Under the pieces are notes generated by a model. The model did not search any database, was not told the DNA's origin, and saw only the letters and a list, made by a program, of their open reading frames with translations. From Congeria kusceri (Eukaryota; Mollusca; Bivalvia; Myida; Dreissenidae), in NCBI GenBank assembly GCA_027627225.1, contig CM051030.1, forward strand, positions 5,557,001 through 5,621,000: a stretch of 64,000 nucleotides of DNA, read 5' to 3'. Below, piece by piece: positions 1-64,000 of the stretch; within the stretch, counting starts at the first letter, position 1, and the number at the start of each line of letters is the position of its first letter. The translations under genes were made by a program, and so were the position numbers.

Positions 1-1020
1 AAGTCTATATCGGGATTTGAACCAAAAATCTTCCGTGTTGAAGGCTTAAATGCCTCTGGAATGATTTTTTTCTGCGGAGTTGTCTAAACAAACGTTTGGC
101 CAATGAGTAACCCAATCAAGTTTCAGAATGAAACTAGACAGCAATACAGAATAAATAAATCCAATAATGCTATTGGTTAAAAAATGTTATTGTGTTCATA
201 AATGAATGTATTGTCATGAAGGAGAATATATTGACTACAAATTAAATAATAATTGGAGTTGTTCATTTATTAACGAAATTAAAGTAACACTACTTATCGG
301 TACAGCAGCGATGAATATCAACGCCTTTAATAGTAAAAATATATACGAAAAATTACCCACTGCAGTCCTCCGCCATTCAATGAGTTTAAGGTTAGAATCC
401 AGTAAATCTAATCCCCATAGATTCCATTGTAAACTAGCAAAATCCCCTGGCGTCTTTTGCCACATTTTTTATTTCAGATGTTGCGAGTCAGGTTTCTTTG
501 GAAAGATGATTCTCTCTACTTTCAAAATTAAAAAAAAAGTTATGCCATGTTACTTCTAAGAAAATGTAGTTACCCATAAGATACACAGAATGCATTCAAG
601 ATTTTGACAAAACCACATGCTGTCTATACATAAACTGCTAAAAAACTGGCAAAAAATCGATTTTCAAGTAATTCGATGTCACTTTACATGAAATAAACAC
701 TTTAACCAGCGTCCGTTAGGTTAATTGTTCTTTTTAACAGAAGAAAAAACGAACTATTTGATTTACGGCTTTATTTCGAGTGGACCGGTGGACTCTTTTA
801 ACTGCAATCTAACCTAAGATATTTTACTGACGATACGCATTCAGTTCATAGTAGTGCGTAAATTATGCACTGTATTTGTTTCTTGTTTTGTTATCTTTAA
901 ATAAGGCCGTCTCTCTTATTATAAATAGGCGCGTATATTCATGCAGAGACTATGAAATGTATTCTGCCTAAGAACATCCTTCGGTTAAGTACTTCAGAGA
1001 ACTGTCACATTATTTTTAAT
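1..1020. other. No gene seen; AT-rich intergenic sequence
   Basis: No open frame here looks coding: the longest, near 206-559, has no recognisable motif and shares its span with an open frame on the other strand. The first 25 bases read, on the minus strand, as a tRNA B-box-like sequence (GGTTCAAATCCC), so the window may begin inside a tRNA-derived SINE or tRNA pseudogene. Too little is present to decide. Confidence 0.5.
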
Positions 1021-1029
1021 AAAGTAAAC

Positions 1030-1905
1030 GTCGGTTTTCATGCGGAGCGCCAAAAAAATCGAGTAAAATTCAACGGAAACATGGCGTTTCTCACTAATAT
1101 ACCTAGTGGTTATAGATGAGATAGTGTCACGGTATATTTAAGTATACGTCGGTGTGAATGAAGCGCACCCCCCCCCCCTCAAAAATCGAATAAATTTCAA
1201 CGTTCGTGTGACTGCGGAGCTAAAAAAAATACGAAAAATCGAATGTCAACGGAAACATGGTGTTTTTCACTGAAATGTCTGGTGGTAATAAATAAAGTAG
1301 TGTCACAGTATATTAAAGTATACATTCGTGTGAATGCGGAGCGCAAAAAAATGTTCAAAAAGAGAGTAAATGTCAATGGAAACGTGGTGTTTCTCACTGA
1401 AATGCCTGGCGATTATAAATAAAGTAGTGTCACAGTATATTAAAGTACCGGTATACGTCGCTGTTCATGCGGAGCGAATAAAAAAATCGAATAAGAGTCA
1501 ATGGCCACATGGTTCTTCCCTGAAATGCCTGGCGATTATAAATGAAGTAGTGTCACATAATATTTATGTATACGTTCGTGAGCATGCGGAGCGCAAAAAA
1601 AAATCGAATACAAGTAAACGGAAACATGTTTCCTATCTGAAATGCCTGGCGATTATAAATGAAACAGTGTCATTTAGTATACTTATGTATACGTCGGTAT
1701 GCATTCGGAGCGAAAACAAAATTCGAAAATCGAGTAAAAGTTAATGGAAACATGATTTCTCACTGAAATGCCTGGCGATTATAAATGAAATAGTATCACA
1801 GTATATTTAAATATACGTTGGTGTGCATTTGGAGCGCAAGCAACAAATCGAGGAAATGTCAGTGCAAACATGGTATTTTACTGAAATGCCTGGCGATATA
1901 GTTGA
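1030..1905. repeat. Diverged ~120-bp tandem repeat, about 7 copies
   Basis: A landmark 'TGCGGAGCGCAAAAA' recurs near 1038, 1210, 1334, 1470, 1586, 1704 and 1829. Between landmarks lies 'GAAATGCCTGGCGATTATAA' followed by 'GTAGTGTCACAGTATA'. Spacing is about 116-136 bp except the first interval. The open frame at 1370-1744 (plus) repeats the same peptide about every 40 residues and is a by-product of the array. Confidence 0.85.
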
Positions 1906-2011
1906 AGTGTCAGTATGAGGAACACCGGACAACCGCAGTTCCCGGAAGTAAAGGACGGGTTTCCGGGTAGACCATGCGTTTCCGGGAACGCGGACGAGCG
2001 ATGATAGGTTT

Positions 2012-2100
2012 TGATAAGACGATTTCATATTTCTTGATCGAGTTATTGGAGTTCAAGAATTCACGTAATAATACAAGAGATAAGCGGTTGAGGTCAACAC
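2012..2100 (+). repeat. Dispersed ~88-bp repeat, copy 1
   Basis: The segment starting 'AGACGATTTCATATTTCTTG' and ending near 'GATAAGCGG' with 'CAACACTT' recurs in the same orientation at 4353-4440 with a few substitutions and short indels. The two copies are about 2.3 kb apart. They may mark the ends of an element or simply be two hits of one dispersed repeat. Confidence 0.7.
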
Positions 2101-2935
2101 TTTAATTTTTTACCGGATATTGCTATTTGCGTTTAAATGTTTTATTCTAGTATATATACAGTTAACCCATGCTTCTTGTTTAACCATATTTCGAAAGTAG
2201 TTCTCATACATAATTAATTTACATAAAATTTGGTCTTCAATTGTCACTTAAGGATAACTAAAAAAATTTCTTATGAATTTTCCGAATACAATCCCAATTA
2301 TAGTAACAGTTCAAGAGTTTGTCAGACCGCAACATATTGACTCAACATTATCAGTGTTTCGTGGACTTCCACAAGACGTCCGTCTTTGACCCCGTACACA
2401 TGTACTGTGTCTTGGGCAGCAATTTTATTAAAATCGGTATCCAACTAGAAAGACCTCCGCCAAAATATTTAACCATACTTCATGATTAAATTTGTTCAGT
2501 GATATGCATACCTACATTGCCCTTTATCCGAATTATAAAGAATCCTTTAAAAGATTCCAGGATCCAGTCAGTGCTCCGGACTCCCACCACAATTTAATCA
2601 TTTGTTCATTGTTCCATATCCAACATTTCCAGAAAAATTCACGCTAATCCGCTCATAACTTTTATTTGTAATCGGTTTGCTAACTAACTTACTGACAAAC
2701 AAACAGACAGACGAACCAACGCTGGCGTAAACGTGATCTCCTTTACGGATTTAACAAGCAATTTTACGTTAGTAAACGCGGTATTGTTACTGTGAACGGT
2801 ATTTGAATTTTTTTTCGTAATTAAACCCAATTTCGCAAATATATTTGTTTATAAAAAAGAGTCATATTTGTGGTCTTTAAGTAAACGGATAAAGATAATT
2901 TTAGACAAACATACACTCCTGATTTGCTCTTAACG
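2101..2935. other. No gene or clear repeat seen
   Basis: AT-rich sequence with no credible open frame, RNA gene or tandem structure that I can see. Confidence 0.5.
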
Positions 2936-2937
2936 CA

Positions 2938-3640
2938 AAGAGCTTTTATCTGTAGAAACGTGTATGTCGTAAACAGTGTGCACCGACGTACCTAAAGATA
3001 TCTTTAGCGTATTTGAAGAGAAATATGAATTTTAAAGAGGTTTTTATTTAATATTTGATGAAATTTAAACTTTTTATAAAAACAGCCACTAAAAACTAAA
3101 AACAATTAAAAACTTTCTATCTGTAGACCCTTGTTTGTCGCAAATACCTTGCGGTTAATTACTTTTGGAGATATAACATTGATTGGAATAAAAAATGTGT
3201 ATTTTAAAGCGGTTTTATTAAATATTTGATGTTATTTAAAAGTTTTACAACAATGGTGAAAATCATGGAAAACTAGTAGCAGTTAAAGACTTATCGGTAG
3301 ACATTTGTTCTTCACATACACCATGCGGCTACACACTTTCAGAGATATTACGCTCATTTGATCAAAACGGTGTATTATATTCAGTAAAGCGGTTTTATAT
3401 ACGAGCTACTAGACGTTGTATAAAACGTCTGACAACAAAAGCCACTAAAAACTAGAAGCTATAAAGTACTTCATCTGTTGACATTTGTTTGTGGACATTT
3501 AGCGCCTACCTACTTTTAAATACCGCATTTGCATTAAACATATCTAAATTATAAAGAAGTTTTATTTAATATTTTTTAAAACGTTCGAAACAGTAGCCAC
3601 TAAAACAATAAGAAATTCAAGATTGTATTTATTTGTCACC
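2938..3640. repeat. Diverged ~175-bp tandem repeat, 4 copies
   Basis: The sequence 'ATCTGTAGACATTTGTTT' or a variant recurs near 2948, 3119, 3294 and 3473. Each is followed by a variable stretch, 'AAAGCGGTTTTATTTAATAT' and then 'GCCACTAAAAACTA'. The period is 171-179 bp and the copies differ a lot, so this is an old array. Confidence 0.75.
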
Positions 3641-3881
3641 GACATTTTGAGCATTATTTTTTTTTGTATATGTATTTTGCGCATTACAGATTGTACAATA
3701 AAACTATTTATATAACATTTTACTAAAATACTAAAACCACTATAATTATACCAGTACTTCTAGAAACAATGGCAACATGTGAATTGAATAATAAGAAACC
3801 AAAAATACGCAAAACATTATATTCCAGTTTTCCAGATTGGATCCTATAGGCTATATGTTGGCAGATGCTATTGTTACTTAC

Positions 3882-4009
3882 GTGTTAAAAGTTCCTGGGT
3901 TTGCCCTAGATTTGTACAACAGAAGAACACCACCCCCATAACGAGGAGGTACAAATTGAGTCCAGTATCCATCTTCAAAGAGGATCGAACCTATTCCAAT
4001 TAATCTTGC
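3882..4009 (-). CDS. Candidate internal exon, gene unknown
   Basis: On the minus strand a 'CACAG' acceptor precedes a 128-bp stretch open in one frame, ending in a strong donor 'AC|GTAAGT'. The 42-codon translation starts ARLIGIGSILFEDG and contains YWTQFVPPRYGGG, which has the look of real protein rather than translated repeat. The matching upstream and downstream exons were not found in the window, so it could be an orphan exon of a gene running off to the left, or a pseudo-exon. I do not recognise the family. Confidence 0.35.
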
Positions 4010-4352
4010 CTGTGAGTACTGTAAGAATAATATCTTTGCTGTAAAAATAATAAATTTTCAATATTTAATTTAATACTACGTTATTCTTATGAAGAAATCG
4101 TCGATAACCACAGCTTTTTGAGTCTTTGTTTGTTTTTTAAATTAGAATTCCGTGTTGCTGCTGTGCGGTTACTATTTGAAATGGAAGTCGTGCGAACATT
4201 TCGCCTCAGCCAATGGTCACATGACCGCCGTTTATTGGCCGACTTATTTCTTGTACATCATTCCTATCTTTATACGACTGCAAGTGCCAAGTGTGTGTAT
4301 ACCACCGGAGGCTTTTACAAGAGTTATAAATTGTATAAACATGATTTGGATT

Positions 4353-4440
4353 AGACGATTTCATATTTCTTGTTCGAGTAATGGGATTCAATGATACACG
4401 TAATATACAAGAGATAAGCGGCGAGGACAACACTTCAATC
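4353..4440 (+). repeat. Dispersed ~88-bp repeat, copy 2
   Basis: Same-orientation second copy of the repeat at 2012-2100, beginning 'AGACGATTTCATATTTCTTG'. The sequence just upstream (about 4150-4340) has no counterpart upstream of copy 1. Confidence 0.7.
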
Positions 4441-5020
4441 GTTAGAAAACTTTCGCATTAAGGTAGATGGGTGTTCGTTCTGGAGACACGGAGTCAGCCA
4501 ACAGCCCCTGCCTGATTGCATGCCAAACATTTATTGCATTCGATTACCATTGACGATGTCATATTAAATATCAGTTATGAAGCATTAGTTTGGTATACAC
4601 CTCACCTAGGTTGGAAAAAAAAATGCCGAAACTCCAAACCAGATGTCATCGTCGTCTAGATTCTTGTATTTTCATATTATAAACAAAGATTTATTATTCA
4701 AAATCCTGGAATTAGTCCGTGTACACCACTTGTCGGTGCAGCGTTTTATATATGTAACATGTACGATTTGGCATAATGCCGGCATTATTATCTCAACTTT
4801 GGGTATAACATTCAGTTGTACATATTTTACATCCTTTAAAGGAAGGTGCATTCCATTCGATCTGGTATTTTCTCATGGCTACCATGAAAATTGGCTGGTA
4901 CTTATGATGGTCTGACTTCATTCAACCAAACAAATATTTTGCTAAATTTAGTCGCACGGAGTCATTGTGCGCATATTCTAAATTTTTGTAGAGCACAAAG
5001 TTAACTCTTCGAATAACTGT
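4441..5020. other. No gene seen
   Basis: No coding signal or repeat that I can support between the dispersed repeat and the start of the satellite. Confidence 0.5.
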
Positions 5021-6590
5021 TTGTGTGACGCACAACCAACTCTGTACCAGATAACCCAAGCGTGCCTATTACTAACTAATTTACGTAAAAACCTGCCCCC
5101 CCCCCCAAAAAAAAAAAAACAACAACAAAAAAACAAAACAAAACAAGTGTACTCTTTTCTAACTGATTCGTGTGACATTTCTTACCAAATAACCCAAGTG
5201 TCCCAATTAACATCCAGGTGTCAGTACGTACCAATTTACACAAGTACGAGTACATATCAACATCACATGAATATTACCTTCGCCAAAGAGTATGTGTTTT
5301 TTCCGGAGTTGGTTTTTTTGAATATAATTTTGTTTTTTTTAGTTATCAACTATACGCTAAAAGTTATAAATGGATTTCCATTAAATTTTCTGGTAATTTT
5401 GGAAATTGGACAATGAACAAATGTTGATATTGGGGTGGTGATCTAAATAACAGTCTGTATCCAGAAAGTTTTTAAAGGATTATTTATTTTTGCATGATTA
5501 CGTACAATATATCCAAATTGTTCCCATTAAAACTGATAATGTGTCATTACAAAACAAAAAACTCAATGCTTCCCATTGTCAACTTAAAATGTGCTATTGC
5601 GTACAAAATAATCCAATGTCCTCCAGTACCAACTGATATTAAGTGTGTCTTTATGTACACAATATCCCAGTTGTCCCCAGTACCAACTGATAATGTGTCA
5701 TTTAGTGCCACGTAGCCAAGTTGTTCCATTATGCACTGATGATGTGTCATGTAGTGCCACGTACCCAAGTTGTTCCATTATGCACTGATAATGTGTCATT
5801 TAGTGCCACGTAGCCAAGTTGTTCCATTATGCACTGATGATGTGTCATTTAGTGCCACGTAGCCAAGTTGTTCCATTATGCACTGATGATGTGTCATTTA
5901 GTGCCACGTAGCCAAGTTGTTCCATTATGCACTGATAATGTGTCATTTAGTGCCACGTAGCCAAGTTGTTCCATTATGCGCTGATTATGTGTTCTAACTT
6001 ACAAAATTATCCAATTGTACCCCAAACCAAATGAAACTGTCTTTTTGCGTACAAAAAAAAAATCGTCCCAATTACCAATTGATAATGTGTTTTTGCGTAT
6101 GAAATAACCAAATTGTTCCCATAACCATCCATCAGTGTGCTATTACATACATAATGACCCAATTATTCACCTTACGAATTGATAACGTGTCATAACGTAC
6201 AAAAAAAAAACCAATTGCCCCCTTTACAAATTGATAATGTGTCATTACGTACAAAATAACCAAATTGCCCTTCATTTATACTGATAATGTGTCACATTAA
6301 CCCAGTTGCCCCCATAACCAACTGTTAATGTGTTAATGCGTAAAAATAATACTTGTGTTCTAATTACCAACTGATAATGTGTCATTACGATAATACTTGT
6401 GTTCGCATTACCAACTGATAATGTGTCATTACGATAATACTTGTGTTCGCATTACCAACTGATAATGTTTCATTACCTACCATAATGATATTCTTATGGG
6501 GCTACAATACCAATTGATTCGTGTGCCATTTGTGTATCTAATTAGCCAGCCATACCTTACCAAGTGATCATGTGTGTAATTAATGATGAC
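5021..6590. repeat. Monomeric ~45-57-bp flank of the large satellite
   Basis: Units of the form 'ACTGATAATGTGTCATTACG' plus 'TACAAAATAACCCAATTG' and a C-rich step repeat with strong divergence and variable length. The motifs (GTGTCATTACGTAC, CCAATTG, then a TA-rich end) are the same as those of the adjoining 93-bp array, so this looks like its older, less homogenised edge. A poly-C/poly-A tract interrupts it at 5096-5150. Confidence 0.75.
5700..5990. repeat. Homogeneous 49-bp sub-array, about 6 copies
   Basis: The unit begins 'AGTGCCACGTAGCCAAGTTG' and ends 'GATGATGTGTCATTT'. It repeats almost without change about six times inside the otherwise diverged monomeric region, which marks a local recent amplification. 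Confidence 0.85.
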
Positions 6591-6689
6591 GTTATTGCCC
6601 TATGACTAATAGATTCATATGTCATTACGTACCCATATTGCCCTTAGTATTAACATTTATACAAATAGTGTCGTTACCTTACCATATTG

Positions 6690-9600
6690 CCACTAGTACT
6701 AATAGATTCATGTGTCATTACGTAGCCATAGGTTGCCCTTAGTGTTAACATTTATACAAATAGTGTCGTTACCTTACCATATTGCCACTAGTACTAATAG
6801 ATTCATGTGTCATTACGTACCCATATTGCCATTAGTATTAACATTTATTCAAATAGTGTCGATACCTTACCATATTGCCACTAGTACTAATAGATTCATG
6901 TGTCATTACGAACCCATATTGCCATTAGTATTAACATTTATATAATAGTGTCGTTACCTTACCATATTGCCACTAGTACTAATAGATTCATGTGTCATTA
7001 CGTACCCATATTGCCATTAGTATTAACATTTATACAAATAGTGTCGTTACCTTACCATATTGCCACTAGTACTAATAGATTCATGTGTCATTACGTACCC
7101 ATATTGCCCTCAGTGTTAACAATTATATAAATAGTGTCGTTACCTTACTATATTGCCACTAGTACTAATAGATTCATGTGTCATTACGTACCCATATTGC
7201 CCTTAGTGTTAACATTTATACAAATAGTGTCGTTACCTTACCATATTGCCACTAGTACTAATAGATTCATGTGTCATTACGTACCCATATTGCCATTAGA
7301 ATTAACATTTATACAAATAGTGTCGTTATCTTACCATATTGCCACTAGTACTAATAGATTCATGTGTCATTACGTACCCATATTGCCCTTAGTGTTAACA
7401 TGTATACAAATAGTGTCGTTACCTTGCCATATTGCCACTCGTACTAATAGATTCATGTGTCATTACCTAGCCATATATTGCCCTTAGTGTTAAAATTTAT
7501 ATAAATAGTGTCGTTACCTTACCATATTGCCACTCGTACTAATAGATTCATGTGTCATTACGTACCCATATATTGCCCTTAGTATTAAAATTTATATAAA
7601 TAGTGTCGTTACCTTACCATATTGCCACTAGTACTAATAGATTCATGTGTCATTACGTACCCATATTGCCCTTGGTGTTAACATTTATACAAATAGTGTC
7701 GTTACCTTACCATATTGCCACTAGTACTAATAGATTCATGTGTCATTACGTACCCATATTGCCATTAGTGTTAACATTTATACAAATAGTGTCGTTACCT
7801 TACCATATTGCCACTAGTACTAATAGATTCATGTGTCATTACGTACCCATATATTGCCCTTGGTGTTAACATTTATACAAATAGTGTCGTTACCTTACCA
7901 TATTGCCACTAGTACTAATAGATTCATGTGTCATTACGTACCCATATATTGCCCTTAGTGTTAACATTTATACAAATAGTGTCGTTACCTTACCATATTG
8001 CCACTAGTACTAATAGATATATGTGTCATTACGTACCCATATTGCCCTTAGTATTACCATTTATACAAATAGTGTCGTTACCTTACCATATTGCCACTAG
8101 TACTAATAGATTCATGTGTCATTACGTACCCATATTGCCCTTAGTATTAAAATTTATACAAATAGTGTCGTTACCTTACCATAATGACACTAGTACTAAT
8201 AGATTCATGTGTCATTACGTAGCCATATATTGCCCTTAGTGTTAACATTTATACAAATAGTGTCGTTACCTTACCATATTGCCACTAGTACTAATAGATT
8301 TATGTGTCATTACGTAGCCATATATTGCCCGTAGTGTTAACATTTATACAGATAGTGTCGTTACCTTACCATATTGTCACTAGTACTAATAGATTCATGT
8401 GTCATTACTTACCCATATTGCCCTTGATGTTAACATTTATACAAATAGTGTCGTTTCCTTACCATATTGCCACTAGTACTAATAGATTCATGTGACATTA
8501 TGTACCCATATATTGCCCTTAGTGTTAACTTTTATACAAATAGTGTCGTTACCTTACCATATTGCCACTAGTACTAATAGATTCATGTGTCATTACGTAC
8601 CCATATTGCCCTTAGTATTAACATTTATACAAATAGTGTCGTTGCCTTACCATATTGCCACTAGTACTAATAGATTCATGTGTTATTACGTAGCCATATA
8701 TTGCCCTCAGTGTTAACATTTATAAAGATAGTGTCGTTACCTTACCATATTGCCACTAGTACTAATAGATTCTTGTGCCATTACGTAGCCATATATTGCC
8801 CTTAGTGTTAACATTTATACAGATAGTGTCGTTACCTTACCATATTGCCACTAATACTAATAGATTCATGTGTCACTACTTACCCATATTGCCCTTAGTG
8901 TTAACATTTATACAAATTGTGTCGTTTCCTTACCATATTGCCACTAGTACTAATAGATTCATGTGTCATTACGTACCCATATATTGCCCTTAGTGTTAAC
9001 AATTATACAAATAGTGTCGTTACCTTACCATATTGCCACTAGTACTAATAGATTCATGTGTCATTACGTAGCCATAGGTTGCCCTTAGTGTTAACATTTA
9101 TACAAATAGTGTCGTTACCTTACCATATTGCCACTAGTACTAATAGATTCATGTGTCATTACGTACCCATATTGCCATTAGTATTAACATTTATTCAAAT
9201 AGTGTCGATACCTTACCATATTGCCACTAGTACTAATAGATTCATGTGTCATTACGAACCCATATTGCCATTAGTATTAACATTTATATAATAGTGTCGT
9301 TACCTTACCATATTGCCACTAGTACTAATAGATTCATGTGTCATTACGTACCCATATTGCCATTAGTATTAACATTTATACAAATAGTGTCGTTACCTTA
9401 CCATATTGCCACTAGTACTAATAGATTCATGTGTCATTACGTACCCATATTGCCCTTAGTGTTAACAATTATACAAATAGTGTCGTTACCTTACTATATT
9501 GCCACTAGTACTAATAGATTCATGTGTCATTACGTACCCATATTGCCCTTAGTGTTAACATTTATACAAATAGTGTCGTTACCTTACCATATTGCCACTA

Positions 9601-11475
9601 GTACTAATAGATTCATGTGTCATTACGTACCCATATTGCCATTAGAATTAACATTTATACAAATAGTGTCGTTATCTTACCATATTGCCACTAGTACTAA
9701 TAGATTCATGTGTCATTACGTACCCATATTGCCCTTAGTGTTAACATGTATACAAATAGTGTCGTTACCTTGCCATATTGCCACTCGTACTAATAGATTC
9801 ATGTGTCATTACCTAGCCATATATTGCCCTTAGTGTTAAAATTTATATAAATAGTGTCGTTACCTTACCATATTGCCACTCGTACTAATAGATTCATGTG
9901 TCATTACGTACCCATATATTGCCCTTAGTATTAAAATTTATATAAATAGTGTCGTTACCTTACCATATTGCCACTAGTACTAATAGATTCATGTGTCATT
10001 ACGTACCCATATTGCCCTTGGTGTTAACATTTATACAAATAGTGTCGTTACCTTACCATATTGCCACTAGTACTAATAGATTCATGTGTCATTACGTACC
10101 CATATTGCCATTAGTGTTAACATTTATACAAATAGTGTCGTTACCTTACCATATTGCCACTAGTACTAATAGATTCATGTGTCATTACGTACCCATATAT
10201 TGCCCTTGGTGTTAACATTTATACAAATAGTGTCGTTACCGTACCATATTGCCACTAGTACTAATAGATTCATGTGTCATTACGTACCCATATATTGCCC
10301 TTAGTGTTAACATTTATACAAATAGTGTCGTTACCTTACCATATTGCCACTAGTACTAATAGATATATGTGTCATTACGTACCCATATTGCCCTTAGTAT
10401 TACCATTTATACAAATAGTGTCGTTACCTTACCATATTGCCACTAGTACTAATAGATTCATGTGTCATTACGTACCCATATTGCCCTTAGTATTAAAATT
10501 TATACAAATAGTGTCGTTACCTTACCATAATGACACTAGTACTAATAGATTCATGTGTCATTACGTAGCCATATATTGCCCTTAGTGTTAACATTTATAC
10601 AAATAGTGTCGTTACCTTACCATATTGCCACTAGTACTAATAGATTTATGTGTCATTACGTAGCCATATATTGCCCTTAGTGTTAACATTTATAAAGATA
10701 GTGCCGTTACCTTACCATATTGCCACTAGTACTAATAGATTCTTGTGCCATTACGTAGCCATATATTGCCCGTAGTGTTAACATTTATACAGATAGTGTC
10801 GTTACCTTACCATATTGTCACTAGTACTGATAGATTCATGTGTCATTACTTACCCATATTGCCCTTGATGTTAACATTTATACAAATAGTGTCGTTTCCT
10901 TACCATATTGCCACTAGTACTAATAGATTCATGTGACATTATGTACCCATATATTGCCCTTAGTGTTAACTTTTATACAAATAGTGTCGTTACCTTACCA
11001 TATTGCCACTAGTACTAATAGATTCATGTGTCATTACGTACCCATATTGCCCTTAGTATTAACATTTATACAAATAGTGTCGTTGCCTTACCATATTGCC
11101 ACTAGTACTAATAGATTCATGTGTTATTACGTAGCCATATATTGCCCTCAGTGTTAACATTTATAAAGATAGTGTCGTTACCTTACCATATTGCCACTAG
11201 TACTAATAGATTCTTGTGCCATTACGTAGCCATATATTGCCCTTAGTGTTAACATTTATACAGATAGTGTCGTTACCTTACCATATTGCCACTAATACTA
11301 ATAGATTCATGTGTCACTACTTACCCATATTGCCCTTAGTGTTAACATTTATACAAATTGTGTCGTTTCCTTACCATATTGCCACTGGTACTAATAGATT
11401 CATGTGTCATTACGTACCCATATATTGCCCTTAGTGTTAACAATTATACAAATAGTGTCGTTACCTTACCATATT
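6690..11475. repeat. Tandem duplication of a ~2.35-kb block inside the satellite
   Basis: Variant units recur in the same order at an offset of exactly 2346 bp: 6712 and 9058, 6900 and 9246, 7603 and 9949, 7928 and 10274. From 8304/10745 onward the offset becomes 2441, so the right copy has gained one 95-bp unit near 10650-10745. Rare private variants such as 'GATATATGTGTC' are shared by the two copies. Confidence 0.9.
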
Positions 11476-14400
11476 GCCACTAGTACTAATAGATTCATGT
11501 GTCATTACGTACCCATATTGCCGTTAGTATTAACATTTATACAAATAGTGTCGTTACCTTACCATATTACCACTAGTACTAATAGATTCATGTGTCATTA
11601 CGTAGCCATATATTACCCGTAGTGTTAACATTTATAAAGATATTGTCATTACCTTACCATATTGCCACTAGTACTAATAGATTCTTGTGCCATTACGTAG
11701 CCATATATTGGCCGTAGTGTTAACATTTATACAGATAGTGTCGTTACCTTACCATATTGTCACTAGTACTAATAGATTCATGTGTCATTACTTACCCATA
11801 TTGCCCTTCGTGTTAACATTTATACAAATAGTGTCGTTTTCTTACCATATTGCCACTAGTACTAATAGATTCATGTGTCATTACGTACCCATATATTGCC
11901 CTTAGTGTTAACATTTATACAAACAGTGTCGTTACCTTGCCATATTGCCACTAGTACTAATAGATTCATGTGTCATTACGTACCCATATATTGCCCTTAG
12001 TGTTAACATTTATAAAGATAGTGTCGTTACCTTACCATATTGCCACTAGTACTAATAGATTCTTGTGCCATTACGTAGCCATATATTGCCCTTAGTGTTA
12101 ACATTTATACAGATAGTGTCGTTACCTTACCATATTGTCACTAGTACTAATAGATTCATGTGTCATTACTTACCCATATTGCCCTTAGTGTTAACATTTG
12201 TACAGATAGTGTCGTTTCCTTACCATATTGCCACTAGTACTAATAGATTCATGTGTCATTACGTACCCATATATTGCCCTTAGTGTTAACATTTATACAA
12301 ATGGTGTCGTTACCTTACCATATTGCCACTAGTACTAATAGATTCATGTGTCATTACGTACCCATATTGCCCTTAGTATTAACATTTATACAAATAGTGT
12401 CGTTACCTTACCATATTACCACTAGTACTAATAGATTCATGTGTCATTACGTAGCCATATATTACCCGTAGTGTTAACATTTATAAAGATAGTGTCATTA
12501 CCTTACCATATTGCCACTAATACTAATAGATTCTTGTGCCATTACGTAGCCATATATTGCCCGTAGTGTTAACATTTATACAGATGGTGTCGTTACCTTA
12601 CCATATTGTCACTAGTACTAATAGATTCATGTGTCATTACTTACCCATATTGCCCTTAGTGTTAACATTTATACAAATAGTGTCGTTTCCTTACCATATT
12701 GCCACTAGTACTAATAGATTCATGTGTCATTACGTACCCATATATTGCCCTTAGTGTTAACATTTATACAAATAGTGCCGTTACCTTACCATATTGCCAC
12801 TAGTACTAATAGATTCATGTGTCATTACGTAGCCATATATTGCCCTTAGTGTTAACATTTATAAAGATAGTGTCGTTACCTTACCATATTGCCACTAGTA
12901 CTAATAGATTCTTGTGCCATTACGTAGCCATATATTGCCCTTAGTGTTAACATTTATACAGATAGTGTCGTTACCTTACCATATTGTCACTAGTACTAAT
13001 AGATTCATGTGTCATTACTTACCCATATTGCCCTTAGTGTTAACATTTGTACAGATAGTGTCGTTTCCTTACCATATTGCCACTAGTACTAATAGATTCA
13101 TGTGTCATTACGTACCCATATATTGCCCTTAGTGTTAACATTTATACAAATAGTGTCGTTACCTTACCATATTGCCACTAGTACTAATAGATTCATGTGT
13201 CATTACGTACCCATATTGCCCTTAGTATTAACATTTATACAAATAGTGTCGTTACCTTACCATATTACCACTAGTACTAATAGATTCATGTGTCATTGCG
13301 TAGCCATATATTGCCCGTAGTGTTAACATTTATAAAGATAGTGTCATTACCTTACCATATTGCAACTAGTACTAATAGATTCTTGTGCCATTACGTAGCC
13401 ATATATTGCCCGTAGTGTTAACATTTATACAGATAGTGTCGTTTCCTTACCATATTGTCACTAGTACTAATAGATTCATGTGTCATTACTTACCCATATT
13501 TCCCTTAGTGTTAACATTTATACAAATAGTGTCGTTTCCTTACCATATTGCCACTAGTACTAATAGATTCATGTGTCATTACGTACCCATATATTGCCCT
13601 TAGTGTTAACATTTATACAAATAGTGTCGTTACCTTACCATATTGCCACTAGTACTAATAGATTCACGTGTCATTACGTAGCCATATATTGCCCTTAGTG
13701 TTAACATTTATAAAGATAGTGTCGTTACCTTACCATATTGCCACTAGTACTAATAGATTCTTGTGCCATTACGTAGCCATATATTGCCCTTAGTGTTAAC
13801 ATTTATACAGATAGTGTCGTTACCTTACCATATTGTCACTAGTACTAATAGATTCATGTGTCATTATTTACCCATATTGCCCTTAGTGTTAACATTTATA
13901 CAAATAGTGTCGTTTCCTTACCATATTGCCACTAGTACTAATAGATTCATGTGTCATTACGTACCCATATATTGCCCTTAGTGTTAACATTTATACAAAT
14001 AGTGTCGTTACCTTACCATATTGCCACTAGTACTAATAGATTCATGTGTCATTACGTACCCATATTGCCCTTAGTATTAACATTTATACAAATAGTTTCG
14101 TTGCCTTACCATATTGCCACTAGTACTAATAGATTCATGTGTCATTACGTAGCCATATATTGCCGTTAGTGTTAACATTTTTAAAGATAGTGTCGTTACC
14201 TTACCATATTGCCACTAGTACTAATAGATTCTTGTGCCATTACGTTGCCATATATTGCCCTTAGTGTTAACATTTATACAGATAGTGTCGTTACCTTACC
14301 ATATTGCCACTAGTACTAATAGACTCATGTGTCATTACTTACGCATATTGCCCTTAGTGTTAACATTTATACAAATTGTGTCGTTTCCTTACCATATTGC

Positions 14401-14611
14401 CACTAGTACTAATAGATTCATGTGTCATTACGTACCCATATTGCCCTTAGTGTTAACATTTATACAAATAGTGTCGTTACCTTACCATATTGCCACTAGT
14501 ACTAATAGATTCATGTGTCATTACGTACCCATATATTGCCCTTAGTGATAACATTTATACAAATAGTGTCGTTACCTTACCATATTGCCACTAGTACTAA
14601 TAGATTCATGT
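11216..14611. repeat. 849-bp higher-order repeat, about 4 copies
   Basis: The same ordered set of variant units recurs at an offset of 849 bp: 11216, 12065, 12914 and 13763; 11404, 12253, 13102 and 13951; 11687, 12536, 13385 and 14234. This is nine ~94-bp units amplified as a block, built from the right part of the 2.35-kb block. Confidence 0.9.
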
Positions 14612-15699
14612 GCCATTACGTAGCCATATATTGCCCTTGGTATTAACATTTATACAAATAGTGTCGTTACCTTACCATATTGCCACTCGTACTAATAGAT
14701 TCATGTGTCATTACGTACCCATATATTGCCCTTAGTGTTAACATTTATACAAATAGTGTCGTTACCTTACCATATTGCCACTAGTACTAATAGATTCATG
14801 TGTCATTACGTACCCATATTGCCCTTGGTGTTAACATTCATACAAATAGCGTCGTTACCTTACCATATTGCCACTAGTACTAATAGATTCATGTGTCATT
14901 ACGTACCCATATTGCCCTTAGTGTTACCATTTATACAAATAGTGTCGTTACCTTACCATATTGCCACTAGTACTAATAGATTCATGTGTCATTATGTACC
15001 CATATTGCCCTTGGTGTTAACATTTATTCAAATAGTGTCGTTTCCTTACCATATTGCCACTAGTACTAATAGATATATGTGTCATTACGTACCCATATTG
15101 CCATTATTATTAACATTTATACAAATAGTGTCGTTACCTTACCATATTGCCACTAGTACTAATAGATTCTTGTGCCATTACGTAGCCATATATTGCCCTT
15201 AGTGTTAACATTTATACAGGTAGTGTCGTTACCTTACCATATTGCCACTAGTACTAATAGATTCATGTGTCATTACTTACCCATATTGCCCTTAGTGTTA
15301 ACATTTATACAAATAGTGTCGTTTCCTTACCATATTGCCACTAGTACTAATAGATTTATGTGTCATTAGTGCCCATAGTATTAACATAAATACAAATAGC
15401 TCTACATGTGTCATTACCTTACCATATTTTTCCTTATCGTTACCTATACATATGTCGTTACATAACAATAATAGTTCGCTCTGTGTTATCCACGGACTTT
15501 CCACACATATAATCCAGGGTAATCCAGGACGGTTTTCTCACGACGCGCCACATTTGTATGTAGGCTTGTATTTGCTGTGCGGGTGTCTGTATATGTTTAG
15601 CAAAGGAAGGACAAAATATAATTTAAAAAAAAAACAATATTGGCTTTAGGTATCGTTGTAAATATTAAACAGATATATAAGTTCAATATTTTGTTTAAT

Positions 15700-16770
15700 A
15701 TTGTATACATATTAGTATTCATTGTAAATATCCTAAGGAATAAAATATCACTCCAATCATTCTCCTTTTTTATTGACGTTTCGGCATTTCGCCCTTGTAA
15801 AGTTTTGTTTTAAATGTTAAACATACATGCATGTAGCTTAGTATTGTTTTAAATATGAACACACATAGTTGAGTATTTTAATATTAAACACATATATTAA
15901 TTGAGTATTGTTGTCAATATTTAACACACATATAAGTTGAGTATTGATTTAAATATTAAACATATATATAAGTTGAGTATTGTTTTAAATATTAAACAAA
16001 CATATTAGTTCAATATTAAACACACATTTTATTTGAGTATTGTTTTAAATATTTAACACACACATTAGTTGAGTATTGTTTTAAATATTAAACAGAGAAT
16101 GTTGAAAAAAAGTTAGGTACTGTGTTAATTATAAAACACACGCATTAGTTGACTTTTAGTTTAAATATTTAACAGACATATTATTTGTTTATTATTTTAA
16201 TATTAAACTCATACATGCACTCGTATATTAGTTAAGTATTGTTTTACATATTAAACATACAAATTGGTTGAGTATTTTGTTAAATATCGTATACATATTA
16301 GTTGAGTATTTTGTTAAATATCCTATACATATTAGTTGAATATTTTGTTAAATATCCTGTACATATTAGTTGAAGTGTATTTTGTTAAATATAGTATTCA
16401 TATTAGTTGATTATTGTTTAAATATTTACCACAATGTCATGCTAGTTGAGTATTTTGTTAAATTACACCATATACATATTAATTGAGTCGATTGTTTTAA
16501 ATATTTAACACAATGTCATATTAGTTGAGTATTTTGTTAAATTACATCATGTTCATATTAGTTCAGTCGGTTGTTTTAAATATTTAACACAATGTCATAT
16601 TAGTTGAGTATTTTGTTAAATTACATCATGTTCATATTAGTTCAGTCGGTTGTTTTAAATATTTAACACAATGTCATATTAATTGAGTATTTTGTTAAAT
16701 TAATCATTTTCATATTAGTTGAGTCGATTGTTTTAAATATTTAACACATTGATTAGTTGAGTACTTTGGG
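15700..16770. repeat. AT-rich array grading into ~80-bp units
   Basis: The motif 'TTAGTTGAGTATTGTTTTAA' followed by 'ATATTAAACACACAT' repeats irregularly from 15700. From about 16430 it settles into ~80-bp units starting 'TTTAACACAATGTCATATTA' (near 16503, 16582 and 16662), each with two GAGT/CAGT half motifs. No coding signal. Confidence 0.8.
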
Positions 16771-17510
16771 AGGTTTAAAGCAATGTACGTAAGTCTGGGG
16801 ATTTTGGTTAACCTTCCTTAGTACTTCCTCATTTGATCTAGGATTATATCAAATACTAGATTAACTAACGGTATGAACATTGTGTGCTTGACATTCTACC
16901 TGCATGGTGCGATCGTTTGAGCTTTTGCTTTTTTATTTTTACGATTTACACGTAATTAATTTATCTTGTACAATTGAAGAGGTATTCTCGGTACGTCGAT
17001 GAATAATAATGTTTGACATACTGATTTCTCTCAAAGAATTTGTCGAGCGGTTGCAGGTACTACCTCCTTTGACAAACTGAAAGTAAATGCTAGGGGCCTA
17101 GCCATAGCCGAACTGAATGTACGCCCACCTAATAAGAAAGTGTAGGCATGGCCTCTCTATTTGAAGAACGTGAGTGTATAGTATATACCTATATAAGTTT
17201 GAAGTAAAATAAAATTGGAAACTTGTGATATTTTTAAGTTGTATATTATATATACATCACATTTTTATTCATGGAATTAATTTTGCGAGAAATTTGAAGT
17301 TCGTGAAAAATGTATACCGAAAAAACGGGATTTACCGATATATTTTGTATATTCTTCTGTATAAGATATTATCTTTTGAGTTTCCTTATCAAACTTTGTT
17401 TATTGAGTTTTCTTTATCAACTTTTGGCTGATAAGTTTTATTTATCAAAGTTTGGCTGATGAGTTTTCTTTATCAAATGGTGTCTATTGTTGTTTTTTTT
17501 TGTTTTGTTA
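16771..17510. other. No gene seen
   Basis: AT-rich sequence. The open frame at 17225-17431 has no recognisable feature and near 17400-17470 merely repeats 'TTTATCAA' plus 'TTTGGCTGA'. Nothing I can annotate. Confidence 0.45.
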
Positions 17511-17512
17511 CA

Positions 17513-17700
17513 GGAGTATGTCCCAATACGCCAATAAAAGTTGTGAATTGCATTCACGGTAGATGGTACTCCACGGTGAATAATCTGCCATAAAAAGTCA
17601 ATTAAGTGGCGCAAGCATTTCGCAAGCAGGAGAAGTCGCGTAGAACCAAGATATATGAAAGTGCTCGACTATGCAAATCTCCAACTGATGAAAGTACAAG
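17513..17700 (+). pseudogene. Exon-like duplicated segment, copy 1 (disrupted)
   Basis: A long T-rich tract ending 'TTACAG' gives a textbook acceptor. It is followed by a segment that reads VCPNTPIKVVNC and GRWYSTVNNLP before a stop. The same ~190 bp recurs at 18098-18285, where the frame stays open. The Cys-containing GRWYS motif is only loosely like cysteine-rich extracellular modules, and I do not assign a family. It could equally be part of an unknown mobile element. Confidence 0.35.
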
Positions 17701-17724
17701 TCCACCAAACATGTATGTAGTAAT

Positions 17725-18060
17725 ATGTACACTGCTTGGTAGAAGTCACATGGCCGGAGTGTCAACATTTGTATTTGATTTATCAAATTTTCCACTTAAC
17801 TGTTGATATATATTTTTCTCCTTTAGACCTTTGACTCCAATAATATTGATATGTCTGCGAATATGTTGACATGAAACTTTTTATGAATTACGTATTTTGT
17901 GTTTTATCGGTTTGTAATGTATAGGTACATAATATTCAGTTTGTGAATTAGATTATTACTAATATTCTTTTGTAGCGAGACTCATTCAATTTGCGCGGGA
18001 GTGATATCAACGAGAAGGTGATAATATGGTGTTCAATGACTAACCACATGGTTTAGAAAC
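17725..18060 (+). repeat. Dispersed segment, copy 1 of 2
   Basis: Contains 'GGTAGAAGTCACA', 'TTGACTCCAATAATATTGAT', 'TTTATCGGTTTGTAATGTAT' and then 'CATAATATTCAGTTTGTGAA' through 'GAGAAGGT'. The first two thirds recur at 19846-20040 and the last third at 22311-22450. The second copy has therefore been split by about 2.27 kb of inserted DNA. Confidence 0.65.
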
Positions 18061-18097
18061 GGTTTCAGTTTTCCCTTGATTGTGTGTGCTCCGGCGT

Positions 18098-18322
18098 ATA
18101 GTACTCAGCACGAATACGCCCCTGCAAGTTGTGAATTGCATTTACGGTAGATGGTACTCCACGGTGGATAATCTGCCACGAAAGTCAATTAAGCGGCGCC
18201 CGCGTTTCGCAACCCGGGGAAGTCGCGTATGTCCCGGACATGAGTGCACTCGACAAGGCAAATCTCCAACTGAGGAAAGTGTATATGGGTTTAGGGAACG
18301 TAATCAGAATGCACCTGCTTAA
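18098..18322 (+). pseudogene. Exon-like duplicated segment, copy 2 (open frame)
   Basis: Direct-repeat partner of 17513-17700. It follows an 'ACTCAG' acceptor-like site and keeps one frame open, reading TPLQVVNCIYGRWYSTV and later RVCPGHECTRQGKSPTEE. There are three cysteines and many basic residues. No adjoining exon was recognised on either side. It may be a decayed duplicated exon or element coding remnant, and no function is proposed. Confidence 0.35.
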
Positions 18323-19845
18323 CATTTCTAACGCGTTAATCTGTCGTCTGGCAGGAATCATGTTTTGCCATTAGCGTGAGGTATCGGCACTCGAAAACTG
18401 ACGCGTGGTTGCGGCAGGAATGGGCAAGTTGCTATAGCGGTATACATCGCTTTTTGTACGTATACATTTCAGTTTAAACATCGTAAAAACTGCGGCTTGA
18501 TATTGGAGCATATTTTGGTTTTTAGAACATTACATTGCAGTGCAGAATACTCGATGCAATTGGCGGTATTTGACTCCAATATACCTTGAAAATAATGGCA
18601 TTTTAATAGTATCAGGGTATTTCGATTTAAAAGTAGTATACACGTCGTGTTGCTAAGCCGCCATTGGTGTGAAAATGGCGTATCGACAGAAAATTGCTCA
18701 AATTGTGACACGTTGTATTAAGAATCTTTTCAGGATTTAGTTAACACTTGAAGTTTCGACCAAAATAGGTCGTTCCAAATTTAAAACGCTAATTAAGATT
18801 AAGGAGTTAAAAGTAACACTTGAGGTAACGACCAAAATGGGCCAATTTATCAGGCTTATTTGAGGAGTTAGTTAACAGTGTTTCCTTGTTGTTGTGTTAT
18901 TTGTGTTGTTGTTTTTTCGTGTTTTTTTTTCTTGAAAGCAAAATAATATCATAGTCATGATGTATGTTTAGGCGCAAACACTTCTATTCGTGCTTTTATT
19001 CGTACTTTGGTCGGAATCCAGGAGTTATAAAACACTGTTTTACTTTTTTAAATTATAAAATCGACAAAGGCTACTTGTTAAGTTCTGTGGTAGTCTAGAA
19101 CCGTTTTTGTTATCTCTCTGAAGTGGGTCCTATAAATTGATAAGTTAATTTGAACACGTTTTAAGCGTTATCATACGTGGGGCAAAACAAATTATTGTAT
19201 GTTGTACAGTATGTTGAGAAATAACCACAATAAACGTGTTTGTAGTAGTGAACATAGATACATGTGTGTAAACTAGACACTAGATACTGCATCACCTATT
19301 GCCATAGATACATCTGTGTCAGTGACTATTAATAAAACACTACTTTTAATAATATATCGAGGTTTCATTGGTTTCTTTTATTTCTTTTATTACTTGTATT
19401 TGTGGCACTTGTTTATTAATGTTTGACTTAAAATTATTAAGGAATTAATAAATCAATATAAATTGCCTGCAGTTAAGTAAACTTCATGAATTTCAAAGAT
19501 TTCATTTGTTCAAAGAATCATTTGTGACACTTGTTTATAAATGTTGAACTTAAAATTATTAAGCAATTAATACCGGTATATCAGTTAAGTAAACAACATG
19601 AATTTCAAAGATTTCATTTGTTCGAATAATCTTTTGTAACAATTTTGTTAATAATTGTTAAACTTACAATGATTAAGCAATAAATAAATGAATATAAACT
19701 GCATGCAGTTTTAAGTAAAACTGTATGAATTTTAACGGGTTTCTTTGTGTTGATATAATATCGGTTGCGCAATGCAAGTTTTGTTTACTTTGGAATCCAT
19801 GCTGAACGTACTGGCACCAAACATTTACATATACCGGTACACTAC
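18323..19845. other. No gene seen; short local repeats
   Basis: Mostly AT-rich unique sequence. Around 19385-19690 a ~125-bp unit with 'AATTTCAAAGATTTCATTTG' and 'TTAAAATTATTAAG' repeats two to three times. Around 18735-18865 'AACACTTGAAGTTTCGACCA' recurs in diverged form. Confidence 0.5.
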
Positions 19846-20040
19846 TGGTAGAAGTCACAAGACAGGAGTATCCACCATTTGTACCGGTATTTGCTTTGCC
19901 CACGTTCCCACTTTATTGTTGATAAATATTTGTCTCTTTCAACCTTTGGCTCCAATATGATACGTCTGCGAAAACGTTATGATGGGATTTTTATGAACTA
20001 CTTTGTTGGTGCTTTATCGGTTTATAATTTATAGGTACAG
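19846..20040 (+). repeat. Dispersed segment, copy 2, left part
   Basis: Matches 17725-17930 ('GGTAGAAGTCACAAGAC' to 'TTTATAGGTACA') with moderate divergence. The match stops abruptly at about 20040 and resumes at 22311, which brackets an insertion. Confidence 0.65.
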
Positions 20041-20090
20041 TCCAGGGTTGGCGAAATCCTATTTTGCCTTACTTCACCGTTTTTGTTTTT

Positions 20091-21494
20091 TAGCTCACCT
20101 GAGCACAACGTGCTCTTGGTGAGCTTTTGTGATTGCCTTTTGTACGTCGTCCGTCATGCGTCGTGAATCGTTCGTCGTCAACATTTACCTTGTGAACACT
20201 CTATAGGCCACATTTATTGGCCAATCTTCATGAAACTTGGTCAGAACATTTTTCCCAATGATGTCTCGGCTGAGTTAGAAACTGGGTCATGTGGGGTCAA
20301 AAACTAGGTCACTAGGTCAAATTGAAGAAAAAGCTAGTGAACACTCTAGATGTCACATTTTTTGTCTAGAAGTCACATGTTTTTGCCAAATCAACATGAA
20401 ACTTGCTCAGAACATTTGTTCTAATGATATCTTGGCCGAGTTCGAAAATGGTTCCGGTCCGTTGAAAAACATGGCCGCCAGGGGGAGGGGCAGTTTTCCT
20501 TATATCTTATATGGCTATGGAAAAAGCTTGTGAACACTATAGAAGTCACAATTTTTGCGCAATCAACATGAAACTTGCTAAGAACCTTTGTTCTTATGAT
20601 ATCTCGGCCGAGTTCGAAAATGGTTCCGCTCCATTGAAAAACATGGCCCCCAGGGGGCGGGGCAGTCTTTCTTATATGGCTTAAGAAAAAGCGTGTGAAC
20701 ACTCTAGAAGTCAAATTTTTTGTCTAATCAACATGAAACTTGCTCAGAACATGTGTTCTTATAATATATCGGCCAAGTTCGAAATTGGTTCCGGTCCGTT
20801 AAAAACATGGCCGCCAGGGGGGTCAGTTTTCCTTATGTGGCTATAGGTGAACACTCTAGAAGTCACATTTTTGCCCAATCAACATGAAACTTGCTCAGAA
20901 CCTATGTTCTGATGATATCTCGGCCGAGTTCAAAAATGGTTCCGGTCCGGTGAAAAACATGGCCACCAGGGGGGGGGGGGGGCAGTTTTCCTTATATGGC
21001 TATAGAAAAAGCTTGTTAACACTCTAGAAGTCAAATTTTTTGCCCAATCTTCATGAAACTTGGTCAGAACATTTGTCCCAATGATATCTCGGTCGAGTTC
21101 GAAACTGGGTCATGCTGGATCAAAAACTAGGTCACTAGGACAATTGAAAAAAAAGATTGTTAACACTCTAGAAGTTACATTATTTGCCCAATCGTCATGA
21201 AACTTGGTCAGAATATTTGTCCCAATGATATCTCGGCCGAGTTCGAATCTGGGTCATGTGGGGTCAAAAACTAGGTCACTAGGTCAAATTGAAGAAAAAG
21301 CTTCAATTTCAATATGTACTTCGAAATTTTGAATGTCTGTTGTCACTTAAGTTTATTAAACCATGATGATTAAGGCCGCAGTTCCATCAGTCTGTATCAG
21401 TATATCCATATCCGTATAAAAATCTAACACAAGGAAAATTGTTCGACTAATTAAACTCAGGTGAGCGACCCAGGGCCATTTGGCCCACTTGTTT
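20091..21494 (+). mobile_element. Hairpin-ended nonautonomous element with tandem core, copy 1
   Basis: The left end forms a hairpin from 'AGCTCACCTGAGCAC' and 'GTGCTC...GGTGAGC'. The right end is 'CTCAGGTGAGCG' followed by the palindrome 'GGGCCATTTGGCCC' and 'ACTTGT'. The core has ~145-170-bp units sharing 'CATGAAACTTGGTCAGAAC', 'GATATCTCGGCCGAGTTCGA' and 'CACTCTAGAAGTCACATTTT'. There is no coding capacity. Two further copies lie at 40546-41906 and 42603-43746. The design (hairpin ends, internal tandem repeats) recalls the bivalve 'pearl' elements thought to be nonautonomous Helitron relatives. That assignment is an inference. Confidence 0.75.
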
Positions 21495-22310
21495 TGACTA
21501 ATGGTGTTTGCAGCTTGTCAATACAGTAATTACACGGTGTATATAGTCACCGTTTACTGATGTAATATACCGTAACTACGGTACATTTATATTGAATGGA
21601 TGGGCACCGCATACTTACGGACAAATAAACATAGTGCAGTGCAAGACAATGTTAGTTTCTCTGAGTTTTCATCATAATAATTTTAGTTCTGCGGAAGGCA
21701 GTGTGTATCGCTACTAAATATTCTTATAACATATTTTCCTGAAAATCGTCCCTCGTCATAGACGAAGTGAAAACGTGTCCATGTCTTTTAATCATGAAGT
21801 AAATTTTCAGATACATATTCAGATTTCTCTTCCATTTGGCTATAACTCGTGTGATACTAGAAGCTCATTTAAGTTTCTGTGATCTTATCACTGTGGTTCT
21901 GTTGAACAAAAAATACGTTTGGAACTATACACCTTATTTTAAAACTTGAGGTTTAAATGCGAATTATGCATATAATTCAATACAGTTACTTGTTTTTTAC
22001 TGAGATATGACAATTTTAGCACTATATTACTAAAATTGAACGTTCATGTGTGGCTTAAATCACATTTTGTTCCGTGTAATTCGTTGTTTTATCATAGAGT
22101 ATATGGATTGTTAAAGATTTAATTTAAATTCAGATATTTATTGCCTGTATTTTCTCGAAATATACTGTGCTTTCTAATTTTTTATTTCAGCAGTATGCGG
22201 TGACCATATTCACCGTGAATTATATGCTATAGTAACTTTTGGCAATGTTTCACATGGCCGTATATGCTCCGGGATAAGCTGGCCAGTATGGACATTGATT
22301 TTGTTATCCC

Positions 22311-22450
22311 TAATACATAATATTCAGTTTATGAGTTCTATTATTACTGATATATAACACTTATTGTTTAATACTCTGTTGTTCCGAGAATCGTTCAGAT
22401 TGCTCTGGAGTAAAATCAACTTTGCGAGAAGGTAGTTGAAGCTAATACAA
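22311..22450 (+). repeat. Dispersed segment, copy 2, right part
   Basis: Matches 17930-18060 from 'CATAATATTCAGTTT' to 'GAGAAGGT' and 'ATGTTCAATG'. Together with 19846-20040 it reconstructs one copy interrupted by about 2.27 kb. Confidence 0.6.
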
Positions 22451-22539
22451 TGTTCAATGTCTGGCAACGTAGTATTTGTACGCGTGTCTATATAATAAGC
22501 TTTTAACATTAACGAAAAAAAATGTGGTTCCAATGCAAG

Positions 22540-22605
22540 CTTACCTAGAATTGAACCCGGATCGCCTAGGTCTAAATACTGTAGGTTACTAATGCTCTAA
22601 ACGGT
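22540..22605 (-). repeat. tRNA-like remnant (B box)
   Basis: On the minus strand 'GATCCGGGTTCAATTCTAG' is a good RNA polymerase III B box preceded by a diverged tRNA-like body. The arms do not pair well, so it is a SINE head or pseudogene rather than a working tRNA. Confidence 0.35.
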
Positions 22606-22618
22606 TGTTTTTTTTTTA

Positions 22619-22920
22619 TAGCGGATCCGTGGTCTAGTGGTAACGCACTGGCTTCACAACCCAGGGTCGCAGGTTCGAGCCCCCGCTACACCCTAACCTA
22701 TTTACTTGTGTTTCGCTTGCATGAGACGTTAATCCTAGAAACAGTGTACTACGAGTACTTAAAGACCCAGGGTTGCCTCTGGAACGGGGCGTCTCCTGTA
22801 TCTTACACTATCCCCCGTAACCCAACTAACAAGTCTTCTAAGGACGATGGCCATATAGGAGAGAATCCCGGTGCACTTGATACGACACGCACGCTCTGAA
22901 CGGAAACCATCATCGACGTT
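22619..22920 (+). mobile_element. tRNA-derived SINE
   Basis: The head at 22621-22692 has an A box 'TGGTCTAGTGGTAACGC' and a B box 'GGTTCGAGCCC' at normal tRNA spacing, but the acceptor and T stems do not pair. A conserved-looking body follows with 'ATGAGACGTTAATCC', 'CTTAAAGACCCAGGGTTG' and 'GAGAATCCCGGTG'. This is the organisation of a pol III SINE. The exact 3' end and target duplication were not resolved. Confidence 0.6.
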
Positions 22921-24209
22921 AGAGCCACGTATATGCAAAGTGCTGTATGATGTGTCACACAGCTGTTAATGGGGGCATGAAAGATAAGTTTCAAGTGTGC
23001 TGAATAACGTTTATCGTGTCAGCGAAACGTCAAAGGAGACTAATTTGACGTCCAAAGGATATGCATTGATATATTATGAACATGCGTGGGTATTTCAAAG
23101 AAAAAGAGCATGTACTTATAAATCGTTTTTTTTTTCTATTCTTATTGATCAAGTGGGTATCAAAGTGTCCAAACGCTTGAAGCCAACCCTATGTCTGTGT
23201 CATATATACTGAAGAAAAGTTATAAAGCTTTAATTTCAGCTTGAAATGTTAGCTATGATTATATTAGGTATGGATGCATACCGGTATGTTCACATCATAA
23301 TATTGGGAAAAAAATACGAAATAATTTCGTGTTTACCATGGCGCAGCTGAAATTCTTATGAATAAAGAAAATACAACAATTTCCATTTATTTCCATTTGG
23401 AGCGTTTTAACTTTTGTTGGGTGTAAACAGCGCATGATTAATTCGCGTGAACGAAAAAATATCAGACTTAATTTTTACAGGTATTTCTAGATATCGTCTA
23501 CTGAAAGCCAGCCTTCTTTGCACAAATGCTTTCAAGGGATGATATACGTTATACGTTCGATAAGCCAATGGGTTAAAATGCATTGGCAGTTCCAAAGATT
23601 ACTAGGTTGGTGCGTAAATGGGTCGGGAAAAGGGTCCCAACTATAGAAACGTATGCTATAAATCATGCATAGGTTAGATACCAGTAAATCATTGTGTATC
23701 CCTCCGTGGTCCAAAGTAGCGCCTATTACTAAAGGGTTCCTTTTCTTTTCTGGTATAAAAGACATTAAGAAATCTCAGACATGCCTTTTGTGGTTATTTC
23801 TAATATCCTGTTTGTGTCTGAAACATTTTGGTGCATTTCTTTGGAGGCTTACTTGAAAGGTGAACTTTTGAGGTGAGTTTACTGGGGTACGGGGCTTTTA
23901 TCGAAATATGACTGCCGAAACCCTGTTTTCTACCGTTGTCTGCATTCAGGTGAGATTAATTTTCTTAGAAGTAACATGATAAATCTTTTATTGCAATTTT
24001 TGGAAAAGGACAGATTCATATTTAAATTGATACCAGGCTTACACAATCTGAAATAAAGGAAAGGCTAGAAAAATGCTTGGAAACTTTGACCGTTTCATAA
24101 TGGGACCCTATGGGAATTGGATTTACTGGTATCTAACCTCCATACAAAATAAGCTGCATAACCACGTGTAGTTAAACAAAAAAAATGTCCATTATTTTGC
24201 ATATCGTAA
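22921..24209. other. No gene seen; region downstream of the esterase gene
   Basis: Unique AT-rich sequence on the 3' side of the minus-strand esterase gene. Open frames here overlap one another on opposite strands and show no family features. Confidence 0.5.
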
Positions 24210-24215
24210 TTTATT
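24210..24215 (-). promoter_or_regulatory. Probable polyadenylation signal of the esterase gene
   Basis: AATAAA on the minus strand, about 140 bases after the esterase stop codon at 24354-24356. It is the nearest canonical hexamer seen there. The cleavage site itself cannot be read from sequence. Confidence 0.45.
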
Positions 24216-24353
24216 CAATAATACATATACATGTGACGTGACAATACGATCTGATTATAATAAAATTTATAATTGATTACATGATTATAATTTGTAAATA
24301 CGATTATATAAATGTTAGACTAGACTCTAGCGGTTTTAACAACAAATGCGTAT

Positions 24354-37514
<13,161 letters not shown>

Positions 37515-37745
37515 TTATATATTGTTTGATGTATTAAGTGAAACCCGAAGCGTTTATTTACTAGTACACACTAGTGTCAGCCTTTGATATGATAAAGAGA
37601 CCTAATTTCGATAGTGTCATAAGAAAGTCATATGACTCACGGTAGGTCTAGACAAAAACGAGTACACGACTGATTTATCAGCTTATGCAAAAACTAGAAT
37701 GTCGGTTGGACAGAACGATTAGTACTAAAATATATTGGTGTCATC

Positions 37746-37876
37746 CTTATAATAATAATAATAATAATGATGATGATGATGATGATACAGGCGGCTGTAA
37801 ATTACTGTGATGATGATGATGATGATAATAATAATCGTCATCATCATCATCATCATCATAGTAATTTACAGCCGCC
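37746..37876. repeat. Large hairpin: 17-bp perfect inverted repeat around GAT/ATC triplets
   Basis: 'GGCGGCTGTAAATTACT' (37790-37806) is matched exactly in reverse complement at 37860-37876. Between the arms, GAT repeats meet ATC repeats head to head, so pairing can continue almost to the centre. A further AAT/GAT tract precedes it from 37750. It lies about 230 bases upstream of the esterase start codon. Confidence 0.9.
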
Positions 37877-38195
37877 TTTAATTACAATTTGTAACCGATT
37901 TTGACATGGTGTGGTTGCTATATAAACATTGTTTGTAGTTTTAAGTCATTGAGATACGAATATTTATGAACTATTTATGATCCCAGATCGGTTTTGTTGT
38001 ACTACTTTATTCTCGTGTTGTAGGACGAACAAGTTGGCCGAGTTTTAAAGTTCTGCCAGTAACCGAGTCTCTGTAGTTTTTCAAACAGCTTCGACCGTTA
38101 TTTTTATGTCCTTGAAGGAGGGTGTATAGTAGTCGCACCGTCCTTCCAGTTGTCTGTGCAGGCTGCGTGTGTGTGGTGGTGGTGGGTGTGTGGGT
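37877..38195. other. No gene seen
   Basis: Unique sequence ending in a GTGTGTGGTGGTGG simple tract near 38168-38195. Confidence 0.5.
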
Positions 38196-38199
38196 CAGT

Positions 38200-38610
38200 C
38201 CGTTCGGATTTCGTTTCCTCTCTGTAACATTTAATGCCTAGAAGGATTTTAATAGAACTTCAAATTATTATTCGCCATGACTAAACGATGTGTCGCGTAC
38301 ATCACACATGCTCGTCAGTCAAAGGTCAGGGTCACAATTCAAGTTCAAGGATTGTTTTTCCCGCTCCATAACTTCTAAATGCTTAGCTTTCAATATAACT
38401 TCAGATTATTATTCACTCTGACCCGATGATGTGACGCGTACATGCCCCATGCTTGTCTGTCAAAGGTCAAGGGAACAATTCAAAGTCAAAGATGTTCGTT
38501 TCCGCTCCATAACTTGTAAATGCCTGGAATTATTTTTATTTTAATATAACTTCAAATTATTATTCACCACAATGACCAGATGATCTGTCGCATCATCGCC
38601 CATGCTTGTA
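38200..38610. repeat. ~140-bp interspersed-type tandem repeat, 3 copies
   Basis: 'ATAACTTCAAATTATTATTC' , 'GTGTCGCGTACATCACACATG', 'GTCAAAGGTCA' and 'CCGCTCCATAACTTCTAAAT' recur three times with divergence. The layout resembles the internal repeats of short bivalve elements. It runs straight into the 40-bp array. Confidence 0.65.
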
Positions 38611-40168
38611 GACAAATCATGAATTGTTATAAAGGGGTTTGTGATAGCCGGACAAATCTTGAATTGTTATAAAGGAGTGTGTGATAGCCGGACAAATCGT
38701 CAACTGTTATAAAGGGGATTGTGATAGCCGGACAAATCGTCAGTTGTTATAAAGGGGAATGTGATAGCCGGAAAAATGGTCAGTTGTTATAAAGGGGAAT
38801 GTGATAGCCGGACAAATCGTCAACTGTTATAAAGGGGAATGTGATAGCCGGACAAATCGTCAACTGCTATAAAGGGGATTGTGATAGCCGGAAAAATTGT
38901 CAGTTGTTATAAAGGGGAATGTGATAGCCGGACAAATCGTCAACTGCTATAAAGGGGATTGTGATAGCCGGACAAATCATCAGTTGTTATAAAGGGGAAT
39001 GTGATAGCCGGACAAATCGTCAACTGTTATAAAGGGGATTGTGATAGCCGGACAAATCATCAGTTGTTATAAAGGGGAATGTGATAGCCGGACAAATCGT
39101 CAACTGTTATAAAGGGGAATGTGATAGCCGGACAAATCGTCAACTGCTATAAAGGGGATTGTGATAGCCGGACAAATCGTCAATTGTTATAAAGGGGAAT
39201 GTGATAGCCGGACAAATCGTCAATTGTTATAAAGGGGAATGTGATAGCCGGACAAATCGTCAACTGTTATAAAGGGGATTGTGATAGCCGGACAAATCAT
39301 CAATTGTTATAAAGGGGAATGTGATAGCCGGACAAATCGTCAACTGTTATAAAGGGGAATGTGATAGCCGGACAAATCGTCAATTGTTATAAAGGGGAAT
39401 GTGATAGCCGGACAAATCGTCAACTGTTATAAAGGGGATTGTGATAGCCGGACAAATCGTTAACTGTTATAAAGGGGAATGTGATAGCCGGACAAATCGT
39501 CAACTGTTATAAAGGGGATTGTGATAGCCGGACAAATCGTCAATTGTTATAAAGGGGAATGTGATAGCCGGACAAATCGTCAACTGTTATAAAGGGGAAT
39601 GTGATAGCCGGACAAATCATCAGTTGTTATAAAGGGGAATGTGATAGCCGGACAAATCGTCAACTGTTATAAAGGGGAATGTGATAGCCGGACAAATCAT
39701 CAGTTGTTATAAAGGGGAATGTGATAGCCGGACAAATCGTCAACTGTTATAAAGGGGAATGTGATAGCCGGACAAATCGTCAACTGCTATAAAGGGGATT
39801 GTGAAAGCCGGACAAATCGTCAATTGTTATAAAGGGGAATGTGATAGCCGGACAAATCGTCAATTGTTATAAAGGGGAATGTGATAGCCGGACAAATCGT
39901 CAATTGTTATAAAGGGGAATGTGATAGCCGGACAAATCATCAATTGTTATAAAGGGGAATGTGATAGCCGGACAAATCGTCAATTGTTATAAAGGGGAAT
40001 GTGATAGCCGGACAAATCGTCAATTGTTATAAAGGGGAATGTGATAGCCGGACAAATCGTCAACTGTTATAAAGGGGATTGTGATAGCCGGACAAATCAT
40101 CAGTTGTTATAAAGGGGAATGTGATAGCCGGACAAATCGTCAATTGTTATAAAGGGGATCGTGATAGC
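38605..40168. repeat. 40-bp minisatellite, ~39 copies, no indels
   Basis: The unit is made of 'GGACAAATCGTCAACTGTTA' and 'TAAAGGGGAATGTGATAGCC'. It stays in exact 40-base register for ~1.5 kb. Variation is confined to a few positions (CAACTG/CAATTG/CAGTTG, GTTAT/GCTAT, GGGAAT/GGGATT), and variants tend to alternate. Confidence 0.95.
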
Positions 40169-40319
40169 CCTTCCATTATGGACTTCCATTTACTTCTTTA
40201 TCCATATACGTAATATCTTAAATGCTAAGTTGTATGTATTATCGTCACGTACAGCATGCATACTGAAAAAAATTGTAAACGCTCCTAACACCGAAACATA
40301 TTGGAAATATAAGTGTCGT

Positions 40320-40545
40320 TGATGGATAATAATGAATTGAAATGGATAAAATATAAAGCGTTTGTAATGCGTTTCGCCAGTATTTTGGAATAAACGTGTA
40401 ACACCTGAATTTAATGTAAAAAAAATACTCAAACATTTTTTTTTAAACCGAATGGCCGAGTGGTTAGCGAGACAGATTTTTGATCGCGGCGGTCGTGGGT
40501 GCGAGTCCCAACGAAAGCAATCGTTTTACTTGTTTTGTTCATTAT
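40320..40545 (+). repeat. tRNA-headed repeat, left part with tRNA-like sequence
   Basis: At 40448-40518 a tRNA-like sequence has A box 'TGGCCGAGTGGTTAGCG' and B box 'GGGTGCGAGTCCC'. The ~110 bases before it match 61395-61505, which precede another such tRNA-like sequence, so the tRNA-like head is embedded in a longer repeat. The tail is the 78-bp array that resumes after an inserted element at 41907. Confidence 0.65.
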
Positions 40546-41906
40546 TAGCTCACCTGAGCACGAAGTGCTCGGTGAGCTATTGGTATAGGGGACCTCTCCG
40601 GCGTCGTCCGTAGTCTATCGTCCGTATGCCGTCAACAATTTGGACCGCTATCGCGATAAAGACTACATTTTTTATCCAATCTTTACCTTACTTGCACAGT
40701 TTGTGTAAGACCATAACATCTCGGATGGGGTTGTTATTGGGTCAGATCACACCAGTAACACCAGAGTTATTGCCCCCTTTTCATGCAAAAAAGTGCAAAC
40801 GTGCCCTTTTCCAACGTACAGACTTTAGTATCCATTTATCTTAACCAAACTTTCACATTTTGTGTATGACCATCAGATCTCAGCAGACGTCAAAAATGGG
40901 CCAGATCGTGTTTCAAACACCAGAGTCATTGCCCTTTGTTTATTAAAAAAAATATACAAAAATGGACATTATTCAGGATAGAGAGACATTTTTCATCCAA
41001 TCTTCACCAATCTTGCACAGTTTGTCTGTTACCACGAGATTACAGTTGAAGTTGAATATAAGCCAGATCGGACCAGAAACACCAAAGTTATTGCCCCTTG
41101 TTTGTGAAAAAAATATGCAAAAATGGACATAAAGGATAGAGACTTCATTTTTCATCCAATCTTCACGAATCTTGCACAATTGTCTATGACCATAAGATTA
41201 AAGGTGAAGTCGAATATAAGCAAGATTGGACCAGAAACACCAGAGTTATTGCCCTTTGTTTGTAAAAAAATATGCAAAAATGGACATTATTCCGGATAGA
41301 GACATCAAAAAACATCAAAAATTTATCAATGATTGGCTTGCTCACACGATTTTTGATCCAATGTTGACCAAACTTACACAGTTTGCGCATTACCATCAAA
41401 ATTGATTTATAAAATTTGATTTCCAACAGTTGCACGATTTGCATGAAGTTATTTGTACATGCAACTTTGATGTCTTCAGAGCCTGCATTAACATCATTTA
41501 TCATCATTGGAAAGAAAATTATCAAAGAAAAAGCAAAACTTTACGTTATTGCACAGCCATCGCAATTATCGCATTGCAACTAGTTTTCCAAAACTGTTTG
41601 CGAAAAAGACATCAAAATCTACTGTTTGTGCATTTTCCAGAATTGTCAATGACTTAATGAAAAAGGGTCAGGTAAGAATATCGAGAAAAATGATTTGAGA
41701 ACCATTAGCAAAAAAAATGCACATCCACTACCCAACTCGTACTTTAGTTCGCCCATTGCACTTACCGATGTTTTTAAATCAAACTTGATCCTACCCCCTC
41801 TGTGTATTGTTCAGATACCTTAATTTTCAAACCTGTCACAACAGTATGGTCTTCATCTGTACCAGTTCTCAGGTGAGCGCTTTGGGCCATCATGGCCCTC
41901 TTGTAT
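40546..41906 (+). mobile_element. Hairpin-ended nonautonomous element with tandem core, copy 2
   Basis: The left hairpin is 'AGCTCACCTGAGCACGAAGT' with 'GCTCGGTGAGCT'. The right end is 'CTCAGGTGAGCG' and the palindrome 'GGGCCATCATGGCCC' then 'TCTTGT'. Its core units (~150 bp, 'TTTTTCATCCAATCTTCACC', 'CCAGATCGGACCAGAAACAC') differ from copy 1, so termini are shared while cores differ. It interrupts the tRNA-headed repeat: the flanks 'TTCATTA' and 'TAATATTTG' join to match 61600-61620. Confidence 0.75.
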
Positions 41907-42224
41907 AATATTTGTTTTAGGTCAGTCCAGATGCATTAGTTTTTGCAGTTGTGACATTTAATTTTTAAAACATACGAAAATGTGTGAACAAATCCCTTTA
42001 ATGTTGCATAAATTTTTCAAGTTGTGACATTTAATGATATTTATAAAACATACGAAAATATGTGAACAAATCCCTTAAATGTTGCATTAGTTTTTGCAGT
42101 TGTGACATTTAATGACATTTTCATAATATACGAAAATATGTGAACCATTCCATTTAATGTTGCATTAGTTTTTGCAGTTGTGACATTTAATGACATTTTT
42201 ATTAGATACGAAAATATGTGTACA

Positions 42225-42540
42225 AATCATTTTGTTGTTTGTTTTTCTGTTAGGATTTTTCGCTGTTTTTAACAGTATTTCGGTCATATCACGGCGGTCC
42301 GTTGACCTACTCACATTTTTCCTGGGCAAGCTTAGCCGATCTAAGCAGTTTACCAGTACCAAGTTTACATACTTTTGCCAGTAACTGACAACTGCCCTAC
42401 TTGAATCAGAGGTAGAGGGAAAATGGCCGTATAAATAATTGACCAATCCCCACACAAGTTACGTGGCCAGGCTGGGGTTCGAACTCACGTTCCCCGGATT
42501 TACAGTCCAGCGCTCTACCGATTGAGTTAGCCGGGCCCGG
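42225..42540 (-). mobile_element. tRNA-derived SINE inserted in the 78-bp array
   Basis: The minus-strand head (42461-42540) reads as a tRNA with A box 'TAACTCAATCGGTAGAGCG', a GTA-type anticodon context 'CTGTAAATCC' and B box 'GAGTTCGAACCCC'. The body includes 'GTAGGGCAGTTGTCAGTTAC', 'GACCGCCGTGATATGACCG' and 'AAATACTGTTAAAAACAGCG', and ends in AAACAAACAAC. The broken array unit flanks it as 'ACAAATC' (42222-42228) and 'ACAAGTC' (42544-42550), a likely target duplication (6 of 7). Confidence 0.8.
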
Positions 42541-42602
42541 CTAACAAGTCCTTTTAATGTTGCATTAGTTTTTGCAGTTGTGACATTTAATGACATTTTT
42601 AA

Positions 42603-43746
42603 ACAAGAGGGCCAAATGGCCCTGGGTCACTCACCAGAGTTTCATTAGTCAAACAATTTTCTAAAACAATGTGTTAGATTTTTATATAGATATGGATATA
42701 CTGATACAGACTAATGGAAATGCGGCCTTAATCATCATGATTTGAAAAACTTAAGTGACAACAGACATTCAAAATTTTGAAGTAGATATTGAAATTGAAG
42801 CTTTTTCTTCAATTTGACCTAGTGACCTAGTTTTTGACCCCACATGACCCAGATTCGAACTCGGCTGAGATATCATTGGGACAAATGTTCTGACCAAGTT
42901 TCATGAAAACTGGGCAAACAAATGTGCAGCTAGAGTGTTAACAAGCATGTTCTTCAATTTGACCTAGTGACCTGGTTTTTCACCCTACATGACCCAGATT
43001 CGAACTCGCCCGAGATATCATTGGGACAAATGTTCTGACCAAGTTTTATGAAAATTGGGCAAAAACTGTGACTTAAGAGTGTTAACATGCTTTTTCTTCA
43101 ATTTGACCTAGTGACCTAGTTTTTCACCGCACATCACCCAGGTTCGAACTCGGCCGAGACATCATTGGGACAATTGTTCTGACCAACTTTCATGAAGATT
43201 GGGCCAAAAATGTGACTTCTAGAGTGTTAACAAGCTTTTTTTTCAATTCGACCTATTGTCCTAGTTTTTAAACCCACATGACCCAGATTCGAACTCGGCC
43301 GAGATATCATTAAGACAAATGTTCTGATCAAGTTTCATGAAGATTGGGCCACAAATGTGACTTCTAGAGTGTTAACAAGCTTTTTCTTAATTTGACCTAT
43401 TGACCTAGTTTTTAAACCCACATGACCCAGATTCGAACTCGGCCGAGATATTATTAAGACAAATGTTCTGACCAAGTTTCATAAAGAGTGGGCAAAAAAT
43501 GTGACTTCTAGAGTGTTAACAAGCTTTTTCTTCAAATTGACCTAGTGACCTAGTTTTCGATCCCACATGACCCAGATTTGAACTCGGCCGAGAAATCATT
43601 GGGACAAATGTTCTGACCAAGTTTCATGAAGATTGGCCAATAAATGTGGCCTCTAGAGTTTTCACAAGGTAAATGTTGACGACGAATGACTAACGACGGA
43701 CAAAAGGCGATCACAAAAGCTCACCATGCTGTACTCAGGTGAGCTA
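42603..43746 (-). mobile_element. Hairpin-ended nonautonomous element with tandem core, copy 3
   Basis: Reverse orientation. It opens with 'CAAGAGGGCCAAATGGCCC' and closes with 'TACTCAGGTGAGCTAAAAA'. The core has about six ~145-bp units with 'TTCTTCAATTTGACCTAGTG', 'CGAACTCGGCCGAGATATCA' and 'TTCTGACCAAGTTTCATGAA', the same core as copy 1. It splits a 78-bp unit at 'GACATTTTTA | CATACG'. No coding capacity. Confidence 0.8.
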
Positions 43747-44224
43747 AAAACATACGAAAATATGTGAACAAATCCCTTTAATTTTGCACTAGTTTTTGCA
43801 GTTGTGACATTTAATGCCATTTTTATAACATACGAAAATATGTGAACAAATCCCTTTAATGTTGCATTAGTTTTTGCAGTTGTGACATTTAATGACATTT
43901 TTATAACATACGAAAATATGTGAACAAGTCCCTTTGATGTTGCATTAGTTTTTGCAGTTGTGACATTTCATGACATTTTTATAACATACGAAAATATGTG
44001 AACAAATCCCTTTAATGTTGCCTATGGAATGGGTGTCAAAGTTAGGCGATCTTTTAATGACCTGTTTTGGCTAAGCATTGTAATTACAAGTAAAACATAA
44101 TTTAATACTAGAAAACACTCTGACAGCGCAGACCTTCGCAAAGATAGTTAACGTATTTAACAACTGAATTTTTTTTTGGTGATAGGTTACTTCCTATGCC
44201 ATGTCTCCCAATACAAACATGTCT

Positions 44225-44552
44225 ATGCCCATACAAAGTGGGAGGCATTAAGCATTGCACTTGTCCATCCGTCTGTACGTACGTCCCGAAATTGTGTGGA
44301 CTCAACTCTTTAATGGCTGTGCGGATTTAGCTCAAACTTTCACAGCTGAACACCCTTAATGTGTAGATGATGGTAAAGGAAGGAATTTTGGGTGCGACCA
44401 ATTTTGGCAGAATTATGGCCCTTTCACATTTTTCCAATGTAGAATTTATGACAATAAATTTGTGTAGGCAAAAATTAGTGTTGGTGACACGCCCTTTGTC
44501 CGTGTCCAAACATGCGTCATGGGGGCATCCGTGTCTGTGACACATCTAGTTT
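44225..44552 (-). mobile_element. Second hairpin-ended element family, short copy
   Basis: On the minus strand it starts 'AAACTAGATGTGTCACAGAC' and 'ACGGATGCCCCC'. It has 'GGGCCATAATTCTGCCAAAA' and 'TACAGACGGATGGACAAGTG' inside, and ends with an imperfect hairpin 'ATGCCTCCCACTTTGTATGG' ... 'GGCAT'. The 5' end matches that of 46085-46115, so both belong to one family. Confidence 0.65.
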
Positions 44553-44959
44553 ATTCTTGGATCCAGACTGCGATGCGGGTCACGACAAAATCTAAATATT
44601 TGTTAATGCCTTTTTGAATACAATCCCAGATATATTATTAAAACACCATCACTAGTTTATGGTAAATGTATATCAAATAACATTATAAATACAATATATT
44701 ACAAACTAAATATAAAAAAGATATAATAACATTCCGTTAACATCCAATGAAAAACAAAAAATAAAGCACCCGGATCCGCAAGAAATTCAAACACAGAATC
44801 ACACAGGTCTGCCAAATGTAAATAAGGCATAATTAACATTTTTTCAAGTTGTATGTTATTTTCAAATATCAATCCAAGAGATGTTAATCCAGAATGCCCT
44901 CAGATCTTCATACAATGAGACCTGGTTGAGTACGAAAACAGGTAAATGTCCTAGTGCAA

Positions 44960-45200
44960 TTAGTACTATGCAGCCTCGCCAGTAGTGCCCTTGTGGTGTT
45001 TAGCCTTGCTGTATCCTAGTGGTGTGTAGCCTCGAAATGTTTGTCCTAGTGGTGTGTAGCCTAGCTGTATCCTTGTGTTGTGTAGCCTCGAAATACTTGT
45101 CTTAAGTGGTGTGCTGCCTAGATGTATCATACTGACAAGTAGCCTCCCTGTATCCTAGTGGAGTGTTGCCTTGCCATTCTAGTTGAGTGTATCCTATCCA
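44960..45200. repeat. Diverged ~35-bp repeats in the probable GPD1 3' UTR
   Basis: 'CCTAGTGGTGTGTAGCCT' and 'GCTGTATCCTTGTG' recur six to seven times just beyond the GPD1 stop codon. On the sense (minus) strand this would be 3' untranslated sequence. Confidence 0.65.
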
Positions 45201-45233
45201 CAAGGGCCCACATGTTGCTGGTTTGTATCCCCA

Positions 45234-45330
45234 CTACATATGCTCGGGGTGGTCACGCAGACAATTAATGAACTGTTTAGGATCCATCTCTCTCTGACAT
45301 ATACGGTAGATAGCCGTAAACAGCGGAAAC
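45234..45330 (-). CDS. GPD1: GPD1 exon 9 (stop)
   Basis: Acceptor 'TATAACAG'. Encodes [19 protein letters not shown] and [12 protein letters not shown], then TAG at 45236-45234. The C-terminal HPEHM is diagnostic of animal GPD1. Confidence 0.95.
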
Positions 45331-48300
45331 CTGTTATACAAAGGGGATGAGAACATTAAGTTTAGTTTGAAATAAGTTACTTTAGTTCATTTTAAAATAG
45401 GTTACTTTAAATTCATTTAAAAATAGATTAATTAGTTCATTTTAAAATAGGTTACTTTAGTTAAATTTGAAATAGGTAACTTTCCACAAGTCGTAAAAGC
45501 CGATGTCTCCCGTTTGATATAGCTTATGTGGTCAATAGTTAACTTGCACTCAATTACGTTTTAACTAGTAAATATACCACGCAAATAACCAAAAGCTTCT
45601 AAAGCTTTCAATGTCAGAGCTCCCTCTGGCTAATAACATAATTTATTAGCCAAATTTGCTTCGCTATGTTGAAGCCAAATGTGTAACACTGGCTCATTGG
45701 TAAAATTGCCGGTTGGCACTGCTGGGGCCAGTTTAACCAAAAAGCGTGGCCAGTTTGACTTTTTTGGGACGTGTTTGACTTTGGGGCCCGTTTTGCCTGC
45801 ACCCCTAGTATGTAATTATGCGGTGAATTTTGCAATTACAATTAAAACCGAAAGAAAAAAATCACCTTTCCAACAAGTTCTTCTGCGACAGTGTGTGGTA
45901 GATCTCCTTGGCAACTAGCGGACCCTGAAAGCTCTGTCCGCGTAGAATTTCCTTCTCTAGTTCTCGGATAGTCTGAAGGAGAGACAATAAATAGAAACAA
46001 TTTGCAACAGTGCATCAACATGGATAGCATTAAGAAGAATCTCATGTGCCTATAAAACATTGCTTGGGGCAATAACCTGTATTAAACTAGAAATGTGTCC
46101 ACAGACACGGATGCAGCCATTTCTACATGGCGCCACTTTGTCTGTATGCATACAAATTATTTTGCAAAAGAGAATTGAACATTTATACTGTTCTTTATGC
46201 TTATGAATTATCTTATTCTTGGAAGTAAGTTGAGTTATCACAAAATAGTTTTAGTACTGAAAAAATTCAATAAAGGGTAGTAATTAAAACTTGTGGGCAA
46301 TAATGAGTTATGGTTCTTGTATGCTTCACTTACTCTTGCTTTCACTTACTCTTGCTATCTTAAATCATTCTGTGCAGAATCGACAAAATGTCTTTGAATT
46401 ATGATTTGCACTCTCATGAATAATGGGAAGTAATTCACTAAATTCACAAGTCAGGTTCTTGCATGCGACACACCATCTGGTAATGGTGATAATTTCTGCC
46501 ATTTTATTTGAAAATCCCTGCATGCATGGCAATATTATACTCTGGACAATTATTTGACCTTTGATCTTGATTAGTGACCTTGACCTCCAAGTAATTTGAA
46601 AATTCTTCCATGCCGGACAAAATTAAACTTCGGTCAATGTCAATGGCTTGAACTCTTATATTTGACTTTTGACCTTTTAGTGTGACCTTGACTTTGGACC
46701 AAGGCACCTGGTTCTTGCACGCGACACACCGCCTCATATGATTATTACTTATGCCAAGTTGTTTGAAAATCCTTACCCGCTGGACAACATTATGCTCCGG
46801 ACAGTGTCTATGGCTTAAATTCTTATATTTGATGACTGACCTATACGTGTGACCTTGACCTTGGACCAAGGGACCTGGTTCTTGCTCGTGACACACCGAT
46901 TCGCCATGCTTAGCACTTCTGTCAAGTTATCCTTCCCTGATAGACAAAATTATGCTCCGGACAGTATCTATGGCTTAAATTCTTATATTTGATCTTTGAC
47001 CTTTAAGTGTGACGTTGACCTTGGACCTAGAGATCTGATAATTGCGCACAACACACCGTCTCACCACTCTTAGTACTTCTGCCAGGTTATTTGAAAATCC
47101 TTTCCCGCTGAACAAAATTATGCTCCAGACAGGGTCTATGCCTTAATTCTAATATGAGACCTCTGACCTTTAAATGTGACCTTGACCATTGGACCTAGGG
47201 ACATGGTTCTTACACGCAACACACCGTCTCACCGTACTCAACACTTGTGCCAAGTTAATTTAAATTCCTTCCTCGCTGGACAAAATTATGCTCCGGACAG
47301 AGTCTATGGCTTAATTTCTTATCTTTGACCTTAAGTGTGACCTTGACCTTGGACCTAGGGACCTGGTTCTTGCGCACGACACACCGTCTCACTGTGCTCA
47401 ACGCTTGTGCAAAGTTATTTCAAATTCTGTCAATGCTGGACAACATAATGCTCCGGACTGGGTCTATGGCTTCAATTTTTGTATTTGACCTTTGACCTTT
47501 AAGTGCGACCTTGACCTAGGGACCTGGTTCCTGCCCGCGCGACACATCGTCTCACCATGCTCAACACTTGTCCTAAGTTATTTTAAATTCCTTCCGTGCT
47601 GGACAAAATAATGCTCCGGACAGGGTCTATGGCTTAAATTCTTATATTTCACCTTTGACCTTTAAGTGTGACCTTGACCTTGAACCTAGGGGCATGGTTC
47701 TTGCACGTGACACACCGTCTCACCATGCTTAGCACTTCTGCCAAGTTATTTGAAATTCCTTTCCCGCTGGACAAAATATGCTCAGGACAGGGTCTATGGC
47801 TTTAACTCTTATATTTGACATATGACCTTCAAGTGTGACCTTGACCTTGGACATAGGGACCTGGTTCTTGCACGTGACACACCCTTTAACCGTGCTCAAC
47901 ACTTGTGCCAATTTATATTAAATTCCTTCCATGCCTGACGAAATTATGCTCAGGACAGGGTCTATGGCTTTAACTCTTATATTTGACATATGACCTTCAA
48001 GTGTGACCTTGACCTTGGACCTATGGACTGGGTTCTTGCATGCAACACACCGTCTCATTATGCTTTACATTTCTGCCAAGTTATTTGAAAATTCTCCAAT
48101 GCTGGAGAAAGTTATTGTCCGGACAAGAATCCGAACATACGTACACACGTACGTAGCCATGGACTGGGTAAACTCTATATGCCCCCCATCATTGATGGTG
48201 GGGGCATAAAAAACCTGTGGCTTCGCCCCTGGGAAAGCAATTTTTCAATCTCTTACTAGTTCCGATTGTCTGTAAAATAGTACTTCAGAAATTGTAGAAG

Positions 48301-51300
48301 TGATTTATGACATGTACATTCTGCTCTTCCACTCTAATAACACTGGTTAATCCGAACATATTTTAAATGCAATTTTGAAGTTGCGTCTGTGTCTAAAAGT
48401 ACCACGGAGCCAATTAGAGTTGGACAACCAGTTATTGAAGGGAGAATGTCAAAATGCAGAAAAACTTGCTCATGGGCAAGTGGATAGCAAAATTTTAGCA
48501 TAATCACTGATCAAAGATAGCACTTGTCAAGCAGCAGATTTTCAGTTACATCTCGTTTGGACTACGTTTCTTTCTTTCAAACTCAGAGAAGATATATCTA
48601 AAATCATAGGTGTCCAAAATCAAAACCTTATTTCCTATAATGTCTTATCAAAATGATGACCATTTATGTTTTGTACATTTTGTTGCAATAACACGAAGAC
48701 ATTGACACTATGGCTCTAGATATCAAAACATGCGTCACCGTAAGCGAGAAATACGTATTTATAATCACCTGTTAGGCCTAAAATTCAATATTGTTTGTTT
48801 CCCAAAAAGAAAAACCAAACAGTTGTCAAAGGGAGAACATGAAAGTTTTAAACTTCAATACAGCGTCAAGATGCACAGGTTATTTTTTCTCTCAGCCTTT
48901 AATATAGAATGTGGGATTATTTCACTCAGCCTATATGAATTATTTCCCTCAGTCTATACCTTTAGTCTATATTAAATATTTCCCTCGGTCTATATCAATT
49001 ACTTACCTCAGTCTATATAAATTACGCCATTTCAATCTATTCCCGGTAACATGTGTGGGTTATTTCCCTTAGCCTATACACAGTATGCCATTTCAATCCG
49101 TTATGTGTTATTTCCCTCAGCCTTCCCTGTAAAATGTGTGGGTTATTTCCCTTAGCCTATACACAGTATGCCATTTCAATCCGGTATGCGTTATTTCCCT
49201 CAGCCTTCCCTGTAACATGTGTGGGTTATTTCCCTTAGCCTATACACAGTATGCCATTTCATGTATGGGTTATTTCCCTCAGCCTATACACAGTATGCCA
49301 TTTCAATCCTGTATGCATTATTTCCCTTAGCCTATACACAGTATGCCATTTCATGTATGGGTTATTTCCCTCAGCCTATACACAGTATGCCATTTCAATC
49401 CTGTATGCATTATTTCCCTTAGCCTATACACAGTATGCCATTTCAATCCTGTATGCGTTATTTCCCTTAGCCTACACACTTTATGCCATTTCAATCCTGT
49501 ATGGGGTACTTCCCTTAGCCTATACACAGTATGCCATTTCAATCCTGTATGGGGTACTTCCCTTAGCCTATACACAGTATGCCATTTCAATCCTGTATGG
49601 GTACTTCCCTTAGCCTATACACATTATGCCATTTCAATCCTGTATGGGTTATTTCCCTCAGCCTATACACAGTATGCCATTTCAATCCTGTATGGGGTAC
49701 TTCCCTTAGCCTATACACATTATGCCATTTCAATCCTGTATGGGTTATTTCCCTCAGCCTATACACAGTATGCCATTTCAATCCTGTATGGGGTACTTCC
49801 CTTAGCCTATACACATTATGCCATTTCAATCCTGTATGGGTTATTTCCCTCAGCCTATACACAGCATGCCATTTCAATCCTGTACGGGCTATTTCCCTTA
49901 GCCTACACACTTTATGCCATTTCAATCCTGTATGGGCTATTTCCCGTAACCAATACACAGTATGCCATTTCAATCCTGTATGGGTTATTTCCCTTAGCCT
50001 ATACACAGTATGCCATTTCAATCCTGTATGCGTTATTTCCCTTAGCCTACACACATTATGCCATTTTAATCCTGTATGGGGTACTTCCCTTGGCCTATAC
50101 ACATTATGCCATTTCAATACTGTATGGGGTATTTCCCTTAACCTATACACATATTGCCATTTCAATCCTGTATGCGTTATTTCCCTTAACCTATACACAT
50201 TATGCCATTTCATGTATGGGTAATTTCCCTTTGCCTGTACACATTGCGCCACTTCAATCCTGAATAAGTTATTTCCCTAAGCCTATATAAATTACACCAA
50301 TCAATCCCCTACAACAGAGACATTCTACCCACCTTGTCTGACTTGATGACAGATTCCCCGAGCAGCCGGTTCCTACCGCCATGACAGGTGGCAACTAGGT
50401 CAGCTATACCACAGCTCTCGAAGAAAGTGTCTTCTTTACATCCTGTACAGTAAAACATATATGGTAGACGTTTCTGCAATTGTCAATAGTTACAAATCAG
50501 TTTAGTATTTTATCCAAATCATTGTACTCAAATATTACGTGTTCAATGGGTACCAGTAATCTATTTTACACAAAAGAGGAAGTGGAAAAGCTCATGTGTG
50601 TGATTATGGAAATACTTTTGGGAAGAGTAAACACCACTAATAAAGAATGTGTGAGTTCATTATTTTCTGTCGCTGATACCCGAAAGTTCTTAAGAATAAC
50701 TGACTTAAGTTCACTATTTCATCAATCAAAATTAACATTTTAAACTTTACAAATCATAATATTGTTTATTTTGATTATCAGACAGAAAATTTTCATTTAA
50801 TTTAGGAAAAATGTCTCCACAATGTTATTTATGCTCACTTCTTACAATATGAAAATCATGAGCTTAAGCTAATCCTGTTATAGAATACTTAAGAATTTTT
50901 TTCAGAAATCGCGGCCAGTACCTAAATTATGAGCTTAAAGTCAAGAGTTTACGAAAGATGTTAATGGAACACAGACCCAGTGCTTGAATATTCATTCCGA
51001 TCAAGGAGGCAGAAGTACCTTGTATAAATCTCTCTCCAAAAGCCACCATTTCTTCCCTCGTATAAATCTCACTCCAAAAGCCACCATTTCTTCCCTCGTA
51101 TAAATCTCTCTCCAAAAGCCACCATTTTTTCCCTTGTATAAATCTCACTCCAAAAGCTACCATTTCTTACCTTGTATAAATCTCACTCCAAAAGCCACCA
51201 TTTCTTACCTTGTATAAATCTCACTCCAAAAACCACCATTTCTTCCCTTGTATAAATCTCACTCCAATTCTTACCTTGTATAAATCTCTCTCCAAAATCC

Positions 51301-54300
51301 ACCATTTCTTACCTTGTATAAATCTCACTCCAAAAGCCACCATTGCTTACCTTGTATAAATCTCTCTCCAAAAGCCACCATTACATACCTTGTATAAATC
51401 TCTCCAAAAGACACCATTTCTCACCTTGTATAAATCTCTCTCCAAAAGCCACCATTTTTCACCTTGTATAAATCTCACTCCAAAAGCCACCATTTCTTAC
51501 CTTGTATAAATCTTACTCCGAAAGCCACCATTTCTTACCTTGTATAAATCTCACTCCGAAAGCCACCATTTCTTACATTGTATAAATCTCACCCAAAAAG
51601 CCACCATTTCTTACCTTTTATAAATCTCACTCCAAAATCCACCATTTTTAAGCCACAATTTCTTACCTTGTATAAATCTCACTCCGAAAGCCACCATTTC
51701 TTACCATGTATTAATCTCACTCCAAAAGCCACCATTTCTTACCTTGCATAAATCTCACTCCAAAAGCCACCATTGCTTACCTTGTATAAATCTCACTCCA
51801 AAAGCCACCATTTCTTACCTTGTATAAATCTCACTCCAAAAGCCACCATTGCTTACCTTGTATAAATCTCTCTCCAAAAGCCACCATTGCATACCTTGTA
51901 TAAATCTCTCCAAAAGCCACCATTTCTCACCTTGTATAAATCTCTCTCAAAAAGCCACCATTTCTCACCTTGTATAAATTTCACTCCAAAAGCCACCATT
52001 TCTTACCTTGTATAAATCTCACTCCGAAAGCCACCATTTCTTACGTTGTATAAATCTCACCCAAAAAGCCACCATTTCTTACCTTTTATAAATCTCACTC
52101 CAAAATCCACCATTTCTAAGCCACCATTTCTTACCTTGTATAAATCTCACTCCGAAAGCCACCATTTCTTACCATGTATAAATCTCACTCCGAAAGCTAC
52201 CATTTCTTACCTTGTATAAATCTCACCCCAAAGCCACCATTTCTTACCTTGTATAAATCTCACTCCAAAATCCACCATTGCTTTACCTTGTATAAATCTC
52301 ACTCCAAAAGCCACCATTGCTTACCTTGTATAAATCTCACTTCAAAAGCCACCATTTCTTACCTTGTATAAATCTGTTTCCAAAAGCCACCATTTCCATA
52401 AGCCCAAGTCTCAGCACCGCAGCCTTGGTGTTGTGTCCCAGACCCATACCGTCCACAATGCCAGCTCCGATTGCAACCACGTTCTAAAAATTGAAACACA
52501 TATAAAATGTTTAACTGTGTATTTTATAGGCCTAGCAAGTCTATAATAATGTTAGGTGTATGTTTTTCTATATGTTTTCAACATAATCAGATAATTAATG
52601 TAGACAATGTTTTGCAAAAATTGAAAATGTTTGAGAAGTGTGTTACAGAACTATTTTTATTGCAGATATAATTATCTTCTTACAGTAATTTACTCAAATA
52701 TGTAATTAACTTTTAACAATGTTGTAATAGATTTTTAGCCCAAATGGTTACAGTTTTTTTTTATACAATAATCGAACATAAAATGTAACTAACTAAATAG
52801 GATAATGCCAGATAGTTAAAGTATGCCAACCGATACATTTCAAATATTGCTAAAGACTGTGTTCATCAAACAATATTTCACTTTCCATGCACATACGTTT
52901 TAGGCCCCACACATTTTATTGATTTCCATGTCAATAATTAACTGATTAATATTAATGGTAGTGTAGGGATTTGCCAGACTAAAAAAATGGCAGGGGGTCC
53001 TGAAAAAGGGCAGGGGGGCCTTTTCGCAAAAAGAGCAGGGTTATAATAATTATATATATGTACCTGAACAATGCAAGCACTATCGATAGAGCATTAATGA
53101 ATTCGCGTTTTAGGTGAAATGTTAAGGGTATCAAAAGAATCAGACAGGTGTTTTGTTGCATGGGATAAAATGGATATCTAAACGAGAGTGACGAAATATA
53201 CACATATTGGACTTAAACTGGAGATTCTGTACAGCATAAAACTTATTGAATATTAAAATGGATTAATGTGTTTTTGCACGCAAGGTAATTATGTATGCAT
53301 ATCGGAAATTTAGTTTGCATTGATAACGTTTTTAAGAAAGTAAATTATTATAATAAATAGAAAATTCCAGAACACCAACAACAATAACATGGATAAAATT
53401 TGGTAAAATAACATAATTAGACATTAACAAACATCAACTGCAAACAATCCTTTACAGAAGCACCGCAATCGGCACTAAATTACCATTAATTCGGTAACTG
53501 ATAATTGATGTCGATTGGTCATGACGAGCTGATTAATGATACATGTCGCGACAAGACGTCAAAGATCATTTAGGCCATGGTGTGTTTGCCAAGATGCGCA
53601 AGTAACTAATTAAATTGCGGTAGGGCGTGTCTGTGCTGACAAAAGGGACACAGAAGGGCGGGCTAATTCTTAAAAGGGCGGAGGGAAAAGGCAAGAGGGC
53701 GGGGCTAAAAAATGGAAGGGCGGGCCGCCCTGCCATTCCACTCTAGCTAAATCCCTATAGTGGTATGTTTACTGTCTTATTCGGACCTCATATTTAAACT
53801 TACACCAATAACCCCAGAATAAATGGAATGCTGTGTAAACTGAAAACTGAACAATAATACATTACATACCTTTAAGGCACCGCACATTTCAATGGTTTCC
53901 ACATCAAGTACCACTGAGGTCCTGAAGAACGGCTTCTCAAACAACATCTTCAACAGGTCTCCTTGTTCCGGCTTTTTGACACCTGAAAATTATAAAGAAT
54001 TAATTTTTTTAGCAAGAATTAGTACAGCATTCTAAATAACACAAATGCCCGAAGCCCTGGACAAGTCCCGGTAAACATTTTATTACCCGTAATAACTGTC
54101 TGCTCGAAGGGCGAAGTATAAGAATGATAAATATGAAAAAAAAAAGAATCCATTAACAACATTTTTAATAATTCAGAGATTAGCATCTTTTGTGTTTCAA
54201 GCTATAGTAGATGGCATCTTATACTTGTGGCTTTTTGGGGTCTTCACAATCAGAAATATGTTTCACAACTATGGCTAATAAACTTAAACAATCTGCTGGA

Positions 54301-57300
54301 TATTATATAAATATACTGCCCAATTTCTATCAAATACATGTATGTTGCAAATATTTATACTTTGGTTGCAAACAGAGTGCTTTAAAATGTAATGTACCAT
54401 GTTGTAACATATTTGAATATGATACATTTTCTAAATCAATTGGTGTAATTGACTAGGTTTTTCTTATTTTTGAATTTTCACAATTTAGCACATATTTCAC
54501 TGTGATGCTTGTAACGCTTTCACAACTTGCTTTTTATCAGGCTCACTACATGTACTCACAAAACTGAACAGTCACAATCCCCTTCACAATTTTGGGGAAA
54601 AAAGCCCAGACTGGTACACCTTCCCTGAATACCTTAGGTAGATTCGCAGACTGAACCAATGGCATCAGTTTCAAGCCTACTGTATTCAAATTGTTTATTG
54701 CAGATTTAACAATGGTAGATGTTCGTTGCCAATCAATCTTTTAGAATGTGAAGCCAGTTGTTTCCACGGTACCTATGGTAGATTCGCAGAACTGTTCCTC
54801 CGCCACCTCAGGGGCAAGATTGGCTCCACTGAGGACACAGCAGTCGATACCCAACAAGTCCTCGATCAGCTTGGATATCATCAGAATGTTCCCATCCTCG
54901 TCTTTCTCAAACCCCTGCCACACACCAGAATAACTTTCAGTGATTGCAAACTGAACACATGAGCATGGAAGTCTGGGGGTTATTTACTCCCAGTTTTGTC
55001 ACAGGACTTCCAAAACTGGAGCCCAGGAAGTCCAACAGGCAAGGATGAAAACTCAGAAAAAGTTGTATCTAAACGTATACCTCTTTTATTGAATTAATTG
55101 GTATATAATCACCCAATGACAAAGAACTGACCTTAATCAAAGCTTGAATTTTATACTTTATTTCATGTCTGAAATTCTCAGAACTTCCAGAATCCAACAT
55201 TTAGAAGTCAGGACTTACAAAATGTTCACCTTAGTGCAAGCCCTGCACATGAGTAATCGAAGTTTCCACAAATAGTAATAGTATTTTATGCAGTCATTGC
55301 ACTTGGATATTGTGTACTTAACTGTTCTAATCTAGTTGCACACAAAAAGCACCGTCTTGCCAAAACGATGAACGGAATATAACCCTGTAACAATAGCTAA
55401 GGAGGAGATTAAAAGATTAGTGAAAAGGAGGAGATTAAAAGATTAGTGAAAAAACTGGAATGGTCTGGAAACATCTGTGCCTTTGTCAATTTGAGGAATC
55501 CCACGCATGTAGTCTTTTGGTGATTAACAAGACATTTCTTGTTTGAGAAACAAATGTTTATTTAATTCCTGTAGCTGCAGTAGTAGAATATGATCTAGGT
55601 TTATGTAAAGTACATTTACAGGGTGGCCACTGACTCTCAAAAACAGGGAAAGTGTGAAAAACATTCCCTGCAATGAAAAATCAGGGCATTTGAAGATTTT
55701 GTAAAAATCAGGGAATTTTACCAAAACTTGAAAGAAAATGACAAAGTGGGATAATAAACTATAGAATTGAAAAAAAAAAAAAACTTTTGTTACAATAAGA
55801 CAATATGCTATTATAATCTAATAGTAAATATGTCTTTAAAGGGGCGTAAATACCAAGTATTTACATACACTGTCGCCATTATGTACTGATTAAGCTGGTA
55901 TTTGAAACAATTAATGTCAGGGAAAATAACATTTTAATCAGGGAAAAATCGGGAAATATCAGGGAATTTTACTTTTTAATTTCAGTGGCAACCCTGATAT
56001 TGTAGCTTCTCCCCCCGCTTACCTTGATTAAAGACACCGCGAGGGACATATCCTTGACGTGTTCCTGCATGACCTTACACGTCCCCCGGACAAACTGATG
56101 GGGCATCACAAAGATGAGAATATCAGCATCCTTACTCGCCTCAATCAGGTCTGGCATTGCAACCTGAAATAATATTTTAAATTATTGCTTTATTTTTTTT
56201 ATATTTTAATACAAGGTACATTGTTACATTTCCTAGGAAAATGAGTATTTCAGAAAGACAGGCATTTGTGTGCAGTTGGCAGTTTTTTTCTTTGCATCAA
56301 CCGTGTATCCACATGATAAAAGTATAACTGTGTTTCATTTTAATGGAACAATTGCTTGATCTTTTTCCTATAAGCATAATTCCATGTTTCCAACGACCCT
56401 ATCTGACAGTCATCAAAATTACAAGTTTGGTAAAGCAAGCCTGAATGTTTATAAAGTTATATTATCTCTTGAGAGCACAAAAAGTTTAAAGCCCGCCTAT
56501 ATAAAACTGAGAATCTGTGCTAATTTTGATCACTGGCATCTGATATTTCCCTGACCGACGTTCAGAACAGTGAAAACATTTGTTTACATGTACCATTGCA
56601 TACCACATTTTCTGGAAGTTTGAAGCCTGGAAGATATTTAACATTCTCGTGCATCTCGTTAACAACTTCTGTCAGTTTTCTTCCTTCGTAGTTTTCTTCG
56701 TACATGTACATGTTCACTCTGGACTCAAATACATCGGGATTTTCAGTGACATTGTCGCCTACAATCCTTGCTATTGCCGAGCCCCTGAAAAATGGCAACA
56801 CGTGATTTTAGGTTTTGTTTTTAGTTAAAATTTAAGTGCCCTGCGGCCTGGGGAAGGCCATGAGTAGCTGCTATTATCAGTCTCCGCGAAAGACCGTCGG
56901 ACCTTGCTGATAAAAATCCATGAGGTCCGGGAAAAACTGTCTGAATACTGGTCCTCATGTCCAGTAAAAATTTTGGTCAAAAATATTGTACGACATCGAT
57001 TGCTGTATCTGTTTCCACAACAGTCATAAAGTCACACTTGAGGGTCACCGATTGTGTTGAAGACATTAAAGGGACTTTGAATTATACAATTGAAGTCATA
57101 TATTATACAGGGTTGGGTTTTTTCCGGAAAAAACTTATTTTTTCCTTGCCGATGGCAAAAATTGGAAAAAACCGGCAAAAATGGCAAAATCTATAGACAT
57201 TGAAAACAATACGTTTAAACTGCTTTATTCAAATTCAATTAACAAATACATGCACTTTTTACCATTGAATATATGCATATTTTCAATAAAAAGTGAAACT

Positions 57301-60300
57301 TTACAACTTATTATTGGAATAATTATTCCAGGTACACCATCTACTCCCTTCAACTTTGCACATTGTGTGATTATGATACGAAAATCAGTACTCCAGCTCC
57401 TGTGAACCTCTCAGCATTCGGTAGCAGAAAACAAGTTTTCCTGCCTTTTCGATCCCAAGCCGGTTCCTTAGATTGGACTGTATATGGCTGAAGTTTGAAA
57501 ACACTCTTTCAACTGAAGCAGAACTTGCGGGCAGTTTTTGTAGTCTAATCATTAGATCAACAAATCCTGGCAGAAAGTTTGAATTGTTCACAGCCTTCCA
57601 CCAAACACAGCTATCCATGCTTGTTGCCGAAGTCGTCCAGAAAGAGGATGGATATGGTTCAGCCTGGGCCTCAAAGCTGATGACTGAGGAGATGTAACAC
57701 TCGTTTTTCTGTGTGATCCAATTTCTTGCAATTTCTTTTTGTTTATCACTAAGATGTGCACCTTTGTATTTTGGATGAAGAAGATATGCTGCCAAATGGA
57801 ACAGCTGAAGGGCTTGATTCATTCTACTATTAATGACATCTTTGTGCTCAGTCAGATCTGGGTGGTGAAGTAGAGTGAACCAAGCATCGCAGGCATCAGC
57901 AGCATTGGCAGAGTCACCCTGAATGCGATCTAACATTTCAGATATTGGTCGCATTTGTTTGTGGAGATCTTTTGCCTGCTGGTACAAATTGAAATCATTA
58001 ACTTTCCTTGCTATGTTGGAGTCAGTAGAGTCACCATGTTCCTGAGTAATTCCTATCATGAACTCTCTGTTTCTCAGAAATGTATCAAGACAGGTCAGTT
58101 GACTGTTCCACCTTGTGTCCCCAGGCAGCTGGGGCTTTACACTCCCTTCACATTCACCCAGCCATGAGCTGGGCTGGTGGTGATTTCTGAAGTATTTTTG
58201 CACTTCAACATGTTTCATTACAGATGATGGTGTAATATCTTGTCCTAGCAAATTCAGTAAATGGGCATTACATCCATACACAAGCAAGTCATTGTCTTCC
58301 TCATGAAGAAGCCGTCGCATTTTTTCCATGTTCTTGGCGTTATCTGTCACAATATTCTTTACTGTACATCCATATAAAGACGATGCCTTTTTGATGGATT
58401 CTTTACACATATCCTGGAGGTTTTCCCCTGTTTTGCTTGTTGCTCCTGTTGACTTGGCATCAATGAAGAATGCTTTCTTATCAACATGGACACACGTAGC
58501 CGTCACAGGATCATTATGGCAGTCACTCCAGCCATCTTCAATAAGAGTACAGTCTTTGCCTTCAATTTGTGCCTTTACCTGCAACTGTAGCTCTTCTGTG
58601 ACAGAATCAAGTAGTGGTCCCGACAGTTTCTTTCTTGTTGGTGGCTTGTATACAGGTCGCAGAGTGGACACAAAAGTTTTAAATGAATCATGCTCACTCA
58701 CTGAGAATGGTATGTTACATGCAAAGAAGAACTTGGCTAAAAGTAAGTCCAGCTTTAATTTGGTTTCTTCCGATGTCACAAACACTTGGTTATTCAAGTC
58801 GGTTTGAATTCTTTTCTTTGGAGCTGGAGCACTGCTTGTCTCAGTTTCCAGGCCATGATTTTCTTCTGCAGAGCGTTTTAATTCAAATGAAACTACCTCA
58901 CTGCATGTCTTCTGGTGTTTTCTCATACGCTCTGCTTTGTTGCTTTGCTCATGACCACACTTCTTGCAACGGGCAAGAGTCTTTCCATCTTTTTCTACCT
59001 TGTTGAAAAAGTCCCATACTGGGTCTTTATTTCTTCCTCCTCTTGTTGACATAATTATTGTAGATCTATATGCAAGTGATGAAGGTACATGTAGTTATAG
59101 TGAGTGAATTCAGAAACCCAATGGTTGTCTTACAATGGCTTAGAAGAATATAAACCCATGAAAATGACACAAGCAACTCTATGATAGGCCAAAAGGACAT
59201 GCCCATTAATGTTAAGTGCCAGATGAATGCCTAACACACAACTACAATCCAATGTGGTGCATGCTCTGAAATTTCAGTACCTGTTTGTTCTGGAACCCAT
59301 TAATTGTTCCCCTGAGGAACATTCCAGTGATTAGCAGCCCCATTAGCTAGCCCCAGTATCCCCAGTTCAATAATAAAGAGGCCATTATCACCTGAGTTGG
59401 ATTTTGTTCTCCTGTTTTTTGCTGCATAACAGGTGTCTTGACTCAGACATGGCATTCAAGTCAAATGTCTGTCTTCTCCTTTCCCCCACTTAATATGAAC
59501 ACCAGGTGCATATATAAACACATTGAACCCTATCTCATTAAATTTAAACTGTATTTGTTTGTTGTTGTGTTTTTTTATATTAATTTTATACATAAATTAT
59601 TTTGGTTTTTGCCACCCAGTTTTTTCCTTGCCGGTTTTTTCCGGTTTTTACCATGGTTTTTTCCACTCATGGCAAAAACCTGACAACCCTGCATATATAT
59701 CTTGCAAAAGCAACATGCTGATAGTAGTAGCTTTAGTTAATAAAGCACTCTCAAGCGTATATTGCTTTAGTTTTCTTTAAAGATATTGTTTTTATCGTCT
59801 TAAAATATTTCTTGCAAAAAAATAAGTGGCCAGTAATAGTTTGTCCGGGCCAGTAATATTTGGGGCATTACCGGTCCTCGTGGCCAGTAATAAATTCACG
59901 ACTTTCGCGGAGACTGTATTATTTATAGAAATTTTTACTTGCTAAAACTGTTGCACATGTATGTTTGAATCTCTATAATGTCCTTCAAAATAACTTAATT
60001 TTCATTTTAGGTGAAACAAACTATGGATTTGTAGTGACTGGGTTTAGCAACACAGGTAAAACATTTGTAAGTCCTGGACTGGGTTCCCAATTTTCATGCC
60101 CTGTGAGTGTGACATTATGTAAAATACTTATAAAGTAAAGCTGGGAGGAAAAGTGCGCCCGATGCAGGGCTGAATGCAGACTACCGTAACACTAGCATAG
60201 CACTCTACAATCTGAGCTAACCGGGCGTCTGGTTCTTACCCACGCATACTACACTCTTCCTTCCATTAACCTTTTAGGCCGATCCCATGCACTCTTGCCG

Positions 60301-60499
60301 TGTACTTCTTATACCATTAAAGTGTAATCATTCACATTAACGATTACAATTAAATTATTCATAATCAATAGAAATTAGAATTGGGTCATTTATTAGACCA
60401 GTTGTATCGATAAAATTAAAAAACAAACATTTCAAACATCATTATTTAATACACTTACCAATTTCCTGACCCAACGATGCACACCCTCTTCTTCGACAT
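45234..60499 (-). CDS. GPD1: Cytosolic glycerol-3-phosphate dehydrogenase [NAD+], 9 exons
   Basis: Coding exons are 60499-60459, 56784-56604, 56163-56023, 54914-54773, 53982-53870, 52483-52363, 50442-50333, 45972-45866 and 45330-45234. All are GT-AG and in phase, giving 350 residues (vertebrate GPD1 is 349). It converts dihydroxyacetone phosphate and NADH to glycerol-3-phosphate and NAD+ in the cytosol, linking glycolysis to lipid synthesis and the glycerophosphate shuttle. I see the dinucleotide-binding GSGNWG (10-15), VMPHQFV, the SLIKG lysine (121), [15 protein letters not shown], the CGALKN lysine (206), [19 protein letters not shown] and the classic C-terminal DHPEHM. No signal peptide is present, which fits the cytosolic enzyme. 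Its introns are loaded with repeats and nested transposons, and three donor junctions (exons 4, 5 and 6) have copies in the following introns. Confidence 0.97.
45355..45485. repeat. ~36-bp repeats in GPD1 intron 8
   Basis: 'TTAGTTCATTTTAAAATAGG' followed by 'TTACTT' recurs about four times with small changes. Confidence 0.7.
45866..45972 (-). CDS. GPD1: GPD1 exon 8
   Basis: Acceptor 'TCCTTCAG', donor 'GAAAG|GTGATT'. Encodes [35 protein letters not shown]. Phase fits exon 9 ([10 protein letters not shown]). Confidence 0.94.
46085..48209 (+). mobile_element. Second hairpin-ended element family, long copy with tandem core
   Basis: It begins 'AACTAGAAATGTGTCCACAG' plus 'ACACGGATGC', the same terminus as the minus-strand copy at 44552. 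It ends at a strong hairpin 'ATGCCCCCCATCATTGATGG' / 'TGGGGGCAT' (48179-48207). Between about 46440 and 48110 are nine to ten ~160-bp units with 'GGACCTAGGGACCTGGTTCT', 'GACACACCGTCTCACCATGC' and 'GACCTTTAAGTGTGACCTTG'. It lies in GPD1 intron 7. That the two termini belong to one element is an inference. Confidence 0.65.
48210..48885. other. GPD1 intron 7, no feature seen
   Basis: AT-rich sequence between the inserted element and the 48-bp array. The open frame at 48730-48975 runs into the array and has no coding character. Confidence 0.5.
48890..50300. repeat. ~48-bp minisatellite in GPD1 intron 7, ~28 copies
   Basis: The unit is 'TATGGGTTATTTCCCTTAGC' plus 'CTATACACAGTATGCCATTT' and 'CAATCCTG'. 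The left edge is diverged, the middle is homogeneous, and its right edge lies about 35 bases from exon 7. Since 48 is 16 codons it opens frames on both strands (plus 49343-50263, minus 49587-50252), which are by-products. Confidence 0.92.
50333..50442 (-). CDS. GPD1: GPD1 exon 7
   Basis: Acceptor 'TGTACAG', donor 'CAAG|GTGGGT'. Encodes [29 protein letters not shown] and SVIKSDK, the conserved substrate-site block. Confidence 0.95.
50443..51015. other. GPD1 intron 6, unique part
   Basis: No feature seen. The open frame at 50480-50743 lies in intron and shows no family signature. Confidence 0.5.
51016..52385 (-). repeat. 38-bp array made of the GPD1 exon 6 donor junction, ~36 copies
   Basis: Read on the sense (minus) strand each unit is 'ATGGTGGCTTTTGGAGTGAG' followed by 'ATTTATACAAG|GTAAGAA'. 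That is the last 31 bases of exon 6 ([10 protein letters not shown]) plus the splice donor. The unit abutting exon 6 is the real exon end; the others lie downstream in intron 6. Many copies keep a GT donor (CAAGGTAAG, CAAGGTATG, CAAGGTGAG) while some have lost it (CAAGGGAAG, CGAGGGAAG). With a 38-base period only every third donor would keep the frame. Confidence 0.93.
52363..52483 (-). CDS. GPD1: GPD1 exon 6
   Basis: Acceptor 'TTTTTAG'. Encodes [31 protein letters not shown] and VAFGNRFIQ. The first donor 'CAAG|GTAAGA' at 52362-52361 keeps the frame into exon 7 (giving [12 protein letters not shown]). About 36 copies of this exon end and donor follow directly downstream, so alternative donor use is possible. 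Confidence 0.93.
52484..52890. other. GPD1 intron 5, unique part
   Basis: AT-rich, no feature seen between exon 6 and the decayed exon 5 junction copy. Confidence 0.5.
52891..52934 (-). repeat. Decayed copy of the GPD1 exon 5 donor junction
   Basis: On the minus strand 44 bases match the end of exon 5 and the first intron bases at 35 of 44 positions, without gaps. The exon has 'GAAATGTGCGGTGCCTTAAA' and the copy 'AAAATGTGTGGGGCCTAAAA', both followed by GTATGT after one base. A stop codon now lies in the exon-derived part. The transposon at 52964-53757 later widened the gap to the source exon. Confidence 0.65.
52964..53757. mobile_element. MITE-like DNA transposon with TAGTG target duplication
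   Basis: The ends are inverted: 'TAGGGATTTGCCAGAC' on the left and, in reverse complement, 'TAGGGATTTAGCTAGAGTGG' on the right, each followed by an 'AATGGCAGGG' block. The direct repeat TAGTG flanks it at 52959-52963 and 53758-53762. The interior carries G-rich 'AAGGGCGGG' blocks and no coding capacity. It sits in GPD1 intron 5. Confidence 0.75.
53870..53982 (-). CDS. GPD1: GPD1 exon 5
   Basis: Acceptor 'TTTTCAG', donor 'AAAG|GTATGT'. Encodes [37 protein letters not shown], ending on the conserved Lys. A decayed copy of its end plus donor lies at 52891-52934. Confidence 0.95.
54629..54653 (-). repeat. Copy of the GPD1 exon 4 donor junction in intron 4
   Basis: The plus-strand string 'GGTAGATTCGCAGA' with near-identical flanks occurs at the end of exon 4 (54779-54792) and again at 54637-54650. 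On the sense strand the copy reads TCTGCGAATCTACCTAAG|GTATTC against TCTGCGAATCTACCATAG|GTACCG. It therefore carries the exon end together with a GT donor, about 140 bases downstream. Confidence 0.65.
54773..54914 (-). CDS. GPD1: GPD1 exon 4
   Basis: Acceptor 'GTGGCAG', donor 'ATAG|GTACCG'. Encodes [17 protein letters not shown] and [18 protein letters not shown]. The last ~22 bases and the donor recur at 54629-54653. Confidence 0.95.
54950..55615. other. GPD1 intron 3, no element seen
   Basis: Mostly unique sequence. A 24-base unit with 'AGGAGGAGATTAAAAGATTA' is duplicated near 55395-55445. No exon fits between exons 3 and 4. Confidence 0.5.
55619..55996. mobile_element. hAT-type MITE in GPD1 intron 3
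   Basis: The termini are inverted: 'CAGGGTGGCCACTGAC' and, from the right, 'CAGGGTTGCCACTGAAAT'. Subterminal 'TCAGGGAATTTTAC' and 'CAGGGAAA' copies occur at both ends. CAGGG termini fit the hAT superfamily. An 8-bp target duplication is not recognisable in the AT-rich flanks. It ends 27 bases from the exon 3 donor. Confidence 0.75.
56023..56163 (-). CDS. GPD1: GPD1 exon 3
   Basis: Acceptor 'ATTTCAG', donor 'CAAG|GTAAGC'. Encodes [27 protein letters not shown] and the SLIK lysine, 47 codons in phase 0. A hAT-type MITE begins only 27 bases into the following intron. Confidence 0.95.
56604..56784 (-). CDS. GPD1: GPD1 exon 2
   Basis: Acceptor 'TTTTCAG', donor 'GTG|GTATGC'. Encodes [42 protein letters not shown] and LPENV. 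Confidence 0.95.
57108..59691 (-). mobile_element. Complete-looking autonomous hAT transposon
   Basis: The termini CAGGGTTG and CAACCCTG bound a 2584-bp element. Both subterminal regions are rich in 'TTTTTCCGG', 'GGCAAAAA' and 'CCGGCAAAAA' motifs in opposite orientation, the sort of repeats a hAT transposase binds. It holds one intact 555-codon transposase gene. The flanks are AT-rich (ATATTATA and CATATATA), so a clean 8-bp target duplication cannot be called. Confidence 0.85.
57385..59052 (-). CDS. hAT-family transposase with BED zinc finger
   Basis: 555 codons, single exon, no stops. An N-terminal BED finger has Trp13, C29-x2-C32, H46 and C50. The RNase H-like core shows Asp173 in EDGWSD and Asp237 in IVTDNAKN, followed by the hAT-specific CNAHLLNLL (C261, H264) and the DTRWNSQL motif. 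The C-terminal hAT dimerisation segment has [16 protein letters not shown] and [14 protein letters not shown]. The third acidic catalytic residue was not pinned down. The protein would cut and reinsert the element by recognising its ends. It sits inside GPD1 intron 1 in the same orientation. An intact frame with terminal repeats still present suggests a recent insertion, not a domesticated host gene. Confidence 0.93.
   Translation of the reverse strand: MSTRGGRNKDPVWDFFNKVEKDGKTLARCKKCGHEQSNKAERMRKHQKTCSEVVSFELKRSAEENHGLETETSSAPAPKKRIQTDLNNQVFVTSEETKLKLDLLLAKFFFACNIPFSVSEHDSFKTFVSTLRPVYKPPTRKKLSGPLLDSVTEELQLQVKAQIEGKDCTLIEDGWSDCHNDPVTATCVHVDKKAFFIDAKSTGATSKTGENLQDMCKESIKKASSLYGCTVKNIVTDNAKNMEKMRRLLHEEDNDLLVYGCNAHLLNLLGQDITPSSVMKHVEVQKYFRNHHQPSSWLGECEGSVKPQLPGDTRWNSQLTCLDTFLRNREFMIGITQEHGDSTDSNIARKVNDFNLYQQAKDLHKQMRPISEMLDRIQGDSANAADACDAWFTLLHHPDLTEHKDVINSRMNQALQLFHLAAYLLHPKYKGAHLSDKQKEIARNWITQKNECYISSVISFEAQAEPYPSSFWTTSATSMDSCVWWKAVNNSNFLPGFVDLMIRLQKLPASSASVERVFSNFSHIQSNLRNRLGIEKAGKLVFCYRMLRGSQELEY
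60060..60231 (-). mobile_element. tRNA-derived SINE in GPD1 intron 1
   Basis: The minus-strand head (about 60158-60231) reads 'GCCCGGTTAGCTCAGATTGT' then 'AGAGTGCTATGCTAG', with an A box and a weakened B box. It is followed by 'GGGCGCACTTTTCCTCCCAG' and a body. The arms do not pair as a functional tRNA would. Confidence 0.6.
60459..60499 (-). CDS. GPD1: GPD1 exon 1
   Basis: Encodes [13 protein letters not shown] plus two bases of the following Trp codon. Donor 'TTG|GTAAGT'. The split of the GxGxxG loop by an intron is clear because exon 2 continues with GSAIARIVG. Confidence 0.93.
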
Positions 60500-60990
60500 G
60501 ACTCTGGTGAAGTTGAATAAATGCCAAAAACATGCACCTCAATGTGCAACTCTCTAGACTACACTCAGTTGACTCACACCTTTAGTGAAAGGTCACTAAA
60601 AAACTTGATAAATTTAGCTAGTTTTGAGCGGTGGCTTACGTCATATAATGAAATAAATTGCACTTTACAAATATGAGATGCTAAAATGTTAGTACGGCGT
60701 CTGAATGACACCCCTCAGCGTACTTTACGCAGAGGTCTTATGTTCAATATAAACATTTAAGGAATCGTTTTCAGCCAAATCTCAAGGTCATGAAAACATA
60801 GTCTTTGGTCAGAACGGTGGTTTTGGTCAGACCGGTCGCAAGTCAAACGGTCTAGTCGCAGATGGTTTTTTGAAACGACATTGGTCTCCATCCAAATCAT
60901 TGAATGCTATTTTTGTAAAATTAATGTATAAATAACGTTCATTAACAGTTTTACAAATATTTAAATGTATTATTTTTTAGGACGGCTATT
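60500..60990. other. GPD1 upstream region
   Basis: The first ~100 bases upstream of the GPD1 start contain the promoter by position, but I see no TATA box or other element I can name. The rest is unique. Confidence 0.4.
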
Positions 60991-61394
60991 CGAAAAATAG
61001 GTGAGCTTTCATATGCCCTTTTCTCGTAGATTTTTAGGCTAAAGTTGTTAAAGTCTTATAACTTCAAAATTTGATAAATTCTTGAAATTTGGAATACATA
61101 TTTGTTATCAACTCCACCATTAGGTGCAACAATCCCCATAACTCTCTTGAAAAATGGAGTATACGTTTACAGTAGTGTAAACCTATTTAGTTTATGTCGA
61201 TTGCATCGAAAGCCTTATGGGACCTGTTCACAGATTGGCAAATTTACAATTTTCAAAAATTATGTCATAGATCCCGAAAAGAAAAATACTTTAAACAAGC
61301 GAAATAACACTACTGGCATTCTATTGGCATTCAATTTTCCCGCTGCATAATTATCGCAAGAAATCTAGGTCAAAAGTGATCATAGACGGCTATG

Positions 61395-61705
61395 CCTAAA
61401 AATCATCAATTGAAATCGATAAAATTATAACGCGTTTGTAAAGCTTTTCATAGGTATTTTAGAAAACACGTGTACCGCTTACAGAGCATTGAGATTTACT
61501 TCCATAATTGTAAGTCAGAATGGCTGAGTGGTAAGGGCGAGATTCTTTATTCCGGTTGTCATAGGTTCGAGTCCCGGCGAAGGCAAAACTTAAATTACTT
61601 TTTTCTTTATATTTGTTTTTGGTTAGTGCAACTGCTTCAGATTTTGCAGTTAAGACATTCAATGACATTTTCCAAAAATACGAAAATCTGTGAACAAGTC
61701 CTTTT
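61395..61705 (+). repeat. tRNA-headed repeat, second copy
   Basis: The left part matches 40320-40440. A tRNA-like sequence at 61517-61585 has A box 'TGGCTGAGTGGTAAGG' and B box 'GGTTCGAGTCCCGG'. One 78-bp unit (61637-61705) then follows. This fixes the order head then 78-bp tail for the family. Confidence 0.65.
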
Positions 61706-61861
61706 AGTTTTATAGAGACACTCTCGAGTCCGTTTCCTTGGAAGAACCAGTACTTGGTGTCTTTGGAAAGATCTTGAGAACGCTCTCTGAGTGGGATTGA
61801 ACCCGGGACCTTCCGGTCCCAAGATGGACACCAAAGCCACTACACCATTACCACCTTTCAT
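61705..61861 (-). mobile_element. tRNA-derived SINE
   Basis: The minus-strand head has 'GGTGGTAATGGTGTAGTGGC' and B box 'GGGTTCAATCCCACT'. The body has 'AAGACACCAAGTACTGGTTC' and 'AGGAAACGGACTCGAGAGTG', ending in CTATAAAACTAAAAGG. It interrupts the 78-bp unit of the tRNA-headed repeat. Confidence 0.7.
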
Positions 61862-62549
61862 ACGTTTGTCATCAACTCCAGCGTCAGGTACAATATCCTT
61901 TCCTTTACTCTGTTTTGTATTTTAACAGAGATATACCCATTTTCGTGTAGATTTTCAGTTTGAAGGTTTGGTTCAAAAGTCGTATAATTTCAAAACTACA
62001 CTAGTCATCAACTCCAGTATTAGGTGCAACAATCCCCATAACTCTGTTTTGAATTTTTGTTATGCCCCTTCTTCAGATAAATATTTAGATTACAGTTTTT
62101 TTTCAGAAGTCTTATAATTTCACTTAAAACTTTATCATCAACTCCAGCATTAGGTGCAACAATTCCCAACACACGGTTTTGTATTTTGACACTGTTATGC
62201 CCCTTTTTAGATAGATATTCAATATAAAGTTTTGGCCCTTTTTGGACATTCATCACTTACTTTGGCAATTCATGTTTGTTTTTGAGTGCCTTATTTATTT
62301 CCAAGTGCTCATAAAATACATGCATCAAATACATCAGAAAATAATTTTACCAAAACAGCATAGACAGAAAGGTGACAACAACTTTATTCGAAAGTATACA
62401 TATCGGAATACTGCCAAATATTATGCAACAAACAATAAACAAATTAACTCATTGAACAATGCACATAAATTTTTGAATAACAAAAAACATGAAATAGAAA
62501 TCTACTATAATACTGAAGGTTTTTGAATATTTTAAAGTTTTTGAAACAC

Positions 62550-62598
62550 TTAAAACAGCGTGAATTCTCTGTTAGTGAGCGCCATTTGATCCACAAAT
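62550..62598 (-). CDS. TEX49-like terminal exon
   Basis: 16 codons after the split Arg codon: FVDQMALTNREFTLF and stop. Acceptor 'GTTTCAG'. About 780 bases of intron separate it from the previous exon. Confidence 0.65.
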
Positions 62599-63509
62599 CT
62601 GAAACGAAACAAACATATTCCTTACTTTTAGATCTATAACATGACCACTATTTTTTAGAGGCTACACTATTGGGCATAACACTAATATTACTTCATAAAT
62701 GTCTAGTATCTTAATTTAATTGTTCAAGTTTTGTTTGGAGGCAATGCTTTAAATAAGTAAGTGGTATTAAAGAATAATTGCTTAGCAAATCTCAAGCTGT
62801 GTGGACAGCCAAAAAGTAAATTTTCACAAGCAGATTAAAATCTTATATTGTAAATTTGTATGAAGTTATGCGTAATAATGTTTGACAACTGTTCATTTAG
62901 TTCTCAAGAAATAATTTAACAAATGCTATTTACAGTTCATATTTGAACACTTAAAGTCACTAAATGTTATAATAAAGTTAAAACAATGTGTACTTATTGT
63001 TTAAGAATTTTTTTCTAACATTGTGGATTTGATATTTTTATAGCACAAAAACAAATCGATAGGCAAATTTTAAGAAAATAGGTTGCAATGTACAACGTCT
63101 CTCCAGATACTGTAAATGTGTTGTTGTATTTGGTTGATGAATAACAGAAGATCTCAAGTATAAATACAAAATGTCCCATAGCAAATGTACATACAATACA
63201 TTTATGATTTTGTTAAAACCATAAGCCGTTTTACTTCTATAATACATAAAGAGCTTTTAAATGCTTTTAAACTGCAGAATGTTTGTTTAATGTGTTGTTG
63301 TTGTGTTGTTGTTTTTTCTTTTCTTTTAAAAAGAGCTTGAAAAGAAATCTAACACAACAATTTAAGTAATTACCTGGTCATTTCACTGTTGATTTTCACC
63401 TGTCGCGGCACATTGGCCCACGGCATATTGTGCTTTAGGGGTTCCTTCTGGGTCCACCATCCGTAACAGTGGCTGTTGGTCACTGGGTAGTTAAACATCT
63501 GGTAGGTTT
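62550..63509 (-). CDS. TEX49/SPMIP11-like sperm microtubule inner protein, last two exons (partial)
   Basis: Exon 63509-63374 (acceptor TTTCAG, donor ACCAG|GTAATT) joins exon 62598-62550 (acceptor TTTCAG, stop TAA 62552-62550) in phase. Together they give 59 C-terminal residues: TYQMFNYPVTNSHCYGWWTQ, KEPLKHNMPWANVPRQVK, INSEMTRFVDQMALTNREF and TLF. The spacing of WW, MPW, PR, MTRF(x)D and the R-x-F-x-L end agrees with what I recall of vertebrate TEX49 (SPMIP11), a protein of the doublet microtubule lumen in sperm flagella. That link is from memory, without a search. The N-terminal part lies beyond the window end or upstream in the repeat-rich intron. The exon pair itself is well supported by splice sites and phase. 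Confidence 0.6.
62599..63373. other. Intron of the TEX49-like gene, no feature seen
   Basis: AT-rich with short T- and TTG-rich tracts near 63290-63330. No further exon recognised. Confidence 0.5.
63374..63509 (-). CDS. TEX49-like penultimate exon
   Basis: 136 bp, beginning 'AAACCTACCAGATG' after acceptor 'AATTTCAG'. This acceptor and the first exon bases are repeated in the upstream array, so the true start could in principle shift by choice of acceptor. Confidence 0.65.
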
Positions 63510-64000
63510 CTGAAATTGAATTGTAATGACTGAAAAGCTGGTAGGTTTTCTGAAAGTGAATAACAATGACTGAATAGCTGGTAGGTTTTCTGAAAGTGAA
63601 TAACAATGACTGAAATGCTGGTAGGTTTTGTTAAAGTGAATTGCAATGACTGAAAAGCTGGTAGGTTTTCTTAAAGTGAATTGCAATGACTGAAAAGCTG
63701 GTAGGATTCTGAAAATGAATTGCAATAAATGAAAAGCTGGTAGGTTTTTGAACGTGAATTGCAATAAATGAAAAGCTGGTAGGTTTCTGAACGTGAATTG
63801 CAATAAATGAAAAAGTTGGTAGCTTTTCTGAAAGTGAATTGCAATAAATGAAAAGCTGGTGGGTTTTCTGAAAGTGAATTGCAATAAATTAAAAGCTGGA
63901 AGGTTTCTGACAGTGAATTATAATAAATGAACATCTGGTAGGTTTTTGAAAGTAAATTATTGTGCTTGAACATCTGGTGCAAGTAGGTTTATGAAAGTGA
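63510..64000 (-). repeat. ~40-bp array copying the TEX49-like exon's splice acceptor
   Basis: Sense (minus) units read 'TTCACTTTCAGAAAACCTAC' then 'CAGCTTTTCATTGCAA'. They contain a C/T-rich tract, CAG and the exon's opening 'AAACCTACCAG'. The distal copies near 63930 and 63970 keep 'ACCAGATGTTCA', which matches the exon start 'ACCAGATGTTTA' further. About 12 copies are present and the array runs off the window end. Confidence 0.85.

Follow-up and report, generated by a model that had tools for sequence, protein, structure and literature searches.

The first intron bases and the last exon bases at the exon 6/intron 6 junction of GPD1 have been copied in tandem 35 times, and the resulting 38-bp array directly adjoins exon 6 on the minus strand of the 64,000-nucleotide stretch analysed here (the window), with its copies in phase with the exon. 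The account that we consider likely is that of a neutral minisatellite which arose by duplication of the junction, is ignored by the splicing machinery through exon definition, and is one member of a class found elsewhere in the genome.

Structure of the gene and the array

The GPD1 model has nine exons that join into an intact frame of 350 aa, with a product matching cytosolic GPD1, and the number six given to this exon by the first-pass annotation is right. Among the best 120 of 4109 protein matches, the closest GPD1 protein comes from another species and is 89% identical; the proteins nearest to the window's genes are those of Dreissena polymorpha (89% and 94%). Exon 6 lies between introns of 1386 and 1920 bp, the latter being intron 6. 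The relevant features are:

60459..60499, minus strand: GPD1 exon 1, with the ATG (gene model)
52363..52483, minus strand: GPD1 exon 6, 121 bp, frame intact and matched by the protein search of its own genome; the final 34 bases (52396-52363) serve as copy 0
52361..52362, minus strand: GT of the true donor (AAG|GTAAGA), alone among the 36 donors in yielding the 350-aa protein
52337..52339, minus strand: in-frame TGA within unit 1, ending every reading from a later donor (coordinates counted by hand)
51018..52361, minus strand: junction-copy array, 35 units, consensus TAAGAAATGGTGGCTTTTGGAGTGAGATTTATACAAGG
51018..51246, minus strand: distal stretch with the four junctions that lack GT (after 51247, 51133, 51095 and 51057)
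51018..51055, minus strand: most distal unit, u35, which bears GAG and agrees with the exon at 33 of 35 bases
50333..50442, minus strand: GPD1 exon 7, with the acceptor of intron 6 (gene model)
45234..45330, minus strand: GPD1 exon 9, with the stop (gene model)

Tandem Repeats Finder reported 38-bp arrays at 51016-51647 and 51650-52396, and splitting at a shared anchor yielded 35 units (52361-51018), or 36 with the exon copy, which bears out the place and the roughly 36 copies claimed earlier. An in-phase unit consists of the last 34 bases of exon 6 followed by GTAA. The first-pass annotation described the unit as exactly 31 exon bases plus GTAAGAA; this 31 + 7 division is another phase of the same unit, but the exactness does not hold, as the consensus differs from the 34 exon bases at three adjacent positions (exon AAC, consensus GTG), corresponding to the residue it wrote as x. 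The 38-mer at the exon junction agrees with the consensus at 32/38 positions, more than any shuffled version of the exon piece (mean 11.2, maximum 23; 20,000 single-base shuffles, one phase), and the next-best match within the window, in any phase and on either strand, reaches 25/38. Most units (28/35) are 38 bp long, the others measuring 28, 36, 36, 37, 39, 52 and 52 bp; they differ among themselves and are organised in a higher-order pattern about 12 units long. Of the 36 junctions, the real one included, 32 have GT, and hence 31 of the 35 extra ones do, so the statements that some copies keep GT while others do not, and that intron 6 begins with dozens of candidate donors, both hold. With head-to-tail units of 38 bp the array is a minisatellite (units of about 10-100 bp). 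It also belongs to what we propose, as a descriptive class, to call splice-junction-derived arrays, whose units include an exon edge and the adjoining splice site and stay in phase with the exon itself; here the exon is copy 0.

Origin and relative age

At the protein level, the segment encoded by the end of exon 6 is present in the GPD1 of related species: MEM occurs in 22/22 aligned rows, and MEMVAFG is exact in 3/21 relatives, including Dreissena polymorpha (MEMVAFGELFIKG). Because the relatives carry this segment, the comparison supports the exon as the source and the array as its copy, as the first reading had proposed; the finding of the array at one place only in its own genome, and the Glu codon that some units carry, fit this direction. 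At codon 242 the exon reads AAC (Asn) whereas 9/35 units read GAG (Glu), the residue found at this position in 17/22 aligned sequences. As these nine units keep a codon for the Glu of most aligned sequences, the array seems to preserve an older exon sequence in fossil form. Among the 28 units of full length (the seven of other lengths left out), the one most similar to the exon in sequence is u35, at the far end. The paralogue has an exon whose end falls at this same intron site (...FCEVFYH G|GT, as judged by eye) and no array was found at the corresponding edge, so intron 6 predates the array. At its far end the array reads AAG|GTACTT, with a U1 energy of -5.6 vs -9.5 for the present donor; if the far flank is taken as the old start of the intron, the duplication may have strengthened the donor, which we offer only as a lead.

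Reading frame and donor choice

Whether or not they have GT, the 35 extra junctions all lead to the same stop and a reading of 254 aa, because unit 1 holds an in-frame TGA. None of the 35 yields an extended full-length protein or keeps the frame open, and later donors thus cannot give protein variants; any effect on GPD1 would be truncation or loss of mRNA.

We propose that a tandem duplication took in the end of exon 6 together with the start of intron 6, and that subsequent expansion within the intron raised the number of copies to about 35. The unit adjoining the exon body would still be the true end of the exon. Given the length of the introns on either side, the spliceosome should define exon 6 as a block, its acceptor pairing with the nearest donor, so that the true donor would win and the copies would leave as intron. 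Use of a later donor would run into the stop in unit 1 and probably end in mRNA decay. With copies removed as intron and later donors as dead ends, the array would be tolerated and drift neutrally, preserving older exon sequence as it does so. In a study of competing donors, the upstream of two identical donors was used exclusively in five minigenes with 365-base introns (PMC9225289). The same study also contains findings that count against our reading: in an unfiltered human set the downstream donor was preferred in some 60% of events, and the larger constructs showed skipping of the exon once the donors were weakened (PMC9225289). The decoys themselves are a further point against it, as they have not decayed: besides the retention of GT, 22/35 match the real donor in the strength of their pairing with U1. 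Decay might be expected if the copies were harmful, and their intactness could be explained by recent homogenisation or by usefulness.

Alternative explanations

A first alternative is that the array acts on expression: some splicing to later donors would always reach the same early stop, and GPD1 output would fall in proportion to array length and vary between alleles. We regard this as unlikely, even though GT is so widely retained and 15 copies are identical to the real donor over the 9-mer, since under exon definition the first donor should be used almost exclusively. A human 38-bp VNTR in a TERT intron, which affects splicing and mRNA decay, gives the idea some precedent, but its mechanism is different: it is proposed to act via G-quadruplexes, and exon 7 begins some 3.5 kb downstream of it (PMC11830802).

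A role as ratchet or scaffold is considerably less probable still. AG directly precedes GT in the unit consensus, and the juxtaposed acceptor and donor (ACAAG|GTAAG) might allow the intron to be removed stepwise, or the U1 sites might shield the transcript from early cleavage. A recursive splice site joins a strong acceptor, with a pyrimidine tract and YAG, directly to a donor. The units read TTTATACAAG|GTAAG; position -3 is A, the AG is not preceded by a clear pyrimidine tract, and intron 6 is just 1.9 kb long. Nor was RNA structure beyond that of shuffled sequence found in the exon-proximal 154 bases (-21.8 vs -22.8 +/- 2.9 kcal/mol; 100 single-base shuffles).

We give hardly any credence to an assembly artefact, or to a satellite or mobile-element repeat with dispersed copies, one of which adjoins the exon by chance. 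Tandem repeats make up 41% of the window, so arrays are common in this region, but this one is in phase with the exon and carries its code, other genes have independent arrays built in the same way, and the varied units with their higher-order pattern are unlike a simple assembly loop. A dispersed repeat was rejected on the single match in the 1.55-Gb genome, in a search that skips very common words. Finally, the suggestion of the first-pass annotation that the frame survives at every third donor, lengthening the protein by 38 residues each time, three 38-bp units making 114 bases, has next to no chance of being right, as it is refuted for this haplotype by the TGA in unit 1 and as 7/35 units are not 38 bp long.

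Related arrays and wider significance

The neutral reading gains context from a neighbouring gene, where about 30 copies of an acceptor junction form the mirror image of the GPD1 donor array. Pfam gives this gene as SPMIP11, and the candidate CFAP276 was rejected. Its features are:

63374..63509, minus strand: SPMIP11 exon 2, whose start, AAACCTACCAG, is the last copy of the acceptor-junction array
63510..64000, minus strand: SPMIP11 acceptor-junction array of 39-40-bp units, continuing past the window edge to L016:2932, where it is split by an insertion

Half of these copies (15/30) lack AG, and among the 15 that have it only the one adjacent to the exon keeps the frame. Elsewhere in the genome, junction-derived arrays were present at 5/89 sampled exons, and the GPD1 array would be one member of a genome-wide class that includes acceptor arrays. 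The 89 exons come from hand-chosen families: adh_short (19/19 matches), myosin-head (40/82, the 30 best and 10 picked from the rest) and kinesin (30/125, near the top of the list, with duplicate copies and some others skipped). Several sampled loci are near-identical copies, exon ends are the ends of profile matches, splice sites at the arrays were placed by eye, and flanks were 1500, 400 or 250 bases. Exon edges as hot spots for arrays were rejected, fewer of the 178 edges touching an array (of period 20 or more and score 100 or more) than expected from random flank positions (6 vs 12.0). One of these six edges (L106) has a unit without a junction, judged by eye. Beyond the donor of a myosin array (L052) the read-through stays open for 44 codons, so it is not true of every array that each copy is a dead end. 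Two further sampled arrays (L069 and L038) lie near an exon edge and not across it. Behind exon 7 of GPD1, a 48-bp array (49218-50287) begins about 45 bp into the intron; by eye it does not look derived from the exon.

In such arrays a single exon is accompanied by 4 to 36 near-perfect donors or acceptors, which makes them natural experiments on how the spliceosome chooses among equal sites; they bear on the exon-centric proximity rule with far more sites than the two donors of published minigenes. They also seem to keep fossil copies of older exon sequence, from which the direction of exon changes could be read within one genome. Should the class prove as frequent as this small, hand-picked sample suggests, annotation of such genomes would be prone to false exons and false splice forms. 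A bolder and rather improbable extension is that the genome holds a large class of junction minisatellites, with ladders of donors and acceptors at several per cent of exons, survived through exon definition, and that, through slight leakage along each ladder, the length of an array acts as a heritable dial that sets mRNA decay in ordinary genes, GPD1 among them.

Comparison with known systems

In open-licence PMC literature, searched by titles and abstract openings, no description of splice-junction arrays as a class was found. The nearest relatives are cases of the Rogers model, tandem duplication of AGGT-bearing exonic segments, with ATP2A1 and the fission yeast genes SPOG_01682 and SOCG_00815 (repeated 24-bp exonic segments) as examples in the summary consulted (PMC4974935). 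As in GPD1, where the consensus contains CAAG|GTAAG, a short AG|GT segment is duplicated in tandem and the extra copies lie within the intron, which in SPOG_01682 spans four copies (PMC4974935). The summarised cases create a new intron, whereas the GPD1 intron was already there, as its position in the paralogue indicates, and the 35 copies are of an existing donor junction; unlike those cases, moreover, acceptor arrays also occur in this genome. In potato RdRp the duplicated segment likewise straddles a splice junction, but as described there it is a single duplication that produced a new intron, along with inserted exonic sequence, and no array (PMC4974935). The TERT VNTR6-1 in intron 6 resembles the GPD1 array as a 38-bp intronic minisatellite of tens of copies (24-66.5), and the excerpt does not state an origin from an exon end (PMC11830802); that period and intron number agree seems to be coincidence. 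The competing identical 5′ splice sites share with GPD1 tandem identical donors after one exon and long introns, but the minigenes carried two designed donors in transfected cells (PMC9225289), whereas GPD1 presents 36 natural donors in a bivalve gene.

The GPD1 Gene and the Array in Its Intron 6

The window contains a complete gene for cytosolic glycerol-3-phosphate dehydrogenase (GPD1), with nine exons running from 60499 to 45234 on the minus strand, GT/AG splice sites and a single intact 350-aa frame. Its product shares 89% identity with that of Dreissena polymorpha, matches both Pfam halves of the enzyme, and aligns over its full length with the solved cytoplasmic GPD1 structures 6e8y and 1x0v. 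The shortest of its eight introns measures at least 440 bp, and intron 6 is 1920 bp long. A 48-bp array of 22.6 copies (49218-50287) begins about 45 bp past the exon 7 donor and is, by eye, not exon-derived. Other features of the window, of which arrays cover 41%, are:

6593-15382: large array, periods of 188, 283 and 471 reported across 8.8 kb
30953-36296: large array, 99-bp unit across 5.3 kb
37287-37514, minus strand: probable exon 1 of a carboxylesterase-family gene
57388-59052, minus strand: hAT transposase ORF in GPD1 intron 1, 555 aa without internal stops, DUF659 and hAT dimerisation domains
63510-64000, past the window edge (L016:1510-2932 in the SPMIP11 region): SPMIP11 acceptor array, 30 copies including the real one

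One minus-strand frame of the 99-bp array is stop-free over its full length, 99 being a multiple of three.

The first ~1345 bases of GPD1 intron 6 (52361-51018) consist of 35 head-to-tail units, and the last bases of exon 6 form an in-phase copy 0 of the same series. The first-pass annotation had described this array as copies of the exon 6/intron 6 junction, some with GT and some without, and this is confirmed: GT is kept at 32 of 36 junctions, real donor included, and the exon 6 piece agrees with the unit consensus at 32 of 38 positions, against a maximum of 23 in 20,000 single-base shuffles and 25 for the best match elsewhere in the window. The mismatches form two triplets, AAC/GTG internally and ATG/TAA at the seam, the latter being the older exon meeting the copied intron start. 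No second place with the array DNA was found in the 1.55-Gb genome.

A fossil codon also supports the junction origin. Of 22 aligned GPD1 sequences (the query and 21 of the 120 matches listed), 17 have Glu at residue 242, where the window's exon 6 codes Asn (AAC). Across the 35 units the codon for this residue is GAG (Glu) in 9, GTG in 25, GTA in 1 and AAC in none; the most distal unit carries GAG and is the nearest to the exon among 28 full-length units (33/35 bases). The simplest account of these codons would be that the junction was copied while the exon coded Glu, that GTG arose and spread within the array, and that the exon changed later, although some units may have changed back from GTG to GAG.

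A GPD paralogue on the same contig has an intron at the identical position (by eye), and no array was found at its matching exon edge; on this comparison, intron 6 is therefore older than the array. A further GPD (L011; G000:C492:26028-26516), on a contig other than C7, is stop-free over the matched stretch, has a 376-aa open frame, and matches a bacterial-type C-terminal domain; it may be a contaminant or a transfer.

Coding Consequences of the Extra Donors

Many of the copied donors look competent. The 9-mer is identical to that of the real donor (GT at 52361-52362) in 15 of the 35 extra junctions, predicted pairing with the U1 5′ end equals or exceeds the real donor's (-9.5 kcal/mol or better) in 22, and all four junctions lacking GT fall within the last seven. 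It had been proposed that every third donor keeps the frame and adds 38 residues to GPD1. That proposal fails, because every extra donor gives the identical reading, which runs into a TGA in unit 1 and ends at 254 aa. As read from the sequence, the product of leaky splicing would lack the last 103 residues and end in seven foreign ones; its mRNA is predicted to be probably sent to decay.

Junction Arrays Elsewhere in the Genome

The next gene upstream, SPMIP11, has the mirror image of this arrangement, with acceptor-junction copies preceding exon 2 (63509). AG is retained in 15 of the 30 copies, and only the exon-adjacent one of these gives the 144-aa protein. An insertion of ~275 bp with inverted ends (GGCCCTGTGTTCAC... 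/ ...GTGAACACGGGGCC), at about L016:2081-2355, interrupts the array and by eye looks like a small DNA transposon.

A profile search of the same genome sampled 19 adh_short, 40 myosin-head and 30 kinesin loci. An array unit containing the exon edge was found at 5 of these 89 exons (adh_short 0/19, myosin-head 4/40, kinesin 1/30). Splice sites were assigned by eye with the reading frame as guide, and copy counts include the real site:

L043: donor array ...GACTACTG|GTAAGAT, 8 copies, GT in 5/8
L052: donor array ...CTTGAGAAG|GTCTG, 32 approximate copies
L074: donor array ...GAGTGTAAG|GTAAGACC, 4 copies
L055: acceptor array ...CGCAG|CTTTGAGCAG, 22 copies
L104: acceptor array ...TTTACAG|CAAGAAGACC, ~8 copies

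Read-through past the real donor stops immediately in L043, and in L074 it stops after 10 codons. In L052 (a myosin exon, L052:1657-3095) it stays open for 44 codons beyond the donor, and an in-frame extension may therefore occur in that gene. The myosin donor array L043:1696-2378 is a possible second exon fossil: the exon reads NEEKQ, a stop codon takes the place of the second E in six of the seven extra units, and the unit at the far end retains the exon's codon there (both by eye).

Exon edges as special sites for arrays were rejected: an array touches 6 of the 178 edges, where positions drawn at random from the flanks would give 12.0. Array coverage is 7.3% in the sampled flanks and 0.8% in the exon matches, the flank value being far below that of the window itself. 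The origin of arrays seems not to be tied to any position, and an array at an exon edge seems to be tolerated as long as one good splice site stays beside the exon body.

Choice Among Copied Splice Sites

Introns of at least 440 bp are in the range where exons, rather than introns, are recognized first. By analogy with known cases, use of the exon-adjacent splice site is most likely. Carranza and colleagues (PMC9225289) report that five minigenes, each carrying two identical donors and introns of 365 bases, were spliced exclusively at the upstream donor, and that human alternative donors of near-equal strength showed an upstream bias under exon definition; without a strength filter the downstream donor was favored in ~60% of events, and the larger constructs skipped the exon when their donors were weakened. 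The cross-exon logic given by these authors covers donors and acceptors alike. Exon definition would thus let the donor at 52363 outcompete its 35 copies, and the last acceptor would win in acceptor arrays. These predicted winners are the frame-keeping sites in both GPD1 and SPMIP11.

The GPD1 array is probably neutral. Leakage scaling with copy number is a possible alternative, consistent with most junction copies still looking functional and with the human TERT intron 6 VNTR, an intronic 38-bp array able to affect splicing and decay, although a different mechanism has been proposed for the latter (PMC11830802).

Comparison With Known Routes to New Introns

The GPD1 array fits best within a set of splice-junction minisatellites that this genome carries, a class of which no description was found among the papers listed by searches of the open-licence literature. 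New introns are known to arise when AGGT-bearing exonic segments are duplicated in tandem, and in a fission yeast case the intron spans four 24-bp copies (PMC4974935). Compared with intron gain by AGGT duplication, the GPD1 case differs in that the intron is old, its donor has been copied, the units number in the tens, and there are companion acceptor arrays.
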